A DNA stretch of 64,000 nucleotides, taken from Rufibacter immobilis (lineage in GTDB: Bacteria > Bacteroidota > Bacteroidia > Cytophagales > Hymenobacteraceae). A model generated the notes under the pieces. That model was not told the origin of the DNA. It searched no databases and worked only from the letters and a program-made list of their open reading frames with translations. Made by a program: the position numbers and the translations under genes. Where the stretch lies: positions 1,104,636-1,168,635 of the forward strand of contig NZ_RJJE01000017.1 of the NCBI RefSeq assembly GCF_003721565.1, given 5' to 3'. Of the stretch, positions 1 to 64,000 are shown piece after piece. How positions within the stretch are numbered: the first letter of the stretch is position 1; every line of letters starts with the position of its first letter.

Positions 1-372
1 CTCCTGCAAAAGAAGAACCCCAACCGCCTGGTGTATTACACAGAGGCAGACCTGCCCTGGCCCCTCACAGACCGCGACATGGTGGTAGAAGCAGTCTTCT
101 CCCCCATTTCCCAGAACCAGCAGGCGCGGGTGGAGGTCAGAAGTGTGTCTGGGTACGTACCGGAGAAAGAAGACTTTGTGCGCATTCCCTCCTCCCTGGC
201 CGTGTGGGAAATCTCTACGGTAGCCAAAGACCGTATTAAAGTAGTCTACACTTTCAGCGTGAACCCGGGCGGCTCAGTACCGGCCTGGCTGGTCAATGCC
301 ACGGTGGCCACTGGACCGCACAAGACGTTCCAGAACCTGAGGAAACTCCTGCAAAAGCAGCCCAACCCCTGA
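1..372 (+). CDS. START-domain lipid-binding protein, 3' end only
   Basis: The frame is open from base 1 with no start in the window, so this is the C-terminal 123 residues of a longer gene. The residues YYTEADLPWPLTDRDMV and the later stretch ending in a helix (GPHKTFQNLRKLLQKQ) fit the C-terminal half of a START (StAR-related lipid transfer) domain, which folds around a hydrophobic ligand. In bacteria these are single-domain proteins of about 200 residues of unknown ligand. It ends before a weak hairpin-like relic near 390-420 and is unlikely to be co-transcribed with pheA, which has its own promoter. Family assignment is from motif recognition only. Confidence 0.7.
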   Translation, partial: LLQKKNPNRLVYYTEADLPWPLTDRDMVVEAVFSPISQNQQARVEVRSVSGYVPEKEDFVRIPSSLAVWEISTVAKDRIKVVYTFSVNPGGSVPAWLVNATVATGPHKTFQNLRKLLQKQPNP

Positions 373-521
373 AAACTCACCTCTGTTTTGGCGCTGATTC
401 TGGAAAAAGAGCCGCTAATGGCAGCGTATTCAAATTTCACTAACGAGCATTTGCTTATACTTTCAATTTCTCAAACTAACAAGCGTTTTCTTACTATTTT
501 TCGCAAATAATTTCTTTTTTG

Positions 522-553
522 TTTGGATGTGAAAAAGGTACCCTGTAAGTTTG
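522..553 (+). promoter_or_regulatory. Bacteroidota-type promoter of the aromatic operon
   Basis: TTTG at 522-525 and TAAGTTTG at 546-553 are separated by exactly 20 bases, matching the Bacteroidota primary sigma consensus (-33 TTTG, -7 TAnnTTTG). Transcription would begin near 560, about 16 bases before the leader peptide ATG at 576. Confidence 0.75.
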
Positions 554-575
554 GGACATCATTAGAGCAAAAACA

Positions 576-644
576 ATGATTCAGCGCAATTCTTACTTTT
601 ACGGTTTTTACTTTTTTGGACCTCATCCGGGGCTCAACAGGTAA
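576..644 (+). CDS. Tyr/Phe-rich leader peptide of the aromatic operon attenuator
   Basis: A 22-codon reading frame starts with ATG at 576 and ends with TAA at 642-644. It contains the run SYFYGFYFF: four Phe and three Tyr codons within nine codons. Its distal codons (628-635) form the 5' arm of an antiterminator complementary to 681-688. This is the layout of a classical amino acid operon leader: scarcity of charged Phe-tRNA or Tyr-tRNA would stall the ribosome in the run, free 628-635 to pair with the terminator arm and allow read-through into pheA; normal translation to the TAA covers 628-635 and lets the terminator form. The composition matches the products of the genes behind it. Confidence 0.85.
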   Translation: MIQRNSYFYGFYFFGPHPGLNR

Positions 645-688
645 GACTTTGCGTTAAGAAAACGATTAAGACAAACCACAGAGCCCCG
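628..688 (+). promoter_or_regulatory. antiterminator pairing of the phe/tyr attenuator
   Basis: CGGGGCTC at 628-635 is the exact reverse complement of GAGCCCCG at 681-688. The second segment is also the 5' arm of the terminator at 683-701, so the two structures exclude each other. The first segment lies inside the last codons of the leader peptide, where a ribosome finishing translation would mask it. Confidence 0.8.
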
Positions 689-707
689 CCAAAAGCGGGG
701 CTTTTTT
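683..707 (+). terminator. attenuator terminator directly before pheA
   Basis: GCCCCGC (683-689) and GCGGGGC (695-701) form a seven-pair GC stem with a short A-rich loop, followed by six T (702-707). The T run ends four bases before the pheA ATG at 712, so the hairpin could also hinder ribosome access to that start. Confidence 0.85.
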
Positions 708-711
708 CGTT

Positions 712-1593
712 ATGAACAGAACGTTAAAAATCGCCATCCAGGGAGGTCCGGCCTCATTCCATGAAACAGCCGCTGAGCAGCTGTTTCCCGCAGAGAACAT
801 CCACACGCTTTCCTGCGCCTCTTTCCCGGAGCTCTGCCAGACCCTGGAATCTGGTCAGGCCGACTTCGCCGTGATGGCGGTGCAGAATTCGCTGGCGGGT
901 CCGCTACTGCCCAACTACAGCCTGGTGGCGCAGCACGGTTTCTCTATCCTGGCCGAGCGCTGGCTGTTGCTGGACCAGACCCTGATGGCATTGCCCGGCC
1001 AGCGGCTGGCAGATATTGAGCAGGTATGGTCCCACCCCATTGCGTTGCTCCAGTGCTCAGAATTCATTCACACGCACCCGCGCCTCAGCACCAAGGAAAC
1101 GTCAGACACCGCAGATACCGCCCGTCTGCTCAGAGAAGGCAGCATTACCGGGGTAGCCGCCATCGCCAGCCGCAAAGCTGCCCAACTGTACGGTCTGGAG
1201 GTGCTGGAAGCCAACGTAGCCAATGACACAGAGAATTACACCCGCTTTGTGGTGCTGTCGCGGCAGGCCAAAGCCCAGGAGGCCAACAAACTGACCTGCG
1301 TACTCCCCTCCCCAACTGAGAAAGAACTCACCGACATTCTGCTCAAGGAACTGGAGGAACTGAACCTGGAACTTACCATGCTCCAGACCCTGCCCGCTCA
1401 CCCATCGGATTGGGTACTGGAAGTGGAGGCCGATGACGCTGCCGCTATCAGCAACCTCCGGACGGCTTTGATTGTGGCCGATGTTCCCCACCAGGTGCTG
1501 GGGCTTTACGCCAAAGCCGTTACTCCGCTTCCGCAGGACCGGCTGGCAGGCTGCTTATCCGCTATCGTACAACCCCAAATTGAACTGGTATGA
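712..1593 (+). CDS. pheA: prephenate dehydratase
   Basis: Converts prephenate to phenylpyruvate in phenylalanine synthesis. The 293 residues show a PDT domain with the signature T177-R178-F179 (NYTRFVVL), a SHPIALLQC segment near 107-115 corresponding to the usual SHPQALxQC, DTADTAR near 132-138 and an IASRKAAQLYGL segment. A C-terminal ACT-like region follows (about 195-270), but the canonical phenylalanine-binding ESRP motif is not recognisable (LPAHPSDW at the equivalent place), so feedback inhibition may differ. First gene of the operon; its stop overlaps the next start (ATGA, 1590-1593), implying translational coupling. Expression is probably set by the leader-peptide attenuator immediately upstream. 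Confidence 0.93.
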   Translation: MNRTLKIAIQGGPASFHETAAEQLFPAENIHTLSCASFPELCQTLESGQADFAVMAVQNSLAGPLLPNYSLVAQHGFSILAERWLLLDQTLMALPGQRLADIEQVWSHPIALLQCSEFIHTHPRLSTKETSDTADTARLLREGSITGVAAIASRKAAQLYGLEVLEANVANDTENYTRFVVLSRQAKAQEANKLTCVLPSPTEKELTDILLKELEELNLELTMLQTLPAHPSDWVLEVEADDAAAISNLRTALIVADVPHQVLGLYAKAVTPLPQDRLAGCLSAIVQPQIELV

Positions 1594-2783
1594 TCATTTC
1601 CAGCGCAAACCGGTTGGAGCAAGTGCAGGAGTACTACTTCTCCCGCAAACTGGCCGAAGTACGTGCCCTCAACGCCCAGGGCCGCAACATCATGAACCTG
1701 GGCATTGGCGACCCAGACATGGCCCCCTCTGAGGAAACCATTAACGCTTTGGTGCAGACGGCCCGGCAAACGGGGGTGCACGGTTACCAGCCCTATAACT
1801 CCATTGCGCCGCTTCGGCAGGCCATGGCCCACTGGTACCAGCGCACCTACGGCGTAGACCTGAACCCCGAACACGAGATTCTCCCCCTCATGGGTTCCAA
1901 AGAGGGTATCTTCCATGTCTCCATGGCTTTCCTCAACCCCGGCGATAAAGTGCTGGTGCCTAATCCCGGTTATCCGGCCTATGCCGCAACCGCCAGACTG
2001 GTAGGCGCTGAGCCCGTTTTCTACACCCTAAGAGAGGAAAATGGCTGGCTTCCCGACTTGCAGGAACTGCAAACTATTCTGCAAGCCGGCGATGTGAAAC
2101 TCATGTGGCTCAACTACCCGCACATGCCCACCGGGGCCGAGGCTACCAAGGAAATGATGCAGTCTCTGGTGGACCTGGCCCTTGCGCATCAATTCCTGCT
2201 GGCCAATGACAATCCCTACAGCCTGGTACTGCCCCATCAGGCGCCGTTGAGCCTGCTTTCGGTGCCACGGGCCAAAGAATGTTGCCTGGAGTTCAACTCC
2301 CTGAGCAAATCGCATAACATGGCGGGCTGGCGGGTTGGCATGGTGCTGGGACGGCAAGATTACCTTCAGTGCGTGCTGCGCGTGAAAAGCAACCTGGACT
2401 CCGGCATGTTCCTGCCCGTGCAGCAGGCCGCCGTGGCCGCACTCTCCAACCCAGACACCTGGCACCAGGAGCGGAACCAAGTCTACGCCCAACGCCGCCA
2501 GAAGGTGTTTGAACTGCTGGATATGCTGGGTTGTTCTTATCAGAAAGCAGCCGTGGGCATGTTTGTGTGGGCGCGGGTTCCGCAGGCAGTTGCAGATGTG
2601 GAGGCCTTTCTGGATGACATTCTGTACAACGCGGGCGTGTTCCTGACGCTCGGTAAAATATTCGGGACGCAGGGCGAACGCTACCTACGGGTTTCCCTCT
2701 GCCTGCCCCTTGAGAAAATAGAAGAAGCCACTAAACGAATTTTAACACATGTAACCTCGGCAACCGCCGAATTGTCCTTATGA
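1590..2783 (+). CDS. class I/II aminotransferase (aromatic amino acid type)
   Basis: PLP-dependent fold-type I aminotransferase of 397 residues. Visible landmarks are N175-Y176 (LNYPHMPTGA), D207 in NDNPYS, the Schiff-base lysine K240 in SLSKSHNMAGWRVG and the carboxylate-binding arginine near 248 and again toward the C-terminus (RYLRVSLC). The family includes aspartate, LL-diaminopimelate and aromatic aminotransferases; wedged between prephenate dehydratase and DAHP synthase/chorismate mutase, it most likely transaminates phenylpyruvate and hydroxyphenylpyruvate. Both ends overlap neighbours by four bases, so the three genes form one tightly coupled operon. Confidence 0.9.
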   Translation: MIISSANRLEQVQEYYFSRKLAEVRALNAQGRNIMNLGIGDPDMAPSEETINALVQTARQTGVHGYQPYNSIAPLRQAMAHWYQRTYGVDLNPEHEILPLMGSKEGIFHVSMAFLNPGDKVLVPNPGYPAYAATARLVGAEPVFYTLREENGWLPDLQELQTILQAGDVKLMWLNYPHMPTGAEATKEMMQSLVDLALAHQFLLANDNPYSLVLPHQAPLSLLSVPRAKECCLEFNSLSKSHNMAGWRVGMVLGRQDYLQCVLRVKSNLDSGMFLPVQQAAVAALSNPDTWHQERNQVYAQRRQKVFELLDMLGCSYQKAAVGMFVWARVPQAVADVEAFLDDILYNAGVFLTLGKIFGTQGERYLRVSLCLPLEKIEEATKRILTHVTSATAELSL

Positions 2784-3883
2784 GCGCGAAACCTTTAGAC
2801 CTGTCCTCCAAAACTATTTTCAAACGTGCCGATGGGCAACCGCTGATCATTGCCGGCCCTTGCAGCGCCGAAAGCGAAGAACAAATGCTGGCCACGGCCC
2901 GCGGTTTGCAGTCGGTGCCGGAGGTAACCATTTTCCGGGCCGGTATCTGGAAACCCCGCACCCGCCCCGGTGCATTTGAAGGCATTGGCAAAGTGGGCCT
3001 CAAATGGCTCAAAACCGTGAAAGAAGAAACCGGCATGCTCACCGCCTGTGAAGTGGCCACCGCCGAACACGTGAACGATGCCCTTAAGCAAGGCGTGGAT
3101 GTACTTTGGGTAGGTGCCCGCACTACCGTGAACCCCTTCTCGGTGCAGGAGATCGCCGATGCCCTGGAAGGCGTAGATGTTCCCGTGCTGGTAAAGAATC
3201 CGGTAAACCCAGATTTACAACTGTGGCTGGGTGCACTGGAGCGCCTGAACCGCGCCGGTATCACTGATCTGGCCGCCATTCACCGCGGATTCTCTTCCTT
3301 TGACAGCCGCCCGTACCGCAACCACCCCAAGTGGAACATGGCGTATGAGTTCAAGAAACTGCTGCCGGAGATTCCGCTTATCTGTGACCCCAGCCACATT
3401 GCCGGCAAGCGCGCGCTGTTGCAGCAGATCAGCCAGGAAGCCCTCAACCTGCACGTAGACGGCCTCATGATTGAGACGCACTGCAACCCAGACGTAGCTT
3501 TAAGTGACGCGGCCCAGCAAGTTACTCCAGAGGGACTTAAACAACTATTAGCCTCGCTCAACGTGGAACCGGTTATCCAGGACGTGCCCCAGAACGAAGA
3601 GGAACTGAGCGAACTCCGGAACCTTATTGACTACCTGGACAACGAACTGATTAACGTGCTGGCCCGTCGTTCGGCGGTAGCCAAGCAGATCGGGATCCTG
3701 AAGAAGGAAAACAAGATGAACCTGCTGCAGACTGGCCGTTGGGAACAGGTGATGGAGCAGCGCCTGAAAGCCGCCGCCCGTGAAGGTCTGGAAGAAGTAT
3801 TCGTGAAAGCCATTTTCCATGAGATCCACCAGAACTCCCTGCACGTGCAGGCCGCCGCTGAGTCTGTGAAAGTCGCGCTCTAA
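2780..3883 (+). CDS. bifunctional DAHP synthase / chorismate mutase
   Basis: Catalyses the first shikimate-pathway step (PEP + erythrose 4-phosphate to DAHP) and chorismate to prephenate. Residues 1-260 form a type I-beta (KdsA-like) DAHP synthase with IIAGPCSAES near 23-32, the Lys/Arg-rich GIWKPRTRPGAFEG and the metal-binding ICDPSHIAGKR and LMIETHCNPD motifs. Residues about 275-355 are an AroQ-class chorismate mutase (LRNLIDYLDNELINVLARR, later QRLKAAAREGLEE). The fusion with a C-terminal mutase is common in Bacteroidota. It overlaps the aminotransferase by four bases. No prephenate dehydrogenase (tyrA) follows, although tyrA often completes this operon in relatives. Confidence 0.93.
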   Translation: MSAKPLDLSSKTIFKRADGQPLIIAGPCSAESEEQMLATARGLQSVPEVTIFRAGIWKPRTRPGAFEGIGKVGLKWLKTVKEETGMLTACEVATAEHVNDALKQGVDVLWVGARTTVNPFSVQEIADALEGVDVPVLVKNPVNPDLQLWLGALERLNRAGITDLAAIHRGFSSFDSRPYRNHPKWNMAYEFKKLLPEIPLICDPSHIAGKRALLQQISQEALNLHVDGLMIETHCNPDVALSDAAQQVTPEGLKQLLASLNVEPVIQDVPQNEEELSELRNLIDYLDNELINVLARRSAVAKQIGILKKENKMNLLQTGRWEQVMEQRLKAAAREGLEEVFVKAIFHEIHQNSLHVQAAAESVKVAL

Positions 3884-3971
3884 GGAACTGAAAATCGGCC
3901 TAGAGTTAATGTACTCCTGAGTGCCTGTTCATGCCTTAAATGTATGGCTACACCTGCTGAGTTTCTCGTCT

Positions 3972-4007
3972 GTTTTAGGCTTGTTTTCAGAAAAACAGCC
4001 CCTAAAC
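3972..4007. repeat. GTTTAGGGGC-type intergenic hairpin, left arm degenerate
   Basis: Right arm AAAAACAGCCCCTAAAC is intact; left arm (GTTTTAGGCTTGTTTT) carries substitutions. One member of the hairpin family found throughout the window. Confidence 0.7.
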
Positions 4008-4054
4008 GGCGGCGCAAATCTCCGCTTAGTAGCATAAGCCAATAGCCTAAAAAA

Positions 4055-4096
4055 GCAGAGGGGCCCGTCTATAGCAGACGGGCCCCTCTGCTTTTT
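4055..4096 (+). terminator. strong rho-independent terminator after the aromatic operon
   Basis: A perfect 16-bp stem (4055-4070 with 4076-4091) with a five-base loop is followed by T5 and preceded by A6, so it could stop transcription from either side. It closes the aromatic operon before the lipoprotein gene. Confidence 0.9.
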
Positions 4097-4256
4097 GTCT
4101 TGGAGTTATAGGTTAGCCTCTTGGCTGTTTAGCGGCCGTTTTTCCCAAAACTCACTCAAAACAAAGTTACTTTTACAGGCTTATAGATCAGGAGCCGCAC
4201 CAAAGCAGGTCCTCTCGTATACAGCTAGTACTTTTACGAACCATTCCGCCTACACT

Positions 4257-5582
4257 ATGAAAAAAATACGGACCCTCTCGGTGCTTCTGCTGGCCGGCAG
4301 CCTGTTAGCCGCCTGCAACACCCAAAACAAGAAAGAGACGCAGCAGCAAAAGGGCAACCAGACGGCGCCGGTGGCTGACCGGGTAAAACTTCCGCCGCCT
4401 TACGCCACCGAATCTGTCAAGAACTACAGCAAAGTCATTGGCTGGCCCAAAGACAAAACGCCCCAGGCACCCGCGGGCTTCACGGTGAATAAGTTTGCCG
4501 ACGGCCTCCGGAATCCGCGCTGGATTTACGTGGCCCCTAACGGCGATATTTTCGTGGCCGAGGCCGAGACCATGAAGAAAGGGAAAGAAATAGCCGAAGC
4601 CAGACGCACCGGGCAGAGCAAATCGCAGAACATGGGCCGTAGCGCCAACCGCATCACCCTCTTCCGTGACCGCGACCAGGACGGGGTGCCCGAGCAGCGG
4701 TACACGTTTCTGCGCCGTCTCAACCAACCCTTCGGGATGCTGGTGCTCAACAACTATTTCTACGTGGCCAACACAGACGGGCTCTGGCGCTACCCTTACC
4801 AACCGGGACAAACCTCCATCCAGGGCCGCGGCGAAAAGATTCTGGAACTGCCCGCTGGAGGCTACAACAACCACTGGACCCGCAACATTGTGGCCAACGC
4901 CGATGGCTCTAAGATTTACATTGCCGTAGGCTCCGGCAGTGACCACGGCGAGAACGGCATGGAGCATGAAGTGCGGCGCGCCAACATTCTGGAGATAAAC
5001 CCAGACGGCAGCGGCGAACGCATCTTTGCCAGCGGCCTGCGCAATCCGGTGGGCATTGGCTGGGCTCCCGGCACCAACACCCTCTGGGCCGCCGTGAACG
5101 AGCGCGACGATTTAGGCGATGAACTAGTCCCCGATTACCTCACCAGCGTGAAGGAAGGCGGCTTTTATGGCTGGCCCTACGCCTATTTCGGACCCAACGA
5201 AGATCCGCGGCAGAAAGGCAAGCGGCCCGATCTGGTGAAGAAAACGACACTACCTGAGGTAGGACTGGGCGCCCACACCGCCTCTTTGGGCCTGGCGTTC
5301 TACAACCGGTCCACGTTCCCGGGCAAATACCGCGGCGGGGCGTTCATTGGCCAGCACGGCTCCTGGAACCGCTCTGAGCTTTCGGGGTATAAGGTGGTGT
5401 TTGTGGCTTTCCAGAACGGCAAACCCGTAAGAGACCCAGAGGATTTCCTCACCGGCTTCATCGCCGATGCCGAGAAAGGCCAGGTGTACGGAAGGCCGGT
5501 GGGAATTGCCGTGCTCCCAGACGGCTCTCTCCTGGTAGCCGATGATTCCAGCAACACCCTTTGGCGGGTGGCCGCCAAATAA
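4257..5582 (+). CDS. PQQ-dependent sugar dehydrogenase (sorbosone/glucose dehydrogenase family) lipoprotein
   Basis: A 441-residue exported beta-propeller protein. I place the start at 4257 because MKKIRTLSVLLLAGSLLAAC is a lipoprotein signal peptide with lipobox LAAC; the frame is open further upstream but into the terminator. Propeller motifs are GLRNPRWIYVAPNGDIFVAE, RNPVGIGWAPGTNTLWAAV, GGFYGWPYAYFG, AFIGQHGSWNR and YGRPVGIAVLPDGSLLVADD, typical of soluble-glucose-dehydrogenase/L-sorbosone-dehydrogenase-like proteins, which oxidise sugars or aldoses with PQQ. It should sit on the periplasmic or outer face of the envelope. The true substrate cannot be read from sequence. Confidence 0.85.
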   Translation: MKKIRTLSVLLLAGSLLAACNTQNKKETQQQKGNQTAPVADRVKLPPPYATESVKNYSKVIGWPKDKTPQAPAGFTVNKFADGLRNPRWIYVAPNGDIFVAEAETMKKGKEIAEARRTGQSKSQNMGRSANRITLFRDRDQDGVPEQRYTFLRRLNQPFGMLVLNNYFYVANTDGLWRYPYQPGQTSIQGRGEKILELPAGGYNNHWTRNIVANADGSKIYIAVGSGSDHGENGMEHEVRRANILEINPDGSGERIFASGLRNPVGIGWAPGTNTLWAAVNERDDLGDELVPDYLTSVKEGGFYGWPYAYFGPNEDPRQKGKRPDLVKKTTLPEVGLGAHTASLGLAFYNRSTFPGKYRGGAFIGQHGSWNRSELSGYKVVFVAFQNGKPVRDPEDFLTGFIADAEKGQVYGRPVGIAVLPDGSLLVADDSSNTLWRVAAK

Positions 5583-5653
5583 TCAGCGGTGAAAGCAAGA
5601 CCATGGGTACAGACCTTACGCTATACTGCGGTAGTTTAACTTTTAATTCATTT

Positions 5654-5691
5654 GCGTTTAGCGGCCGTTTTTTGGAAAACAGGCGCTAAAC
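5654..5691. repeat. GTTTAGGGGC-type intergenic hairpin
   Basis: GTTTAGCGGCCGTTTT pairs imperfectly with AAAACAGGCGCTAAAC. Lies between the sugar dehydrogenase and hydrolase genes. Confidence 0.75.
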
Positions 5692-5732
5692 ACACCTTCA
5701 GCTTCCTAGTCAGGAAGAATACGTACTTGCTT

Positions 5733-6728
5733 ATGAACAAGCTCAGAATCTTAGTTTGCCTGCTTCTACTGGCGGTCACGGCGCAGGCACAGAGCCAGGT
5801 GGCGCCGCAGGACGCGGAATTATCTACTTATCAATACCCTTTCCCGGTGGCCTTCCATCCGGTGCACGTGCAGCGCCAGGCGTTTAAAATGGCATACATG
5901 GACCTGAAACCGCAGAAACCCAATGGCAAAACCGTGGTGCTGCTGCACGGGAAGAACTTCAACGGGGCCTACTGGGAACAAACGGCCAGAGATTTGTCTA
6001 AAAACGGCTTTAGAGTGATCATGCCAGACCAGATTGGGTTTGGAAAATCGTCTAAGCCGCAGAACATCCAGTACACGTTCCAGATGCTGGCCCAAAACAC
6101 TAAAGGGCTGTTAGACAGCCTGGGCGTGAAGAAAGCAGCCGTGCTGGGCCACTCCATGGGCGGGATGCTGGCCACCCGTTTCGCGCTCATGTACCCCGAT
6201 TTCACCGAGAAGCTGATACTGGAAAACCCCATCGGGCTGGAAGACTGGAAACGCTGGGTGCCTTACCAAACCGTGGAGAAATGGTACGCCGGCGAGCTGA
6301 AACAAACCCAGGCAGGCATTAAGAAATATCAGCTGGAAAACTACTACGGCGGCCAGTGGAAACCCGAGTACGACCGCTGGGTGAACCTGCTGGCCAGCTG
6401 GACCACCGGCCCCGATTACCCCGAAGTGGCCTGGAACGCCGCCCTCACCTATGATATGATCTTCACGCAACCGGTGGTGTATGAGTTTGACCAGCTCCAG
6501 ATGCCCACTCTCCTGCTCATTGGGCAACGGGACCGCACGGCTTTAGGCAAAGCCAACGCCCCGGCTGCCGCCCGGAAGAAACTAGGCAACTACCCGGCTC
6601 TGGGCAAAGAAACCGCCAGGAAAATCCCCAATGCCAAACTGGTAGAGTTGGACAACGTAGGGCACCTGCCGCACATTGAGGCGTATGATCGGTTTATCCA
6701 ACCGTTGGTGGCCTTCCTCAGGAACTAG
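5733..6728 (+). CDS. secreted alpha/beta hydrolase
   Basis: A 331-residue alpha/beta hydrolase. The start at 5733 is chosen because it begins a clean signal peptide (MNKLRILVCLLLLAVTAQAQ); upstream codons run through a repeat hairpin. The core shows VVLLHGKNFNGAYW (oxyanion HG motif), PDQIGFGKSSKP, the nucleophile elbow GHSMGG with Ser about 141, an acid in LLLIGQRDRTALG and the histidine in LDNVGHLPHIEAYDRF, so the triad is complete. It is likely periplasmic. Relatives include haloalkane dehalogenase-like and epoxide hydrolase-like enzymes; substrate unknown. Followed by a hairpin repeat. Confidence 0.88.
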   Translation: MNKLRILVCLLLLAVTAQAQSQVAPQDAELSTYQYPFPVAFHPVHVQRQAFKMAYMDLKPQKPNGKTVVLLHGKNFNGAYWEQTARDLSKNGFRVIMPDQIGFGKSSKPQNIQYTFQMLAQNTKGLLDSLGVKKAAVLGHSMGGMLATRFALMYPDFTEKLILENPIGLEDWKRWVPYQTVEKWYAGELKQTQAGIKKYQLENYYGGQWKPEYDRWVNLLASWTTGPDYPEVAWNAALTYDMIFTQPVVYEFDQLQMPTLLLIGQRDRTALGKANAPAAARKKLGNYPALGKETARKIPNAKLVELDNVGHLPHIEAYDRFIQPLVAFLRN

Positions 6729-6733
6729 CCGCT

Positions 6734-6777
6734 TTCTGTTTAGGGGCTGTTTTTCCAAAAACAGCCCCTAAACAGAA
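6734..6777. repeat. GTTTAGGGGC-type intergenic hairpin (canonical)
   Basis: GTTTAGGGGCTGTTTTT and AAAAACAGCCCCTAAAC pair perfectly; flanking TTCT/AGAA extends the stem by locus-specific pairs. Confidence 0.9.
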
Positions 6778-6839
6778 TATTTTTTGTAAGCATTAAACTT
6801 ATTGAAGATTGGGTAGTCTAAGCACAAACCAATTGTTCA

Positions 6840-9788
6840 ATGAGAAAAATATCATTACTCTTCATTCTATTTCTAGCCATCTCCGTTGCAGGATATGGTC
6901 AGTCAACATCCGTGAGAGGCCAGGCCGTGGGAGGTGGTTCTCCCTTGATAGGGGCCACGGTAGCCCTGCTGAACGCGCAGGATTCCAGTGTGTACAAAGG
7001 AGCCGCCACAGACGTGGAGGGCAGATTTGAGATTGCCGGTATCCCCAACGGACGTTTCGTGCTCAAGGTGTCTTACCTGGGCTTCAGCGACTTTTACCGG
7101 GCCATCACGGCCGCCGGAGCCCCCATCCAGTTGGGCACCATCACGCTGGGCCAGGGAGCCACTCAGTTGAAAGAAGTGGAAGTAGTGGGCCGCGCCGCCA
7201 CCGTCATCCAGAAGCAGGATACCTCTGAGATGAACGCGGCCGCCTTCAAAGTAAACCGCGACGCCAACGCCGAGAACCTCATCCAGAAAATGCCGGGCAT
7301 CACCATCCAGAACGGACAGGTGCAGGCCCAGGGCGAACGGGTGCAGCGCGTGCTGGTAGACGGGAAAGAATTTTTCGGGGAAGATCCCAGCGCGGTACTC
7401 AAGAACTTGCCTGCCGAGGTGATCTCCAAAATACAGGTTTTTGACCGCCAGAGCGACCAGGCCCAGTTTACCGGCTTCAACGACGGCAACGAACAGAAAA
7501 CCATCAACATCGTGACCAAACCCGAGTTCCGGACCGGCCGTTTCGGGCGGATCAGCGCCGGAGCGGGTACTGACAATCGCTATAGAATCAGCGGGAACAT
7601 CAACCAATTTGAGGGGGACCGCCGCATTTCCATTGTGGGCCTGAGCAATAACGTGAACGAGCAGAACTTCTCCTCCGAAGACCTGGTGGGCGTAGCCAGC
7701 GCCTCTAGCCGGGGCGGCGGAAACCGGGGAGGCGGAGGCGGTGGTGGTCCCCGCGGTGGCGGAGGTGGCGGCTTTGGCGGCGGCAACAACACCGGCGACT
7801 TTCTGGTGAACACCAACAACGGGATTGCCAAAACCAACGCCATAGGCATCAACTACCTGGACAAATGGGGCAAGAAAGTAGACGTGCAGGGCAGTTACTT
7901 CTTCAACCACACAGACAATGACTATACCTATTCTTCTTTCAGGAACTTTGAACGCGACGGCTACCAGGTAAGTGAGAATGGCAATTCAAACGGATTGAAC
8001 CAGAACCACAGATTCAATCTGAGGTTAACTTATAACATAGACTCAGCTAACTCCATTATTGTGCGGCCTAGGCTGAGTGTGCAGAAGAACAACGGCGACA
8101 GCTTTACAGAATCCAACCTGCTGGGAAACCTGGATGGGCAGCCAAGGAATATCTTCATCAATAACTTTGACAACCTGTTCCGTTCAGACCTGACGGGCAT
8201 TAACTTCAACAACAACATCCTGTACCGCCACAGTTTTGCCAAAAGAGGACGTACCATCAGCTTGGATGTATCCAATGGGTACAATCAGAACAAAGGTGAC
8301 AGCAGATCTGATATCTCTTACTTCTTTGACCGCAACAATGAGGGCGACGACTCACTGATTTACCTGAATTCAAACTTAAACAACAAGGGCTACTCTGTGG
8401 GTGGAAGCCTGAATTATACCGAGCCCCTCACCCAGAACACGCAATTGCAGCTAACGTACGCCACCAACTACAGCAACTCAGACGGCGACAGACGCACCTA
8501 TCAATTCCGGCCGGTAACGGAAATGTATGACAGCCTGGTGACAAACCAATCCAGCACGGTAGACAATGTGACCAAAACGCAGGAATTTGGCGGTGGCTGG
8601 CGCTACAATACCCGTAACTTCCAGTTAATGCTGAGTGCCCGTTACCAATGGTTGCAGCTCTCTACTGACCAGTTGTACCCTACTGCTATAGACACCACCC
8701 GCAACTACCACAATGTGTTGCCGTTCGCCATGTTACGCTACAACTTCAATCAGGACCGCAACATCAGGGTCTTCTACATGGGCCGTTCGCAGACTCCTTC
8801 TGTAGATCAGTTACAGAGTGCGGTAGATGTGTCCAGCCCAACCTTGATCACGCAGGGGAACCCCAACCTGGGCCAGAGCTTCAGCCATAACTTCAACATC
8901 AGGTACTCAGCGGCGAATCCCGGCAAGTCTTCTAACTTCTTTGCAGTTTTGGGCGGCTCCGTAAGCCAGGACTATATTGGCCGACTCACCATCAGAAACA
9001 ACGCTAGAGGCGAAAACGCTCCTTCCTACACCACTCCTTCCGGTATTGTCCTGAAGAGCGGGGTGCAGCTTTCCTCGCCGGTTAATCTGTCAGGCCAGTA
9101 CTCGCTCCGCTCATTCTTCAACTACGGTCTGCCCTTGGGTTTCATCAAGTCAAACCTGAACCTGAACGCCAACGCGACCTATTCTTACACCCCAGCGCTG
9201 TACGCCGACACTGAAAGCGCCTACAGAATCGTGAACAATGATACCAAAAGCACCAACGTGGGCGCAGGCGTGGTTCTGAGCAGCAACATCAGTGAGAACT
9301 TTGACTTCCTGGTGTCCACAAATGCTACGTACAATAAAGTAGACTATACTTACCTTACGCAGCAGGGCAACAACAACTACAACCAAAGCAGTTTGGTACG
9401 CCTAAACTGGCTGGCCTGGAAAGGTCTGAACATCACCACTGAAGTGAACCACCAATACAACGGCGGACTTTCTGCGGGCATAGACAAGACGTTCATGCTC
9501 TGGAACGGCAGCATTGGCTACAAGTTCATGAAAGACCAGCAAGCCGAAATCAGGTTATCTGCCTTTGACATTCTTGGTGAGAACACCAGCATCCAGCGGA
9601 ACTACCAGGCTAACTACTATGAAGACGTGCAGACCACCGTGTTGCAGCGCTACTTCATGCTGAGCTTCAACTATAACCTGCGTCAGTTCGGTTCTGCCCG
9701 GGGTGGCAACACCCCTCCTGCTGGCAGACCAGGCGGTTACCCAGGTGGTGGCTACCCCGGCGGCGGACGCCCAGGCGGTAATTTCTAA
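6840..9788 (+). CDS. TonB-dependent receptor-like outer-membrane beta-barrel protein
   Basis: A 982-residue exported protein with signal peptide MRKISLLFILFLAISVAGYG. Residues about 22-105 are a CarboxypepD_reg-like immunoglobulin fold (VRGQAVGGGSPLIGATVALL, VLKVSYLGFSDF), about 125-230 resemble a plug (AENLIQKMPGITIQNGQVQA, RVLVDGKEFFGEDPS, TINIVTK), and the rest is a beta-barrel of the OMP_b-brl_3 type with many aromatic/aliphatic alternating strands (YNFNQDRNIRVFYMGRS, LQRYFMLSFNYNL). It resembles SusC-like proteins but stands alone with no SusD partner. Unusual are a glycine-rich external loop near 285-315 and a Gly/Pro-rich C-terminal tail instead of a terminal Phe-ended strand. Ligand unknown. 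Confidence 0.85.
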   Translation: MRKISLLFILFLAISVAGYGQSTSVRGQAVGGGSPLIGATVALLNAQDSSVYKGAATDVEGRFEIAGIPNGRFVLKVSYLGFSDFYRAITAAGAPIQLGTITLGQGATQLKEVEVVGRAATVIQKQDTSEMNAAAFKVNRDANAENLIQKMPGITIQNGQVQAQGERVQRVLVDGKEFFGEDPSAVLKNLPAEVISKIQVFDRQSDQAQFTGFNDGNEQKTINIVTKPEFRTGRFGRISAGAGTDNRYRISGNINQFEGDRRISIVGLSNNVNEQNFSSEDLVGVASASSRGGGNRGGGGGGGPRGGGGGGFGGGNNTGDFLVNTNNGIAKTNAIGINYLDKWGKKVDVQGSYFFNHTDNDYTYSSFRNFERDGYQVSENGNSNGLNQNHRFNLRLTYNIDSANSIIVRPRLSVQKNNGDSFTESNLLGNLDGQPRNIFINNFDNLFRSDLTGINFNNNILYRHSFAKRGRTISLDVSNGYNQNKGDSRSDISYFFDRNNEGDDSLIYLNSNLNNKGYSVGGSLNYTEPLTQNTQLQLTYATNYSNSDGDRRTYQFRPVTEMYDSLVTNQSSTVDNVTKTQEFGGGWRYNTRNFQLMLSARYQWLQLSTDQLYPTAIDTTRNYHNVLPFAMLRYNFNQDRNIRVFYMGRSQTPSVDQLQSAVDVSSPTLITQGNPNLGQSFSHNFNIRYSAANPGKSSNFFAVLGGSVSQDYIGRLTIRNNARGENAPSYTTPSGIVLKSGVQLSSPVNLSGQYSLRSFFNYGLPLGFIKSNLNLNANATYSYTPALYADTESAYRIVNNDTKSTNVGAGVVLSSNISENFDFLVSTNATYNKVDYTYLTQQGNNNYNQSSLVRLNWLAWKGLNITTEVNHQYNGGLSAGIDKTFMLWNGSIGYKFMKDQQAEIRLSAFDILGENTSIQRNYQANYYEDVQTTVLQRYFMLSFNYNLRQFGSARGGNTPPAGRPGGYPGGGYPGGGRPGGNF

Positions 9789-9808
9789 GCTTTTCCTGAC
9801 CATTTCCT

Positions 9809-9844
9809 GTTTAGGGCCTCTTTTTGGAAAAAGAGGCCCTAAAC
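9809..9844. repeat. GTTTAGGGGC-type hairpin with compensatory core
   Basis: Core reads GGGCCTCTTTTT paired with AAAAAGAGGCCC, so both arms have changed relative to the consensus while pairing is kept. Confidence 0.85.
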
Positions 9845-9973
9845 TGTTTTTAGGCCCTTGGGTTTCTTCGTTCACCGAGGTTTGCGCTAGAAAGAGGAAG
9901 TATATAATTCTATTTTCAAGCTGATTTCTTTGATCAGCAAACCCAAAACGCAGAGACTATTCCCACGCCTTCC

Positions 9974-10113
9974 GTCCCCCTTTGAAGGGGGTAGGGGGAT
10001 GACCAAGACGGCAGAAGAACCATTAACTTCAGCTAAAATGATTGAGAAAATGATTCTCGGGAATGCCATCATCAGCATGAGTCATCATCCCCCTACCCCC
10101 TTCCAAGGGGGAC
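9974..10113. repeat. inverted repeat, CCCCCTT/GGGGGTAGGGGGAT type
   Basis: About 30 bases at 9974-10003 (GTCCCCCTTTGAAGGGGGTA onward) recur in inverted orientation at 10081-10113 with one substitution and a three-base insertion; each arm also contains its own small palindrome. MITE/REP-like; no coding content between the arms. Confidence 0.75.
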
Positions 10114-10120
10114 TTTATGC

Positions 10121-10170
10121 GGGAGGCGTTTTGGTCCTGATTTTAGAAAAACGGCCGCTAAACGCCCTCC
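10121..10170. repeat. GTTTAGGGGC-type hairpin, degenerate core
   Basis: Right arm AAAAACGGCCGCTAAAC; the left arm is diverged, but outer bases GGGAGGCG and CGCCCTCC still pair. Confidence 0.6.
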
Positions 10171-10392
10171 TCCTGCCAAAAGATGCCCCGGAAGCTGTAA
10201 AACCGTACAAATTCCTTTTTGACTTTCCCCCCCTAGCCCTTACATTCGGCTTTTGGTGATCTTGTGGGGGCGAAGCCGGTATTCACTAAAAGAAAGCAGG
10301 TTCCTTCTTCCCCCACTCCCCGCACCGGTTTACGCTTTACCAGATCAAAAGCCGATGCTGCCGGCCCTGGCCGCATTGGTTTGCCTACGTTC

Positions 10393-13335
10393 ATGAACCC
10401 AGAGAAATTACAGTACCTTGCCCAGAAGCTGGAAGGAGAGCTCCACTTTGACAACACCATGCGCACCCTCTACGCCACCGATGCCTCGGCGTACCGGGAG
10501 GTGCCCCTTGCCGTCGCGTTTCCTGCCTCGGTACAGGACATCAAGACCCTGATTCAGTTTGCCCGGCTGGAAGGCACATCGCTGATTCCGCGTACGGCGG
10601 GGACGTCGTTGGCGGGCCAGGTAGTGGGAGCTGGCATTGTGGTGGATGTGTCCAGGACGTTTACCAAGATTCTGGAGGTAAACCCTGAGGAAGGTTGGGT
10701 GCGGGTGGAGCCGGGCGTGATACGGGATGAGCTGAATATGTTTCTGCGGCAGCATGGCCTGTACTTCGGGCCAGAGACGTCTACCGCTAACCGCGCCATG
10801 ATTGGCGGGATGGTGGGCAACAACTCCTGCGGGTCTAACTCTATTGTGTACGGCAGCGCGCGGGAACACTTGCTGAGCGTGAAGGCCCTACTGAGCGATG
10901 GCACGGAGGCGGAATTCGGGGCGCTGACCCTGGAAGAATTTGAGGCCAAATGCCGCGGTGAGAATACCAGTGGCGACTTAGAGACGCGCATTTACCAGGC
11001 CACCAAGGCCATGCTGAGCCACGTGCCTACGCAGGAGAACATCCGCGCGGAGTTTCCGAAACCCAGCATCCAGCGCCGGAACACCGGGTATGCCATTGAC
11101 CTGCTGTTGGAGACCGAGCCGTTTACCCAAGGCAAAGAGCCGTTCAACTTCTGTAAACTGATTGCCGGTTCAGAGGGTACACTGGCGTTCCTTACGGAGA
11201 TCAAACTGCACGCAGACCCGCTTCCGCCAAAGGAAATTGGCTTGCTGTGTATCCACTGCGAAACCGTAGATGAATCGCTGCGGGCGAATTTGGTGGCGCT
11301 GCGCCATAACCCAAGTGCAAGTGAGCTCATGGACCACTACGTGCTGGAGTGTACTAAAACCAACATTGAGCAGAGCCAGAACCGCTTTTTCGTGAAAGGT
11401 GACCCGGGCGCTATTCTGGTGGTGGAATTCACCGACCATACCCAGGCCGCTATTCAGGAGCGGGCCGATGCACTGATCAAAGACTTAGAAGAAAATAAAC
11501 TGGGTTACCACTATCCGCTGGTACTGGGCACCGACACCAAGAAAGTCTGGACGCTCAGAAAAGCGGGCCTCGGGTTGTTGTCTAACATCCCCGGAGATGC
11601 CAAACCAGTGGCGGTGATTGAAGATACGGCGGTAGATGTGGCAGACCTGCCAGAGTTCATCCGGGAGTTTAACCTCACGCTGGAGCAGTACGGCTTGTAC
11701 TGCGTGCACTATGCCCACGCGGGCACCGGAGAGCTGCACCTGCGGCCTATCATTGACCTGAAGACCGAGGAAGGCAATAAGCTGTTCCGGGACATTGCCA
11801 CCGAGATTGCCCACCTGGTGAAGAAGTACCGCGGCTCTCTGAGCGGCGAGCACGGCGATGGCCGTCTGCGCGGCGAGTTTATCCCGTTCATGATTGGCGA
11901 GGAAAACTACAAGCTGCTGGAAGAAGTGAAGCGCGTGTGGGACCCGGGCAACATCTTCAACCCGGGCAAGATTGTGAACACGCCGTCTATGAACACCTTC
12001 CTGCGCTATGAGCCAGGACAGGAGACCCCAGAGTTTGACACGGTGTTCAAGTTCAGCCAGGCGGGGGGCGTGCTCAGAGCCGCTGAGCTTTGCAACGGCT
12101 CCGGCGACTGTCGCAAAACGCATCTCACCGGCGGTACCATGTGCCCTAGCTATATGGTGACCCGCAATGAGAAAGACACAACCCGCGGACGAGCCAACGT
12201 GATGCGCGAGTTCCTGACCCGCTCGCCTAAAGCCAACCGCTTTGACCACCATGAAATCAAAGATGCCATGGATCTGTGCCTTTCCTGCAAAGGCTGCAAG
12301 TCTGAGTGCCCTTCTAACGTAGACGTAGCCAAGCTGAAAGCCGAGTTCCTGCAGCATTACTATGATGCCAACGGCGTTCCGTTCCGGACGCGCCTCATCT
12401 CTAATTTCAACAACGCAAACAAACTGGCGGCACTCCTGCCGGGTGCCTACAACCTGCTCTTCAAAAACGATTTCACGGCCAAAGCCTTCAAGAAAGCCGT
12501 AGGGTTCGCGCCGGAGCGCACCTTGCCGCTGCTGCATAAAACCACGCTGCGCAGCTGGTTTAAGAAGCACCAGAAAGAGAAACTGAAAGAGTGCAAGACC
12601 TTCAAGAAGAAGGTGTACCTGTTCTGCGACGAGTTCACCAACTACAATGACACGCCTATTGGTATCAAAGCGGTGCTGCTGCTGGAGAAGCTGGGCTATG
12701 AGGTAGTGATACCAGAGCACGAAGAAAGCGGCCGTACCTACCTGTCTAAGGGTCTGGTGCGCGATGCCAAGAAACTGGCCCAGAAGAATGTAGCCATGCT
12801 GCACAAACTAATCTCTTCAGAGACGCCGCTCATCGGTATTGAACCCAGCTGTATCCTCTCCTTCCGTGATGAGTACTTGGATCTGGTAGACGAAGACCAA
12901 CTGGAAGACGCCAAAAAGCTTTCCATCCACTGCCTTCAGTTTGATGAGTTTATTGCGCGGGAAATCCTGAACAAGAATATTGAGAAGGATCTTTTCAAAG
13001 ACGAGGCCCGCCTGATTAAACTGCACGGCCACTGCCACCAGAAGGCGCTTTCCAGCGTGCTGTACACCCAGCAGATGCTGAGCTTACCAGCCAACTACAA
13101 GGTGGAAGTCATTCCATCGGGTTGCTGCGGCATGGCCGGCTCCTTCGGGTATGAAGCCGAGCATTACGAGGTCTCCATGAAAGTAGGCGAACTGGTGCTC
13201 TTCCCTACCGTCCGCCAACAACCCGCCGATGTCATCATCGCCGCCCCTGGCACCAGCTGCCGCCACCAAATCCACGACGGCACCGGCAGAGACGCCCAGC
13301 ACCCTATTGAGGTTTTGTATGAAGCGTTGAGGTAA
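10393..13335 (+). CDS. FAD/Fe-S D-2-hydroxyacid dehydrogenase (YdiJ/D-lactate dehydrogenase type)
   Basis: A 980-residue fusion of a GlcD-like flavoprotein and a GlcF-like iron-sulfur protein; the start at 10393 begins MNPEKLQYLAQKLEGELHFD, with no domain upstream. Residues about 40-240 are an FAD_binding_4 domain (TSLAGQVVGAGIVVDVSR, GGMVGNNSCGSNS), about 280-530 the FAD-linked oxidase C domain (HYAHAGTGELHLRP, SGEHGDGRLRGEF), about 566-640 ferredoxin-like cysteines (CNGSGDC, CLSCKGCKSECPSNVDV), and the C-terminus has two CCG-like segments (HGHCHQKAL, PSGCCGMAGSFGYE near 911). Such enzymes oxidise D-lactate, D-2-hydroxyglutarate or glycolate and pass electrons to the respiratory chain. Monocistronic, with a terminator behind it. 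Confidence 0.9.
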   Translation: MNPEKLQYLAQKLEGELHFDNTMRTLYATDASAYREVPLAVAFPASVQDIKTLIQFARLEGTSLIPRTAGTSLAGQVVGAGIVVDVSRTFTKILEVNPEEGWVRVEPGVIRDELNMFLRQHGLYFGPETSTANRAMIGGMVGNNSCGSNSIVYGSAREHLLSVKALLSDGTEAEFGALTLEEFEAKCRGENTSGDLETRIYQATKAMLSHVPTQENIRAEFPKPSIQRRNTGYAIDLLLETEPFTQGKEPFNFCKLIAGSEGTLAFLTEIKLHADPLPPKEIGLLCIHCETVDESLRANLVALRHNPSASELMDHYVLECTKTNIEQSQNRFFVKGDPGAILVVEFTDHTQAAIQERADALIKDLEENKLGYHYPLVLGTDTKKVWTLRKAGLGLLSNIPGDAKPVAVIEDTAVDVADLPEFIREFNLTLEQYGLYCVHYAHAGTGELHLRPIIDLKTEEGNKLFRDIATEIAHLVKKYRGSLSGEHGDGRLRGEFIPFMIGEENYKLLEEVKRVWDPGNIFNPGKIVNTPSMNTFLRYEPGQETPEFDTVFKFSQAGGVLRAAELCNGSGDCRKTHLTGGTMCPSYMVTRNEKDTTRGRANVMREFLTRSPKANRFDHHEIKDAMDLCLSCKGCKSECPSNVDVAKLKAEFLQHYYDANGVPFRTRLISNFNNANKLAALLPGAYNLLFKNDFTAKAFKKAVGFAPERTLPLLHKTTLRSWFKKHQKEKLKECKTFKKKVYLFCDEFTNYNDTPIGIKAVLLLEKLGYEVVIPEHEESGRTYLSKGLVRDAKKLAQKNVAMLHKLISSETPLIGIEPSCILSFRDEYLDLVDEDQLEDAKKLSIHCLQFDEFIAREILNKNIEKDLFKDEARLIKLHGHCHQKALSSVLYTQQMLSLPANYKVEVIPSGCCGMAGSFGYEAEHYEVSMKVGELVLFPTVRQQPADVIIAAPGTSCRHQIHDGTGRDAQHPIEVLYEALR

Positions 13336-13349
13336 TGGGTGGTTATAGT

Positions 13350-13380
13350 AAAAAGGGCTAATTTAGATTTAGCCCTTTTT
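13350..13380 (+). terminator. rho-independent terminator after the FAD/Fe-S dehydrogenase
   Basis: AAAAAGGGCTAA (13350-13361) and TTAGCCCTTTTT (13369-13380) form a 12-bp stem ending in T5. It also marks the left edge of AT-rich island 1. Confidence 0.85.
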
Positions 13381-13456
13381 CATTATTTATAATTCAATTT
13401 AATTGATCAAACTAAAACAAATAAAATTAGAGAACCAACTGGTATTAAATTCAATT

Positions 13457-15328
13457 ATGGAAAGAAGAATTGAAGAGGATATTCCAATTTTAGGCAAAGT
13501 ATATGTTAACTTTGTTAATTTAGCCTCTATAGTTTTTGAATTATATGAAAAAGAGAATGAGATAGCAAGACAAAAAAACATCCCTCACCTTGGCTTAATT
13601 GCTAGAGCATTTAAGGGTGTAAACCACTCTAGATATGAATACCTTATAATACAATGTGTTATTTCAGAATTAGCAGATAATAATTTTAAGGGAACTACAA
13701 GTGCACAGGGTAATATAAAAATAAATGGACAAAGCTATTTTGGAAATGATGTTATTAAAATGTGGTTTCTTCTTTCAAACTTTGGACATTGCAAAAATAC
13801 AGTAGGTGATGAAAAAGCACTTCTTCTAAAGGCAAATCAAAAAAAAGGCTTCAGATCTCAATTAATAAACTCATTAAAGGACGATGAACTTAAGATTTGG
13901 GCTAATAATACAATAGACAATTTTGATTATATTAAGTTTCATCACATTTTATCTATTAGAAGAATATACAAATCTATACCTAGAAAACTTGATATTCAAA
14001 AGAAAATTATATCTGTATATAAATTATTATTACTTGACTCGTCATTAACTACTACAATAGCCAACCAATTACAAGTTGAGCAGTTAAAGATAATTTACAA
14101 TAACATCAGAGACCTTTCTATTCTAGCACTTGACTCTAGAAATTCATCTCTACCTATTTCAATTGATATATTATCAACTGTTCTATCTTTTGATTTTTAT
14201 GAGAACAGATATCAACAAACAAGGGCAAGTCAGATTTTTAATCCTATGATGTCTCTTCTTTACGATACGCTTTATTTAAATATAAAAAGCCAGACACGAC
14301 AAAGGGCATATGAAATTAATGCATTTTCCTCTTTAGAGGACAATATCAATACTTGTATCGAGAGAGCGTTTAATAATGGGCTTGCAAATCCAAATGAATG
14401 TAATCTCACACACTTTTTGCGTATAGAATTGCATATTAATAATGTTGATGAAATTCATATAGGAAAAGCACTTAGAAACTGCTTAACAGTAAAAAGAGGC
14501 ATAAATAATTACGTGGAAGCGTCTTTGGACTTCAATCCTTTCACTTCAATTAGAGTAATAGACTTTTACATAGTAGATAATCACTTTGATGTAAGTCATT
14601 TACCAAAATTCTTAACTAATATAAACGGAATTTTAGAAAACCAGATTAGAGGCACCTTAATAAACTTAATACACAATAAATTACACATATTTGACGGCTT
14701 AAACAAAGGAATAAAAAATATAAGTTTATCTGAAGACAATGAAACAATTCTTCGTGATTCAATATTTGAAAGTATTTCATCTGAATATTTTCAACAAATA
14801 ATAGAAAATAATATACCAGCATTCAGAAATATATTATGGGCAGTCCTTAGATTTCATATAAAAGATAACTACTATTTTGACATAGATCATCACACATCAA
14901 AAGATTATAAATTTTTTGGAGTTAACCGAAACAATGAAGAAGACCTACTTACTATTGAAGTAGATCGTGCAATTTCTACAACTACTAATAATGACAGAAA
15001 ACATGAACTAAAACAATTATTGCAATCAATTAAAAGAAAATTTAAAGGAACCACAATAGCTTGTTTATCTAGAATTACTGTATATGACTATTCCAAATCC
15101 CCAGATAAAAGAAAAGTGACTGATATAGATTCATTAGTCTTAAAATTCAATGAAGATACTATGTTACTTGAATTACATGAATCGAAAAATACTAGAACCC
15201 CTTATCGCGATGCAAAAAAAGATCTAAACCAAAAATTAATTTCCATTCTTAATAAAAATTGTACTGGCTATCGCATTAGAGAAGTAAAAGGATATGGCGC
15301 GAAGCTTATTATTAAACATAACTCCTAA
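13457..15328 (+). CDS. uncharacterised protein with a possible C-terminal PD-(D/E)XK motif (island 1)
   Basis: I do not recognise the family. The frame opens at TTG 13403, but ATG 13457 (MERRIEEDIPILGKVYVN) is the more likely start, giving 623 residues. Strongly AT-rich with AAA/ATA/TTA codons unlike its neighbours. It has no signal peptide or membrane helix. Near the C-terminus KVTDIDSLVLKF followed by LLELHESKNTR has the spacing of a PD-(D/E)XK nuclease core (D, then E-x-K about 17 residues on); this is an inference from the pattern. It is followed 61 bases later by a clearer PD-(D/E)XK gene on the same strand, suggesting a defence or mobile-element module. Confidence 0.7.
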   Translation: MERRIEEDIPILGKVYVNFVNLASIVFELYEKENEIARQKNIPHLGLIARAFKGVNHSRYEYLIIQCVISELADNNFKGTTSAQGNIKINGQSYFGNDVIKMWFLLSNFGHCKNTVGDEKALLLKANQKKGFRSQLINSLKDDELKIWANNTIDNFDYIKFHHILSIRRIYKSIPRKLDIQKKIISVYKLLLLDSSLTTTIANQLQVEQLKIIYNNIRDLSILALDSRNSSLPISIDILSTVLSFDFYENRYQQTRASQIFNPMMSLLYDTLYLNIKSQTRQRAYEINAFSSLEDNINTCIERAFNNGLANPNECNLTHFLRIELHINNVDEIHIGKALRNCLTVKRGINNYVEASLDFNPFTSIRVIDFYIVDNHFDVSHLPKFLTNINGILENQIRGTLINLIHNKLHIFDGLNKGIKNISLSEDNETILRDSIFESISSEYFQQIIENNIPAFRNILWAVLRFHIKDNYYFDIDHHTSKDYKFFGVNRNNEEDLLTIEVDRAISTTTNNDRKHELKQLLQSIKRKFKGTTIACLSRITVYDYSKSPDKRKVTDIDSLVLKFNEDTMLLELHESKNTRTPYRDAKKDLNQKLISILNKNCTGYRIREVKGYGAKLIIKHNS

Positions 15329-15389
15329 TATTGATTTAACTTTATAATCGGAGGCTAGGCATTTTTCGTTATATGAATTTAGTTTAAAC

Positions 15390-16277
15390 ATGAAATTAGT
15401 GCTTGACTGCTATTTAACAGCTATACAGAACAAAAATTATAAATTTCTTTCTATAAACCAAGATATCATTGATGATTGGGCCCTTATTCAAAACGATACA
15501 AATAGGAAATCAATAGTTTCGCATAAATCAGTAGTCTTTTCAATTAGTCAACTTTTTAAAAGAACTACAGCTTACTATAATTTAATTTCATTTGATAACA
15601 TTATATTATGGTATAGAAATGTCCTAACTGATAATGAAAAACATTATAAAGCTGGCCATAATTTTAATATATTCAATCTTCTGAAGGACAAGTTTGGATT
15701 TAGTATACAAGAAACCATGCATAGTAAGCTTTTACAGTTTTTACTAGATACTAATGAAACACATGGTCAAGGCGGGAAATTCCTTTTAGAATTTCTTAAA
15801 ATGTTAAACGTTGAATCTCCTGAAAAAGGAGTTTGGGATGTAACAGCAGAAATTGGTAGAATTGATATTTTAATTACAAGGAAACTTCCACATAGCATTA
15901 TTATAATTGAGAATAAGTCAAATTGGGCTATTGATCAAAAAAACCAATTGTATAGGTATTGGTACAATGCTATATTCTTAAAAACAAAAGAGTATAGCAC
16001 AAGCTTCTATGAAAGAAATGTTAACAATTATAAAATCCTTTATTTAGTTCCAAACACACATAAAGAGCTGGAATATCAAAGCATTTCAAAGCCCAAAGAA
16101 CTCCCATACTCATCATATCATGACCTTCCTGATATAGTACCAATACAAATAACTATAGTGTCTTTTGATGAGCACATTCAAAGATGGTTAACTAACTGTT
16201 TAAGTGTTTTACCTGCAGACAACCATAGGATTAGAGAATATATAATTCAGTATCAACACTTATGCAACAATCTTTAG
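15390..16277 (+). CDS. PD-(D/E)XK nuclease superfamily protein (PDDEXK_4-like)
   Basis: A 295-residue protein with the restriction-endonuclease-like core: FNIFNLLKDKFGFSIQETMH then LLDTNETHGQGGKFLLEFL, E154, GRIDILI with D159, IIIENKSN with E174-x-K176, and the following QKNQLYRYW (Q186, Y190), a Q-x3-Y motif seen in this superfamily. This arrangement matches the PDDEXK_4 group, widespread in accessory and defence-associated loci but with no settled function. AT-rich like the genes on both sides; the next gene starts 10 bases after its stop, implying one transcript. Catalytic activity is inferred from intact motif residues. Confidence 0.8.
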   Translation: MKLVLDCYLTAIQNKNYKFLSINQDIIDDWALIQNDTNRKSIVSHKSVVFSISQLFKRTTAYYNLISFDNIILWYRNVLTDNEKHYKAGHNFNIFNLLKDKFGFSIQETMHSKLLQFLLDTNETHGQGGKFLLEFLKMLNVESPEKGVWDVTAEIGRIDILITRKLPHSIIIIENKSNWAIDQKNQLYRYWYNAIFLKTKEYSTSFYERNVNNYKILYLVPNTHKELEYQSISKPKELPYSSYHDLPDIVPIQITIVSFDEHIQRWLTNCLSVLPADNHRIREYIIQYQHLCNNL

Positions 16278-16287
16278 TTTTAAATAA

Positions 16288-16863
16288 ATGAATGAAGAAC
16301 TTATAATAAGAGCAATGGATCTCTTTGATTCACCTGACAAATGGAATTCTTTTTGCGAGCTAATGAACAGAAATGGAGAAATCCAAAATAGATGGTGGAA
16401 AAAATTACAAACAGAAGTATATCAAAGAGAAAAGAGAAATGGCAATCCTGACTGGGATATAACCATTTGGAATCATTGGGATATGAAATGGAGTATTAGA
16501 AATGAAAACCCTCAAAGCCTTATGATTCACTTCTATGGTGACGCTTTCAGACTTTTTTCAAATGCTGGTTATCTAGACATGTCTAAAGTAGGTGAGTTAT
16601 TGAAAGATCCTAAATTCAGCATATTACAAACTTGTTTTGACAGAATAGATGGAAGCGACTTTCAAACAATTGGCTGGGAATACAGAAATTTTTATTTTGA
16701 CACTGTTTATGATGGTAGATTTCCTGACGCAAGAACATAATCTTGGTATGCAGGTAATAAAACCGCTGAATTTGCAGATCAGTTAATTAATAAGGTAAGA
16801 AAATTTCAAACTCCTGAAATGACTGAATTAATAAAGGAGATAAATATCAAATGCAAAAAATAA
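16288..16863 (+). pseudogene. small partner gene of the PD-(D/E)XK protein, interrupted by an in-frame TAA
   Basis: The frame from ATG 16288 encodes 150 residues (NGNPDWDITIWNHWDMKWSI, SLMIHFYGDAFRLFSNAGY) and meets TAA at 16738-16740. The same frame then continues without a stop for 40 more codons (SWYAGNKTAEFADQLINKV, ...TELIKEINIKCKK) to TAA at 16861-16863, with protein-like composition. Small proteins of this look often accompany PDDEXK_4 genes (from general recognition). The simplest reading is a roughly 191-residue gene broken by a nonsense mutation; a shortened functional protein, stop read-through or a sequencing error are alternatives. Confidence 0.65.
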
Positions 16864-16867
16864 TAAG

Positions 16868-17158
16868 TTGAGCAGCCACATTACGGCATTTGAGCTGTCC
16901 TATTTCTTTGCAGATGAAATGCTCACCGGCGCGTTCAAAAGTTTTAGGCATAAGCACAGGTTTGAGGCCTTAGCCGGAGGGACTACTCACATGATAGATG
17001 TGTTTCACTATACCTCGCCCTTGGGTGTGCTGGGCAAGCTGGCAGATTACCTGTTTCTAAAGCAGTATAGGCCGCACCTGCTTTTGGAGCGGAACCGGGT
17101 AATCAAAGAAGTGGCGGAAAGCGGCAAGTGGCAGGAGGTTCTCGCTATGGAAAAGTAG
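16868..17158 (+). pseudogene. SRPBCC family gene, 5' half missing
   Basis: The 96-residue frame (only a TTG start) matches the C-terminal half of a cyclase/dehydrase-like SRPBCC protein: FRHKHRFEALAGGTTHMIDV followed by FHYTSPLGVLGKLADYLFLK. Full members have about 150-160 residues beginning with a strand-helix segment that is absent here. Base composition switches from AT-rich to the genome norm exactly where this fragment begins, so island 1 seems to have replaced or deleted the 5' part of the gene. It is unlikely to be functional. Confidence 0.7.
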
Positions 17159-17287
17159 GCGGTGCTGTAAGCATCCTGAAAAGTAGAACTGATAGAGATA
17201 GGGGAAAGAAGAACTCCTGACAACCCCACAGGAATTTATCGGTAACAGTTTCTAGAACTTCTATCTAATACCAAAGAAACAGATCTT

Positions 17288-18301
17288 ATGAAAGCAATTG
17301 GATTTAAAACGTCATTACCCATTGAGGAAGCGGATAGCTTTCTTGAGTTTGAAAAAGAAATACCAACTGCGCAAGGAAAAGACATTCTGGTAAAGGTGGA
17401 AGCCATATCGGTCAACCCTGTAGATTATAAAATAAGAAGAAACAGCCTCAAAGACAAGCAACAAGATACCCCGAAGGTCATTGGTTGGGATGCAATAGGT
17501 ACCGTAGAAGCTACCGGCGAGGAGGTGACCCTCTTCCAGAAAGGTGACAGGGTATTATATGCAGGAGACCTTACCAGAGAAGGCTCTAACCAGGAGTATC
17601 AGTTAGTGGATGAACGCATTGTAGGGTTCGCCCCGAAAAACATCAGCATGGAACAAGCTGCCGCCATGCCGCTCACGTCCCTTACGGCCTATGAACTGTT
17701 CTTTGACCATTTTCAATTGAGCAAAGAGAAAGATGCAGGCAAAACCCTTCTTATCATTGGCGGTGCTGGAGGTGTTGGTTCCGTTGCCATCCAACTGGCT
17801 AAAAAGCTGCTGGGGTTAACCGTGATTGCCACTGCATCCAGAGACGTGACCATTGATTGGTGCAAAAAAATGGGGGCAGATCATGTAGTCAACCACACCA
17901 ACCTGGTGAGTGAGGTAAAAAACATCGGCTTTGAACAGGTAGACTTTATTGTAGACTTTGTAGACCTGAATCAATATTGGGAGGCCATAGTAGAACTCAT
18001 TAAACCGCTGGGAAAGGTAGGTTGTATCAGCGACCCGACCGAACCTGTAAGATTACAGCAGCTCAAAAGAAAGAGTGTGAGCTTTTATTGGGAGCTGATG
18101 TTTACGCGCTCTATGTATCAAACCGAAGACATGATACAGCAGCACCACATTCTAAACAAAATTGCGCAACTGCTGGAGGAGGGCATCTTACAACCCACCC
18201 TTCATACCACTATGCAAGGCTTGACCGCCGAAAACCTGAAAGAAGCGCACCGTTTACTGGAAAGCGGCAAAGCCATTGGAAAAGTGGTCCTGAAGTTCTA
18301 A
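17288..18301 (+). CDS. zinc-type alcohol dehydrogenase-like / quinone oxidoreductase family protein
   Basis: A 337-residue medium-chain dehydrogenase/reductase of the NADPH:quinone reductase-like (YogA/ZADH) group. The N-terminal GroES-like domain has ILVKVEAISVNPVDYKIRR and KVIGWDAIGTVEATG; the Rossmann domain has LLIIGGAGGVGSVAIQLAKK. The catalytic zinc cysteines of true alcohol dehydrogenases are absent, which fits NADPH-dependent reduction of quinones or enones. Cytosolic, apparently monocistronic. Substrate not predictable. Confidence 0.9.
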   Translation: MKAIGFKTSLPIEEADSFLEFEKEIPTAQGKDILVKVEAISVNPVDYKIRRNSLKDKQQDTPKVIGWDAIGTVEATGEEVTLFQKGDRVLYAGDLTREGSNQEYQLVDERIVGFAPKNISMEQAAAMPLTSLTAYELFFDHFQLSKEKDAGKTLLIIGGAGGVGSVAIQLAKKLLGLTVIATASRDVTIDWCKKMGADHVVNHTNLVSEVKNIGFEQVDFIVDFVDLNQYWEAIVELIKPLGKVGCISDPTEPVRLQQLKRKSVSFYWELMFTRSMYQTEDMIQQHHILNKIAQLLEEGILQPTLHTTMQGLTAENLKEAHRLLESGKAIGKVVLKF

Positions 18302-18381
18302 AAGACAAAATTGCAAAGTAATTCTTGAGGCCAGTGTAACTAAGTACTTGGACAGAAATAACGAAACATTCCTCTCCTGTC

Positions 18382-18470
18382 TGTCATCCTGAAAGGATCT
18401 TGGTGGCGAACGGCAGTAGCAGTCTATAAGAGCCTATCTAGTTCGTCACCAAGATCCTTTCAGGATGACA
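18382..18470. repeat. long inverted repeat, TGTCATCCTGAAAGGATC family, copy 1
   Basis: 30 bases at 18382-18411 recur inverted at 18441-18470 with one mismatch, around a 29-base spacer. A diverged second copy lies at 56888-56977, so this is a dispersed MITE-like element. Confidence 0.85.
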
Positions 18471-18538
18471 AAATGTATAATTAAATTTGTCTTTTTACTT
18501 TCTTACTAAGCGGAACAAGTGATTAAACAAGAGGCTGA

Positions 18539-18588
18539 AAAGCGGCAGGTGGCAGAAGAATCTCTCTATTGAAAAGCGGGTGGTTCTA
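18539..18588 (+). pseudogene. relic of a second SRPBCC 3' end
   Basis: Fifty bases match 17118-17167 (the end of the truncated SRPBCC gene and its stop region) at about 40 positions. No reading frame survives. Confidence 0.45.
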
Positions 18589-18595
18589 TCGGTCG

Positions 18596-18633
18596 GCGTT
18601 TAGCGGCTCCTTTTCTCAAAACGACCTAAAAAC
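18596..18633. repeat. GTTTAGGGGC-type hairpin, strongly degenerate
   Basis: GCGTTTAGCGGCTCCTTTTC is recognisable as a left arm; the right arm (AAAACGACCTAAAAAC) has decayed. Confidence 0.5.
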
Positions 18634-18894
18634 AGAAAAAGCTTAGCCTGATTGGGTGGACACAGCTACCGAATATTATAACCAAGTACAAGCAGGCTTC
18701 GCCCCTTCTAAGGTCATCCCGTCATTAAAAAGCTTATCTACGTTTAGGACAGTTTTGAGACAAGCGACTATAAAAAAGGAATGCTTAAACCAATAAACTT
18801 GATGGTAAACACGTCTAATATAGAAAGAACTTCTTACGCTGTGCGCTTTGCAAATGCGAAAGGTTAGCACCCTATTGAAGATGTTGCTCCGCCT

Positions 18895-18963
18895 TTGTTG
18901 GTGTTATCACCAACAAACCCATTAGACAGGAGCTATCCTGCTTGTTGGTGATAACACCAACAA
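18895..18963. repeat. paired 22-bp palindromes
   Basis: TTGTTGGTG-TTAT-CACCAACAA (18895-18916) and TTGTTGGTG-ATAA-CACCAACAA (18942-18963) are each palindromic and are inverted copies of each other across 25 bases, so several alternative hairpins or a cruciform can form. Confidence 0.8.
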
Positions 18964-19175
18964 GGGCAAAAAGCAATAAAAGCAATTCCCACCTACAAGG
19001 TTTAACTATAATAACCTGAATAGAGAGGGTTCACACGATTTATTATCCAATTCGGCTTTCTTGCATTTACCCAGCAAGTGCCCATACTCCGCTCCTGCGT
19101 ATGCACAAGCCCTAAGCCTCTAATTGAAAATATTCTGTAAGTAAACACAGTACAAAAGCCTTACATTTGAAGAAT

Positions 19176-19679
19176 ATGGATGACTCAACCAATCTTTGTT
19201 TAGCTTGTGGATTATGTTGTGACGGCACTGTGATTGGTTTTGTGCAGCTGGGCCGGGAAGAATTGCCCGCCTACCGGGATATGATGGATGTGGAGAATTC
19301 CAATGGGGAAGGTTTTTTTCTTCAGCCCTGTAAAAAGTTCTGTGATGGTTGCACTATTTATACCAATAGGCCGAAACAATGCGCCAAGTATGAGTGCGCT
19401 CTTTTAAAAGCCCTAGATGAAAAAGAACTGGCTTTTGATGCTGCTGTTGAAATCACCAAAGAGGTGAAACTAAAAAAAATCGCCTTACAAGAAAGGTTAG
19501 ATTCTCTGCAGATCAAGCTGCACTCCCAATCTTTTTACTTTCAAATGGCTGAATTGAATAAGTTGTTACTCAATAACGGGGCTGAATTATTAGCAACCCA
19601 AGACCATTTAGCGTTAAGAGCTGAACTGAACCAACTGGACAGTCTGCTGTCAAGTAAATTTGGGGGCTCTATGTTTTAA
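19176..19679 (+). CDS. YkgJ-type cysteine cluster protein
   Basis: Starting at ATG 19176 it has 167 residues (a TTG nine bases upstream is also in frame). CLACGLCCDGT near the N-terminus, then PCKKFCDGCTIYTNRPKQCAKYEC, is the Zn/Fe-binding cysteine cluster of the YkgJ (CxxCxxCC) family; the C-terminal half is a long charged helix. Function unknown; metal binding is inferred from the cysteines. A TAnnTTTG-like box (TACATTTG, 19162-19169) lies only six bases upstream of the ATG, so a very short leader is possible. A perfect 22-bp hairpin follows. Confidence 0.85.
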   Translation: MDDSTNLCLACGLCCDGTVIGFVQLGREELPAYRDMMDVENSNGEGFFLQPCKKFCDGCTIYTNRPKQCAKYECALLKALDEKELAFDAAVEITKEVKLKKIALQERLDSLQIKLHSQSFYFQMAELNKLLLNNGAELLATQDHLALRAELNQLDSLLSSKFGGSMF

Positions 19680-19740
19680 TGAGATCGGAAGCAATCATAC
19701 TAAGAGAGAGCAACTTATAAATCCTTATTTTCTTTTGTAC

Positions 19741-19792
19741 TTCATAAAAACGGCCCCAAAACAACTTTGCGTTTTGGGGCCGTTTTTATGAA
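19741..19792 (+). terminator. 22-bp perfect hairpin terminator
   Basis: Arms 19741-19762 and 19771-19792 are exact reverse complements (CATAAAAACGGCCCCAAAAC and its complement), with T5 in the 3' arm and A5 in the 5' arm. The core GGGGCCGTTTTT is close to the dispersed hairpin family. Confidence 0.85.
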
Positions 19793-19892
19793 TCTACGCT
19801 AAAACTGTAATTCAACGTAAACTCGGGAACTGAAAAAGGCTTTAGGAACGATAAGTATCCTCGGAAACCCCAATATCGCCTAATACATGCGA

Positions 19893-20052
19893 ATTCTCCC
19901 CTTGAGGGGAGTTAATGGGGTGTTTACACCTGCCGATCACGCATTGCTTCCCATATTCTTCTTCAATTATAAGAAGTTACCTGTTGTGATAAATTCTGAG
20001 ATGTGTGTCCTCTGTGTAAACACCCCTCTTTATCTCCCCTCAAGGGGAGAAT
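19893..20052. repeat. MITE-like inverted-repeat element, CTCCCCTTGAGGGGAG family, copy 1
   Basis: The outer arm ATTCTCCCCTTGAGGGGAG... (19893-19929) returns inverted at 20014-20052, differing only in the middle. The interior has ATAAGAAGTTACCTGTTGTG, which recurs in modified form inside a second copy at 49081-49216. Confidence 0.8.
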
Positions 20053-20274
20053 CCGCTCGCTTAACCTGTGATAAGGTTGGCTAAAGGAGCCAAATAATTA
20101 CCGAGTTCACGTTAATTTATTTTTTGACTCAGGTGAATGGTCTTTAAGCAGGTGTCAACTTTATCACTGTATTTATTATATTGGTTTGTTCAGCAAACGC
20201 CACTCCCCAACGTGCTTATTCATGAAGAACTTCCAGGAGAAATGGTAACAGAATGCAACGTTCCTATCTATACA

Positions 20275-20859
20275 TTAAGCTTTTAAAGCAGCCAGGCACA
20301 CGTTGATAATATCATCAAAGGCTTGTTTGCGAGTTTCCACCTTTACCGTAACCCGCAGTCCGTTCAAGGTGTTGAGGAAGAACCGAGACAGCGCCAGAGC
20401 CGAAAACTGCGTGGTGAAGACGCCTTGCTCCTGCCCTCGCTGGATGGCTTTGCACGCCGCATCTTCCATGTCCTGGGTGATCGACTGCACAATAGTGGCT
20501 ACCTCGGGGTCACACGGGGCCAACTCCACCGCTGAGTTGACGATAAAGCAACCTCGGGCGTAATTTTCCTGAAGGGCTTCGTTCTTCACGTATTCAAACA
20601 TATCCCGGAGGTATTTCTCTACATCCGGGGCGGTGGCCGCTTCCTGAATAACGTGGTCAATACGCTCCTGGCGGTATTTTTTGAGGGCTCTCACAAACAG
20701 CGAGTGTTTGTCGCCGTAGGTGTCGTACAAACTGGAGCGGCTAATGCCCAGCCGGTCCACCAAATCCTGGGCCGTGGTAGCCGTGTAGCCTTTTTCCCAA
20801 AACAAGTGCATGGCCTTGTTTAAGATCAGATCTTCGTCAAATACCTTCGTTCTGGCCAT
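20275..20859 (-). CDS. TetR/AcrR family transcriptional repressor
   Basis: A 194-residue repressor if started at 20859 (MARTKVFDEDLILNKAMHLF). A longer start at 20880 exists, but a TAnnTTTG box at 20891-20898 puts the transcription start near 20885, leaving no room for it. The N-terminal helix-turn-helix is clear (TTAQDLVDRLGISRSSLYDT); the C-terminal ligand domain resembles TetR_C_6/YxaF types. It lies downstream of an SDR gene on the same strand. A 14-bp palindrome (20907-20920) just upstream matches two others before the SDR gene, pointing to autoregulation and control of the SDR. Confidence 0.92.
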   Translation of the reverse strand: MARTKVFDEDLILNKAMHLFWEKGYTATTAQDLVDRLGISRSSLYDTYGDKHSLFVRALKKYRQERIDHVIQEAATAPDVEKYLRDMFEYVKNEALQENYARGCFIVNSAVELAPCDPEVATIVQSITQDMEDAACKAIQRGQEQGVFTTQFSALALSRFFLNTLNGLRVTVKVETRKQAFDDIINVCLAALKA

Positions 20860-20890
20860 AAAAATATCTTTGTGAGACAAAAATGCCCCA

Positions 20891-20898
20891 CAAAGATA
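20891..20898 (-). promoter_or_regulatory. -7 box of the tetR promoter
   Basis: Minus-strand TATCTTTG fits TAnnTTTG. No clear -33 TTTG is seen at the expected distance, as often in repressible promoters. Confidence 0.5.
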
Positions 20899-20906
20899 CA
20901 GAATAC

Positions 20907-20920
20907 GGAACGGATGTTCC
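20907..20920. promoter_or_regulatory. predicted TetR operator 3
   Basis: GGAAC-GGAT-GTTCC, a 14-bp inverted repeat in the spacer upstream of the tetR -7 box. Same GGAAY-N4-RTTCC pattern as operators 1 and 2. Confidence 0.7.
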
Positions 20921-20937
20921 AGATTTAGGCAAAAAAA

Positions 20938-21690
20938 TTATAACCTGATGGCATTCACCGAAGCTCCGCCATCCACAGTAAACTCTCCCCCGGAAATATA
21001 GGAAGCATCATCCGAAGCCAGGAAAGAGACTAGTTTGGCTACTTCCTCTGGTTTGCCGTATCGCCGGAACGGCATTTTACTTTTGATGAACGTGTGGATC
21101 TCTTCGTTGGCAAACTGGCCCTGGTAGATGATCGGCGTCTCGGTCATAGAGGGAGCCACAATATTCACCCTGATTTTTCTGTCGGATAACTCCACCGCCA
21201 CTGACTTGCTATAGGCGGTGAGGGCCGCTTTGCTGGCTCCATAAATAGCGGTTCCGGTAGCTACCACAAACGCACTTACCGAGGTCATGTGAATGATAGA
21301 CGCACCGTCCTTTAGAATAGGAATAAACTTCTCGGTGGTAAATACCGCCCCCTTGAAGTTGATGTCTATGAGCGTATCAAAGGTTTCTTCGGTCACCTGC
21401 CCAATGGGTTCCTGCAACGCCACACCCGCATTCACAAAAAGCACATCAACGGTGCCGTAGGTGGCCTTTACCTGCTCCACCAGCGCTTCTATGTCCTTCA
21501 TCTGGGCCACATCAGAACGAATGCCCAGCGCATTACTGCCTAATTGCTCAACCGCTTCCTGAAGGGTCTGCTGGTTGCGCCCCGTAATAACCACTTTAGC
21601 GCCCTGCCGGATAAATTCCTGCGCCGTGGCAAAGCCAATCCCAGAGTTGCCGCCCGTAATCACCGCTACTTTGTTTTCTAAGTTTCTCAT
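20938..21690 (-). CDS. short-chain dehydrogenase/reductase (SDR)
   Basis: A 250-residue classical SDR. The N-terminus has the NAD(P)-binding TGGNSGIG, then VNAG (NNAG equivalent), the catalytic Ser in HMTSVSAFV and Y-x3-K in YGASKAAL, and a C-terminal ASDDASYISGGEFTVDGG segment. Closest in style to glucose 1-dehydrogenase/3-oxoacyl reductase-like SDRs that act on xenobiotic carbonyls. It is the first gene of a two-gene unit with a TetR repressor; two palindromic operators flank its promoter, so it is probably induced by a ligand of that repressor. Confidence 0.92.
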   Translation of the reverse strand: MRNLENKVAVITGGNSGIGFATAQEFIRQGAKVVITGRNQQTLQEAVEQLGSNALGIRSDVAQMKDIEALVEQVKATYGTVDVLFVNAGVALQEPIGQVTEETFDTLIDINFKGAVFTTEKFIPILKDGASIIHMTSVSAFVVATGTAIYGASKAALTAYSKSVAVELSDRKIRVNIVAPSMTETPIIYQGQFANEEIHTFIKSKMPFRRYGKPEEVAKLVSFLASDDASYISGGEFTVDGGASVNAIRL

Positions 21691-21713
21691 GTTTTTCTTC
21701 TTCGTTTTATATT

Positions 21714-21727
21714 GGAATGATTGTTCC
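21714..21727. promoter_or_regulatory. predicted TetR operator 2
   Basis: GGAAT-GATT-GTTCC, directly downstream of the SDR -7 box, around the predicted transcription start. Confidence 0.75.
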
Positions 21728-21728
21728 G

Positions 21729-21760
21729 CAAATGTAAATTAAGTGGAACAAGCATTCCAA
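21729..21760 (-). promoter_or_regulatory. SDR promoter (TTG-N21-TACATTTG)
   Basis: On the minus strand TTG (21760-21758) and TACATTTG (21736-21729) are 21 bases apart. The -33 part overlaps operator 1 and operator 2 lies just downstream, a layout that would allow full repression. Confidence 0.7.
21745..21758. promoter_or_regulatory. predicted TetR operator 1
   Basis: GGAAC-AAGC-ATTCC, overlapping the -33 region of the SDR promoter. Confidence 0.75.
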
Positions 21761-21970
21761 ATAAAATTTTCAAAGATTTGGAAGAAAGGGGAAAGCCTCC
21801 CCCACTTAGCTTAGGTGAAGGCGAGGCAAGTATTTGGCTTTAAGCAGGTCGGTACATCTGGAGGGAGATTATTAAAATGAACTCTCTGCTCCCTAAGCAG
21901 CACTAGCCGTTCAATGCATAGGCAGCACGCATTAGTAAATCATCTGAAAACCAATGTGTACTTTACGCTT

Positions 21971-22010
21971 GCGTTTAGGGGCTCTTTTTCAGAAAAGAGC
22001 CCCTAAACGC
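21971..22010. repeat. GTTTAGGGGC-type hairpin, compensatory core
   Basis: GCGTTTAGGGGCTCTTTT pairs perfectly with AAAAGAGCCCCTAAACGC; the usual CTG/CAG is CTC/GAG here. Confidence 0.9.
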
Positions 22011-22054
22011 AATAACCTCTTCTGAATCAAGAGGTAGTCTCTTATATTGCCATT

Positions 22055-22447
22055 ATGAAAGAGGAAATCCAAGCGTATCACCAAAACCAATCAGCGGGCG
22101 ACCTGGAAATCTGCGATCTGCTGGCCACGGTCATTGACGCGGAATTGCCCGAGGCGGAAAGCAAAATCTGGCACGCTCACCCGGTCTGGTTCCTGAACGG
22201 CAACCCCATTGTAGGGTACAGCAAACTGAAAAGCGGCGTGCGGCTCATGTTCTGGAGCGGGGCAGATTTCGGGGAGGAGAAGCTGAAGGCGGGCACCGGA
22301 AAGTTCAAAGATGCTTCCATCAGCTATACCACCGCCGAGCAGGTGGAGGTAAATGAGGTGCAGCGCTGGCTGAAGAAAGCCCGGGAGATCCAGTGGGATT
22401 ACAAGAACCTGGTGAAACGGAAAGGACAACTGGAACGGCTATCTTAG
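22055..22447 (+). CDS. DUF1801 domain protein
   Basis: A 130-residue cytosolic protein of the DUF1801 (YdhG-like) family: SKIWHAHPVWFLNGNPIVGY, VRLMFWSGADF and a C-terminal VNEVQRWLKKAREIQWDYKN fit the family fold (related to the frataxin-like YdhG proteins). Molecular role unknown. Only one base separates it from the DUF2200 gene, so the two are probably co-transcribed. Family naming rests on motif recall. Confidence 0.8.
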   Translation: MKEEIQAYHQNQSAGDLEICDLLATVIDAELPEAESKIWHAHPVWFLNGNPIVGYSKLKSGVRLMFWSGADFGEEKLKAGTGKFKDASISYTTAEQVEVNEVQRWLKKAREIQWDYKNLVKRKGQLERLS

Positions 22448-22448
22448 C

Positions 22449-22814
22449 ATGAAACCAACGCCCGAACATGATGCTAGAATGGCGAGCATGGCCTTCGCCT
22501 CGGTTTACCCGCACTACGTGACCAAAGTAGAGCGCAAAGGCCGCACCAAAGCAGAACTGCACCAGGTTATTGCATGGCTGACGGGCTATGATGAAGTAAA
22601 ATTGCAAGAACTGGTAGAGAAAAAAGTGACGTTTGAAGCCTTCTTCCGGGAGGCTAACCTCCACCCAAACGCCCACCTTATTACCGGCACCATCTGCGGC
22701 TACAAGATTGAAGACATTGAGAATCCTATCACCAGACAGGTCCGGTACTTAGACAAACTGGTAGACGAACTGGCGAAAGGCAAGAAAATGGAGAAGATTC
22801 TGCGGCAGGCGTAA
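22449..22814 (+). CDS. DUF2200 domain protein
   Basis: A 121-residue protein. ASMAFASVYPHYVTKVERKG and ELHQVIAWLTGYDE near the N-terminus, then LITGTICGYKIEDIENP, are hallmarks of DUF2200, a family whose members run about 110-120 residues, so the gene is full length. No catalytic role is established. It starts one base after the DUF1801 stop. No transmembrane or signal sequence. Confidence 0.85.
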   Translation: MKPTPEHDARMASMAFASVYPHYVTKVERKGRTKAELHQVIAWLTGYDEVKLQELVEKKVTFEAFFREANLHPNAHLITGTICGYKIEDIENPITRQVRYLDKLVDELAKGKKMEKILRQA

Positions 22815-23025
22815 AACCAGCGCATTGCTTGCCATGGAGCTAAAGACTATGCCGTAAGGAAGAACGCCTTCCTCCTTCGTTAGCTAAGAGCAAAGGACAA
22901 TGATCCCGTAAAGGCGGAATCTGGTTAGTGACACTGATTCTATAAAGCCGTAGCTTTGCGTACGGGTTTGTCTTTCATGCGTGAATGCGAACAAGCCTTA
23001 CCAGAATCTTTGCCCTCTCCTTGCC

Positions 23026-24012
23026 ATGCACCCTAGAAAGAAAGAACATCCTAAAGAGAAAGCAGGGTTGCACCCGCGCAACAAGCACAGGGAGCGGTAT
23101 AACTTTAAACATCTCATAGCCAGTTGTCCGGAGTTGCGTCCTTACGTGCGGCGGAACGAGTTTGGGGATGAATCCATTGATTTCTTCAGCCCCGAGGCGG
23201 TAAAGACCCTGAACAAGGCGCTCCTGAAGCACTTCTACGGCATCCGGTACTGGGACATCCCCAATAATTACCTCAGCCCCCCTATTCCCGGCCGGGCCGA
23301 TTACCTCCATTACCTCGCCGATCTGCTAACCAACCATCAACCGGCTGCGCAAACGGGTAAACTCCCACGGGGGCCTCATGTCAAATGCCTGGACATTGGC
23401 GTAGGAGCCAACTGTGTGTACCCCATCATCGGGAACAGGGAATACGGCTGGTCGTTTGTGGGCTCAGACATAGATCCGGTCTCCATAGCCTCGGCCAATA
23501 AGATTGTGGAGAAGAACCCAACTCTGAAAGGCCAGATTGAGCTCCGCCTACAGCCGAACAAAAAGGACATTTTCCGGGGCATCATCCGGGAGGGCGAGCA
23601 TTTTGATCTTACCATCTGCAACCCACCCTTCCATGCTTCTCCTCAGGAGGCGCAGGCGGGCACGCTCCGCAAACTCCGGAACCTCCGGCAAAAGCACGTC
23701 AAAACGCCGGTGCTTAACTTTGGGGGACAGCACAATGAACTGTGGTGCGCGGGCGGCGAGGAACGGTTTATCTCAGAGATGATCCGGCAGAGCCGGGAAT
23801 TCGCCACTTCCTGCTTCTGGTTCACCTCTCTGGTCTCTAAAAGTGAAACCCTGAAGGGCGTGTACAAAGCTCTGGAAAAAGCCGGGGCGCTGGAGGTGCA
23901 AACCATTTCCATGAGCCAGGGCAACAAAGCCAGCCGGTTCATTGCCTGGACTTTTCTCAACCCTAAGCAACGGCAAACCTGGGTACAGACCAGATGGCAT
24001 GAGGGCGTTTAG
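23026..24012 (+). CDS. rlmF: 23S rRNA (adenine-N6)-methyltransferase RlmF
   Basis: Methylates N6 of A1618 in 23S rRNA using SAM. The start at 23026 ([20 protein letters not shown]) is the conserved family start; a GTG at 22981 is less likely. Motifs are [39 protein letters not shown], the SAM site [16 protein letters not shown] and the catalytic [12 protein letters not shown] (N-P-P-F). Length (328) fits the family. Its TAG stop (24010-24012) lies inside the left arm of a hairpin repeat. Confidence 0.93.
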
Positions 24013-24044
24013 GGGCTCTTTTTCCAAAAACAGCCCCTAAACGC
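24005..24044. repeat. GTTTAGGGGC-type hairpin overlapping the rlmF stop codon
   Basis: GCGTTTAGGGGCTCTTTTT with AAAAACAGCCCCTAAACGC; the TAG of the left arm is the stop codon of rlmF. Confidence 0.85.
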
Positions 24045-24051
24045 AAAATCC

Positions 24052-25887
24052 CTACTTAAACTCCACCTTCTGCACCGACCGCTGCTTGCCGTACTCCAGC
24101 ACCAATAGATAGGTCCCTTTTGCCAATTTTCCGCGCGGAATGGTGAGCGTGTGGCTGCCGGCTTTGTATTTCTCCTTCAATACCTTGGTCTTCTTTTTCC
24201 GGTCGAGGGTGTAGAGTTCAGCTTTAACGCTGGATTTCTTTTGGAGCTGAATGGTTACGTACACGTGTCCAAGTCGGTTCCCGGCAGCTATTTGGGCGGG
24301 CGAAAGCGTTTCAGGGAGTGTACCGGTGGGCGGCGTACCCAAGGCGGGGGCAGTAGTGCTGGGTTGCTGAGCCAGTACCGGCAGGGCGCTGCCCAGGGCC
24401 ACCACATTGCTGAGTTCGCTCTCCACGTTGGCGGGGCTTACCTCCGTCACGGTCCAGAAGGAAGCCGGGGAAGGAACATCGGCCGCGGCCACAGTGGCCA
24501 TTTCTGAAGATGTGAACGCCCTAACGGCACCTTCGGGAATCAGATCGCCGGTGGCGGGCATGGAGGAAGTTACGTACAGCAGGTACCGTTTGAAAGGATG
24601 ACGGTTCAGCGGATTTCGGGCCCAGCGCACTTCATAGGCGCCGGTGCTCTCGTTCAGCGTCACAGTCAGGTCTGATGGGGCCGCCGGGGCGTTTCCGCCG
24701 TTCCAGTCCATGGCCGGTGGCGCGGCCGGAAACCGGAACGTGGCCGCCTCCAATGAAGTCGCGATCAGGTTGGTGTTGTTCAGGAGTTGGGTGGCCCGGA
24801 AAAAGACGCTGCCCAGAGCGCTCTGCTCGCGGTTAGAGCGGGTAATCTCAATCTGGTGCGGCACTTCTTCCATGGTAAAGCCCGTCTGGCTGATGATATG
24901 GCCCGGATACAGATGCCGTTGGGCGGCGTGGGCTTTGTCTGACCACCAGTACAGCAGTTTCCGGTAGTCCTGGCGGCCCCCAATGGCCCAGTACAATTGC
25001 GGCGTGATGTAGTCTACGTAGTGGTTGTTGAGCCAGTGCACGGCATCGGCGTAAATGGCGTTGTAGGCATCCATGCCCGCTATACCGGCAGGTTCGCCGT
25101 TTTTCCAGATCCCGAAGGGGCTCACCCCAAATCGCACCTGCGGTTTCAGGGCCTTGATCTGGGCGTGCACCAGCCGCATGGTTTCATTGATGTTGAAGCG
25201 CCGCCAGTCTTTGATGTTGCTGTAGCCCGTGCCGTGGGTTTTGTAGGTCTGGGTGTCTTCATTCCCGATGCCCGGAAAAGCGCCCTCGGGGTACGGGTAG
25301 AAATAATCATCGAAATGAACGCCGTCAAGGTCATAGTTCTGTACCACTTCCTTGATTACGGCGGCTATGTGATTGCGCACTTCGGGCAGGCCCGGGTTCA
25401 GGATGCGTTTGCCGTTGGAGAAGGTAAGCAACCAATTGGGCTTGGCCTTGGAAACGTGCTGCGGGCTGTACACATTAGGATTAGCGACCGTGCTCACCCG
25501 GTAGGGGTTCACCCACACGTGCAACTCCAGCCCCCGGCTATGCGCCTCCTGTATGGCGAACGCTAAGGGATCATACCCAGGGTCTTTGCCCTGTACCCCC
25601 GTCAGAAACCGCGACCAAGGCTCCAGGCTGGAACGGTAAAAGGCATCGCACTCGGTCCTGATCTGGAAGAACACCACGTTGAGGTTGGCGGCTTTGATCT
25701 TGTCCAGCATCTGGCGCAGTGCTTCCTGCTGCTTTTCGGGCGGGGCGCCCTGCACGGGCCAGTCCAGGTTAGCCACGGTGGCCACCCACACACCCCTAAA
25801 CTCGCGGTTGGGCAACTCCTGGGCCTGCGCCCCGCTGGTTAAGAAAAGTACAAAAAGGCTGAAGGCAAGGGCAAAGTGCTTGAACAT
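24052..25887 (-). CDS. family 10-like glycosyl hydrolase (GHL10/DUF187), secreted
   Basis: A 611-residue exported enzyme; start 25887 gives the signal peptide MFKHFALAFSLFVLFLTSGA, while the longer frame upstream has none. Residues 25-340 are a GHL10 TIM barrel (EFRGVWVATVANLDWPVQG, NVVFFQIRTECDAFY, LDGVHFDDYFYPYPEGAF, VSPFGIW), related to YngK. A fibronectin-type segment follows (about 370-460), and the last 70 residues (VKAELYTLDRKKK..., GTYLLVLEYGK...) resemble a type IX secretion sorting domain. Likely acts on a glycan, possibly peptidoglycan-related, at the cell surface; substrate unproven. Convergent with rlmF across the hairpin. Confidence 0.85.
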   Translation of the reverse strand: MFKHFALAFSLFVLFLTSGAQAQELPNREFRGVWVATVANLDWPVQGAPPEKQQEALRQMLDKIKAANLNVVFFQIRTECDAFYRSSLEPWSRFLTGVQGKDPGYDPLAFAIQEAHSRGLELHVWVNPYRVSTVANPNVYSPQHVSKAKPNWLLTFSNGKRILNPGLPEVRNHIAAVIKEVVQNYDLDGVHFDDYFYPYPEGAFPGIGNEDTQTYKTHGTGYSNIKDWRRFNINETMRLVHAQIKALKPQVRFGVSPFGIWKNGEPAGIAGMDAYNAIYADAVHWLNNHYVDYITPQLYWAIGGRQDYRKLLYWWSDKAHAAQRHLYPGHIISQTGFTMEEVPHQIEITRSNREQSALGSVFFRATQLLNNTNLIATSLEAATFRFPAAPPAMDWNGGNAPAAPSDLTVTLNESTGAYEVRWARNPLNRHPFKRYLLYVTSSMPATGDLIPEGAVRAFTSSEMATVAAADVPSPASFWTVTEVSPANVESELSNVVALGSALPVLAQQPSTTAPALGTPPTGTLPETLSPAQIAAGNRLGHVYVTIQLQKKSSVKAELYTLDRKKKTKVLKEKYKAGSHTLTIPRGKLAKGTYLLVLEYGKQRSVQKVEFK

Positions 25888-26012
25888 AAAAGGCAATGGG
25901 AAGAGAAAGCGGCGGGGGCACCAGGTACGGCCGCAAAGGTAAGAAGAACAGGCAAATAATGGTTTCTCCTCATTTACTTTACCTGCCTCATGCCCCAAAC
26001 CCTGAAAACGCG

Positions 26013-26060
26013 CTGCGTGTTTAGAGGCTCTTTTTGGAAAATAAGCCCCTAAACGCGCAG
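26013..26060. repeat. GTTTAGGGGC-type hairpin with extended outer arms
   Basis: Outer bases CTGCG/CGCAG pair in addition to GTTTAG/CTAAAC (one G-T wobble); the inner core is imperfect. Confidence 0.8.
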
Positions 26061-26217
26061 CCGTTGCCGGGTCTTACCTTAAAAGAGTGTTATTTTGCAG
26101 GCGGCGGCGCAGCGGAAAGCACGGGAACGGCATAGGCCATGTGCCTCACCAACGCTTTCAGCCGCGCCGCCGCCCGAACCCACTTCCTAAAATTGGAGTA
26201 GAAGTACCGCAAGATCT

Positions 26218-27045
26218 ATGCGAAACCAAGACCTCAGACATACCCTCTACACCATCATCCATGGCACCGACACCGCCGCCGGCCGAAGGTTTGACGTGGT
26301 GCTGCTCTGGATGATTCTGCTGTCTACCTTGACCGTGTGCCTGGAGAGCGTTCCCTCCTACCGCGCCACCTGGAGCGCTCATTTCCGGTGGCTGGAGTGG
26401 ATGTTCACCGTTGTGTTCACGCTGGAATACCTGCTGCGCATTTACAGCCATCCGCGCCCGTGGCGGTACATTTTCAGCTTTTACGGCCTCATTGATTTCT
26501 TTTCGGTGGTGCCTACGTTTATCGCCTTCTTTATCCCGGGGTTCCGGTTCCTGATGACCATTCGGGTGCTGCGGCTGCTGCGCGTCTTCCGCATCCTCAA
26601 ACTCACCAGCTATATTGAGAACGCCCAGCTCATCACCAGCGCCCTTAAGGCCAGTGCGCATAAAATCACGGTCTTCATCATGGCGGTGCTCAGTCTGGTG
26701 CTCATCATTGGCTCAGTGATTTACGTGGTGGAAGGCGAAGAGAACGGGTTCACCAGCATTCCGCAGAGCATTTACTGGGCCGTGGTCACCATTACCACCG
26801 TGGGCTACGGTGATATTACCCCTCGCACGCCGCTGGGCCAGGTCATCTCTTCGCTGGTCATGCTCATGGGGTACGCCATTATTGCCGTGCCTACCGGCAT
26901 TGTGACCGTGGAACTGTCTAAGCTGAAACCAAACAAGGCCAGCCTCACCCCCACCCGGGTCTGCCCAGACTGCGGCCAGGAGGTGAAAAAGCGCGACAAT
27001 TTCTGCCGCAACTGCGGGCTGAAACTCATCAGTGCCAAAGCATAA
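26218..27045 (+). CDS. voltage-gated potassium channel-like protein with C-terminal zinc ribbon
   Basis: A 275-residue six-helix ion channel. Helices S1-S3 span about 25-105, S4 is arginine-rich (MTIRVLRLLRVFRILKL, 113-129), the pore has the K+ selectivity filter TTVGYGD (193-199), and S6 follows. After a short linker, CPDCGQEVKKRDNFCRNCG (249-267) has two CxxC knuckles typical of a zinc ribbon; many bacterial Kv-type channels end instead in a coiled coil or RCK domain. It sits in the inner membrane and should conduct K+. Monocistronic, between two hairpin repeats. Confidence 0.9.
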   Translation: MRNQDLRHTLYTIIHGTDTAAGRRFDVVLLWMILLSTLTVCLESVPSYRATWSAHFRWLEWMFTVVFTLEYLLRIYSHPRPWRYIFSFYGLIDFFSVVPTFIAFFIPGFRFLMTIRVLRLLRVFRILKLTSYIENAQLITSALKASAHKITVFIMAVLSLVLIIGSVIYVVEGEENGFTSIPQSIYWAVVTITTVGYGDITPRTPLGQVISSLVMLMGYAIIAVPTGIVTVELSKLKPNKASLTPTRVCPDCGQEVKKRDNFCRNCGLKLISAKA

Positions 27046-27046
27046 C

Positions 27047-27084
27047 TGTTTTGGGCCAGATTCTGGAAAAAGAGCCGCTAAACG
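27047..27084. repeat. GTTTAGGGGC-type hairpin, degenerate
   Basis: The form GATTCTGGAAAAAGAGCCGC is shared with relics near 390-420 and 55215-55252, suggesting a subfamily. Confidence 0.55.
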
Positions 27085-27118
27085 CCCTATCTTTGGAGGA
27101 ACGAAATTTCTCTCACCC

Positions 27119-27466
27119 ATGCCCCTGGACCATCTCAGAACCTTCTGCCTTTCCCTGCCCGCCGTCTCTGAAGACGTGAAATGGGACCATGACCTGTGCT
27201 TTTCCGTGGGCGGGAAAATGTTCTGCGTGGCCAGCCTGGAACCGCCGCTCACGTTCTCCCTCAAAGTCCCCGACGACCAGTTTGATGAGCTCCTTTCGCA
27301 GCCCGGCGTGGTGCCGGCGCCTTACCTGGCCCGCTATAAATGGGTGCTGCTGGAAGAAGGTCACCCACTCTCAGAGAGGCAAGTCACGGCGCTGGTGCGG
27401 CAATCGTATGACCTGATCAAAGGCAAGATGCCCAAGAAAGAATTGAAGGCGGCGGGGCTGCTGTAA
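27119..27466 (+). CDS. MmcQ/YjbR family protein
   Basis: A 115-residue protein; start 27119 (MPLDHLRTFCLSLPAVSEDV) is preferred to an upstream in-frame ATG inside the channel gene. VKWDHDLCFSVGGKMFCVAS, LTFSLKVPDDQFDEL and APYLARYKWVLLEE are typical of YjbR/CyaY-like double-wing proteins annotated as MmcQ/YjbR (putative DNA-binding). Role unknown. Confidence 0.88.
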   Translation: MPLDHLRTFCLSLPAVSEDVKWDHDLCFSVGGKMFCVASLEPPLTFSLKVPDDQFDELLSQPGVVPAPYLARYKWVLLEEGHPLSERQVTALVRQSYDLIKGKMPKKELKAAGLL

Positions 27467-27560
27467 AGAACCACGGGCATTTGTTTGACTTCCTGCGCCA
27501 AATGCTGTTTCTTCGTAGAGTTCTTTCAACTATACAAGCAGGAGTTCTGTTTCTAAGAAG

Positions 27561-27680
27561 ATGGCAAACTGGAAAAATTATCTAAAGAAGATAGGGGTAG
27601 CGGGGTTCATGTTTTTCCTGATCAAGGGGTTAATCTGGATCTTCATTTTCCTGGGCGGCGCCAAACTGATTTTCGATTAA
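27561..27680 (+). CDS. 39-residue single-span membrane peptide
   Basis: ATG at 27561 to TAA at 27678-27680 encodes a peptide with a basic N-terminus (MANWKNYLKKIG) and one hydrophobic helix (FMFFLIKGLIWIFIFLGG). Similar short proteins with a YLKKIG-x-FFLIKGL pattern are frequent in Bacteroidota, often annotated as hypothetical, which supports its being real. It would insert with its tail outward. No neighbouring gene indicates a function. Confidence 0.65.
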   Translation: MANWKNYLKKIGVAGFMFFLIKGLIWIFIFLGGAKLIFD

Positions 27681-27755
27681 GTCCCTGCGGCTGATCCTTT
27701 CCCCTCCCATACCCCTGCTGTTCCCCTCAGATTCCTTTAGACTAAATAGCACTTT

Positions 27756-27795
27756 CCGTTTAGGGGCGCTTTTTCCTGTTTTAGCGTAAAAACAG
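27756..27795. repeat. GTTTAGGGGC-type hairpin, left arm only
   Basis: CCGTTTAGGGGCGCTTTTTC is clear; the right arm is scrambled. Confidence 0.5.
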
Positions 27796-27947
27796 ATAAA
27801 GTGGGTTTCTGCGGCAGATTCCGCACCTTAGCATTTTCAATTCCCAATTTAATTTTGCACCTTATCTTCTCATCCGCTTGTCGCTTGTAGCAAAAGCCAC
27901 AGGTAAACCCTTTACTGCCTCCTATTCTGGACATACATCCACCCGTT

Positions 27948-29027
27948 ATGCATTCCCTTTCCACCGTGATCATTGGCTCCGGCAGTTATCTACCGGCTAC
28001 TGTTGTGCCCAATGAAAACTTTATCCGGAACACGTTCTATGATGCTTCTGGCAAACCACTGGTACACCCCAATGAGGTTATTATCCAAAAGTTTGAGCAG
28101 ATCACTGGTATACGTGAACGGCGCTACGCCGCACCAGAACAGGTAGCCTCAGATTTAGGGTACCTGGCCGCGAAGGAAGCCATTGAGCACGCGCAGATTG
28201 ACCCCGAAACCCTGGACTACATCATTGTGGCCCATAACTTCGGGGATGTGAAGGACAACAACCGGCGGGTAGACATGATGCCCCCGCTGGCCTCCAGGGT
28301 GAAGCATAAATTACAGATCGCCAATCCCTACACCGTGGCCTATGACCTCCCGTTCGGGTGCCCCGGCTGGTTGCAGGGATTTATTCAGGCGCACTACTAC
28401 CTCCAGTCCGGCGATGCCAAACGTGTTTTGGTCATCGGGTCAGAGACCCTTTCCCGCGTCACTGATCCGCATGACCGCGACAGCATGATTTACTCAGACG
28501 GGGCCGGGGCCGTCATTCTGGAGGCACGCGCGGGAGAACCCAAGGCTGGGGTATTGCAGCACCTCACCGTCTCTGACACCCTTAGCCAAACTTTCTGGCT
28601 CAACTCCTCGCCTTCCTATAACCCCGATTTACCGCAGGAAGACCTCTATATAAAGATGGATGGCCGCAAAATTTATGAGTACGCCCTTAAAACGGTGCCG
28701 CAGCTCATCAAAAACTGCCTCATGAAAGCGAACATCCCGCTCACTGCCGTTAAAAAAGTACTGTTGCACCAGGCCAACGAGAAAATGGATGAGGCCATGC
28801 TGGACCGGCTCTTTAAGCTGTACAACCAGGAACCCATTCCGGCCGGCATCATGCCCATGACCATCAATACCTTCGGGAATAACTCAGTGGCTACCCTGCC
28901 GGTCCTGTATGATCTGATTGCCCGAAACCAGATGGAAGGCCAACGTTTTGCCAGCGGCGATATTCTGGTGTTTGCCTCAGTGGGGGCAGGCATGAATGCC
29001 AATGCCGTTATCTATCAGGTTCCTTAA
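27948..29027 (+). CDS. 3-oxoacyl-ACP synthase III family protein
   Basis: A 359-residue FabH-type ketosynthase. It has the Cys-His-Asn triad: C138 in PFGCPGWLQG, His in VLLHQANEKMDEA (about 268) and Asn in NTFGNNSVATLP (about 303). The family condenses an acyl-CoA or acyl-ACP with malonyl-ACP. The protein is longer than housekeeping FabH (about 330) and not next to other fatty acid genes, so it may be a secondary KAS III, for example in branched or specialised lipid synthesis. A TAATTTTG box lies at 27850-27857. Confidence 0.9.
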   Translation: MHSLSTVIIGSGSYLPATVVPNENFIRNTFYDASGKPLVHPNEVIIQKFEQITGIRERRYAAPEQVASDLGYLAAKEAIEHAQIDPETLDYIIVAHNFGDVKDNNRRVDMMPPLASRVKHKLQIANPYTVAYDLPFGCPGWLQGFIQAHYYLQSGDAKRVLVIGSETLSRVTDPHDRDSMIYSDGAGAVILEARAGEPKAGVLQHLTVSDTLSQTFWLNSSPSYNPDLPQEDLYIKMDGRKIYEYALKTVPQLIKNCLMKANIPLTAVKKVLLHQANEKMDEAMLDRLFKLYNQEPIPAGIMPMTINTFGNNSVATLPVLYDLIARNQMEGQRFASGDILVFASVGAGMNANAVIYQVP

Positions 29028-29091
29028 CCATCATAAGGTATCGTTTTCACCGTTCTATTGATTGAAAAGAGCGAAGCAGTAGAAGATCATC

Positions 29092-30228
29092 ATGCACATT
29101 GGAATTATTGGCGGCGGAATTGCCGGTCTTACCACCGCTATTGCGTTGCAGAAACTGGGCATACAGGCGCAGGTGTTTGACTCCGCCCCAAAGTTTGAGC
29201 CCGTAGGGGCTGGGCTGGCGCTGGCCGCCAATGCCATCCATGGGTTCCAACGCCTGGGCATTCAGGAAGAGGTCATTGCCGAAGGCAACTGCCTCAACGG
29301 TTTCCATATTCTGGAGGAGAACGGCCGCCTCATCAACCGCACCGACAGCCGCGCCATCAGTGCCAAATATGGCCTGGATAACTTCGTGATTCACCGCGCC
29401 GACCTGCACAAGGTGTTGCTCCGGCAATTACCGGCCCACAGTCTGCACCCCAACAAGCGCGCGGTGGGCACCAAACCCGCTGCCAAGGGCATTACGGTTC
29501 AGTTTCAGGACGGTGAGGAACAGACATTTGACCATCTGCTCGTTTCAGACGGTATTCATTCGGCCATACGGCAGCAGCTGTTGCCCCAGTCCACGCCCCG
29601 CTATGCCGGGTATACCTGCTGGCGCGCCATCATTGACAACCCCGGCTTACAAAGCGAATACGCCTCTGAGACCTGGGGCAAAGCCGGTAGGGTGGGTTGG
29701 TCGCCCATCAAAGGGAACAAGATTTACTGGTTTACCTGCATTAATGCGCCGCAGAACAGCCCCCAGATGAAAGCCATGCGGGTTGAGGACCTGGAGCGGC
29801 ATTTCCAACTTTACCACTCTCCTATTCCGGAGCTGTTCCGGCACACCAAACCTGAACAACTGCTCTGGCACGATCTCTATGACCTGGCTCCGCTCTCCCG
29901 GTTTGCGTTCCCCAACCTGCTGCTCTTAGGCGATGCCGGCCACGCCACCACCCCCAACATGGGCCAGGGCGCCTGCCAGGCCGTGGAAGATGCGGTGGTC
30001 TTCATGGATGAGCTGAGAAAAGACTTTGATTTTAACCGGGCCGCCCAACGATTTGAGAAACGCCGCATGCCCCGCACCCACTGGATCACGCGCCAGTCCA
30101 GGTTGCTGGGCAACGTGGCACAGTCTGAGAACAATCTGTACATCCAGCTCCGGAACTTCGCGCTCCGCCGCCTGCCCACCTGGGTCAATGACCGGCAACT
30201 GGAGAAAGTTTATTCCGTGGATTTCTAG
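29092..30228 (+). CDS. FAD-dependent monooxygenase (PHBH-like aromatic hydroxylase family)
   Basis: A 378-residue flavoprotein hydroxylase: the dinucleotide-binding GIIGGGIAGLTTAIALQK at residue 3 onward, a LLVSDGIHSAIRQQL (DG motif), and LLLLGDAGHATTPNMGQGAC (GD motif binding FAD ribityl). Such enzymes use NAD(P)H and O2 to hydroxylate aromatic or polycyclic substrates. It starts 64 bases after the ketosynthase gene on the same strand and may be co-transcribed. Substrate unknown. Confidence 0.9.
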   Translation: MHIGIIGGGIAGLTTAIALQKLGIQAQVFDSAPKFEPVGAGLALAANAIHGFQRLGIQEEVIAEGNCLNGFHILEENGRLINRTDSRAISAKYGLDNFVIHRADLHKVLLRQLPAHSLHPNKRAVGTKPAAKGITVQFQDGEEQTFDHLLVSDGIHSAIRQQLLPQSTPRYAGYTCWRAIIDNPGLQSEYASETWGKAGRVGWSPIKGNKIYWFTCINAPQNSPQMKAMRVEDLERHFQLYHSPIPELFRHTKPEQLLWHDLYDLAPLSRFAFPNLLLLGDAGHATTPNMGQGACQAVEDAVVFMDELRKDFDFNRAAQRFEKRRMPRTHWITRQSRLLGNVAQSENNLYIQLRNFALRRLPTWVNDRQLEKVYSVDF

Positions 30229-30229
30229 C

Positions 30230-30273
30230 TTCCGTTTAGGGGCTGTTTTCAGAAAAGAAGCCCCTAAACGGAA
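30230..30273. repeat. GTTTAGGGGC-type hairpin (near canonical)
   Basis: TTCCGTTTAGGGGCTGTTTTC versus GAAGCCCCTAAACGGAA: outer TTCC/GGAA pairs are locus-specific. Confidence 0.85.
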
Positions 30274-30465
30274 ATCATCTGAACACCACCCAGGCTTTGC
30301 TTTCTACTTCTGTTCTGCATTTAATTTGGGGCCTGTAAAATACTTCCTAGTAATAACTTAAGGAATTATTTCATCCATTGGCTGTGATCTAATATACTTG
30401 GGCGGCATGGGGAGTAGGCATAATTTGAGTAATATTGTACCCAAACCTATACGTTCCTCCTGCCC

Positions 30466-31353
30466 TTGAATACGTTTGTGCCGGCTTTCAGACAGACGCA
30501 ACGCGTTGTAGACGATGCTTTTGACTTTTCTCAGTGCGCCAGTGCCCACCTGTACATCAGTTTTGGGGCCCACCGCATCCGTATAGGCATTCTGGATGTC
30601 CCTCACAACAAGTTTGTGGCCCTGGAAGACTATGAGGCCGAACGACCCTGTACGGTAGAGCAAGCCATTGCCGCGCTGGAACAGCTGTCCCACACCAATC
30701 AGCTGTTACAGGAGAAAAAGTGGCAGCAGGTGCGCATCGGGATCAAGAACCAGCAGTTTACCCTAATTCCGGAGACGCTATTTGACCAGAATGCCCGCGA
30801 GGAATACCTGCGCCTGAACGCCGTGGTGGAGCAGGACCAGGAAACCGTCTACCACCATGAACACCCCCGGCTGGAACTGGTGAACGTGTTCACGGCGCCC
30901 GCTTCCCTCCAGGCCTGGACCCAACAGCATTTCCCCCAGACCCGTGTAGAGTTTGTGCACCAGACCTCTGCGCTCATGGAGGGATTCCTGCACATGGCCG
31001 AACGTAGCACCCGCCCGCAGCTCTATGTCTACGTGGACAAGAATTACGTGACGTTGGTAGTCCTGCAAGGGCTCAAGCTGGAATTCTGCAACTCCTTCTA
31101 TTTCACTACTGCCGAGGACTTTATTTACTACGTGCTGTTTGTGTTGCAGGAAAAGAAAATGAACCCCGATCAGGATAAAGTATTGGTATGGGGCGAACTG
31201 CTGCTGGATTCTGAGTTGCACGAGGTGCTGCGCCGGTACATCAGGTTTGTGCAGTTCGGGAAGAAGCCCACGGGCGTAGGTTTCAGTTACCGTTTTGAGA
31301 CCCTCTTCAACCACCGCAACTTTGACCTCTACAGCCTTCATTTCTGCGATTAA
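30466..31353 (+). CDS. DUF3822 family protein
   Basis: A 295-residue protein of the Bacteroidota-specific DUF3822 group, which has an actin/PilM-like ATPase-fold look (LYISFGAHRIRIGILDV, QLYVYVDKNYVTLVVLQG, VLVWGELLLDSELHEVLRRY). No ATG is available: the frame begins TTG at 30466 or GTG at 30478. In many relatives the next genes are rsmD and coaD; here only a terminator follows. Function unknown. Confidence 0.8.
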   Translation: MNTFVPAFRQTQRVVDDAFDFSQCASAHLYISFGAHRIRIGILDVPHNKFVALEDYEAERPCTVEQAIAALEQLSHTNQLLQEKKWQQVRIGIKNQQFTLIPETLFDQNAREEYLRLNAVVEQDQETVYHHEHPRLELVNVFTAPASLQAWTQQHFPQTRVEFVHQTSALMEGFLHMAERSTRPQLYVYVDKNYVTLVVLQGLKLEFCNSFYFTTAEDFIYYVLFVLQEKKMNPDQDKVLVWGELLLDSELHEVLRRYIRFVQFGKKPTGVGFSYRFETLFNHRNFDLYSLHFCD

Positions 31354-31379
31354 GCTGGTGCGGTAACAGGGAAGTGACA

Positions 31380-31427
31380 CAAATAAAGAGGCCTCTAAAC
31401 TCATTCGTTTAGAGGCCTCTTTATTTG
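31380..31427. terminator. bidirectional terminator between convergent genes
   Basis: Arms 31380-31400 and 31407-31427 are exact 21-base complements (core GTTTAGAGGCCTCTTTATTT) around a six-base loop, with A/T-rich ends in both directions. Confidence 0.85.
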
Positions 31428-31436
31428 TATCGCTTC

Positions 31437-32069
31437 CTAGAGAGCAAAGAGGAAGACAAAGTAAAGCGCGATCCAGAGGATGTCCAGGAAATGCCAGTAA
31501 CTGCGCAGCATCTGTACTTGCATGAGGCGGTACGGGTCCCGGATAAACACCAGGGTGCGGATGGGGTCTTTGGCGGCCCGGTTCGTCTTCACGAACAGGT
31601 ATGAGCAGAACGCCAGCCCACCGCCAATGTGCAGGAGGTGCAGCGCGGAGAGCAGATACAAAAATGTACCGGCTGGGTGTCCGTTAAAGAAGATCTTGGC
31701 CTCCACCATCTCGTACCAGGCAATGACCTGCGCCACGCAGAAGACACTGCCCAGCACCAAAGACCTGAGCAAATGCTTTTTCATGGGGACTAAGTCATCC
31801 TGGGCATAAAAGGTGGGTGCCTGGTGCATGAAAAAGCTACTCACCAGCAGCACCACCGTACTTACGGAGAACAGCTTGGGCAGTAAGAATGGCGTGGCAG
31901 TTGCGGCTTCACTGGCCTTTACCAGAAACATGACCGTGAGCACCAGGAACAGCATTCCCATCCCAGCCATGCTTATGTAGAGCAGCATTTTGAGCGGGGG
32001 CACTTTCTCAATGCGCTCAAAACTGGACATTTTACCGGCCCCAATCTTGTTTTGATTCTCAGATTTCAT
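31437..32069 (-). CDS. cytochrome c oxidase subunit III-like protein
   Basis: A 210-residue inner-membrane protein with five predicted helices. SALHLLHIGGGLAFCSYLF and the terminal SYWHFLDILWIALYFVFLF are the heme-copper oxidase subunit III signatures. It stands alone, without subunit I/II genes beside it, so it is either an accessory subunit III copy or serves an oxidase encoded elsewhere. Two in-frame starts (32069 and 32030) are possible. Confidence 0.85.
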   Translation of the reverse strand: MKSENQNKIGAGKMSSFERIEKVPPLKMLLYISMAGMGMLFLVLTVMFLVKASEAATATPFLLPKLFSVSTVVLLVSSFFMHQAPTFYAQDDLVPMKKHLLRSLVLGSVFCVAQVIAWYEMVEAKIFFNGHPAGTFLYLLSALHLLHIGGGLAFCSYLFVKTNRAAKDPIRTLVFIRDPYRLMQVQMLRSYWHFLDILWIALYFVFLFAL

Positions 32070-32156
32070 GTTGGTTCATTTCTTCGCCCTGCCACGTTCA
32101 GCCTAGCCACTTCTAAGACAATTATTTACTGTAGTACCCTGGGGCACAGCATTATG

Positions 32157-32235
32157 TTTAGGCACTCACTAAAACAGATGCATTTTTCAGGAAGAACGTT
32201 GCATCTGCCGCTTCTCATGTGCGCGAGTGCCTAAA
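32157..32235. repeat. nested inverted repeat
   Basis: TTTAGGCACTC (32157-32167) pairs with GAGTGCCTAAA (32225-32235), and inside it CAGATGCA (32175-32182) pairs with TGCATCTG (32200-32207). No U-tract; not the same family as the GTTTAGGGGC hairpins. Confidence 0.65.
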
Positions 32236-32259
32236 TTCTGAGCGATTACCCCCTCTAGA

Positions 32260-32613
32260 TTAGCTTTTCTTAAACCAGGAACCCACCTTTCCAAAAACGG
32301 CATTGGCAGTAATTCTGGGCGAGGCGCCGGTTCCTAACTCCACGTACGTTTTATTGTTCACCCGCACGTCTACCACCAGGCCAGCCTCCAACAGTTTCTG
32401 ATTCACCTCCTTGGCTTTGTCCAAGCTACCGGCAATTCCGCCGCCACCGCCTTTCCCGGCGGAAGGCGGCAGCAGGTTGCGCATCACGCGCTCCAGGGCC
32501 GCATGGTCAGTGAAATTCACAATCACGTAGTTCTCCTCAGCCACCACCAGCACCTTGTCTTCCAGCACGGTTAAAACCAGCTGTGCCGAGATCTCAAACG
32601 GAAGAGTTGTCAT
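32260..32613 (-). CDS. small hypothetical protein (second of a pair)
   Basis: A 117-residue cytosolic protein starting MTTLPFEISAQLVLTVLEDK; an upstream start inside the preceding gene is less likely. Contains a Gly-rich hinge (SAGKGGGGGIAGS) between a beta-rich N-terminal half and a C-terminal KTYVELGTGASPRITANAVF segment. No family recognised. It begins two bases after the stop of the 68-residue gene, so the two are an operon. Confidence 0.65.
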   Translation of the reverse strand: MTTLPFEISAQLVLTVLEDKVLVVAEENYVIVNFTDHAALERVMRNLLPPSAGKGGGGGIAGSLDKAKEVNQKLLEAGLVVDVRVNNKTYVELGTGASPRITANAVFGKVGSWFKKS

Positions 32614-32615
32614 GG

Positions 32616-32822
32616 TTAGGACTGATTGGTGCCGGTTGATTTTGACTTGAGCGTGAGTTTGCCGTTCAGGCGCCATTGCCCCGGTTGCCCCTGCGGACCG
32701 GGCCCCTGCACAGACATGTCCTGAAAATCAAGGGTGATGTCGGTTTGGGCGGCCTTTAGTTTGTCCAGGAGCACAGCTGCCAGATCAGAGAGTTTTTGTA
32801 CGGGTTGGGTAGTGTTTTCCAT
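32616..32822 (-). CDS. small hypothetical protein (first of a pair)
   Basis: A 68-residue soluble protein (MENTTQPVQKLSDLAAVLLD at the start) with a predicted N-terminal helix and a C-terminal beta segment (QWRLNGKLTLKSK). Not recognised. Its tight spacing to the 117-residue gene suggests they act together. Confidence 0.6.
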   Translation of the reverse strand: MENTTQPVQKLSDLAAVLLDKLKAAQTDITLDFQDMSVQGPGPQGQPGQWRLNGKLTLKSKSTGTNQS

Positions 32823-32970
32823 TTTCGTTTTGATTATACAACATTGAAAATACGCATCTTAGAACGAGGCGTTTCTTTTCTGCCTTTCATTTAAAAAGTA
32901 CAATACATCCAAGCAGGATAGGCTTACGTATATAGAGCAATTTTATTGCCCGGGCGGGCACTCTTTGTTT

Positions 32971-33705
32971 ATGAAATATCTCTTCGCATGTGCGCTAAGC
33001 TTGGTTGGGTGGTTGTCAGGCTGGCAGGAATCTGTTTTCGCCCAAACCTGCACCCAGCCTTTGGGGCTAGCCAAAAATACCGAGTTCGTGTACCAGGTCA
33101 CCGACAAAGGCCGAAACAAAGGCACCCTCAACAACAAAGTGATGCACCAGAGTCATGACAAAGACGGCGTTTACGTGACAACGTTCAAAAGTACCCGCAT
33201 CAATGGCAACCGTGCCGAAACCGCCGATGAATACAGCATCAGATGTTCCGGTGACACCGTGTATTTAGACGCCATGATGCTGCTGCGGGAGCAAGCCCTA
33301 AAGGCCTTTGAAGGGAAAGACTTTGATTTTTACCCGGTGCACATCGCCTATCCACAGCAGATGCAGGTGGGCCAGTCATTACCAGACGGGAAACTGGGGG
33401 TGCGGGTGCGTTCTTCCAATGTCAACATCACCAACATTACCATGGAGGCCACCAACCGCAAGGTAGTGGCCCAGGAAAAACTGACCACTCCGGCGGGCAC
33501 GTTTGACTGCTACAAGATCAGCTATGACTACGTGGTGGAGCTAGATGCCATGGGCATGCCCCTGCGTGATACTTTCAAAGTAGAGGAGTATTTCTCGCTG
33601 GAACACGGTCTCATTAAATGCCAGTTCTCTACCAAACGCGGTAAGAAAGCCAAAGGCATGGAATTAATTTCCAAAAGAAACGCGGCCCAGGCATTGCAGA
33701 GATAA
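32971..33705 (+). CDS. secreted DUF3108/TapB-like protein
   Basis: A 244-residue exported protein; start 32971 (MKYLFACALSLVGWLSGW) gives a signal peptide ending near FAQ. The mature part is beta-rich, with KNTEFVYQVTDKGRNKG near its start, TPAGTFDCYKISYDY in the middle and YFSLEHGLIKCQFSTKRGK near the end, the pattern of Bacteroidota TapB/DUF3108-like periplasmic proteins. Function unknown; no operon partner. Confidence 0.65.
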   Translation: MKYLFACALSLVGWLSGWQESVFAQTCTQPLGLAKNTEFVYQVTDKGRNKGTLNNKVMHQSHDKDGVYVTTFKSTRINGNRAETADEYSIRCSGDTVYLDAMMLLREQALKAFEGKDFDFYPVHIAYPQQMQVGQSLPDGKLGVRVRSSNVNITNITMEATNRKVVAQEKLTTPAGTFDCYKISYDYVVELDAMGMPLRDTFKVEEYFSLEHGLIKCQFSTKRGKKAKGMELISKRNAAQALQR

Positions 33706-33711
33706 ATTACC

Positions 33712-33753
33712 CGCTGTTTTAAGCCTGATTTTAGAAAAAGAGCCCCTAAACGG
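33712..33753. repeat. GTTTAGGGGC-type hairpin, left arm degenerate
   Basis: GCTGTTTTAAGCCTGATTTT versus AAAAAGAGCCCCTAAACGGC. Confidence 0.65.
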
Positions 33754-33767
33754 CTTTGCCCATGGCG

Positions 33768-34181
33768 CTACAGTTGGTGCATGAGCAGCCAATCTTGCGC
33801 CAGTTCATCATTTTCAAAGGCCCTTAAAAGCAAGGCAGATTTCTAGTGCTGCTTGAATTTCTCAAAAGATCTTCGGCCAAAAATGCCCGGCGACAATACA
33901 TGCGCGAAATAATGGAGTCCCAAAGACGCGGCGGCCGGTGCCCATTTATAGGCCAGATAAAAAGCCCCGTCGTCCCAGGGACCGACTAATTCCTGATTGC
34001 TGTTCAGGATTGCCCGGCAGGGTAACTCGCGGAGCATAGACAGAAGATGGCTCCCGCCCATGACCATTGTTTCCAGAGACTGTACGCCCATCCAATGCAC
34101 ACAGATGTAGGAATTCCCGGGCAAACGGTATGCTTCAAAACAGACATCGCCATTGGCTTTCCTTATTTCCTTTTTCTCCAT
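33768..34181 (-). pseudogene. STAS/SEC14-like protein gene interrupted by an in-frame TAG
   Basis: From ATG 34181 the frame gives 112 residues (YICVHWMGVQSLETMVMGG, LVGPWDDGAFYLAYKWAPAA, LHYFAHVLSP) and stops at TAG 33843-33845. The frame then continues 24 codons (KSALLLRAFENDELAQDWLL...) to TAG at 33768-33770. In related proteins from Hymenobacteraceae the C-terminus is a strand-helix pair of just this type (F..R.F.D..EA..WL), so the stop looks like a nonsense mutation. The function of the family, sometimes called SpoIIAA/STAS-like, is unknown. Confidence 0.6.
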
Positions 34182-34249
34182 CAGGTGGGTTTGTGCCTGG
34201 CCGACACTGTTGGCCAGACAAACGGTTAAACACGGTTCTGCGGGCGCAC

Positions 34250-35038
34250 CTACAGAAATTCCTTCATCACGGCAATGGTCTCCTGGGGGGCGCTGAGGTT
34301 GGGGCAGTGCCCTGTAGCCTTTAAAACCACCAATTTGCTGTTGGGAATGTTCTGATGCATGTACTCCCCCACTGAGAGCGGAGCTATCACGTCTTCAGAG
34401 CACTGCATGATGAGAGTGGGGGTTTTGAGGTTGCGCAGATCATCCCGGTTGTCGGAGAGGAAGGTGATGCGGGCGAAATCCTTGGCAACCATCTCATTGC
34501 TTCGGCAGAAGCTCTGTGCCAGTTCCTGCCCCAGTTGCGGTTGGTCTGGGTTGCCCATGATCACGGGGGCCATGGTGGTTGACCAGTTGAGGTAATCACT
34601 GTCCAGTGACGCCAGCAATCCTTCAATGCCTTCCTGGGTAAAGCCGCCGGTGTAGTCCTCGTCATTGATGTAACGCGGCGAAGGTCCAATAAGGATGAGC
34701 TTGCTGAACGTGTCCGGCTCCAGAATAGCGGCCATCACTCCTATCATGGCACTTACGGAATGCCCAACCAGCACCACGTCCTTCAGGTTAAGTTCTTCGC
34801 ATATCTCCAGAATGTCTACCGCATAGGATTGGAGCGTGGCATACCGCTCAAGGCTGTAACTGGAGGTGTCTGCCGCCCCAAAGCCCACGTGGTCAAAGAG
34901 CACAATCTTGTACTCGTCTTCAAAGGCCGGGGTAATAAAGCGCCACATGTTCTGGTCACAGCCGTAGCCATGGGCAAAAAGCAGGGTTTTAGAACCATTG
35001 CCTTTCACGGTCACATTATTCCTTTTGAGTGCTTCCAT
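34250..35038 (-). CDS. RsbQ/KAI2-like alpha/beta hydrolase
   Basis: 262 residues from the preferred start at 35038 (MEALKRNNVTVKGNGSKTLL); a start eight codons earlier is also possible. LLFAHGYGCDQNMWRFITPA, VLFDHVGFGAADTSSY and the nucleophile VGHSVSAMIG (Ser about 94), an acid in MQCSEDVIAP and His in KATGHCPNLSAP give a complete triad in the order seen in RsbQ, the cofactor of the B. subtilis stress phosphatase RsbP, and plant KAI2/D14. The ligand here is unknown, and no PAS-phosphatase partner is adjacent. Confidence 0.88.
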   Translation of the reverse strand: MEALKRNNVTVKGNGSKTLLFAHGYGCDQNMWRFITPAFEDEYKIVLFDHVGFGAADTSSYSLERYATLQSYAVDILEICEELNLKDVVLVGHSVSAMIGVMAAILEPDTFSKLILIGPSPRYINDEDYTGGFTQEGIEGLLASLDSDYLNWSTTMAPVIMGNPDQPQLGQELAQSFCRSNEMVAKDFARITFLSDNRDDLRNLKTPTLIMQCSEDVIAPLSVGEYMHQNIPNSKLVVLKATGHCPNLSAPQETIAVMKEFL

Positions 35039-35112
35039 GGTTGGGGGAGTAAGATGTTGCACAGGTAGAAACTACCGTTTTAATCAAATATACAATTGTG
35101 TGCCAAAACATT

Positions 35113-35152
35113 CCTGTTTTAAGCCAATTTTTGGAAAAACAGGCGCTAAACG
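35113..35152. repeat. GTTTAGGGGC-type hairpin, degenerate
   Basis: CTGTTTTAAGCCAATTTTTG versus AAAAACAGGCGCTAAACG, in the divergent promoter region. Confidence 0.6.
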
Positions 35153-35209
35153 CAAGGCAACATCACAGCGCCTTCCCCTAAACCAGTACCACCTTTGCCC
35201 GTTAAACAA

Positions 35210-35253
35210 CAGAGCGGGAGCACCGTTTCCCCCAGGAAACCGCTCCCGCTCTG
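35210..35253. repeat. GC-rich hairpin in a divergent promoter region
   Basis: CAGAGCGGGAGC (35210-35221) pairs with GCTCCCGCTCTG (35242-35253), and GTTTCC/GGAAAC forms an inner stem. No T run follows, and a TAnnTTTG box lies just downstream. Confidence 0.6.
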
Positions 35254-35273
35254 GCAGGCAGAGGCGCTTCTGC

Positions 35274-35281
35274 TAATTTTG
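35274..35281 (+). promoter_or_regulatory. -7 box for the SDR gene at 35301
   Basis: TAATTTTG matches TAnnTTTG, with a CTG at the expected -33 distance (20 bases), implying a leader of about 13 bases. Confidence 0.5.
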
Positions 35282-35300
35282 AATCGAAATTAAGTACACT

Positions 35301-36017
35301 ATGGAATCATTGAAAGGAAAAACGGCGCTGGTAACCGGGGCCGGAAAAGGCATTGGTAGGGCCGTAGCTATTGCATTGGCCAAAGAAGGGGTGAACGTGG
35401 CGCTGCTGGCCCGCACCCAGGCCGATCTGGAAAAAGTAGCCTCTGAAATAGAAGACCTGGGCGTAGACATCTCCATCGTCACCGCCGATGTCACCAATAT
35501 CAACAGCGTAAACGAGGCTGTGGAACAGGTGCAGCAGGAACTGGGCTTCATTGACATCCTCATCAACAACGCGGGCACCGCCGCCTTCGGGAAGTTCCTG
35601 GACATGGAGCCCAACCAGTGGGAGCATATCATTAAGGTGAACCTCTTAGGGCCTTACTACGTGACCAGGGCCGTGCTACCCGCCATGATCTCCAAAAAGA
35701 CCGGCGACATTGTCAATATCTCCTCCACGGCCGGGCAACGCGGGGCGGCGGTCACCAGTGCCTACAGCGCCTCCAAATTCGGGCTGATTGGCATGACCGA
35801 GTCCCTCATGCAGGAAGTGCGCAAGCACAACATCAGGGTTACCTCGCTTACCCCCAGCACCGTAGCCACCGACCTGGCCGTTGAACTGAAACTGACCGAC
35901 GGGAACCCCGAGAAAGTGATGCAGCCCGAAGACTTTGCTGAGCTCCTGGTTTGCCAGCTCAAGCTAAACCGCCGGGTCTTCATCAAAGAAGCGGGCATCT
36001 GGTCTACCAACCCATAG
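35301..36017 (+). CDS. 3-ketoacyl-ACP reductase-like SDR
   Basis: A 238-residue classical SDR (FabG-like): [19 protein letters not shown] at the N-terminus, [11 protein letters not shown], the catalytic Ser in [10 protein letters not shown], and Tyr-Lys in [27 protein letters not shown] follows. Likely NADPH-dependent; many such single genes act on small ketones rather than in fatty acid synthesis. Divergent from the RsbQ-like gene, across a region with a GC-rich hairpin. Confidence 0.9.
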
Positions 36018-36037
36018 AAACTTTTTCCTATGAAATG

Positions 36038-36087
36038 AAAATGCGTTTAGGGGCTGTTTTTGGAAATACAGCCCCTAAACGCATTTT
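36038..36087. repeat. GTTTAGGGGC-type hairpin with A-tract/T-tract flanks
   Basis: AAAATGCG before and CGCATTTT after the GTTTAG...CTAAAC core pair with each other, so the element has the form of a bidirectional terminator. Confidence 0.85.
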
Positions 36088-36209
36088 AAGTGAAAGCAAT
36101 TTAGCCATGGCGAATCCAGGAAATTGTTTGACATTTGCTCTCAATGAGCCGTACCGTAAAAAGTAAAGGCCCATATAGTATAAATAGCCAAAACCATCAC
36201 CCGCAGACC

Positions 36210-36974
36210 ATGTCCATCACCAATCACGAAGACTTAGCAGGAATTAAGGCGGTGAGCGAAGCCGTAGGAGTTACCTTGAAGAAGATGCGGGACTACGCCC
36301 AGCCCGGCATGTCTACCCTGGAGCTGGACGAATATGGGTATGAAGTCCTGAAACAGTACGGTGCTAATCCGGCCCCTAAGCTTACCTACGGCTTTCCGGG
36401 GTACGCCTGCATCAGCGTGAATCACGAGATCGCCCACGGCATTCCCTCTGCCAAAGTGATTCTCAAGGAAGGCGATTTGGTGAACGTAGATGTCTCTGCG
36501 GAACTGAACGGCTATTACGCCGACAACGGCGGTTCTTTCATTCTGGGGCAGGACGTGCAGCAGCTCGGTCCATTGGTGGAAGCCTCTAAAAGAATTCTTC
36601 AGAAAGCCATTCAGCAAATCAAAGGCGGCGTGAAAATCTCAGAGGTGGGCAGGCTCATTGAAACTGAAGCCAAGAAAGCCGGTTACAAGGTCATCCGGAA
36701 CCTGGTGGGTCACGGCGTGGGGCGCAGCCTGCACGAAGAACCCAGTGAAATCCCCAACTACTATGACCGCTTCAACACGTCGCGTTTTAAGAAAAACTCG
36801 GTGGTGGCCATAGAAACGTTTATCTCTACCAAAGCGGCCCTGGCCCAGGAAAGCGGCGATGGCTGGACGTATGTGACCAAAGACGGCAGTTTTGTGGCCC
36901 AGCATGAACATACTATCCTGGTCACCGACGGTGCCCCCATCATCCTGACGGAAGCCAACCAAATCTGGTCCTGA
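36210..36974 (+). CDS. map: methionine aminopeptidase, type I
   Basis: Removes the initiator methionine from nascent proteins. Start 36210 (MSITNHEDLAGIKAVSEAVG) gives 254 residues, the family length; the frame upstream has no conserved content. Metal ligands are visible: YACISVNHEIAHGIPS (substrate His), VNVDVSAELNGYYADNG (Asp, Asp), NLVGHGVGRSLHEEP (His), VVAIETFIS (Glu) and QHEHTILVT (Glu). Cytosolic. A second map gene in the ribosomal operon is common in this phylum, so this may be the accessory copy. Confidence 0.92.
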   Translation: MSITNHEDLAGIKAVSEAVGVTLKKMRDYAQPGMSTLELDEYGYEVLKQYGANPAPKLTYGFPGYACISVNHEIAHGIPSAKVILKEGDLVNVDVSAELNGYYADNGGSFILGQDVQQLGPLVEASKRILQKAIQQIKGGVKISEVGRLIETEAKKAGYKVIRNLVGHGVGRSLHEEPSEIPNYYDRFNTSRFKKNSVVAIETFISTKAALAQESGDGWTYVTKDGSFVAQHEHTILVTDGAPIILTEANQIWS

Positions 36975-36983
36975 GCAGTATCC

Positions 36984-38132
36984 CTAGAAGCCTTTTAAGT
37001 CTATTTCCTTGGTTTCCTGCGCCGGGATGGTGTGTTTGGTCTGCTTCTGAATAATCTTGAAGTGGTGCGCGTCTTCGGGGGTAACCAACGTGATGGCCTC
37101 TCCGCTGGCCTCCGCCCTACCCGTACGCCCAATGCGGTGAATGTAATCTTTAGAAGAGCGGGGCAAGTCATAGTTGATCACCTGCGGCAGAAATTGGATG
37201 TCGATGCCCCGGGCGGCCAGATCAGTAGCCACCAAGACCCTAACCTTCCCTTTCTTGAACAAAGCCAAAGCCTCTGTTCTGGCTCCCTGGCTTTTCTGGC
37301 TATGGAACGCCACCGCCTTTACGCCATTGTTTTCCAGTTTAGTCACCAGGTGGTCGGCGCGTTTAGTGGAGGACACAAACACCAGTACCTGCTGCATCTG
37401 GTGCTGCTTGATGAGGTAGCGCAGGAAGGGTCCTTTGCGCTCGGTTTCCACTAGATAAGCAGTTTCCTTGATCTGCAGTTCTTCCAGAGGTTTTTCCTCT
37501 TCCTTCACCTCTACCACCACCGGGCTTTGCAGCAATGTTTCCTGAATTGCATTCACTTTGTTGTCCAGGGTGGCAGAAAACAGCAGGTTCTGGCGCTTTT
37601 TAGGCAGTAATTGAAGGATTTCGCGCATTTCCTGCTCAAAGCCCTGGTTCAGCATTTTGTCGGCCTCGTCCAGCACCAGCATTTCCACATCATCCAGGTG
37701 TACCGCGCCAGAGGCCACCAGATCGAGCAGACGGCCGGGGGTAGCCACCAGAATATCGGTGCCCTGCAAACGCATCATCTGCGGGTTGATGGACACTCCG
37801 CCAAATACAGATAAGGTTTTCACTTTCACGGTCATGTGCGCGCTGAATGAAAGGAACACCTCCCCTACCTGCAAGGCTAATTCCCGGGTGGGCACCAACA
37901 CCAACCCTTTCACGAAGCGGTTCCGGAATGTCCTGCTTGTCTGCAGCCGGTCCAGCATGGGCAAGGCATAGGCCGCCGTCTTCCCAGATCCGGTTTTAGC
38001 AATCCCCAACAAATCCTTGCCCTTGAGAATAGCCGGAATGGCTTCCTGCTGCACAGGCGTGGGCTGGATGTATTGCTGCGCGGCAGCGGCTTTGACTAAG
38101 GCAGAGGATAACCCGAGGTTCTGGAATGACAT
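36984..38132 (-). CDS. DEAD-box ATP-dependent RNA helicase (RhlE-like)
   Basis: A 382-residue helicase core: Q motif (FQNLGLSSALVKAAAAQQYI and TPVQQEAIPAIL), motif I GIAKTGSGKTAA, Ia PTRELALQVG, Ib [48 protein letters not shown] and VI HRIGRTGRAEASG. There is almost no C-terminal extension, so substrate specificity cannot be judged. Unwinds RNA duplexes in ribosome assembly or mRNA decay. A TATCTTTG box is at 38155-38162 upstream. Convergent with map. Confidence 0.93.
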   Translation of the reverse strand: MSFQNLGLSSALVKAAAAQQYIQPTPVQQEAIPAILKGKDLLGIAKTGSGKTAAYALPMLDRLQTSRTFRNRFVKGLVLVPTRELALQVGEVFLSFSAHMTVKVKTLSVFGGVSINPQMMRLQGTDILVATPGRLLDLVASGAVHLDDVEMLVLDEADKMLNQGFEQEMREILQLLPKKRQNLLFSATLDNKVNAIQETLLQSPVVVEVKEEEKPLEELQIKETAYLVETERKGPFLRYLIKQHQMQQVLVFVSSTKRADHLVTKLENNGVKAVAFHSQKSQGARTEALALFKKGKVRVLVATDLAARGIDIQFLPQVINYDLPRSSKDYIHRIGRTGRAEASGEAITLVTPEDAHHFKIIQKQTKHTIPAQETKEIDLKGF

Positions 38133-38360
38133 AGAAACTGTTTGAATTCAGCCACAAAGATACGTGACAGACAACGCGGATTCTTTTTTTTCTAGCACGC
38201 TTCCAGTAGTTAATCTTTACCAAGAACTTTATCTACAGTCATATGATAGAAATGCAGAAGCCTGAAAGACGCTTAGAAATAATTTTAAAGTGAAAGAATC
38301 TTTAAACTAAGCGCCGATCTTGCCCATTTCATGTTTTTATTGGAAGCTAAGTGGTTCTGG

Positions 38361-38390
38361 TTGAGATAGTGGTACATTTTTCTATATTTA
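38361..38390 (+). promoter_or_regulatory. probable promoter of the membrane protein gene
   Basis: TTG (38361-38363) and TATATTTA (38383-38390) with a 19-base spacer approximate the Bacteroidota consensus. Confidence 0.45.
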
Positions 38391-38422
38391 GCTACCCGTT
38401 TCCCTAACGCCACCCACCCTTT

Positions 38423-39673
38423 ATGCAAACCTACGTTCCTGCTCTTTCCCCTTGGAGTCTTTGGAAGAAAACTCTCTTCCGCTTCTTCGCATTGTATCTG
38501 TTTATTTACATTACCAGCACCTACACCTCTTTTCTCTGGAACCCACTGGTTGATTTTCTGGGAGAACATATCCTGCAATTAGGCAAACCCATCACCGTTA
38601 AACCAAACGGCAGCGGTGACACCACCTACAACTATGTTCAGGTTTTTGGAATATTTCTGCTGGCCATTATAGGCACCCTTCTTTGGACTGTTGTTGACCA
38701 CAAGCGCAAAAATTATGATAAGTTGCTGTATTGGCTCATGGTTCTGGTGCGCTATGCGTTGGCGGCGGCCATGATCAGATACGGCTTCGCGAAGATCTTT
38801 AAAACCCAGTTTCCTTTCCCCGGCCCGTACTCTCTGTTACAGCCCTTGGGCGAATCCTCTCCCATGGGGTTGGTATGGAAATTCATGGGTTACTCCACCG
38901 GCTATAACTATTTTACCGGCATTGCCGAGGCCTTGGCTGGCGTATTTCTCTTCTTCCGGCGTACCGCCACCTTCGGGGCACTTCTGGCCATAAGCGCGTT
39001 AGCTAATATTGTGGCCTTGAATTTCTTTTTTGATGTGCCGGTAAAGCTGTACTCGTCGCATTTACTACTCATGGCCTTGTTTGTGGCAGCCCCAGATTTG
39101 AAACGGCTGTTCTCTTTCTTCTTCCAGAACAAAGCGGTACCCGCCGCCACGCTCCCTCCTGCCTTCACAAAGCCCTGGATGCGTTACACCCGCCTCGCCC
39201 TGAAAGTACTGGTCCTCGCCTGGCTGGGATACACCGTCACGGCCACCGGTCTTTTCATGCAGAAACGCTACGGCGACAAAGCCGCTAAACCGGCCCTATA
39301 CGGAGCCTACGCCGTGGAAACCTATATCCGCAACGGTGACACCCTGGCCCCGCTCACCACAGACACCACCCGCTGGAAACTCTTGACGGTCAACCATGAG
39401 AGATTTATCAGCACTCAATTGATGAATGATAGTATCCGGCATCACATGGTGCAGATGGACACCGCCTCCCAAACCATCTCATGGTCGGCGGCAAAAGATT
39501 CCACCCAAAAAGCTGAATTACATTACCGGCTGCCTGACAAAGACCATCTGAGCTTACAGGGCCAACTGCACCAAGACACTGTCCAGATCCTTCTCCGGAA
39601 GATAGATTTACAGCAGTTCACGCTGGTGAGCAGAGGCTTCCGTTGGGTAAACGAATATCCCTATAACCGTTAG
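38423..39673 (+). CDS. DoxX-like multi-pass membrane protein
   Basis: A 416-residue inner-membrane protein with about seven hydrophobic helices in the first 290 residues (FFALYLFIYITSTY, VFGIFLLAIIGTLLW, YWLMVLVRYALAAAMI, GIAEALAGVFLFF, LALKVLVLAWLGYTV) and a soluble C-terminal domain of about 125 residues with beta character (TRWKLLTVNHERFISTQL, TISWSAAKDSTQKAELHY). Related to the DoxX superfamily as annotated in many Bacteroidota; role unknown. Monocistronic. Confidence 0.7.
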   Translation: MQTYVPALSPWSLWKKTLFRFFALYLFIYITSTYTSFLWNPLVDFLGEHILQLGKPITVKPNGSGDTTYNYVQVFGIFLLAIIGTLLWTVVDHKRKNYDKLLYWLMVLVRYALAAAMIRYGFAKIFKTQFPFPGPYSLLQPLGESSPMGLVWKFMGYSTGYNYFTGIAEALAGVFLFFRRTATFGALLAISALANIVALNFFFDVPVKLYSSHLLLMALFVAAPDLKRLFSFFFQNKAVPAATLPPAFTKPWMRYTRLALKVLVLAWLGYTVTATGLFMQKRYGDKAAKPALYGAYAVETYIRNGDTLAPLTTDTTRWKLLTVNHERFISTQLMNDSIRHHMVQMDTASQTISWSAAKDSTQKAELHYRLPDKDHLSLQGQLHQDTVQILLRKIDLQQFTLVSRGFRWVNEYPYNR

Positions 39674-39772
39674 ACCGAAAAGGTTTAGGAGCGATTCCTT
39701 TCTATAAGAGTTGAAATGTTAAGCTAGCCCAGCCAAAAAAACAATTCAAAACATAACTCCACTCGCTTTTCG

Positions 39773-39780
39773 TACCTTTG
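39773..39780 (+). promoter_or_regulatory. -7 box of the ligA promoter
   Basis: TACCTTTG fits TAnnTTTG, 25 bases before the ligA ATG; no clear -33 TTTG. Confidence 0.5.
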
Positions 39781-39787
39781 CTCATAG

Positions 39788-41857
<2,070 letters not shown>

Positions 41858-41887
41858 CTAATACTTTTCGCGATTCTTATTTTCCTG

Positions 41888-41931
41888 ATGCGTTTAGGGG
41901 CTGTTTTTCCAAAAATAGCCCCTAAACGCAT
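41888..41931. repeat. GTTTAGGGGC-type hairpin (canonical)
   Basis: ATGCGTTTAGGGGCTGTTTTT with AAAAATAGCCCCTAAACGCAT followed by T4: plausible terminator for ligA. Confidence 0.9.
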
Positions 41932-42024
41932 TTTTCATTTTAAATACAGAAGCATCGGCTTTGGGCTGAGGACTTTCTTACCTAGAGGAACAATTTCTTG
42001 AGTAGGCGTGCTGGAGGTTACTTG

Positions 42025-42064
42025 CCGTTTAGGGGCTATTTTTGGAAAAACAGTCCCTAAACGG
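42025..42064. repeat. GTTTAGGGGC-type hairpin (near canonical)
   Basis: CCGTTTAGGGGCTATTTTTG with AAAAACAGTCCCTAAACGG, immediately before another hairpin. Confidence 0.85.
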
Positions 42065-42065
42065 T

Positions 42066-42094
42066 AAGGCCACGGAATTTTCTTCCGTGGCCTT
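42066..42094. terminator. 12-bp hairpin between convergent genes
   Basis: AAGGCCACGGAA and TTCCGTGGCCTT around a TTTTC loop. No T run directly after, so termination is uncertain. It is the third hairpin in the 327-base gap between ligA and the OmpA gene; nothing else is seen there. Confidence 0.6.
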
Positions 42095-42184
42095 GCTGAC
42101 ACTAAATTAAAACAACTAAACCTTTCTCTATTAAACTGAAATGGGTGCAGATTGTTTAAAAATCTCTACTGGTTTTGCTTTGTG

Positions 42185-44110
42185 TTATAGAATTCTGAGC
42201 TCAATGCGGCGGTTCAGCTGGCGATTCTCTTCTGAGGTGTTGGAAGCCGCCGGTTGGGTATGACCGTAGCCCTTGGCTTCAAACAACGTGGCAGGCGCTC
42301 CTTTGCCCACCAAGTAGGCCACCACTGCTTTCGCCCTGGCTTCGGAGAGTTTCTGGTTAGCGGCCGCCTGCCCCACGTTGTCGGTGTGGCCGGAGATTTC
42401 TACCCTTATCTTGGGGTTGGCTTTCAGGAACTGAAACAGCTTGTCTAACTCGGTCTTTGACTCTGGTCGCAGCACTGCTTTTCCGGTATCAAAGAACAGG
42501 TTGCTGAGCACCGCCTTGGCCCCTTTGTTCAGGGGTTGCAGGTAAAAATCCAGTGCCAGCGGCGCCGTGGTAGAGGTAGCGGAAAGGTGTCGGCTTTCCA
42601 ACACGTGACCTGGCGCAGTTACATACAAAGCGTAGCGCTGTTTCTGGTTTATCACAATGGTGTATTCACCGGTGCTGCCATCTGAGCTCACCTGCTGCGT
42701 GATCACACTCGCGGAGTCCAGGTCATATACCTGCACCGTGGCTTTCAGCGGTTTCTTGGTAACGGCGTCAAACACGCGCCCCTGCGCGAAAGAAGAAATT
42801 GTCTTCCCTTTCCAGACCTCGGGCACCTCAAACTGCAAGAGCGCCACCTCTACCTTGCTCCCTGCAGTGGTTTGCCCGGAGTAATAGCCGGTGGTATTGT
42901 CTGCGGAGATGAAGATGGAGCTCTCGTCGCGGTGCGTATTGAGGGGATGGCCCATGTTCACGGGAGTACCCCAGCCGTCTTTCTCCCGGTCTATTTTGAA
43001 CAAGTCCAATCCGCCCATGCCGGGCAGGCCGTCGGTGGCGTAGTAGAGGGTGTTGCCGCTGGCGTGCAGAAACGGCGAATTCTCGCGGCCCGGAGTGTTC
43101 ACCTTCGGTCCAAGGTTCACCGGAATGCTCCAGTTCCCGTCTTCCTGCTGCCGGGTTACCCATAGGTCTTCGCCCCCCTGCCCGCCTTTGCGGTTAGAGG
43201 CAAAGTAAATGGTCCGCCCATCGGCCGACAGGCTGGGCTGGGAATCCCAGGCGGCGGTATTCACATTACGACCCATGTTTTTGGGCGCACTCCACTCGTT
43301 TCCTTCGCGGTAGCTGATGTACAGATCACAGGAACCGTAGGAATCCTGGCGGTTGCAGGAGGTGAACACCAGCACCCGGCCGTCGCCGGACAAAGAGGCC
43401 GCCCCTTCGTTCAATTCGGTATTGATGTTCTTGGAAACCCCCACCGGAGCCTGCCACTGCCCGTTTTTTCGGTAAGCCAGATACAGATCCTCATGGTCTA
43501 AGGGGCCGTTGCCCTGGCGGGCGGTGAACAGAAGTGCTTGTTGGTCTGCGGTGAGCACCGGCGAGTACTGCAACCCGAACTGGTTCACCGTTTCCCCCAG
43601 CGCTTGCGGCTTGAACGGAACCGGCTCCTGCAAAGCCTTCTGGGCGAACTGCACATTGTTTAGTTGCCGGGTGGCGTGCTGGAATAAACGAGAACCCTTC
43701 TTGTTGAATTTCAGATAATGGGTGTAATAAGTAGCAGCCTCCTGATACTGCCCCCGCTCAAAAGAGAGATCTGCGTAACTGAGAAAGTCAGTAGACAAAC
43801 CGGCCTCCACGGGCTGTTTGGGCAGCCCCCGGCGGTAATGCTGATAAGCTTCTTCCTGCTTCTGAAGCACCCGGTAAAGACTGGCCGCCCGCACGTAGGC
43901 TTCGCCGAAAGCAGTGTCACGCTGCACGGCCTCTGAGAAAGCCGCCAAAGCTTTGTCAAAGTTACGCCCTTGGGTGTAGCGCACGCCTTCCTCGTAGGCT
44001 TTCTGTGCTTTGCCGTTAGATGAGCCCGTGGCGGGCTTTTGCGCCAATGCCGAGCTGAATACCCCAAAAAAGAAGAACAGGAAAAAGCAAAGGCGGGCTT
44101 TCTTCAACAT
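42185..44110 (-). CDS. OmpA family protein with TPR, PD40 propeller and carboxypeptidase-like domain (PorE-type)
   Basis: A 641-residue exported protein (signal peptide MLKKARLCFFLFFFFGVFSS). TPR repeats cover about 30-130 (YTQGRNFDKALAAFSEAV, YQHYRRGLPKQP), a PD40/TolB-like beta-propeller about 160-420 with repeated SxDGRxxxFxSxR blades (LSGDGRVLVFTSCN, LSADGRTIYFASNRKGGQGG), a CarboxypepD_reg-like domain about 440-520, and a C-terminal OmpA peptidoglycan-binding domain (VEISGHTDNVG, RRIELRIL). This order is that of PorE and related Bacteroidota proteins that anchor type IX secretion or gliding parts to peptidoglycan. It starts three bases after queE and is likely co-transcribed with it. Confidence 0.85.
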   Translation of the reverse strand: MLKKARLCFFLFFFFGVFSSALAQKPATGSSNGKAQKAYEEGVRYTQGRNFDKALAAFSEAVQRDTAFGEAYVRAASLYRVLQKQEEAYQHYRRGLPKQPVEAGLSTDFLSYADLSFERGQYQEAATYYTHYLKFNKKGSRLFQHATRQLNNVQFAQKALQEPVPFKPQALGETVNQFGLQYSPVLTADQQALLFTARQGNGPLDHEDLYLAYRKNGQWQAPVGVSKNINTELNEGAASLSGDGRVLVFTSCNRQDSYGSCDLYISYREGNEWSAPKNMGRNVNTAAWDSQPSLSADGRTIYFASNRKGGQGGEDLWVTRQQEDGNWSIPVNLGPKVNTPGRENSPFLHASGNTLYYATDGLPGMGGLDLFKIDREKDGWGTPVNMGHPLNTHRDESSIFISADNTTGYYSGQTTAGSKVEVALLQFEVPEVWKGKTISSFAQGRVFDAVTKKPLKATVQVYDLDSASVITQQVSSDGSTGEYTIVINQKQRYALYVTAPGHVLESRHLSATSTTAPLALDFYLQPLNKGAKAVLSNLFFDTGKAVLRPESKTELDKLFQFLKANPKIRVEISGHTDNVGQAAANQKLSEARAKAVVAYLVGKGAPATLFEAKGYGHTQPAASNTSEENRQLNRRIELRIL

Positions 44111-44113
44111 AGA

Positions 44114-44767
44114 TTATGGTATGTTCAGGAATTTATGGGTTTGCAACGAAATCCGCCACTTAGGGTTTTCTTTCACATAATCCACAATGAGCGGCATCAT
44201 CTGGGGGGCCTTGCTCCACTCGGGTTGCAGGTACAGGCGGGTGTTAGGCCCTACCTGAGCGGCATGTTCCTCGGCCCACGCAAAATCGCTTTTGTTGAAC
44301 ACAATCACTTTCAACTCCCCGGCATGGGGCAGGACGCTGGCGTGCGGACCCTTGAATTTCTTGGGCGAAAGGCAGATCCAGTCCCAGTGGCCGCTCAGAG
44401 GATAGGCGCCGGAGGTCTCAATAAACGTCTGAATGCCCCGTTTCTGCAGTTCTGAGGTAAGGTAGTCCAGGTTGTAAAGCAAAGGCTCGCCGCCGGTCAC
44501 CACCACCGCCTTGCCCGGATACTGCTCGGCCTGCTGCACAATCCAGTCGGTATCGGTGAGCGGGTGCAGGTTGGCATCCCAAGATTCTTTCACGTCGCAC
44601 CAGTGGCATCCAATGTCGCAGCCCCCTAAACGGATGAAGTAGGCGGCTTTGCCGGTGTGGTAGCCCTCGCCCTGAATGGTGTAAAAGTGCTCCATCAAAG
44701 GCAGCTTGGTGCCGTCTGTGGGTACCGTGTGGATGGAGGCGATTTTAATATCTAAGGTTGTTTCCAA
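44114..44767 (-). CDS. queE: 7-carboxy-7-deazaguanine synthase
   Basis: Radical SAM enzyme of queuosine/7-deazapurine synthesis, converting carboxytetrahydropterin to CDG. 217 residues with EHFYTIQGEGYHTGKAAYFI, the C-x3-C-x2-C cluster in GGCDIGCHWCDVKESWD, and VVVTGGEPLLYNL. Length fits QueE. No other queuosine genes (queC, queD) are adjacent, and the downstream OmpA gene is unrelated, so this is a convenience operon. A TACCTTTG-type box sits at 44913-44920 upstream. Confidence 0.93.
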   Translation of the reverse strand: METTLDIKIASIHTVPTDGTKLPLMEHFYTIQGEGYHTGKAAYFIRLGGCDIGCHWCDVKESWDANLHPLTDTDWIVQQAEQYPGKAVVVTGGEPLLYNLDYLTSELQKRGIQTFIETSGAYPLSGHWDWICLSPKKFKGPHASVLPHAGELKVIVFNKSDFAWAEEHAAQVGPNTRLYLQPEWSKAPQMMPLIVDYVKENPKWRISLQTHKFLNIP

Positions 44768-44785
44768 AATCTAATGTCTGATTTA

Positions 44786-44825
44786 CCGTTTAGGGGCTCT
44801 TTTTCTGAAAATGCCGCCTAAACAG
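44786..44825. repeat. GTTTAGGGGC-type hairpin, imperfect
   Basis: CCGTTTAGGGGCTCTTTTTC with GAAAATGCCGCCTAAACAG. Confidence 0.7.
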
Positions 44826-44972
44826 GATGTATGTTCTACGCCAACAAGCAGAAGCAGGTATAAGTTGCGCCCAGGCCCTGCCTTTCCGCTTTAGGCAATG
44901 TATAATCAACTGCAAAGGTAACTATTCCCGGGCAGAAAGCGCAGATCTGCCTTTTTAGGCAGCAGGGCACGG

Positions 44973-45003
44973 TTGAATAAAAATTTTTCACCTTTTACCA
45001 TTG
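44973..45003 (+). promoter_or_regulatory. promoter of the threonine operon
   Basis: TTG (44973-44975) and TACCATTG (44996-45003) are 20 bases apart, one mismatch from the TAnnTTTG consensus. Transcription would start near 45010, about 28 bases before the leader peptide. Confidence 0.6.
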
Positions 45004-45037
45004 ATCTTTCAGATATTTTCAGATATTGCCACCACTA

Positions 45038-45160
45038 ATGAGCAAAATTCACAACATAGCGCCTACCTCTCCTTCCTATTCCTTACAGGAAACGGCCCTG
45101 ATTGTTTTTGCCTGCACCACCATTACCGGTATTTTCACGATTACCCCTCCGGGGGTATAG
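45038..45160 (+). CDS. Thr/Ile-rich leader peptide of the threonine operon
   Basis: ATG 45038 to TAG 45158-45160, 40 codons. The distal part reads CTTITGIFTIT, with five Thr and three Ile codons in eleven positions, recalling E. coli thrL. It precedes aspartokinase, thrB and thrC, whose end products are Thr and, through Thr, Ile. Between the leader stop and the aspartokinase ATG lie overlapping, mutually exclusive stems (AAGGCCA 45182-45188 with TGGCCTT 45198-45204; GGCC 45199-45202 with GGCC 45208-45211), but no T run, so control may act through Rho or on translation instead of an intrinsic terminator. Confidence 0.75.
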   Translation: MSKIHNIAPTSPSYSLQETALIVFACTTITGIFTITPPGV

Positions 45161-45181
45161 CTGCACATATCGTCCTTTCCA

Positions 45182-45211
45182 AAGGCCAACTCCAAGGTGG
45201 CCTTCGCGGCC
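45182..45211 (+). promoter_or_regulatory. overlapping alternative hairpins between thr leader and aspartokinase
   Basis: Two stems compete for 45199-45202; downstream sequence to 45258 is C-rich and G-poor, which would suit Rho loading. Inference only. Confidence 0.4.
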
Positions 45212-45258
45212 TGCGGCCCATTCTCATCGTACAGTTTATCATTCTTACAGCCTGAATT

Positions 45259-46665
45259 ATGTTGGTTTTAAAATTTGGGGGCACTTCTGTAGCCAACGCC
45301 CAAGCCATCCGTCAGTTAATCTCCATCCTGCAGAAAAAGGAAAACCCCAGAATGCTGGTAGTGGTTTCTGCCATGTCTAAAGTGACTGATCTGCTCATTA
45401 GCCTTTACCAGAAGGCGGCCACGCATGATGCTACCTATCTGGAGGCGCTTGCGCAACTGGAAGCCAAGCACATGGCCGCCATTGAAGAACTGGTGCCCAT
45501 GAGCCAGCAAATTGAGATCAAAGGGCGCATCAAAATTATCTTCCGGGAGCTGGAAGATGTATGCCGTGGCATCTATCTCTTAGATGAACTCAGCGACAGC
45601 ACTAAGGCCCGGGTCATGGCCTACGGGGAACGGATGTCTTCAGCGATCATCTCTGTAGCGCTCCAGCACCACGGCCTGCCTAATACTCTGGTAGACAGCC
45701 GCGACTTCATTGAGACCGACGCCAGCTACCTCAATGCCAAGGTAAACCTTAAAGCTACTTACGCCCGCATGCAGGAACGCTTGCCCCAAGTACCCTTGAT
45801 TGTGGCCCCGGGCTTTGTTTCCCGCTCAGCGGAAGGCAAAACAACGGTGCTGGGACGAGGCGGTTCTGATTACACCGCCTCTTTATATGCCGCCGCCTTA
45901 CACGCTGATGTTCTGGAGATTTGGTCAGACGTAGACGGCATGTACACCACTGATCCACGTAAGGCCAGCGCCGCCTATTCCATTGAGGAACTAAGCTATG
46001 AGGAAGCCATGGAGCTGGCTTACTTCGGGGCGAAGGTGCTGTACCCACCCACCATTGCCCCATTGGTCACCGCTGGTATTCCGCTGGTGCTCAAGAACAC
46101 CTTCAACCCAGACCACCGGGGAACCCTCATCTCGGCTACTCCCACTCCCAGCCCTTTGGCCGTGAAAGGAATTTCCTGCATTGATCACATGGCGGTGCTC
46201 ACGGTGAGCGGCAGCGGCATGATTGGCGTGCCCGGCGTGGCTATGCGTCTGTTCAAGGCGGTGGCTTCTGAGAACATCAATATTTATTTCATCACGCAGT
46301 CTTCCTCTGAGCAGAGTATTACCATTGGCTTGGCCGAGGCCGAGGGAGAAAAAGCCGTGCAGGCCATCTCCGCGGAATTCGCCGCTGATCTGGCACTGGA
46401 ACTCCTGAACCAGGTGAGCCTGGAAACGCCCATGAGTATTGTGGCCCTGGTAGGAAACGGCATGATCCAGAAACCCGGCGTTGCCGGCAAGGCTTTCTCC
46501 CTGCTGGGCGAGCACGGCATAAACATCCGCGCCATTGCGCAGGGCGCCACGGAACGCATCATTTCTGTGGTCCTGAACTCGGCAGACGCCGAGAGAGCGG
46601 TCAACCTGCTCCACCAGAAATTTTTCCTCTCCGTACCGGAATCTTCAGAAGCCGCTCTGGCCTAA
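45259..46665 (+). CDS. lysC: aspartokinase (monofunctional)
   Basis: Phosphorylates aspartate at the head of the Thr/Met/Lys pathway. 468 residues: the kinase domain begins MLVLKFGGTSVANAQAI and has TTVLGRGGSDYTASLYAAAL and EIWSDVDGMYTTDPR; the C-terminal third has two ACT domains (VLTVSGSGMIGVPGVAMRLF and VALVGNGMIQKPGVAGKAFS), the usual feedback site. In many Bacteroidota the threonine operon starts with a bifunctional ThrA (about 810 residues) that includes homoserine dehydrogenase; here that domain is absent and no hom gene follows, so homoserine dehydrogenase must be encoded elsewhere. First structural gene behind the Thr/Ile leader. Confidence 0.93.
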   Translation: MLVLKFGGTSVANAQAIRQLISILQKKENPRMLVVVSAMSKVTDLLISLYQKAATHDATYLEALAQLEAKHMAAIEELVPMSQQIEIKGRIKIIFRELEDVCRGIYLLDELSDSTKARVMAYGERMSSAIISVALQHHGLPNTLVDSRDFIETDASYLNAKVNLKATYARMQERLPQVPLIVAPGFVSRSAEGKTTVLGRGGSDYTASLYAAALHADVLEIWSDVDGMYTTDPRKASAAYSIEELSYEEAMELAYFGAKVLYPPTIAPLVTAGIPLVLKNTFNPDHRGTLISATPTPSPLAVKGISCIDHMAVLTVSGSGMIGVPGVAMRLFKAVASENINIYFITQSSSEQSITIGLAEAEGEKAVQAISAEFAADLALELLNQVSLETPMSIVALVGNGMIQKPGVAGKAFSLLGEHGINIRAIAQGATERIISVVLNSADAERAVNLLHQKFFLSVPESSEAALA

Positions 46666-46678
46666 CAACAAATACTAT

Positions 46679-47641
46679 ATGAATTCAACTGACTTTGTCA
46701 AAGCCTACGCCCCCGCCACTGTGGCCAACGTCTGCTGTGGCTTTGATGTACTGGGCTTTGCCTTAGACCAACCCGGCGATGAAGTCTGGGTAAGAAAAAC
46801 AGAAGCACAAGGCATTACCATCTCGGCCATCCATGGCATTGAAGGCCTTTCTGCCAACCCCGCCGAGAATGTGATTGGCGTAGTGGCCCAGAAGATGCTG
46901 GAGGCCCTGGAGGTGCCGCATGGGCTGGAGATGCAACTGCACAAAGGCATGCCCGTGGGCAGCGGCCTGGGTAGCAGCGCCGCCAGTTCCGCAGCCGCCG
47001 CCTATGCCGTGAATGAATTACTGGGCAGTCCGTTCAGTACCAAAGAACTGGTGGTTTTTGCCATGGAGGGCGAACGGAAAGCCTCGGGCTCTGCCCACGC
47101 CGACAATGTGGCCCCTTCGCTGCTGGGCGGATTCGTGCTGGTGCGTGATTATGAGCCGCTGGATGTAGTGGAACTAGGCGTACCGCTGGAGCTGTATTGC
47201 ACCGTCTTATACCCCCAGATTGAGCTGAAAACCTCACTCTCCCGCCAAATCCTGAAACAGGAAATCCCCCTGAAGCAAGGGATCAGGCAGTGGGGTAATC
47301 TGGCGGGCCTCATGGCTGGTTTACTCAAAAAAGACTATGCGCTCCTGGGCCGCAGCCTGCATGATGCCATTTTTGAGCCGGAGCGTTCCATCCTCATTCC
47401 GCTGTTCAAACAGGTAAAATCGGCGGCCCTCGCGGCTGGGGCGCTGGGGGCGGGAATTTCAGGCTCCGGTCCCTCCATTTTCGCGCTTTCCGCCACCCGC
47501 GCCCAGGCCTTGGCCGTACAAGAGGCCATGGAAGCCATTTACAGCGGCAGCGGCATTGAGACCAAATCATATGTGGCCCAGGTCCCCGAACAGGGCGTTC
47601 GGCTGGTTGGCCACTCATCCTATAAACCCGCCCAACTATGA
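46679..47641 (+). CDS. thrB: homoserine kinase
   Basis: GHMP kinase of 320 residues that phosphorylates homoserine. Motifs: VKAYAPATVANVCCGFDVLG at the N-terminus, the ATP loop GMPVGSGLGSSAASSAAAA, and GAGISGSGPSIFAL near the C-terminus. It starts 13 bases after aspartokinase and overlaps thrC by four bases (ATGA, 47638-47641), so the three genes are one coupled operon under the leader peptide. Confidence 0.95.
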   Translation: MNSTDFVKAYAPATVANVCCGFDVLGFALDQPGDEVWVRKTEAQGITISAIHGIEGLSANPAENVIGVVAQKMLEALEVPHGLEMQLHKGMPVGSGLGSSAASSAAAAYAVNELLGSPFSTKELVVFAMEGERKASGSAHADNVAPSLLGGFVLVRDYEPLDVVELGVPLELYCTVLYPQIELKTSLSRQILKQEIPLKQGIRQWGNLAGLMAGLLKKDYALLGRSLHDAIFEPERSILIPLFKQVKSAALAAGALGAGISGSGPSIFALSATRAQALAVQEAMEAIYSGSGIETKSYVAQVPEQGVRLVGHSSYKPAQL

Positions 47642-48957
47642 AGTACTACAGCACCAACGGCTCCTCCCCGGAAATGAGTTTTAGGGAAGCCGTCATCAAA
47701 GGCCTTCCCCATGACCAGGGACTTTTCTTCCCGAAGGAAATTCCCACCCTACCCGCAGATTTTTTTGACCGGCTCCCCTCCCTCTCCCTGCCTCAGACGG
47801 CGGTGGAAGTGCTCCAGCCTTACGTATCGCCTGACCTGAGCCCGGAGGCGCTGCGGCAGATCTGTGAGGAGGTGTTCACGTTCCAGATTCCGCTGGTAGA
47901 AGTGGAGAAAGACATGTACGCGCTGGAACTGTTTCATGGCCCCACCTGCGCGTTCAAAGATGTGGGTGCCCGTTTCATGTCGCGCTGCCTGCAGGCGTTT
48001 ACTGGCAAGGACAAACGAGTAACCGTGCTGGTGGCCACTTCCGGTGATACCGGCAGCGCCGTGGCCAATGGCTTTCTGGGCCTTGAGAACATTGATGTGG
48101 TGGTACTGTACCCGGAGAACGGGGTGAGCCCGATACAGGAAATGCAATTCGCCACGCTGGGGCAGAACATCAGCGCGGTAGCCATTAACGGCACCTTTGA
48201 CGATTGCCAGCGTCTGGTGAAAGAGGCGTTCACTGATCCGGAACTGAACAAAGCCAGAAATCTCTCTTCGGCTAACTCTATCAATGTAGCGCGTTGGCTT
48301 CCGCAGATGGTCTATTACTTCCACGCCTGGGGCCAATGGAAAAAGCTGAATTCTAACGCGACTGAGATCACTGTTTCAGTGCCCAGCGGCAACTTCGGGA
48401 ATCTGGCGGCGGGGCTGCTGGCCCGGCAGATGGGCTTGCCCGTCACCTATTTCGTTGCCGCCACCAACCGCAACCGGATTGTGCCTGCGTATCTGGAAAC
48501 TGGGCAGTACAGCCCTGCCCCATCGGTGGCCACCATTGCCAATGCCATGGACGTGGGCAACCCCAACAATTTCCCGCGCATTCAGGAAATGTTTGGGGCT
48601 AACCTTGAAAGCCTGAAGGAAGTGGTAAAAGGTTTCTGGGCCGATGACGAGGAAATCAAAGGCACTATCAAACTGGTGCACCAAACCACCGGCTATCCCC
48701 TAGACCCGCACGGGGCTATTGGATACCTTAGCCTGCGCCAACTGCTCCCCGAGCTGCACACGCCCGGTATTTTCCTGGAGACAGCCCACCCAGCCAAATT
48801 CAAAGACAGCATGGAAGAGGTATTGGGGCAGGAAGTGCCGCTGCCTGAGCAACTGAAGGCGTTCCTGGGCAAACAGAAACAAGTCACCGAGCTGCCTAAT
48901 GACTTTGCCGGCCTCAAGCTGCTACTCATGCAGGAACACAAAGAAGGAACGCTATAA
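47638..48957 (+). CDS. thrC: threonine synthase
   Basis: PLP-dependent conversion of phosphohomoserine to threonine. 439 residues: N-terminal MKYYSTNGSSPEMSFREAVI, the PLP lysine in FHGPTCAFKDVGARF, the phosphate-binding ATSGDTGSAVANGF, VSVPSGNFGNLAAGLLA and a C-terminal domain with HPAKF. Length and order fit the ThrC subfamily of Bacteroidota and Proteobacteria. Last gene of the operon; a hairpin follows 8 bases later. Confidence 0.95.
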   Translation: MKYYSTNGSSPEMSFREAVIKGLPHDQGLFFPKEIPTLPADFFDRLPSLSLPQTAVEVLQPYVSPDLSPEALRQICEEVFTFQIPLVEVEKDMYALELFHGPTCAFKDVGARFMSRCLQAFTGKDKRVTVLVATSGDTGSAVANGFLGLENIDVVVLYPENGVSPIQEMQFATLGQNISAVAINGTFDDCQRLVKEAFTDPELNKARNLSSANSINVARWLPQMVYYFHAWGQWKKLNSNATEITVSVPSGNFGNLAAGLLARQMGLPVTYFVAATNRNRIVPAYLETGQYSPAPSVATIANAMDVGNPNNFPRIQEMFGANLESLKEVVKGFWADDEEIKGTIKLVHQTTGYPLDPHGAIGYLSLRQLLPELHTPGIFLETAHPAKFKDSMEEVLGQEVPLPEQLKAFLGKQKQVTELPNDFAGLKLLLMQEHKEGTL

Positions 48958-48962
48958 GCCGC

Positions 48963-49007
48963 TTCCCGTTTAGGGGCTGTTTTTCGAAAACAGCCCCTAA
49001 ACGGGAA
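48963..49007. repeat. GTTTAGGGGC-type hairpin (canonical)
   Basis: TTCCCGTTTAGGGGCTGTTTT pairs with AAAACAGCCCCTAAACGGGAA (each arm perfectly); outer TTCCC/GGGAA is locus-specific. Lies directly after thrC. Confidence 0.9.
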
Positions 49008-49080
49008 TAGCCGGATTGTAAGCCTAACAGACTACAACTGACTCTTCTATCACAAGCTCAAGAAGTGACTTATTACAGAA

Positions 49081-49216
49081 CCTACCCCTCCCAGAGGGGA
49101 ATTCATGCAAATCATATTACAAGAAGTAGCTGTTGTGAAAATTGCATCCAAAGCCAATCAGTTCTCCCAAGAGGAGTATTTTGCTCCTCTTGGGAGAACT
49201 GAGGTGGGTTAAGTAA
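49081..49216. repeat. MITE-like inverted-repeat element, copy 2 of the 19893 family
   Basis: The left arm CCTACCCCTCCCAGAGGGGA, interior ACAAGAAGTAGCTGTTGTGA and right arm CTCCTCTTGGGAGAACTGAG parallel the element at 19893-20052. A perfect 17-bp hairpin (49160-49176 with 49184-49200) is nested in the right side. Confidence 0.65.
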
Positions 49217-49255
49217 GTAGACGAACCGGAGCTAGAAGCTTCATAAATAGTGGTT

Positions 49256-49297
49256 CCCGTTTAGCGGCTCTTTTTTGAAAAACAGGCTTAAAACAGG
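49256..49297. repeat. GTTTAGGGGC-type hairpin, degenerate right arm
   Basis: CCCGTTTAGCGGCTCTTTTT versus AAAAACAGGCTTAAAACAGG. Confidence 0.65.
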
Positions 49298-49336
49298 AAA
49301 GCCCGCTGCTTATGGAGGCAACGGGCTTTCCTGTTT
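49291..49336. terminator. bidirectional terminator between thrC and folD
   Basis: Arms AAACAGGAAAGCCCG (49291-49305) and CGGGCTTTCCTGTTT (49322-49336) are exact complements around a 16-base loop; A- and T-ended on both sides, just after the folD stop on the minus strand. Confidence 0.75.
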
Positions 49337-49346
49337 CTATAGATGC

Positions 49347-50228
49347 TTAGGAATAAACTTCTTTCTTGGCGGCTCTAAGCGTGTTCTTCAGCAGCATGGA
49401 GATGGTTAAAGGACCTACGCCGCCCGGCACTGGGGTTATGTAGCTGCATTTGGGAGCAACCTCTTCAAAGGCCACATCGCCGCGCAGGCGCCAGCCTCTT
49501 TCGCGGGTGGTGTCTGCTACGCGGGTGGTTCCCACGTCAATTACCACAGCGCCTTCCTTCACCATGTCGGCGGTGATAAGGCCGGGTTTGCCTACGGCCA
49601 CGATCAGAATATCGGCTTGCCGGGTATGATGGGCCAGGTCTACGGTGTTGCGGTGGCAGATGGTCACGGTGCTTTCGCCGGGGATGGTGCACTTGCTCAT
49701 GAGAATGCTGATGGGCGTACCCACAATGTTGCTTCTCCCTACCACTACGCAGTGCTTGCCCTTCGTTTCAATATTGTAGCGCTCCAGCAATTGCATGATG
49801 CCGTAGGGCGTGGCGGGCAAATAGGCCGGCAGACCAGCCACCATGCGGCCCACGTTCACCGGATGGAAACCATCTACGTCTTTGCGGTAGTCCATCACCT
49901 CCAGCACCTTGTCTCCGCTGATATGCTTGGGGAGCGGCAACTGCACAATGAGGCCGTCAATGCTGTCATCGGCGTTGATTTCCTTTATCTTGTTGAGCAG
50001 TTCCTCTTCCGAGATGGTGTCCTCATAGTGCAGCAAAGTAGATTCAAAACCAACGCGCTCGCAGGCCAGCACTTTGTTGTTCACATAAGTCATGGAGCCG
50101 CCGTCTTGGCCTACCAGAATGGCCGCCAGATGCGGGGCTTTGCCGCCCTGCTTTTTGATTTCCGCCACTTCGGCGGCTATTTCACTTTGAATGGCTTCTG
50201 AGGTTTTCTTTCCGTCTAAGAGAGTCAT
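49347..50228 (-). CDS. folD: methylenetetrahydrofolate dehydrogenase / cyclohydrolase
   Basis: Bifunctional one-carbon enzyme interconverting methylene-, methenyl- and formyl-THF. 293 residues with the family motifs [19 protein letters not shown] (catalytic YxxxK), [44 protein letters not shown] and [17 protein letters not shown]. Length typical. A TAATTTTG box lies at 50263-50270. Convergent with thrC; a hairpin repeat separates it from the efflux operon. Confidence 0.96.
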
Positions 50229-50344
50229 GGATACAGGAAAAAGGAAGAGTTGAAACGAAAGCCAAAATTAAACGCCTTGGGGCAAAGTGCCTCGCTTTTT
50301 CGCAGATATTTAAGAACATGAATATTATGCGGCGCTAAAAAGCA

Positions 50345-50392
50345 AAACCCGTTTAGGGGCTGTTTTTGGAAAAACGGCCCCTAAACGGGTTT
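50345..50392. repeat. GTTTAGGGGC-type hairpin with extended stem
   Basis: AAACCCG/CGGGTTT extends the stem; core GGGGCTGTTTTT with AAAAACGGCCCC. Likely terminator for the efflux operon on the minus strand. Confidence 0.9.
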
Positions 50393-50415
50393 CTCAAGTT
50401 CAATGCTAGAAAACC

Positions 50416-51963
50416 TTAGTGAGCGTCTACCGGCATTTTCACGCCTTTCTTGAATTTTTGCAGGTAGAGCAGTGGAATAGAGCAGAGCATGATCATACCA
50501 GACACCCAGAACGCATCTGTGTATGAAAGCAGCGCGGTCTGCTTCATGACCATGCCCTCAATGGCTTTGTAGGCCGCCTTCTGCGCATCCATGAACGAAT
50601 AACCTTTGCTCATGAACGTCTGCATAAGGCCGTTGAAACGCTGGGTGAACGCGGGGTTGTACTCATTGATGTTCACCAGCAGGTTGTTGCGGTGCACGCC
50701 CTGGCGCACGTGGATGAGCGTGGTGAGCGCGGCAATCCCGAAGGAACCGCCCAACTGGCGCATCATGTTGTTGAGACCGGTGCCCTGCCCTATCTCGGCC
50801 CCTTTCAGGTCCTGAATGGCCAGCGTGGTCAACGGCACGAACAGCAAGGACATACCGATTCCCCTGATCACCAGCGGCCAGAAGAAGTCACTGGTGCCCG
50901 AGGCCAGTGTGGATTGGTTCATCATCTGCGCGAACACGAAGAACAGGAACATTCCGCCGGTGGCCATGAACTGGGCCGGAATGCCCTTCTGCAGCATCTT
51001 GCCCACAAAAGGCATCATGGCAATGGTGAACAGACCGCCCGGCAACAACAGCTCCCCCGACTGCTGCGCCGTGAAGCCCAGCAAGCCCTGCGTGAACACC
51101 GGGAACACGAACATAGAGCTGTATAACCCGAAGCCCAGCACAAAGGAGGTGAACATGCCAATGGAGAAGCTGCGGTGGCGCATGATCTTGAAATTCACCA
51201 CGGGGTAGTCAATGCTGGTCTCGCGCCACACAAATAGCAGCGCCCCCACAAAGGCAATGGCACTCAAAACCACTATATAGGTAGCCGAAAACCAGTCTTC
51301 GCTCTCGCCTTTCTCCAACACCGTCTGCAAACAACCCACTGAGATAGCCAGCAAGGCAATACCCCACCAGTCAATGGGTTTGCCGCTTTCCTCCTTGGGG
51401 GTTTTGTTGATGAAGAAGTATGTAGCCAGCGCAGCCATGATGCCCACCGGAATGTTCACGTAGAAAATCCAGGGCCAGGAGTAATTGTCTGTGATGTAGC
51501 CGCCAATGGTAGGTCCCAAGGTGGGTCCAACCACGGCACCCAGCCCGAACAAAGCGGTAGCTGTACCTACCTGCTCTTTAGGCCAGGTCTCCAGCAATAT
51601 GGACTGCGCAGTAGACAGCAATCCGCCACCCGCCAGCCCTTGCATGATCCTAAACACCACCAGTTCATCTAAGGTTGTCGCGTTTCCGCAGAGGAAGGAG
51701 ACAATGGTAAAGATGATGATGGACGCCATGAAGTAGTTCTTCCGCCCGAAACGCCCGCCTAACCACCCCGACATGGGCAGGATGATCACGTTGGCCACGG
51801 CGTAGCCCGTCACTACCCAAGCAATGTCTTCCAGGGTAGCGCCCAGGTTCCCCTGAATCTGGGGCATGGCCACGTTCACAATGGTGGTGTCAATGAGCTC
51901 CAGCAGGGAAGCCGTGATCACCGTGATGGTGATCACCCATTTTTTTAACCCTTTTTCCGCCAT
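50416..51963 (-). CDS. EmrB/QacA-type DHA2 MFS drug efflux transporter
   Basis: A 515-residue inner-membrane antiporter with 14 predicted helices. Near the N-terminus LLELIDTTIVNVAMPQIQG carries the DHA2 helix-1 signature and GWLGGRFGRKNYFMAS the MFS motif A; GLGAVVGPTLGPTIGGYI is motif C of exporters. It is the last gene of a minus-strand operon TetR-TolC-HlyD-EmrB that forms a complete tripartite pump to the outside of the cell. Three bases separate it from the HlyD gene. Substrates are probably amphipathic drugs or signals; not predictable. Confidence 0.94.
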   Translation of the reverse strand: MAEKGLKKWVITITVITASLLELIDTTIVNVAMPQIQGNLGATLEDIAWVVTGYAVANVIILPMSGWLGGRFGRKNYFMASIIIFTIVSFLCGNATTLDELVVFRIMQGLAGGGLLSTAQSILLETWPKEQVGTATALFGLGAVVGPTLGPTIGGYITDNYSWPWIFYVNIPVGIMAALATYFFINKTPKEESGKPIDWWGIALLAISVGCLQTVLEKGESEDWFSATYIVVLSAIAFVGALLFVWRETSIDYPVVNFKIMRHRSFSIGMFTSFVLGFGLYSSMFVFPVFTQGLLGFTAQQSGELLLPGGLFTIAMMPFVGKMLQKGIPAQFMATGGMFLFFVFAQMMNQSTLASGTSDFFWPLVIRGIGMSLLFVPLTTLAIQDLKGAEIGQGTGLNNMMRQLGGSFGIAALTTLIHVRQGVHRNNLLVNINEYNPAFTQRFNGLMQTFMSKGYSFMDAQKAAYKAIEGMVMKQTALLSYTDAFWVSGMIMLCSIPLLYLQKFKKGVKMPVDAH

Positions 51964-51966
51964 TGC

Positions 51967-53028
51967 CTATGCTTTGGTCAACACAGAGACTTTCACGCTC
52001 ATGCCTGGTCTCAGCTTTGACAGTACTTCTTTGTTCGCGTTGATCTTGATTTTCACGGGTACCCGTTGCACCACTTTCACGAAGTTACCAGTGGCATTGT
52101 CTGGCGGCAGCAGCGAAAACTTAGCCCCGGTGGCCGGCGAGAAATTGTAAATGGTTCCTTCTACTTTCTCCTCTGGGAAAGCATCTACCACTATGTCCAC
52201 TTTCTGGCCCTCCCGGATGTTCTCCAGCTGGGTTTCTTTGAAGTTAGCGGTCACGAAGAGGCTGTTATCGTTCACAATGGAGAACAGACTTTGCCCCGCC
52301 TGCACCAACTGGCCTTTCTGCACGTTCTTTTTAGAAACCATTCCGCTGGCTGGCGCCGTGATGGTGGTATAGGAAAGTTGCAGTTTGGCAAAGTCAACAT
52401 CGGCTTGGCGTTGGTCAACCCCGGTATTGGTCACGGTTAACTGGGTACGGGTAGTGCCTACTTGCTCCAATGCGGCTTTGTATTGCTCCTGTGCCGCGTT
52501 AAAAGTAGCCTGGGCAGCATCACGGTCGGCTTTGGCCTGGTCAAACTGCTGCTGCGTAATGGAACCGTCCTGTATAAGGTTAGCGAAGCGCTTGTAATCT
52601 TGCTGGGCTTTCCAGAGGCGCACGCGGGCGGTTTCAATATTGGCTTTTGCCGTGGCGGCATTGGCGGCAGTGGCCGTGATCTGTGCCTGTCCTACGTTGG
52701 TGCTGGCGCTGGCTCCGCGTTGGGCGGCCAGGGCCTGTTCTACTTTGATGGCATAGTCACGCTCATCTAACTTCACCAGCATCTGCCCCTGGTTCACGTG
52801 GGTGTTTTCCTCAAACAGGATGCTGTCTACGTAACCGCCTACCCGGGCCACCACCGGACTGATGTCGGCGTCTATCTGGGCGTCATCAGTGTCCTCGTGC
52901 TTGCTCAGGTAGAGGTATTCTTTGATTCCGAAGAAGCCACCCACCAGTAAGATAACTCCCAGGATGATGGGAATTACTTTATTCGATTTTTTCTTTGGCG
53001 TTTCCATTTCAGGTGTTGAAGTAGTCAT
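51967..53028 (-). CDS. HlyD/EmrA membrane fusion protein
   Basis: The periplasmic adaptor of the pump, 353 residues. One N-terminal membrane anchor (VIPIILGVILLVGGFFGI), then a biotinyl-lipoyl half (DADISPVVARVGGYVDSILF), a long coiled-coil hairpin rich in Ala/Gln (about 95-215), the second lipoyl half (LSYTTITAPASGMVSKKNV) and a beta-barrel. Stop of tolC and its start share one base (53028). Length fits EmrA. Confidence 0.94.
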   Translation of the reverse strand: MTTSTPEMETPKKKSNKVIPIILGVILLVGGFFGIKEYLYLSKHEDTDDAQIDADISPVVARVGGYVDSILFEENTHVNQGQMLVKLDERDYAIKVEQALAAQRGASASTNVGQAQITATAANAATAKANIETARVRLWKAQQDYKRFANLIQDGSITQQQFDQAKADRDAAQATFNAAQEQYKAALEQVGTTRTQLTVTNTGVDQRQADVDFAKLQLSYTTITAPASGMVSKKNVQKGQLVQAGQSLFSIVNDNSLFVTANFKETQLENIREGQKVDIVVDAFPEEKVEGTIYNFSPATGAKFSLLPPDNATGNFVKVVQRVPVKIKINANKEVLSKLRPGMSVKVSVLTKA

Positions 53029-54401
53029 TATTGGATGATGTTTCCGGTTGATTTAAGTAAAGAGTAATAGGCTAATCCGGCGTCGGCTTTGGCCAATTCC
53101 AGGTTGATCAGCGACTGGAAGAGTTGGGTCTGCGCGTCTATGCGTTCGGTGGCCGTGGCTACTTTATTGGTGTAGCGCGATGCTTCGCTCCGGTCGTTTT
53201 CCTCCGCCTGGGCAATGGATGTCTGCAACAGGTCTATTCTGTTCAGGGCCAGCAGGTATTTCTGGTAATTCTGGTTTACCTCCGTCTTCAACTGATCAGT
53301 GGTGAGGTCACGGGTGAGGTCTACCTGTGCCCGCTGAATTCTGGCCTCACTCAACTTGTTCTTGTTCACCCAGAGGCGGTCAAAGTTCCAGGCGGCGGTT
53401 AGACCAATGGTGCCCACCGCCAACGCGCCGTTCTTAGGCGGGATAAAGCTGCCACTGGGATTGATATGGTAGGCATCTGCGGCGGCTACTAAAGCCGGTA
53501 AGGCATCTGCCTGGATGGACTTGATGTTGTAGTCTGCGGCTTTGGCGTTTAAGGTGAGCGCCTGCAGCTCGGTGCGGTTGGTGAGGGCGCTGTCTATGTA
53601 AGCAGTTAGTGAGGTAGTACGTCCGTCTGGGGTAGCCAGCTCCTCCACCACTAGGTCAGTGGCGTCGGGCAAACCCAGCAGCACATTGAGGTTATAGACC
53701 ATGATCTTACGGTTGGTCTCCAGATCTGCGCCGGTCAGCTCCACGTTGCTGCGCTGCAACTGAAAGCGCAACACATCATTCTTGGTCACAATGCCCTGCT
53801 CAAAGAAACGCTGCGACTGCTTTATCTGACGGTTGATGGCCTCCAGATTCTGGGCTACCACCTTTTTGCTCTGCTGTAGTTTGTACAGGTTGAAATAGGC
53901 GGTGGTAATGTGGTAAGCTATCTCATCTTTGTCTTTCTCGGCATCTAAACGGGCCACCTGCGTCATCAGATCGGTAGACTCGCGGGCGTATTTGAGCTTG
54001 CTACCGGCAAAAATGACTTCCTGTAAAGACAGGGTGCCCAAAAACGCATTGGCACGCTTAGGTAAATAGATAGGGTCTGCCTCCTTAGACATTTGTAAAA
54101 TGTTGGAAGGAATCTCGGCGTGGTTATACGTATAGCTCACGCTGCCTTTCGGTAGGGCTTCATCCCGAACCTGGTTGAAGCGGGAGACGGCCTGTTCTAT
54201 CTTTGTCTGCGATAGCTTGAGCGTCTTGCTGTTCTGTAGCCCCAGTTGCACTGCTTCCTGTAAGTTCAGGCGCTTTGCCTCCTGGGCCAGCACCGGTTGC
54301 GTAAAAGCAGCCAGGAAGCAGATCAGAAACGTATAAACAGCCGATAGGACTCCTCGTCCCTGGGCGGGACGCACGGGAGAAACGTTATTTCTCGGTTTCA
54401 T
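53028..54401 (-). CDS. TolC family outer-membrane efflux protein
   Basis: A 457-residue exported OEP protein; signal peptide includes VLSAVYTFLICFLAAFTQPV. The two OEP repeats start at LNLQEAVQLGLQNSKTLKLS and at NRTELQALTLNAKAADYNIK, with helical hairpins between. It would form the trimeric channel for the neighbouring EmrAB-type pump. Its start lies 17 bases inside the end of the tetR gene, indicating tight coupling of repressor and pump. Confidence 0.93.
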   Translation of the reverse strand: MKPRNNVSPVRPAQGRGVLSAVYTFLICFLAAFTQPVLAQEAKRLNLQEAVQLGLQNSKTLKLSQTKIEQAVSRFNQVRDEALPKGSVSYTYNHAEIPSNILQMSKEADPIYLPKRANAFLGTLSLQEVIFAGSKLKYARESTDLMTQVARLDAEKDKDEIAYHITTAYFNLYKLQQSKKVVAQNLEAINRQIKQSQRFFEQGIVTKNDVLRFQLQRSNVELTGADLETNRKIMVYNLNVLLGLPDATDLVVEELATPDGRTTSLTAYIDSALTNRTELQALTLNAKAADYNIKSIQADALPALVAAADAYHINPSGSFIPPKNGALAVGTIGLTAAWNFDRLWVNKNKLSEARIQRAQVDLTRDLTTDQLKTEVNQNYQKYLLALNRIDLLQTSIAQAEENDRSEASRYTNKVATATERIDAQTQLFQSLINLELAKADAGLAYYSLLKSTGNIIQ

Positions 54402-55029
54402 CAGTAAGTAAATAGACTTGTATATAATCTTTTAAGTAAGCGAGTAGGCGCGGCTTCGTTTCCTCCTGCAGCACCTGGTCATTGAAGAGGTCCATGCCCA
54501 GCATTTTAGAGGCCAACCGGCGGGAATTGATGAGGTAAAAGACGGTCCCGAATATGCTGGTCACGGTCATCTCAGCGTCAACGGCCCTGAACTCCCCGTT
54601 CCTGATTCCCTCTTCAATAATCTGCTGCACCACCTGGGCGTTGCCGTGCAGCACCTCCAGAATGTAATCAGATAAGTCTGAACCGGAGCGTACCACGGAG
54701 ATTTCCCGGAAGATGATCTTATGCAAATATTTACTGGTGGCCACCCGGCCCACGTACAGCTGCAGAATCTGGGTTAGCTTCTCCTGACACGAGATGTCCT
54801 GCCGACAAATTTCCTCAAAGCCTTTCTTCATGCTGGACACCCGCCGCTCCACCACCGCCTTCAGCAGCCCGTCTTTGGAGCCGAAATAATAGTTGAGCAT
54901 GGCCATGTTCACCCCCGCTTCCTGCGCCAGCACCCGGGTAGAGGCCCCTTCGTAGCCCAGCTCCCCAAACACCCGTTCTGCCACTTCCAACAGGTGCTCT
55001 TTCTTATCGGTCTTCTCTTTCTGGCTCAT
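54385..55029 (-). CDS. TetR/AcrR repressor of the efflux operon
   Basis: A 214-residue repressor: LLEVAERVFGELGYEGASTR then VLAQEAGVNMAMLNYYFGSK is the TetR helix-turn-helix (residues about 12-55); the rest is an all-helical ligand domain. First gene of the operon; a perfect 18-bp palindrome lies in the promoter spacer, so it most likely represses itself and the pump genes and is released by a pump substrate. Confidence 0.94.
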   Translation of the reverse strand: MSQKEKTDKKEHLLEVAERVFGELGYEGASTRVLAQEAGVNMAMLNYYFGSKDGLLKAVVERRVSSMKKGFEEICRQDISCQEKLTQILQLYVGRVATSKYLHKIIFREISVVRSGSDLSDYILEVLHGNAQVVQQIIEEGIRNGEFRAVDAEMTVTSIFGTVFYLINSRRLASKMLGMDLFNDQVLQEETKPRLLAYLKDYIQVYLLTDETEK

Positions 55030-55045
55030 AAATTTAAAGCTGCCG

Positions 55046-55078
55046 CAAAGCTAATCAATCGATTGATTAAATAACAAA
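55046..55078 (-). promoter_or_regulatory. efflux operon promoter with 18-bp palindromic operator
   Basis: On the minus strand TTTG (55078-55075), 21-base spacer, then TAGCTTTG (55053-55046). TAATCAATCGATTGATTA at 55052-55069 is a perfect palindrome filling the spacer: a good TetR operator candidate. Confidence 0.8.
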
Positions 55079-55214
55079 CTAATCTTCTGATTTGTATCAG
55101 GAGTAGCAGATAAATTATTGAGGGATAGCTAAGAAAAATTTAATATTAACCTCATCAATAGGCGATAAGGCAGCTAAAAAGCCAGCAGAATTGTTTATAC
55201 TTTTTGCTAGTGCT

Positions 55215-55252
55215 GGTTTGACGCAAATTCTGGAAAAAGAGCCGCTAAACGG
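55215..55252. repeat. GTTTAGGGGC-type hairpin, right arm only
   Basis: AAATTCTGGAAAAAGAGCCGCTAAAC-like; the same subform occurs at 27047-27084 and near 390-420. Confidence 0.5.
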
Positions 55253-55319
55253 AAAGAGGTGCTACACTACACTGTCAATGCCGAGCCTTTGGAATGCCTG
55301 GAACTGGTTGTAAGAAAAA

Positions 55320-55377
55320 GCTCTCCGTGCGTTTAGAGGCCGTTTTTCCTAAAACAGGCGCTAAACGCACGGAGAGC
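55320..55377. repeat. GTTTAGGGGC-type hairpin with 17-bp outer arms
   Basis: GCTCTCCGTGCGTTTAG (55320-55336) and CTAAACGCACGGAGAGC (55361-55377) are exact complements, the longest locus-specific extension in the window; the inner core is imperfect. Confidence 0.9.
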
Positions 55378-55460
55378 CTGCATCAAACTATACCCCTCTT
55401 CTCACAGAAAACAAGGCAGGAATGAATAAAGGGTCCCCAAAGGGAAGGCAACCTTAATAA

Positions 55461-56204
55461 CTAAAAGTTTGCTCTCTTCTTAGCTACATTCGCTACGGTA
55501 GAGGCCGTTACAATGCCTGCTAAACCGGCAGCAATGGCAGTCATGATGAGATCATCTGGAATCATTTCGCGCTCCCGGAGCAGGAACCGCAGGGCAAAAA
55601 CTGCTATAGTAATGAATGAAACCAGCCCCCAGTAACGGAAAAGAGCAGCCCATTGCAAGGTAGCCTTACCACTGGGCAAATGGATCAAGTCAATGAGAAG
55701 ATAAAGCCCCAACACTACGCTGCTCAGGTATTGCAGGAGGTGGTACCCCGGCACCTTCATCCCGAAGAAGAGATAAGAGGTGGCCAGTAGGTTGAAGTTG
55801 TTGGCGGTCCAGCCGTAGTAGTGGGTGAAATCGTCGCAGAGCAGATGTGTCACTACGCCCAGAAAAGCCGAGGTAATAACCACCAGCCAGTTTTTCTTGA
55901 AATAAACCAGCCAATCAAAGCTTTTATACACCACAAGCTTCTTTTGCAGGAAGGGCGGCAGATGCTCAATAAAGGCGTTTCTCACCCAGCAGTGATACAG
56001 AAACGCCAGTGCCAGCACCACCGGAATATCAAAGAGGTAGATGCCTTTCAAGGTGTGGCTGATGTCTGTTTCGGCCCGCATCCTGAAAAAGAACTCAAAG
56101 TCTGGGGCCATGCTGCCCAAGGCCATCGCGGTTAAGGATACTTTGTCGCCGGGAACTGATTTAAAGGGCAAGACGACCGCGGCGTGAGAGAAAGTAAAGG
56201 GCAT
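55461..56204 (-). CDS. DUF4184 family membrane protein
   Basis: A 247-residue inner-membrane protein with about six helices. MPFTFSHAAVVLPFKSVPGD and ALGSMAPDFEFFF at the N-terminus and VVTHLLCDDFTHYYGW in the middle are hallmarks of DUF4184: His/Asp residues in TFSHAA, PDFE and HLLCDDFTH resemble metal-dependent membrane hydrolases such as YdjM, but no activity is established. Monocistronic. Confidence 0.87.
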   Translation of the reverse strand: MPFTFSHAAVVLPFKSVPGDKVSLTAMALGSMAPDFEFFFRMRAETDISHTLKGIYLFDIPVVLALAFLYHCWVRNAFIEHLPPFLQKKLVVYKSFDWLVYFKKNWLVVITSAFLGVVTHLLCDDFTHYYGWTANNFNLLATSYLFFGMKVPGYHLLQYLSSVVLGLYLLIDLIHLPSGKATLQWAALFRYWGLVSFITIAVFALRFLLREREMIPDDLIMTAIAAGLAGIVTASTVANVAKKRANF

Positions 56205-56323
56205 ACATTAAGCTAAATCGATGCTGCAGAGAGCCAATACGTCAAGCAAAGGAGTAATTATGAACTGGATAGAAATAAAATATTAAAACTCTACTGCATC
56301 ATATTACAATCAGTTATGTAAAA

Positions 56324-56770
56324 TTAATCCATTGCCGCTACAGGAAATATATTTGGTTGGGCATTGATGTAATCAAATAGAGAATCTAAATCAGCTCTGG
56401 AGAAGGCAAATGCTGGCATTTGCTGTTTAGCATATTCTTTGAAGACAGTAATAGCCGCTGAATCCTTATCCTCCACCATTTTAGAGGAATTCAGCACGAA
56501 GGAATACACCCATTCTTTAGGGTGACGCTCCATCACGCCGTATAATGGTGGACCTACAATCACGGCGTGAAAGTCATGACATTGGGCGCAATTATTTTGA
56601 AAAAGGGTTCTGCCCGTTTGGTTATGAAGAACTTCTTCTACATAGCCAATACTACAAAAAGGTTCCTCCTCCACCGTTGCACACCATGGTTCATTTCTCC
56701 CTGTCAAGAAATCTTTATCCGTCACCAGTTGATACACCAATGCCCCCACTACCACCGTAAGCAGCAGCAC
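56324..56770 (-). CDS. c-type cytochrome, 5' end possibly disrupted
   Basis: The frame from GTG 56770 gives 148 residues with a short hydrophobic anchor (VVVGALVYQLV), the heme site CAQCHDFHAVIVGPPLYGV and a later AKQQMPAFAF with the axial Met. A typical single-heme, membrane-anchored cytochrome c. Upstream the same frame continues (VAAWLLNTAVLLLTVVVG), completing a normal membrane helix, to ATG 56818, but TAA at 56798-56800 interrupts it at codon 7. Either the gene is damaged there or it starts at an unusual codon after the stop. Confidence 0.7.
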   Translation of the reverse strand: MLLLTVVVGALVYQLVTDKDFLTGRNEPWCATVEEEPFCSIGYVEEVLHNQTGRTLFQNNCAQCHDFHAVIVGPPLYGVMERHPKEWVYSFVLNSSKMVEDKDSAAITVFKEYAKQQMPAFAFSRADLDSLFDYINAQPNIFPVAAMD

Positions 56771-56887
56771 GGCGGTATTCAGCAGCCAGGCAGCAACTTA
56801 TAGCTTTTTCTGGAACATAGGCAGGAGAGGTTGAAACTGCGTTAAATGTAACCAAAACTGTTTAAAAGTAATCCTACTTCCCCATTT

Positions 56888-56977
56888 TGTCATCTTGGAA
56901 AGATCTTGTGGGCGAACGGTAGTAGCTTTACTTAAAAAGTCTTGGCAGTTCGCTCAAAAGATCCTTTCAGGATTACA
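56888..56977. repeat. long inverted repeat, TGTCATCCTGAAAGGATC family, copy 2
   Basis: Same order as 18382-18470 (arm, GGCGAACGGTAGTAGC, spacer, inverted arm) but with more mismatches; outermost CCCAT/ATGGG also pair. Confidence 0.75.
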
Positions 56978-57009
56978 ATATGGGGAAAATCTAATACAAG
57001 TAATCTCCC

Positions 57010-57047
57010 CGTTTTTGGCCTCTTTTCTGGAAAATAGCCCCTAAACG
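57010..57047. repeat. GTTTAGGGGC-type hairpin, degenerate
   Basis: CGTTTTTGGCCTCTTTTC versus GAAAATAGCCCCTAAACG. Confidence 0.55.
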
Positions 57048-57089
57048 TAAACATTCATACTTGTTCAGGTATTCGCTATAGTGACAAAT

Positions 57090-57163
57090 GTAGGGGCAAT
57101 CCCTTGTGATTGCCATTATAGGTTCACAACCGGATTTGGGCAACCACAAGGGATTGCCCCTAC
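57090..57163. repeat. inverted repeat, GTAGGGGCAATCCCTTGTG type
   Basis: 25 bases at 57090-57114 recur inverted at 57139-57163 with a single mismatch around a 24-base spacer. Confidence 0.85.
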
Positions 57164-57169
57164 AAAAGA

Positions 57170-57199
57170 AAAAACCCGATGCTCGCACATCGGGTTTTT
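57170..57199 (-). terminator. lepA terminator
   Basis: AAAAACCCGATG / CATCGGGTTTTT stem with a six-base loop, directly after the lepA stop on the minus strand; U-rich at its 3' end. Confidence 0.85.
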
Positions 57200-57202
57200 C
57201 AA

Positions 57203-58990
57203 TCAATCTAACTTTAATACCGCTAAGAAGGCTTCTTGTGGAATCTCCACGTTGCCTACCTGGCGCATGCGTTTTTTACCTTTCTTCTGTTTCTCTAACA
57301 GCTTACGCTTACGGGAAATGTCACCGCCGTAGCATTTGGCCAATACGTTCTTGCGGAGTGCTTTCACGGTTTCGCGGGCGATGATCTTCTGCCCAATGGC
57401 GGCCTGAATGGCAATCTCGAACATCTGGCGCGGCAACAGCTCCCTCAACTTTTCGCAGAGGCGCTTGCCCCAGTCATAGGCTTTGTCACGGTGTACAATG
57501 GCACTCAGGGCATCTACTTTCTCGCCATTGAGCATGATGTCCAGCTTCACCATGTATGACTCCCGGAAACCGATCAATTCATAGTCCAGGGAGGCGTAAC
57601 CGCGGCTGATGGTCTTGAGTTTATCAAAGAAGTCAAATACGATTTCGGCCAACGGCATCTCAAAAATCAGTTCCACCCGGTCTGAGGTCAGGAAGTTCTG
57701 AGCCTTCAGGATACCGCGCTTGTCCATACAAAGCGAGATGATGGGCCCAATAAACTCGGCCTTAGAAATGATCTGAGCCTTGATGAATGGTTCCTCAATA
57801 TGATCTATGTAGTTCGGCTCCGGCATTTCTGAAGGGGCACTAACGGCAATCTCTTCGTCTCTGGTGGTGAAGGCCTTGAACTGTACAGACGGTACCGTGG
57901 TAATTACGGTCATGTCAAACTCGCGCTCCAGACGCTCCTGCACAATTTCCATGTGCAACATGCCCAGGAACCCGCACCGGAACCCGAAGCCAAGGGCCGC
58001 CGATGTCTCTGGTTCCCACACCAACGATGCGTCATTGAGTTGCAGCTTCTCCATGGAAGAACGTAGTTCCTCGTACTCGGTGGTTTCTACAGGGTAAATA
58101 CCGGCAAACACCATGGGTTTCACTTCCTCAAACCCCTGAATCTGGATAGTGTCTGGGTTAGCGGCGTGGGTAATGGTATCCCCTACTTTTACTTCCTTCG
58201 CATTTTTTATTCCCGAGATCAGATACCCCACGTTACCGGCCCCCATTACCTGCTTAGGCTCCTGGTTCAGTTTGAGTACCCCAATCTCATCGGCTTCGTA
58301 TTGTCGGCCGGTGGCAATGAACTTCACTTTGTCACCTTTGCGCAGGGTGCCGTTCATAATCCGGAAGTACACTTCAATACCACGGTACGAGTTGAACACG
58401 GAGTCAAAGATTAAGGCCTGCAACGGTGCGTCAGGATCTCCTTTAGGAGCCGGGATTCGCTCGCAGATGGCGTTCAGAATGTCTTCAATCCCGATGCCGG
58501 CTTTCCCGGAGGCATGGATGATGTCTTCTTTGTCGCAGCCGATAAGGTCAATGATCTGGTCGCTTACCTCTTCGGGCATGGCGTGCGGAAGATCAATTTT
58601 ATTGAGCACCGGGATAATCTCCAGGTCATTGCCAATGGCCAGGTACAGGTTAGAAATAGTCTGCGCCTCAATTCCCTGGCTGGAATCCACGATCAATAAC
58701 GCGCCCTCACAGGCGGCAATGGAACGGGATACCTCGTAGCTAAAATCTACGTGACCCGGGGTGTCAATGAGGTTGAGGATGTAGTCTTCCCCTTTGTATT
58801 GGTAGTTCATCTGGATGGCGTGGCTCTTAATGGTGATGCCGCGCTCGCGCTCCAGGTCCATGTTATCTAACAACTGGTTCTGCATTTCCCGCTCGCTCAC
58901 CGACTGGGTAAATTCCAGCAGACGGTCGGCCAGGGTACTCTTGCCGTGGTCAATATGCGCAATGATGCAAAAATTGCGAATGTTCTTCAT
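57203..58990 (-). CDS. lepA: elongation factor 4
   Basis: Ribosome-associated GTPase (LepA/EF-4). 595 residues: the G domain begins [19 protein letters not shown] (P-loop AHIDHGKS), with switch [25 protein letters not shown], then domains II, III ([20 protein letters not shown]) and V, and the C-terminal EF-4-specific domain ([20 protein letters not shown]). Length and motifs are complete. A TATCTTTG box lies at 59010-59017. Confidence 0.97.
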
Positions 58991-59481
58991 AGGAATCGGT
59001 TACAATCTCCAAAGATACAAAGAAAAGTGCGGCGGTGGAACGGGTTGGGCGTGGGTGGTGAGACTTTTTCTGGTGGGATTTGCGTTTCCGGGCAGTTTTT
59101 GGGAAAAGAGGCGGAAACGGAAGATGGTTTTATTATGAACGGGCTATATAGTATATTGTTAGTGTGATTACTTTTATCTCCTGGAAATGGGATGTAAACC
59201 GAGTTTTACAGGTTATACTTTAGTTTGTTCTAATTTGTAATATTTGACCGCTGCGCTAATCCGGCAGAAGAAACAGTAGAGGCTGGGGCTAATGTTGGGC
59301 AAGGGGCAAAAGCGGAAAGAGGTGCCGGAGAAGTGGGTAGAAAAACTAAAACTAACAATGCATGAACTTCACCTCGGCCGACGGCCATTGGCGTCATTCA
59401 TACCAGGCCGTTGGCAGAAATTTTGAAATTAGACCTTATTAAACATGTTAAGGAATTTTTCGTATATTTCGCAACTCAAGA
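58991..59481. other. intergenic region leading into AT-rich island 2
   Basis: Holds the lepA -7 box (59010-59017), a diverged hairpin (59082-59119) and a GC-rich imperfect palindromic stretch (59358-59416). Composition becomes AT-rich after about 59415. No gene supported. Confidence 0.55.
59082..59119. repeat. hairpin related to the GTTTAGGGGC family
   Basis: GCGTTTCCGGGCAGTTTTTG versus AAAAGAGGCGGAAACG; outer GCGTTTCC/GGAAACG replaces GTTTAGG in both arms. Confidence 0.55.
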
Positions 59482-60618
59482 ATGGAAGAAAAAGTATTTA
59501 TAGCGCCTCGTCTATCTGGACCTCGTTTCGAGGACCATTCTTTGCCTGTAAACATTTTAGAGGACTTTACAGCGCTTGAAGATTTACTTGTAGAAATCGC
59601 AAAAGTCATTTATCTAAATGAAAACGGTAACAGAAAGCGTGTTCCAAAGGGATTTTCTGACGGTATATATTTAAAACTTGTCGACATTGAAGAAGGTAGC
59701 TCTGTTGCGAAATTTGCTATTGCAAGCGCCATTTCATTATCTTCTAGCTTACCCTTAGATAACGCAAACAACTTTACATATTTTGAAAAAGCAAAAGATA
59801 AGATTGTATCAATAATTGAATCTGTAAATAATGGTGATATTCCTAGAGAACCCGACTTGAAACTCTTGTCTTATTTTAACAAGATTGGAAAGAACTTACA
59901 GGATAATGAATCAATTGACTTTGGTTATAATTATATAACTAAAGTAAGTTCAAAAGCTATATTAAACAAGGCAACAAGAAAAAAAATATTGCTTTCAAGC
60001 GAGCAAAAGCAAGAATACACAGATAATATCAAGTTATTTGCTCTCGTTCCTGAGATTAATCAAGCAATTAATACATTCCAATTAGAAACTGAGGCAGGCA
60101 ATATTAAGTGTCCATTAACTGACCAAATAAAGAGTACTGTTTTTACTGCTTTTAATGAATATAAAAGCAGGACATATATATCGCTTAAGGGTACAGCTTT
60201 ATTTAATTGGAATGATAAAATTGTAGAAATTTTAGAAGTCGAGTCAATAGATGTATTAGATCCCCTTGATGTTTTCCTCCGTATTAATAATCTAATTAAA
60301 TTAGAAAATAATTGGTATGAAGGTCAAGGCAAAGCTTTAAACAAGGAAAAGCTTATAAATTTTGGAGACTTTTTTAATTCATATTTTGACAACAAATTAG
60401 CACTTCCTGCGATTTTTCCTACCATTGAAGGCAATATTCAACTTGAATGGAAAAAGGAGAATAAAAATGTAATTGTTGGTATTGAACTGGAAACATTGTC
60501 ATCAAATTTTTTCTACTATAATGACAATGAAGATTCTGATGAAATGGAAAGTCAAATGATATTAAACAATAAGGAAGGTTGGGCGATTTTAAATAGACTT
60601 ATTGCAAAATATCTCTAA
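59482..60618 (+). CDS. uncharacterised protein, first gene of island 2
   Basis: A 378-residue soluble protein, AT-rich and unlike its neighbours. Not assigned to a named family. Visible features: N-terminal APRLSGPRFEDHSLPVNILE, FSDGIYLKLVDIEEGSSVAK (a strand-rich module), and near the C-terminus LPAIFPTIEGNIQLEWKKEN followed by an acidic segment (YYNDNEDSDEMES). The PT-EG-xQLEW pattern recurs in other uncharacterised accessory proteins as I recall them. Its stop overlaps the next ATG by one base (60618), so the two genes form a unit. Possible defence or toxin-type module; no direct evidence. Confidence 0.75.
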   Translation: MEEKVFIAPRLSGPRFEDHSLPVNILEDFTALEDLLVEIAKVIYLNENGNRKRVPKGFSDGIYLKLVDIEEGSSVAKFAIASAISLSSSLPLDNANNFTYFEKAKDKIVSIIESVNNGDIPREPDLKLLSYFNKIGKNLQDNESIDFGYNYITKVSSKAILNKATRKKILLSSEQKQEYTDNIKLFALVPEINQAINTFQLETEAGNIKCPLTDQIKSTVFTAFNEYKSRTYISLKGTALFNWNDKIVEILEVESIDVLDPLDVFLRINNLIKLENNWYEGQGKALNKEKLINFGDFFNSYFDNKLALPAIFPTIEGNIQLEWKKENKNVIVGIELETLSSNFFYYNDNEDSDEMESQMILNNKEGWAILNRLIAKYL

Positions 60619-61007
60619 TGGAAGACAAATTGCTTTTTCACAGACAAATACATCCGACATTTGTGGTCAATGACATAGTCTCATCACAAGCGTTTATTAT
60701 TTCCTCAAAGGCATTTACCCCCTCTGAAAAAGATAATGACCAGTTATCAGTTTACAATGGGGAGAAATTTAGTGCTAGAGATTCTTACGACCACTACTCT
60801 AAGGAATACAATTCTTATGGAGTATTGTCATTATCTAATCCAGAAGTAACATCTACTGAACAAATATCTGTTGTAGATGATAATTTTCCATTTGATGGAC
60901 ATTCTTATATAGACTTTTCAAAAGTTACAAGCAAAAATCAAAAGACAAAGAAAGCAGGAAAACTACGTGATTTTGCAGTAAGTAGAGGTTGGACATATAA
61001 ACCATAA
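60618..61007 (+). CDS. uncharacterised protein, second gene of island 2
   Basis: A 129-residue soluble protein: LLFHRQIHPTFVVNDIVSSQ, SSKAFTPSEKDNDQLSVYNG, SYDHYSKEYNSYGVLSL, DDNFPFDGHSYIDFSKVTS and a basic C-terminal KKAGKLRDFAVSRGWTY. This R-Q-hP-x-h-SSQAF-P-KD-LSVY-G layout recurs in short bacterial proteins of unknown function encoded next to a larger partner, from general recall. Translationally coupled to the 378-residue gene by a one-base overlap. Function unknown. Confidence 0.75.
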   Translation: MEDKLLFHRQIHPTFVVNDIVSSQAFIISSKAFTPSEKDNDQLSVYNGEKFSARDSYDHYSKEYNSYGVLSLSNPEVTSTEQISVVDDNFPFDGHSYIDFSKVTSKNQKTKKAGKLRDFAVSRGWTYKP

Positions 61008-61223
61008 ATAGAAACAAATCTACCAACATTACCTTGCCAAAAGCGGGCGAATTTACTGGCATTTACCTCTACAATTAAATTAATTTTTACCTTTATACTC
61101 ACCTCAGCTTACTCCCCACCTACGGTAAGCCCATCCTATGTTAGCGTTAAAAATTCTTTCATAAAAAAATATACTTAATCAGTATTGTTTGGCTAACAGC
61201 ATGGAATTAACCCCCACCTCAAG

Positions 61224-61768
61224 AGAAAACTAATCGCTGCCATCAACATGACCTTGGACGGGATGTTTGACCATACCGCCGTGGACCCAGATGCAGAGAT
61301 TCACCAGCATTACGCAGATTTGTTGAAAGATGCAGACACTATTCTGTACGGCCGCGTCACCTACCACCTCATGGAATATTGGCGGACTGTAGTGGAGAAC
61401 CCCACCGGCAACCCCGCCACAGATGAGTTTGCGGTGACCACATGGAGGCAATTTCCAAGATTGTCTTTTCCCGCACTCTGCACCAGCTGGATTGGGCAAG
61501 CGCCACCCTGGCCACACGGGACCTGAAAGAAGAAGTGCTGGCGCTGAAAGGGCAACCCGGAGGCAACATTCTGGTAGGCAGCCGAAGTTTAATCATCCAA
61601 CTACTGCAGTTGGGCTTACTGGATGAATTCCAGCTTTGCATTCATCCGGTCATCGCCGGAGGCGGAAGGCTTTTGTTTGAAACCAACCAGGACAGAATTC
61701 TTTTTAAACGCCTCCATACCAAAGAATTTACAGGCGGAGCTGTGCTGCACACCTATCGTTTAAGGTAA
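61224..61768 (+). pseudogene. dihydrofolate reductase-family (RibD C-terminal-like) gene, frameshifted and without start
   Basis: The first part (RKLIAAINMTLDGMFDHTAV, ILYGRVTYHLMEYW, TDEFAVT) and second part (MEAISKIVFSRTLHQLDWAS, ILVGSRSLIIQLLQLGLLDE, IHPVIAGGGRLLFE, GGAVLHTYRL) are the two halves of a roughly 180-residue DHFR-like protein, but they lie in different frames. The break is near 61436-61443, where one missing base would restore EFAVT-T-MEAISK. The expected start before RKLIAA is AAG rather than ATG. Both defects indicate a pseudogene. It borders island 2. Confidence 0.85.
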
Positions 61769-61835
61769 GCATACATACTTTAAGGACAATATAAGGCAAA
61801 AGCGGACGCCTACGCCATTATTTAAGAGCAAGAAA

Positions 61836-61867
61836 AAAGCCCTTTTACCACGTGGGAAAAGGGCTTT
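61836..61867. terminator. hairpin terminator between pseudogene and efflux genes
   Basis: AAAGCCCTTTT and AAAAGGGCTTT (61836-61846, 61857-61867) form a symmetrical stem with A-run before and T-run in both orientations; serves the minus-strand efflux genes. Confidence 0.75.
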
Positions 61868-61901
61868 CTAGAAACAAATCGTTTGATGGAACAAGCAGGT
61901 T

Positions 61902-63335
61902 CTACTGCCGCCAACCACCGCCCAGCGCCCGGTAAATATTCACTACCGCCTGCATCTGCTGCATTTTAGTTTCCACCAGGTCAAATCTGGACTCCAAGGC
62001 ATCGCGCTGCGTCATGAGTACTTCCATGTAGTCGGCACGGGCAGAGGTAAACAGATTGTTAGAGATCTCAATAGACTGCGTGAGCGCCTCCACTTCCCTA
62101 GACTTCAAGTCATAGCTTTTCTCCAGATTACTGATTTTAGCCACTTGGTTGACCACTTCTATGTACGCATTCAAAATGGTGCGCTCATAGTTGTACACCG
62201 CCTGAATCTGCTGGGCATTGGCACTAGCATACACCGCTTTGATGGCATTTCTATTCACCAAAGGCGCCGTGATATCCCCTGCCAGTGAGTACAGAATAGA
62301 CTCCGGCTTGAACAGATATGTGGGATTGAACGCCTGCAACCCTACTCCTGCCGTGATGCCCAGAGACGGGTAGAACCGAGCACGGGCCACCTGCACGTCC
62401 AGTTTAGACGCCGCCAGATTCAGCTCCGCCTGCCGTATGTCGGGGCGGTTGGCGAGCAACTGGGCGGGCACGCCTGTCTGCGTCACGGCGGGCACTATGC
62501 TTTCAAACGCCTGCGTGTTCCGCTGCACGGGCTGCGGGAATCTGCCCACCAGGAAATTGATGCGGTTTTCGGCCTCGGTGATCTTCTGCTGAATCTCGTA
62601 CTGCAGGCTTTGGGTATGCAGCACCTGGGCCTGGAACCGGCGCACGGGCAGTTCGGTCACGCGGGCGGCCTCCTTTTGCAATCGCACTATCTTGAGCACA
62701 TTGCTCTGGATGTCAATATTCTGCCGCACAATGGCCAGCTGCGTGTCCAGGGCCAGCAGCTCATAGTAGGCTTCGGCAATCTCAGAGATGAGGTTGGTCA
62801 CCATGAAGTTCTTGCCTTCCACGCTGGCCAAATACCGGTTCACCGCCGATTTTCTGGCGTTGCGCAGTTTGTGCCAAACATCCACTTCCCAGGTGGCATA
62901 CGCTCCCACCAGATAATCCTGAAGCGGCTCTGGCATCTCTTTGCCGGGCTCAATGTCGGTGGTGGCTTCGAGGGCGCCAATGTTGGTGAACCGGGCCACT
63001 TTGTCCACCCCGGCCCCGGCCCGCAGCCCCACCGATGGCAGGTATTCCCCTTTTCTGATTCTTACTTCGTTGCGGGCTATCTCAATTTCCTGTAAGGTAA
63101 TGTTCAGTTCCTGGTTGCGCTGCAAAGCCGTATCAATCAAGGCCGTAAGGAACGGGTCTGCAAAGAAATTCTTCCAGGGCACCTGCGCGGCGTTGGTGGT
63201 GTCCTGTGCGTTGGTATAATGCGCAGGTACGATTTTGTTTTCTGATTTCTGCACCAGCGTGGGAACACTGCACGCGGAATAGGTGAGGGTGACCAACGTT
63301 ATCCCCAACCAATTCCTGATTTTTCTATTGAACAT
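61902..63335 (-). CDS. NodT-family outer-membrane efflux lipoprotein
   Basis: A 477-residue outer-membrane factor of RND pumps: signal sequence with lipobox TYSAC (C22), then VPWKNFFADPFLTALIDTAL, LRAGAGVDKVARF, YATWEVDVWHKLRNARKSAV, LLANRPDIRQAELNLAASK and FYPSLGITAGVGLQAF, all typical of the NodT/OprM group. It overlaps the RND permease end by 11 bases (63325-63335) and is the last gene of the operon. Confidence 0.94.
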   Translation of the reverse strand: MFNRKIRNWLGITLVTLTYSACSVPTLVQKSENKIVPAHYTNAQDTTNAAQVPWKNFFADPFLTALIDTALQRNQELNITLQEIEIARNEVRIRKGEYLPSVGLRAGAGVDKVARFTNIGALEATTDIEPGKEMPEPLQDYLVGAYATWEVDVWHKLRNARKSAVNRYLASVEGKNFMVTNLISEIAEAYYELLALDTQLAIVRQNIDIQSNVLKIVRLQKEAARVTELPVRRFQAQVLHTQSLQYEIQQKITEAENRINFLVGRFPQPVQRNTQAFESIVPAVTQTGVPAQLLANRPDIRQAELNLAASKLDVQVARARFYPSLGITAGVGLQAFNPTYLFKPESILYSLAGDITAPLVNRNAIKAVYASANAQQIQAVYNYERTILNAYIEVVNQVAKISNLEKSYDLKSREVEALTQSIEISNNLFTSARADYMEVLMTQRDALESRFDLVETKMQQMQAVVNIYRALGGGWRQ

Positions 63336-64000
63336 GGGTTTCCGTTTCTAGTGGTTGGACAAAATGATCGTTGGCGTGCACATAATCTTCGGTGAGGGTG
63401 GTTTCCTCCTCCCCTCTGATCAGTTTTCGGCCATCGGCCAAATGGCCGAAAATATAGTACAGACCGGGCACAATGATGACCCCGAAGATGGTCCCGAACA
63501 GCATGCCGCCCATGGCAGAGGCCCCTATGGTGCGGTTCCCGATGGCGCCTGCCCCCGTGGCGATAATCAACGGAATCAAACCCGCTATAAAGGCGAACGA
63601 AGTCATCAAGATAGGCCGGAAACGCACTTTGGCTCCTTCAATGGCGGCATCAAAGATGGAGGCTCCCTGCTGCCGTTTGAGCACGGCGAACTCCACAATC
63701 AAAACCGCGTTTTTACCCAGGAGCCCCACCAGCATGATGAGCCCAATCTGAGCGTAGATGTTGTTCTCCAGGCCCATGAGTTGCAGCAGCAGGAAAGACC
63801 CAAATACCCCCACCGGCAACGAGAACACCACCGCCAACGGAATAATAAAGCTTTCATACTGCGCCGCCAACACAAAATACACGAACGCCAACACAATCGC
63901 GAAGACGTAGATGGACTCATTCCCGCGGGTGGACTCGTCATAGGAAAGCCCTTCCCAGGCAATGTCATAGCCCTTCGGCAGAGACGTGGCCGCTACTTCT
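63325..64000 (-). CDS. RND (HAE1) efflux permease, C-terminal part only
   Basis: Open at the window edge: the frame reads through base 64000 without a start. The 224 codons visible cover the last periplasmic end (LPKGYDIAWEGLSYDESTRG) and transmembrane helices 8-12 with ENNIYAQIGLIMLVGLLGKN (helix 10-11 region), VRFRPILMTSFAFIAGLIPL and GASAMGGMLFGTIFGVIIVP, as in AcrB/MexB. The proton-driven pump exports hydrophobic compounds via the NodT channel behind it; the adaptor gene is expected upstream, outside the window. Confidence 0.95.
   Translation of the reverse strand, partial: EVAATSLPKGYDIAWEGLSYDESTRGNESIYVFAIVLAFVYFVLAAQYESFIIPLAVVFSLPVGVFGSFLLLQLMGLENNIYAQIGLIMLVGLLGKNAVLIVEFAVLKRQQGASIFDAAIEGAKVRFRPILMTSFAFIAGLIPLIIATGAGAIGNRTIGASAMGGMLFGTIFGVIIVPGLYYIFGHLADGRKLIRGEEETTLTEDYVHANDHFVQPLETETHVQ

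Follow-up and report, generated by a model that had tools for sequence, protein, structure and literature searches.

The locus described here raises the question of how pheA, the gene for prephenate dehydratase, is controlled in Rufibacter immobilis. The window, meaning the whole stretch of DNA that was analysed, comprises 64,000 nucleotides, and near its beginning a short reading frame rich in Phe and Tyr codons and a hairpin lie between a promoter and pheA. Ribosome-mediated attenuation is a textbook mechanism, long known from Escherichia coli. Judged from the sequence and from modelled folds, the pheA leader is in all likelihood a transcription attenuator of this type, sensing charged tRNA-Phe and tRNA-Tyr and controlling an operon of pheA, an aminotransferase gene and a DAHP synthase/chorismate mutase gene. 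The kind of mechanism is already known, and this instance of it is new.

All features of the locus lie on the forward strand. The promoter (522-553) consists of TTTG at 522-525, a spacer of 20 nt and TAAGTTTG at 546-553; the arrangement TTTG-N20-TAAGTTTG fits the Bacteroidota promoter consensus. The leader ORF of 22 codons (MIQRNSYFYGFYFFGPHPGLNR) occupies 576-644, with its stop codon at 642-644. Codons 7-14 (594-617) read Tyr-Phe-Tyr-Gly-Phe-Tyr-Phe-Phe, which places seven Phe or Tyr codons within eight. Inside the ORF, CGGGGCTC at 628-635 is the exact complement of GAGCCCCG at 681-688 over 8 bp, seven of which are G-C, and the two form the arms of a predicted antiterminator. The arm at 681-688 doubles as the 5′ arm of the intrinsic terminator hairpin (681-703; stem 681-689/695-703), which was found by the terminator scan with a predicted energy of -17.3 kcal/mol. 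A T6 tract (702-707) and the sequence CGTT follow, and the pheA ATG stands at 712. The initial annotation had described the promoter, the Phe/Tyr leader, the complementary arms and a terminator whose end is four bases away from the pheA ATG, all of which proved correct to the base. It lacked a further element, a predicted protector hairpin with a 5′ arm at 583-598 and a 3′ arm at 639-655, which encloses the antiterminator arm. The 3′ arm of the protector spans the leader stop codon and the bases just beyond. As a whole, the region 540-715 has a predicted fold matched by only three of 200 dinucleotide shuffles (z -2.58).

The gene behind the leader is pheA (712-1593; PF00800, E 3.2e-50). It overlaps by 4 nt with the gene of a class I/II aminotransferase (1590-2783; PF00155), and this in turn overlaps by 4 nt with a gene encoding a fusion of DAHP synthase and chorismate mutase (2780-3883; PF00793 and PF01817). 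Given these overlaps, the three genes very probably form a single operon. The sole match to prephenate dehydrogenase in the genome is located on the same contig, approximately 545 kb from pheA. Further into the window, a 20-bp terminator-like hairpin at 6734-6777 lies directly 3′ of the ORF at 5652-6728 and was the first listed in the scan of positions 1-8000.

The distribution of the leader was examined in 73 of 165 pheA matches from the family, the own genome included, and in 109, later 123, of 340 matches from the phylum. Family and genus designations such as f1 and g2 are labels used within the comparison set. A leader ORF was counted if it started with ATG, encoded 10-45 amino acids, contained at least six Phe or Tyr in 10 codons and lay within 350 nt of pheA. 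By this definition a Phe/Tyr-rich leader precedes pheA in 146 of 179 regions, against none of the 179 reverse strands and 10 of 895 dinucleotide shuffles. The codon run is not due to chance. A pheA match is present in 15 of the 16 genomes of the own genus (the exception is G408), and the leader peptide or a close variant, the terminator, the antiterminator arm and the promoter are kept in 15/15. The antiterminator arm pairs over 8 bp in 14 of these genomes and over 6 bp in one.

Across the Bacteroidota class, an ATG-initiated leader occurs in 141 of the 147 regions examined at first, which represent eight families, and two further regions carry a GTG-start version, giving 143/147. In the rest of the phylum the leader is found in five of 32 regions and is absent from 27. 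As the first draw of genomes favoured the best pheA matches, 14 omitted class genomes with a match were added later, and among these the leader was found in two when 450 nt were scanned. The class total with an ATG leader is therefore 143 of 161; the 18 without it include the two with a GTG start. In all 12 added genomes that lack the leader the pheA protein is divergent, being of the IAFLGP or AYLGP type in 11 and of another form in one, so that the leader seems to accompany an IAIQG-type pheA. In family f2, four genomes are leaderless despite a pheA of the IAIQG type. In the leaderless class members with divergent pheA (L280-L291), the attenuator and the pheA type may have been lost or replaced jointly. 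The terminator scan was blank in three class genomes with a leader (G452, G300 and G383).

The promoter was searched upstream of the leaders as the motif TTTG-N17-22-TANNTTTG. It is present in full 5′ of the leader in 15/15 same-genus units, where it is kept although the flanking DNA differs. Overall, the motif precedes 34 of 145 first leaders compared with 12 of 2900 shuffles; outside the own genus, just 19 of 130 first leaders have it in full. A simple sigma-70 scan of window positions 1-8000 returned no promoter, as expected, because the phylum uses another promoter consensus.

In the 28 genomes displayed, the arms of the antiterminator differ between families yet stay complementary. The pair GGGGCTC with GAGCCCC is one form, and others are GCCGGGACT with AGTCCCGGC, GGATTGTG with TACAATCC, GAGGCTTTGTA with TATAAAGCCTC and CGAGACCT with AGGTCTCG. 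In a swap test, in which tandem leaders were counted apart, the own leader arm with the own terminator arm beat arms from foreign genera in 46 of 49 genus-level units, with mean energies of -15.5 kcal/mol for own and -10.2 kcal/mol for foreign combinations. The corresponding values for the own genus are -18.1 and -12.7 kcal/mol, and 10% of foreign arms were equally good there. This fraction was 34% in genus g173 and at least one third in some other units. The three failures were f7 g26, the second leader of f8 g18 and f20 g62. A nominal binomial probability of 7e-11 is overstated, since the genera are not independent, but similarity among foreign arms pushes in the opposite direction. Leaders with fewer than six Phe or Tyr in 10 codons, among them the upstream leader of g2 genome G488 (five Phe or Tyr), and terminators weaker than -8 kcal/mol were dropped from the unit tables. 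A contiguous antiterminator helix of 6 bp is absent in 18 of 170 leader-terminator units.

The initial annotation had proposed to look for covariation between 628-635 and 681-688 within the family. This comparison (47 sequences of genera g1, g173 and g174) left three of the eight pairs invariant, and 12 of 500 shuffles matched its covariation score; with so little variation in the arm among family members, the test is weak and could not decide alone. The decisive covariation is therefore that of other families. A cross-family alignment of 34 sequences (A4) failed to line up the antiterminator arms, for which reason a narrower alignment of 26 sequences, hand-chosen from families f4 and f7, was adopted (A5). 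In A5, the antiterminator shows 20 cells changed on both sides, where the shuffled mean is 5.7, none of 500 shuffles is as high and slid registers reach at most 9. Pairing is possible in 82.8% of its cells compared with at most 57.3% when slid. Three rows (L136, L162 and L163) form just four of nine pairs because they are out of register. The terminator shows 26 both-sided cells (shuffled mean 9.3; 0/500 as high). The number of pairs changed on both sides is not unusual for either helix: four of nine for the antiterminator, matched by 25 of 500 shuffles, and four for the terminator, matched by 58. The same holds for further pair types, with nine in the antiterminator and 14 in the terminator, reached by 499 and 488 of 500 shuffles, respectively.

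Similar tests were applied to the protector hairpin. Within the own family, one pair in each of the two registers tested changed on both sides, in 13 cells, against shuffled means of 6.6 and 4.4, and none of 500 shuffles was as high. The own partner was better than foreign ones in 40 of 49 genus units. This signal is clearest in the single-leader genera of family f1 and weaker outside f1.

The spacing between the control codons and the antiterminator is also conserved. The search admitted starts as early as 9 nt before the last Phe/Tyr codon ends and as late as 25 nt beyond the stop codon. The median start of the antiterminator over the 49 genus units is 10 nt past the end of that Phe/Tyr codon, and the distance is 7-11 nt for 136 of the 170 units. 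In the own genus the distance is 10 nt after the last Phe codon in 14 of 15 genomes and 11 nt in one. The leading edge of the ribosome has been placed 12-15 nt from the P site (PMC3641672). The start of the antiterminator would thus be about flush with the front of a ribosome that is starved with the last control codon in its A site, and a ribosome modelled at the leader stop codon would cover the arm at 628-635.

Folding predictions with the ribosome placed are in keeping with this geometry. For RNA extending to 707, the best downstream fold is the antiterminator (-24.1) with the ribosome at the last Phe codon and the terminator (-18.5) with the ribosome at the stop codon; the ribosome-free RNA, folded from 558 to 707, is predicted to form the protector hairpin (583-598/639-655) together with the terminator (-39.9). 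In the read-through RNA with a starved ribosome, the predicted probability is 0.71 for the antiterminator and 0.30 for the terminator. The reading as a ribosome-mediated attenuator, already put forward in the initial annotation, gains support from conservation, from the cross-family covariation of both helices, from the spacing and from these folds. Comparable leaders ahead of trpE and ilvD in same-genus genomes also count in its favour.

The following course of events is proposed. Transcription would start just 3′ of position 553, and a ribosome would trail the RNA polymerase through the 22-codon leader. When Phe and Tyr are plentiful, the ribosome would proceed to the stop codon at 642-644 and cover the arm at 628-635, so that the terminator at 681-703 could form and the transcript would end near 707. 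When Phe or Tyr is scarce, the ribosome would stall within codons 7-14, leaving the arm free to capture 681-688 once these bases have been synthesized. This pairing would block the terminator and allow pheA to be transcribed. In the event that the leader is not translated, the protector would bury the arm and the terminator would form by default. Read-through would depend in this way on the charging of tRNA-Phe and tRNA-Tyr. Four features of the attenuator class are found here: a leader ORF in which codons for the end products follow one another, a predicted intrinsic terminator (stem and T6) between leader and gene, a mutually exclusive antiterminator which, by sequence and predicted folding, a stalled ribosome would expose and a ribosome at the stop codon would mask, and a protector which, by predicted fold and swap test, would give termination without translation.

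Other explanations of the same elements were considered. The hairpin ends 8 nt before the pheA start and might chiefly control translation, by blocking the ribosome until translation of the leader peptide opens it. In favour of this explanation, 14 of the 15 genomes of the own genus have 6-10 nt between the stem end and the ATG; the distance ranges, however, from 4 to 28 nt in genus g173 and from 26 to 67 nt in g2, and the stem is followed by a T6 tract. The predicted openness of 692-711 is 0.34 with a starved ribosome versus 0.31 with the ribosome at the stop, which leaves the 20 nt before the ATG about equally open in both states. Translation as the chief level of control is very unlikely. 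For the same reason, the suggestion of the initial annotation that the hairpin may act on translation in addition finds no support, and a conserved second mode in which the pheA start is occluded was discarded, both on the accessibility calculation and because the stem-ATG distance in the family lies anywhere between 4 and 67 nt.

It is extremely unlikely that the hairpin terminates transcription partially and constitutively, or serves the upstream gene as its 3′ terminator, and that the Phe/Tyr ORF is there incidentally. Chance alone produces many terminator-like hairpins in positions 1-8000 of the window, where 15 were found and 10.7 are expected; against this, the promoter kept in 15/15 same-genus units sits between the upstream ORF and the hairpin, and the leader ORF, together with its codons and the pairing arm, is conserved and covaries between families. 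An incidental terminator is ruled against by this conservation of promoter and leader. Riboswitches and T-boxes regulate amino-acid genes in other phyla, and a structure of this kind could bind Phe, Tyr or uncharged tRNA directly, with no need for translation of the leader. Next to no probability is given to such an element, and it was rejected for want of a family match: scans of the window, of 18 related pheA loci and of three further leaders of the own genome gave no gathering-score match to any Rfam family, T-box and riboswitch families included. The best sub-threshold match was Phe_leader (RF01859), with 30.4 of the 55 bits required. In addition, conservation resides in the codons and the two competing helices.

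Phe_leader is the Rfam family of the E. coli pheL-pheA attenuator, which resembles the present locus in its Phe-rich leader, its terminator and its control of a prephenate dehydratase gene. The antiterminator starts 7 nt after the last Phe codon in E. coli pheL and 10 nt after it here. There are differences as well. In the leader described here, Tyr codons are mixed with Phe codons; the antiterminator arm is part of the ORF and sits 14 nt before the stop, whereas that of pheL lies just after the stop; and the stem ends 8 nt from pheA as opposed to 27 nt in E. coli. The Bacteroid-trp motif (RF01692) is leader-peptide in nature and concerns trp, while the element here concerns phe. It gave no gathering-score match in the loci scanned and was absent from a permissive scan of the own trp leader. 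The part of the 2010 study by Weinberg that deals with this motif describes it as a predicted cis-regulatory RNA in Bacteroidetes (PMC2864571).

The statement in the initial annotation that such leaders are rarely annotated in this phylum holds for Rfam, but the accessible portion of a 2021 transcriptome study of Flavobacterium psychrophilum describes a structured 5′ element upstream of pheA, the same gene in the same phylum, which is conserved in Flavobacteriaceae and has no Rfam match (PMC9723704). The same portion reports strong clues for leader-peptide attenuation upstream of amino-acid operons, and shows neither a leader peptide nor an antiterminator, nor any distribution outside Flavobacteriaceae (PMC9723704). 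In Bacteroides thetaiotaomicron, also of this phylum, long 5′ untranslated regions were reported to contain small ORFs that recall the leader peptides of attenuators; the available text names neither an amino-acid operon nor an antiterminator or terminator (PMC7366714). A survey from 2010, in the passages available, knew of such cases only in Proteobacteria and Actinobacteria until it added one of its own from Firmicutes (PMC2965389).

In the sister genera g2 and g175 (L045, L054, L102-L123 and L132), two Phe/Tyr leaders in series precede pheA, each followed by a terminator, in 25/25 genomes examined. A contiguous antiterminator helix of at least 6 bp was found for 19 of the 24 upstream leaders and for 16 of the 24 downstream ones. 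In eight of these genomes examined in detail, pairing was found at both leaders, partly interrupted; the antiterminator arm of the upstream leader lies at or just past its stop codon and that of the downstream leader within the ORF. A genome of family f8 (G037) also has two leaders, with poor results in the swap test. The scan for the consensus promoter found none between the tandem leaders (0/24 in g2 and g175, and 0/1 in G037). This says little, as the same scan was also blank before the first leader of g2 and g175 (0/24).

Serial leaders are found for Trp in the own genus, where two precede trpE in 15/15 loci (L221-L235). Those of the own genome (L231; G000:C10 near 1098435, minus strand) are MNKTQFQHNAWWHTRQN and MGHNCWWHQSGDL, with a hairpin after each. 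The second Trp leader has a canonical terminator in 15/15 same-genus loci, and the first has a strong hairpin in 13 of 15, usually with an interrupted T tract, the scan being blank in L223 and L225. An Ile/Leu/Val leader with a terminator precedes ilvD in 10 of 14 same-genus loci (L246-L259); that of the own genome is MRHRSVICFIVITPLPQGG, with a strongly pairing arm. A His-rich leader ORF (HCHHFHHSS and variants) is located 260-370 nt upstream of the hisG match in 16/16 same-genus loci (L205-L220). Three of these loci were inspected, and no terminator was found in two and a weak hairpin (-8.7) in one, so a different downstream mechanism is perhaps at work there. A scan around homoserine dehydrogenase at 17 loci gave no convincing leader, although this was a weak test, as the matched domain sits inside the gene.

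The tandem attenuators with the same signal, for Phe/Tyr in the two sister genera and for Trp in the own genus, are the newer part of these findings and lie outside the window. A known parallel is the mgtCBR leader RNA of Salmonella, which has two leader ORFs, as do the sister genera; the available text on mgtCBR describes two different signals (ATP and proline) and no intrinsic terminators (PMC3641672). In the sister genera, by contrast, the same amino acids are read twice, and a terminator-like hairpin follows each leader. In the open-access literature, as far as its available text extends, no description was found of same-signal tandem attenuators or of a wide distribution of this kind. The serial same-signal arrangement would be new.

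The data indicate that attenuation commonly controls the synthesis of aromatic amino acids throughout a class of Bacteroidota, with a ribosome spacing near that of E. coli. The pheA attenuator is probably an ancestral element of the whole class, lacking an Rfam family and doubled in some lineages, where serial copies for the same signal would multiply repression and sharpen the response. An RNA family could readily be built from the pheA leader sequences, and they lead to simple predictions for starvation experiments. The doubled same-signal attenuators constitute a natural test of whether serial attenuators multiply.

Follow-up and report, generated by a model that had tools for sequence, protein, structure and literature searches.

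A hotspot island in Rufibacter carrying a predicted SAMHD1-like protein with a replaced metal site and a split PDDEXK_4 nuclease

The AT-rich island at positions 13381–16867 of the Rufibacter immobilis window, i.e., the whole stretch of 64,000 nucleotides that was analysed, is very likely defence cargo lodged in a hotspot of the genus. The gene neighbourhoods support well that it comprises two independent units. One of these is gene 1, for which a pseudo-HD domain of the SAMHD1 type followed by a nuclease domain is the likely architecture; the other is the pair formed by genes 2 and 3, which together resemble a single PDDEXK_4 protein divided into two chains. The reading as a whole, in which exchanged defence cargo carries a ligand-gated nuclease with a dead HD domain next to a split nuclease, is put forward tentatively, with a little less than an even chance of being correct.

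The island has a GC content of 28.9%, whereas 215 equally long segments from the rest of the window average 52.1% (sd 3.9, minimum 40.2%), which bears out the abrupt compositional shift described in the original prediction. The three ORFs of 623, 295, and 150 aa, with 10 bases between the second and the third, are also as described there, as is a terminator at 13380: an intrinsic-terminator-like stem-loop with a T-run, read directly from the sequence, occupies 13350–13380 on the plus strand, 3′ of the left flanking gene. This flank (10264–13335, plus strand; PF02913, PF01565, Fer4) encodes an FAD-oxidase/Fe-S protein and is a core gene of the genus, present in 14 of 16 genus genomes. On the right, at 16868–17158 (plus strand), lies the 5′-truncated remnant of a 165-aa gene that we take to belong to the SRPBCC family; the window retains only its last 96 codons, and this fragment has no Pfam match. 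Homology between the window and seven other Rufibacter genomes ends at the FAD-oxidase stop codon and restarts at 16865–16868, so that the edges of the island coincide with the homology breakpoints in these relatives. No integrase was found within the island. Elsewhere in the window, a second AT-rich insert (59482–61007) encodes a 378-aa protein matching the PADLOC candidate PDC-M32A (3.5e-138), with a 129-aa ORF directly after it.

The slot between the two flanking genes is empty in G005, where the full-length 165-aa gene starts 70 bases after the FAD-oxidase stop; the gene is also full-length in G002, G009, and G011. The empty slot and the 5′-shortened remnant in the window thus indicate that the island was inserted at this site, removing the 5′ part of the downstream gene. 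Other Rufibacter genomes contain different AT-rich cargo in the same slot, comprising a Septu system with AAA and HNH genes in G015 (PtuA, 4.9e-139; PtuB, 7.5e-32), an AAA and HNH pair matching PDC-M01A/B in G003, an FRG-domain protein (PDC-S15) in G002, a GmrSD_N-type protein in G009 (NsnA, 1.9e-31; PD-T4-2_A, 1.1e-20), a DUF4062 protein in G011, a RelA_SpoT protein in G014, and genes without an assigned family in G008. Common flanks, defence cargo that varies among relatives, and a known empty site mark this locus as a hotspot. The known and candidate defence genes that occupy it in other Rufibacter species, together with the empty site, lend good support to the earlier suggestion of defence-island cargo between housekeeping genes. 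Core defence hotspots with interchangeable cargo have been described in Pseudomonas aeruginosa (PMC10250203). The Rufibacter slot resembles these in that fixed core genes surround interchangeable defence cargo; however, it belongs to another phylum, is located between FAD-oxidase and SRPBCC-like genes, and has no integrase. Two of the occupied slots display additional rearrangements. In G009 (L082 1226–1403), the 3′ end of the FAD-oxidase gene is present a second time, between two blocks of cargo, which looks as if insertions had been stacked with duplication of the flank. In G015 (L079 2777–3511), a 245-aa AT-rich gene without a Pfam family truncates the 3′ end of the SRPBCC-like gene, and its VEPDIFI...IIEAK stretch looks PD-(D/E)XK-like.

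The closest holder of the island is G010, another species of the same genus. The window and G010 are 99.8% identical over 13231–17571 (7 differences in 4341 positions), against about 93% in the flanks, which argues that the island moved recently, in an exchange between species; on this comparison of the two sequences, 13231–17571 is a recombination tract that extends into both flanks. We take it that recombination within the flanks passed this cargo between species of Rufibacter. Five of the six coding differences in the tract are protein-changing, among them the gene 3 stop described below, and the differences in the nearby flanks are mostly synonymous. Six coding differences are too few for inferring selection, and they show no sign of strong constraint.

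Gene 1 (13457–15328, plus strand) is read from the ATG at 13457, giving 623 aa; this start is preferred because the homologues begin at the same methionine, and a TTG-extended frame of 641 aa is not supported on the same grounds. No significant match to gene 1 was found in Pfam, NCBIfam, PADLOC, PHROGs, PDB sequences, phage records, or viral contigs. Judged from a predicted model of middling confidence (pLDDT 70.5, pTM 0.59), its main feature would be a SAMHD1-like HD fold with a replaced metal site, which the original prediction did not contain. Residues 2–460 of the model match SAMHD1 and bacterial HD phosphohydrolases with Z up to 17.3 (340 residues, 4.3 Å). Foldseek, which had been proposed as a check on the 623-residue protein, likewise matched SAMHD1-type HD proteins (best E 1.7e-4), and HD phosphohydrolases rank top in the viral library as well; the matches of the model include DNA- and RNA-bound SAMHD1 structures.

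Since helical folds inflate Z, with values of about 14 reachable without a clear relationship, the HD relationship was tested separately by sequence. A profile alignment of nine gene 1 homologues with 18 bacterial HD_assoc_2 (PF19276) proteins scored 38.6 (P 6e-4), compared with at most 21.6 in 60 controls with shuffled or reversed columns. The alignment pairs RQKNIPHLGLIARAFKGVNHSRYEY with RLRRIKQLGLTEFVYPGALHTRFHH, and LLSNFGH of gene 1 with LLHDVGH. The Z of 17.3, from a model of middling confidence, and a profile score above that of all controls thus point to an HD dNTPase fold for residues 1–460 (13457–14836, plus strand). At the positions aligned with the metal ligands of SAMHD1, the His is replaced by Y62 and the HD pair by S107-N108, and an extended alignment tentatively places H162 at the last metal Asp; the H...HD...D ligands of the SAMHD1/dGTPase family are therefore not found at the aligned positions of gene 1. 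None of the nine homologues departs from Y62, S107, and N108, although only 39 of the 623 positions are invariant overall, and H57 and R59 lie near these residues. The invariance of the replacements indicates that the HD site has been rebuilt and conserved and is not decaying. In comparison with SAMHD1/dGTPase-type dNTPases (PDB 2q14, 2hek, 2o6i), gene 1 is alike in the predicted fold of residues 2–460 and in the order of its motifs (RLRxIxQLG-like, HxR, and LLHDxGH-like), but it differs in having Tyr and Ser-Asn at the aligned metal positions and an extra C-terminal domain.

This C-terminal domain (residues 512–623; 14990–15325, plus strand) contains a PD-(D/E)XK-like core with D556, D558, E575, and K577. 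The possible second nuclease core that had been noted in gene 1 stands with respect to its motif, since D558-x16-E575-x-K577 is invariant in nine full-length homologues, and the predicted secondary structure fits; a restriction-endonuclease-like fold of this domain is putative. T555, D556, D558, E575, K577, and D589 are invariant in the homologues aligned, including the distant one of G217, in which ESK is replaced by EGK. The model arranges the domain as a helix (512–526), strands (532–544), strands bearing D556 and D558 (553–564), a strand bearing E575 (568–576), a helix (582–597), and strands (605–622), an order that fits expectation for PD-(D/E)XK. Both the HD and the nuclease folds of gene 1 are predictions, drawn from the model and the profile alignment. 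Sequence searches with the C-terminal domain found no known family, a search of PDB sequences with its profile returned weak, unrelated chains only, and the domain was not found in viral contigs. On the Priestia plasmid pBMG4 (L006 5201–6513), it occurs alone as a 152-aa protein directly after a DUF6602 protein, with D-x16-E-x-K present, and is thus a separable module.

Full-length homologues of gene 1 are encoded by Pontibacter fetidus (75%), Flavobacterium omnivorum (60%), Wenyingzhuangia (58%), Reichenbachiella (56%), Nonlabens (40%), a Peribacillus plasmid (32%), G271, and, more distantly, G217; the family occurs in 4 of 395 sampled phylum genomes, the window's own included. The Peribacillus homologue has PDC-M01A/B as neighbours, the G217 homologue a type IIG R-M enzyme and PDC-S02, the G271 homologue a Fic-type gene, and the Reichenbachiella homologue a serine-resolvase-like gene (read by eye). 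No recognised defence neighbour was found beside the homologues of Pontibacter, Flavobacterium, Wenyingzhuangia, and Nonlabens.

Gene 2 (15390–16277, plus strand), of 295 aa, is a PDDEXK_4 nuclease chain (PF14281, 63 bits against a cut-off of 22.3). Its D159, E174-N-K176, Q186, and Y190 are conserved in pair-type homologues, which confirms the intact PDDEXK_4 core and the catalytic-type residues originally recognised in this gene. The match to PADLOC PDC-S26 (6.8e-33) covers positions 25–210 of 413 only; gene 2 thus corresponds to the N-terminal half of a model that describes a single chain of about 400 aa, and the second half lies in gene 3 (16288–16740, plus strand; 150 aa), which by itself has no family match. 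When both are aligned with 28 full-length PDDEXK_4 proteins, gene 2 falls on columns 5–208 and gene 3 on columns 217–336 of 406, with a score of 36.3 for gene 3 (P 1.2e-4) compared with at most 18.6 in 80 shuffles; a comparison of gene 3 with a smaller set of seven full-length proteins had been marginal (P 0.015). The collinearity of gene 3 with the second half of PDDEXK_4 proteins implies that genes 2 and 3 together represent the single-chain protein divided in two. A fold search with gene 3 gave no convincing match (best Z 5.4), and an McrBC DNA-binding domain was rejected as a candidate, its Z of about 4.5 being too weak to mean anything. None of the papers covered by the literature search mentions PDC-S26 or PF14281. 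At another place on the contig (G000:C10:445737-446252, L093), the window genome also has an undivided PDDEXK_4 protein, a single chain of about 400 aa.

The gene 2/gene 3 pair is also present in G020, G021, and a viral contig, where it is about 33–40% identical and has a second chain of 191–202 aa. It adjoins Druantia-II-type DruE2 and DruM2 in G020; a type IIG enzyme is located near the pair of the viral contig, and a weak DarT match near that of G021. Gene 3 had been described as a small partner of gene 2, and it does follow within 10 bases and travel with gene 2, but it is not intact: a TTA, read as Leu in G010, is TAA in the window (16738–16740). The window protein therefore comprises 150 of the 191 codons of G010 and has lost the last 41 residues, including the conserved LSWYAGN...F region; the untranslated remainder (16741–16863, plus strand) corresponds to codons 152–191 plus the stop of G010. 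Read from its sequence, the window's pair is probably impaired, or the premature TAA may instead be a sequencing error. The pair is thus like known PDDEXK_4/PDC-S26 proteins in the nuclease core of gene 2 and the alignment of gene 3, and unlike these single chains in its distribution over two genes, the second truncated.

We propose that gene 1 acts as a single-protein nuclease, in which a SAMHD1-type HD domain without catalytic metal ligands accompanies a PD-(D/E)XK-like nuclease. With the catalytic metal ligands lost, the HD domain is likely to bind, but not to hydrolyse, a nucleotide or nucleic acid. A ligand arising in phage infection, i.e., an altered dNTP level, a modified dNTP, or a nucleic-acid form, would occupy the dead HD pocket, or else an assembly site, and thereby free the nuclease to cut DNA. 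The genomic context suggests an antiphage function, for which DNA as the target and gating by a ligand would be the means, and gating by a nucleotide is a proposal that may well prove wrong. Genes 2 and 3 would provide a separate PDDEXK_4 nuclease in two chains. It is more doubtful still, though conceivable, that gene 1 represents a new sensor-effector class, in which a dead SAMHD1-type receptor directly switches a fused PD-(D/E)XK nuclease, and phage are sensed via nucleotides and answered by cutting DNA instead of depleting nucleotides. The Clover dNTPase CloA, which nucleotides switch through allosteric sites, works by hydrolysis (PMC12265719); in gene 1, on the contrary, the former hydrolase would be the sensor, and no NTase gene adjoins it as in Clover. 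The literature search found no HD/PD-(D/E)XK fusion in defence, which is weak evidence of novelty since subscription papers were mostly outside the search.

It is equally conceivable that the dead HD fold serves as a scaffold for nucleic-acid binding or assembly. Gene 1 would in that case recognise foreign nucleic acid directly and cleave DNA (or RNA) as a type IV-like or structure-specific nuclease, which is consistent with the DNA- and RNA-bound SAMHD1 structures among its matches and with its conserved nuclease core, and suits the defence context as well as ligand gating does. However, the invariant Y62, S107, and N108, with H57 and R59 nearby, argue for a conserved pocket rather than a surface only, and this explanation is regarded as rather unlikely. 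The same invariant pocket, replacements included, is also compatible with continued catalysis, in which gene 1 would hydrolyse nucleotides at an unusual metal site or without metal, act by depleting them, and carry the C-terminal domain as an accessory; dNTPase defence systems such as Clover exist (PMC12265719). The Tyr and Ser-Asn found in 9 of 9 homologues at the aligned His and His-Asp positions speak against it, and so does a C-terminal core whose expected catalytic positions are all conserved and which stands alone in Priestia, making hydrolysis a very improbable function.

The island might also be decaying, or be a selfish, toxin-like insert, with no present function in the window strain. 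Such a remnant or insert would agree with the premature stop in gene 3, the preponderance of protein-changing differences from the sister species, and the rarity of the gene 1 family, but genes 1 and 2 are intact with their catalytic residues in place, the transfer is recent, and the slot is otherwise occupied by recognised defence systems; loss of function is thus considered improbable. As for the units involved, the original prediction had combined the three genes into one defence module of two nucleases with gene 3 as a partner, while conceding that homologues never found together would refute it. The genes are adjacent, co-directional, and alike in base composition, and they moved in one tract. 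Outside the island shared by the window and G010, the only genomes among those found in which gene 1 adjoins genes 2 and 3, gene 1 nevertheless occurs without the pair in Pontibacter, Flavobacterium, Wenyingzhuangia, Reichenbachiella, Nonlabens, G271, G217, and Peribacillus; conversely, G020, G021, and the viral contig have the pair but not gene 1. Only genes 2 and 3 travel together. Furthermore, gene 3 is broken in the window, whereas gene 1 is intact. A single three-gene module is thus not supported; the gene neighbourhoods already largely refute it, and its probability is very small indeed.

With the island read as two units in a hotspot, the slot offers a ready place to seek more Rufibacter defence genes that have yet to be described, and an intact form of the split nuclease is available from the sister species G010. 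The conserved dead pocket of gene 1 defines a small set of point mutants for direct testing. If the proposed reading is true, gene 1 would combine the antiviral fold of SAMHD1 with a nuclease effector, and a nucleotide-depleting enzyme would have become a nucleotide sensor.
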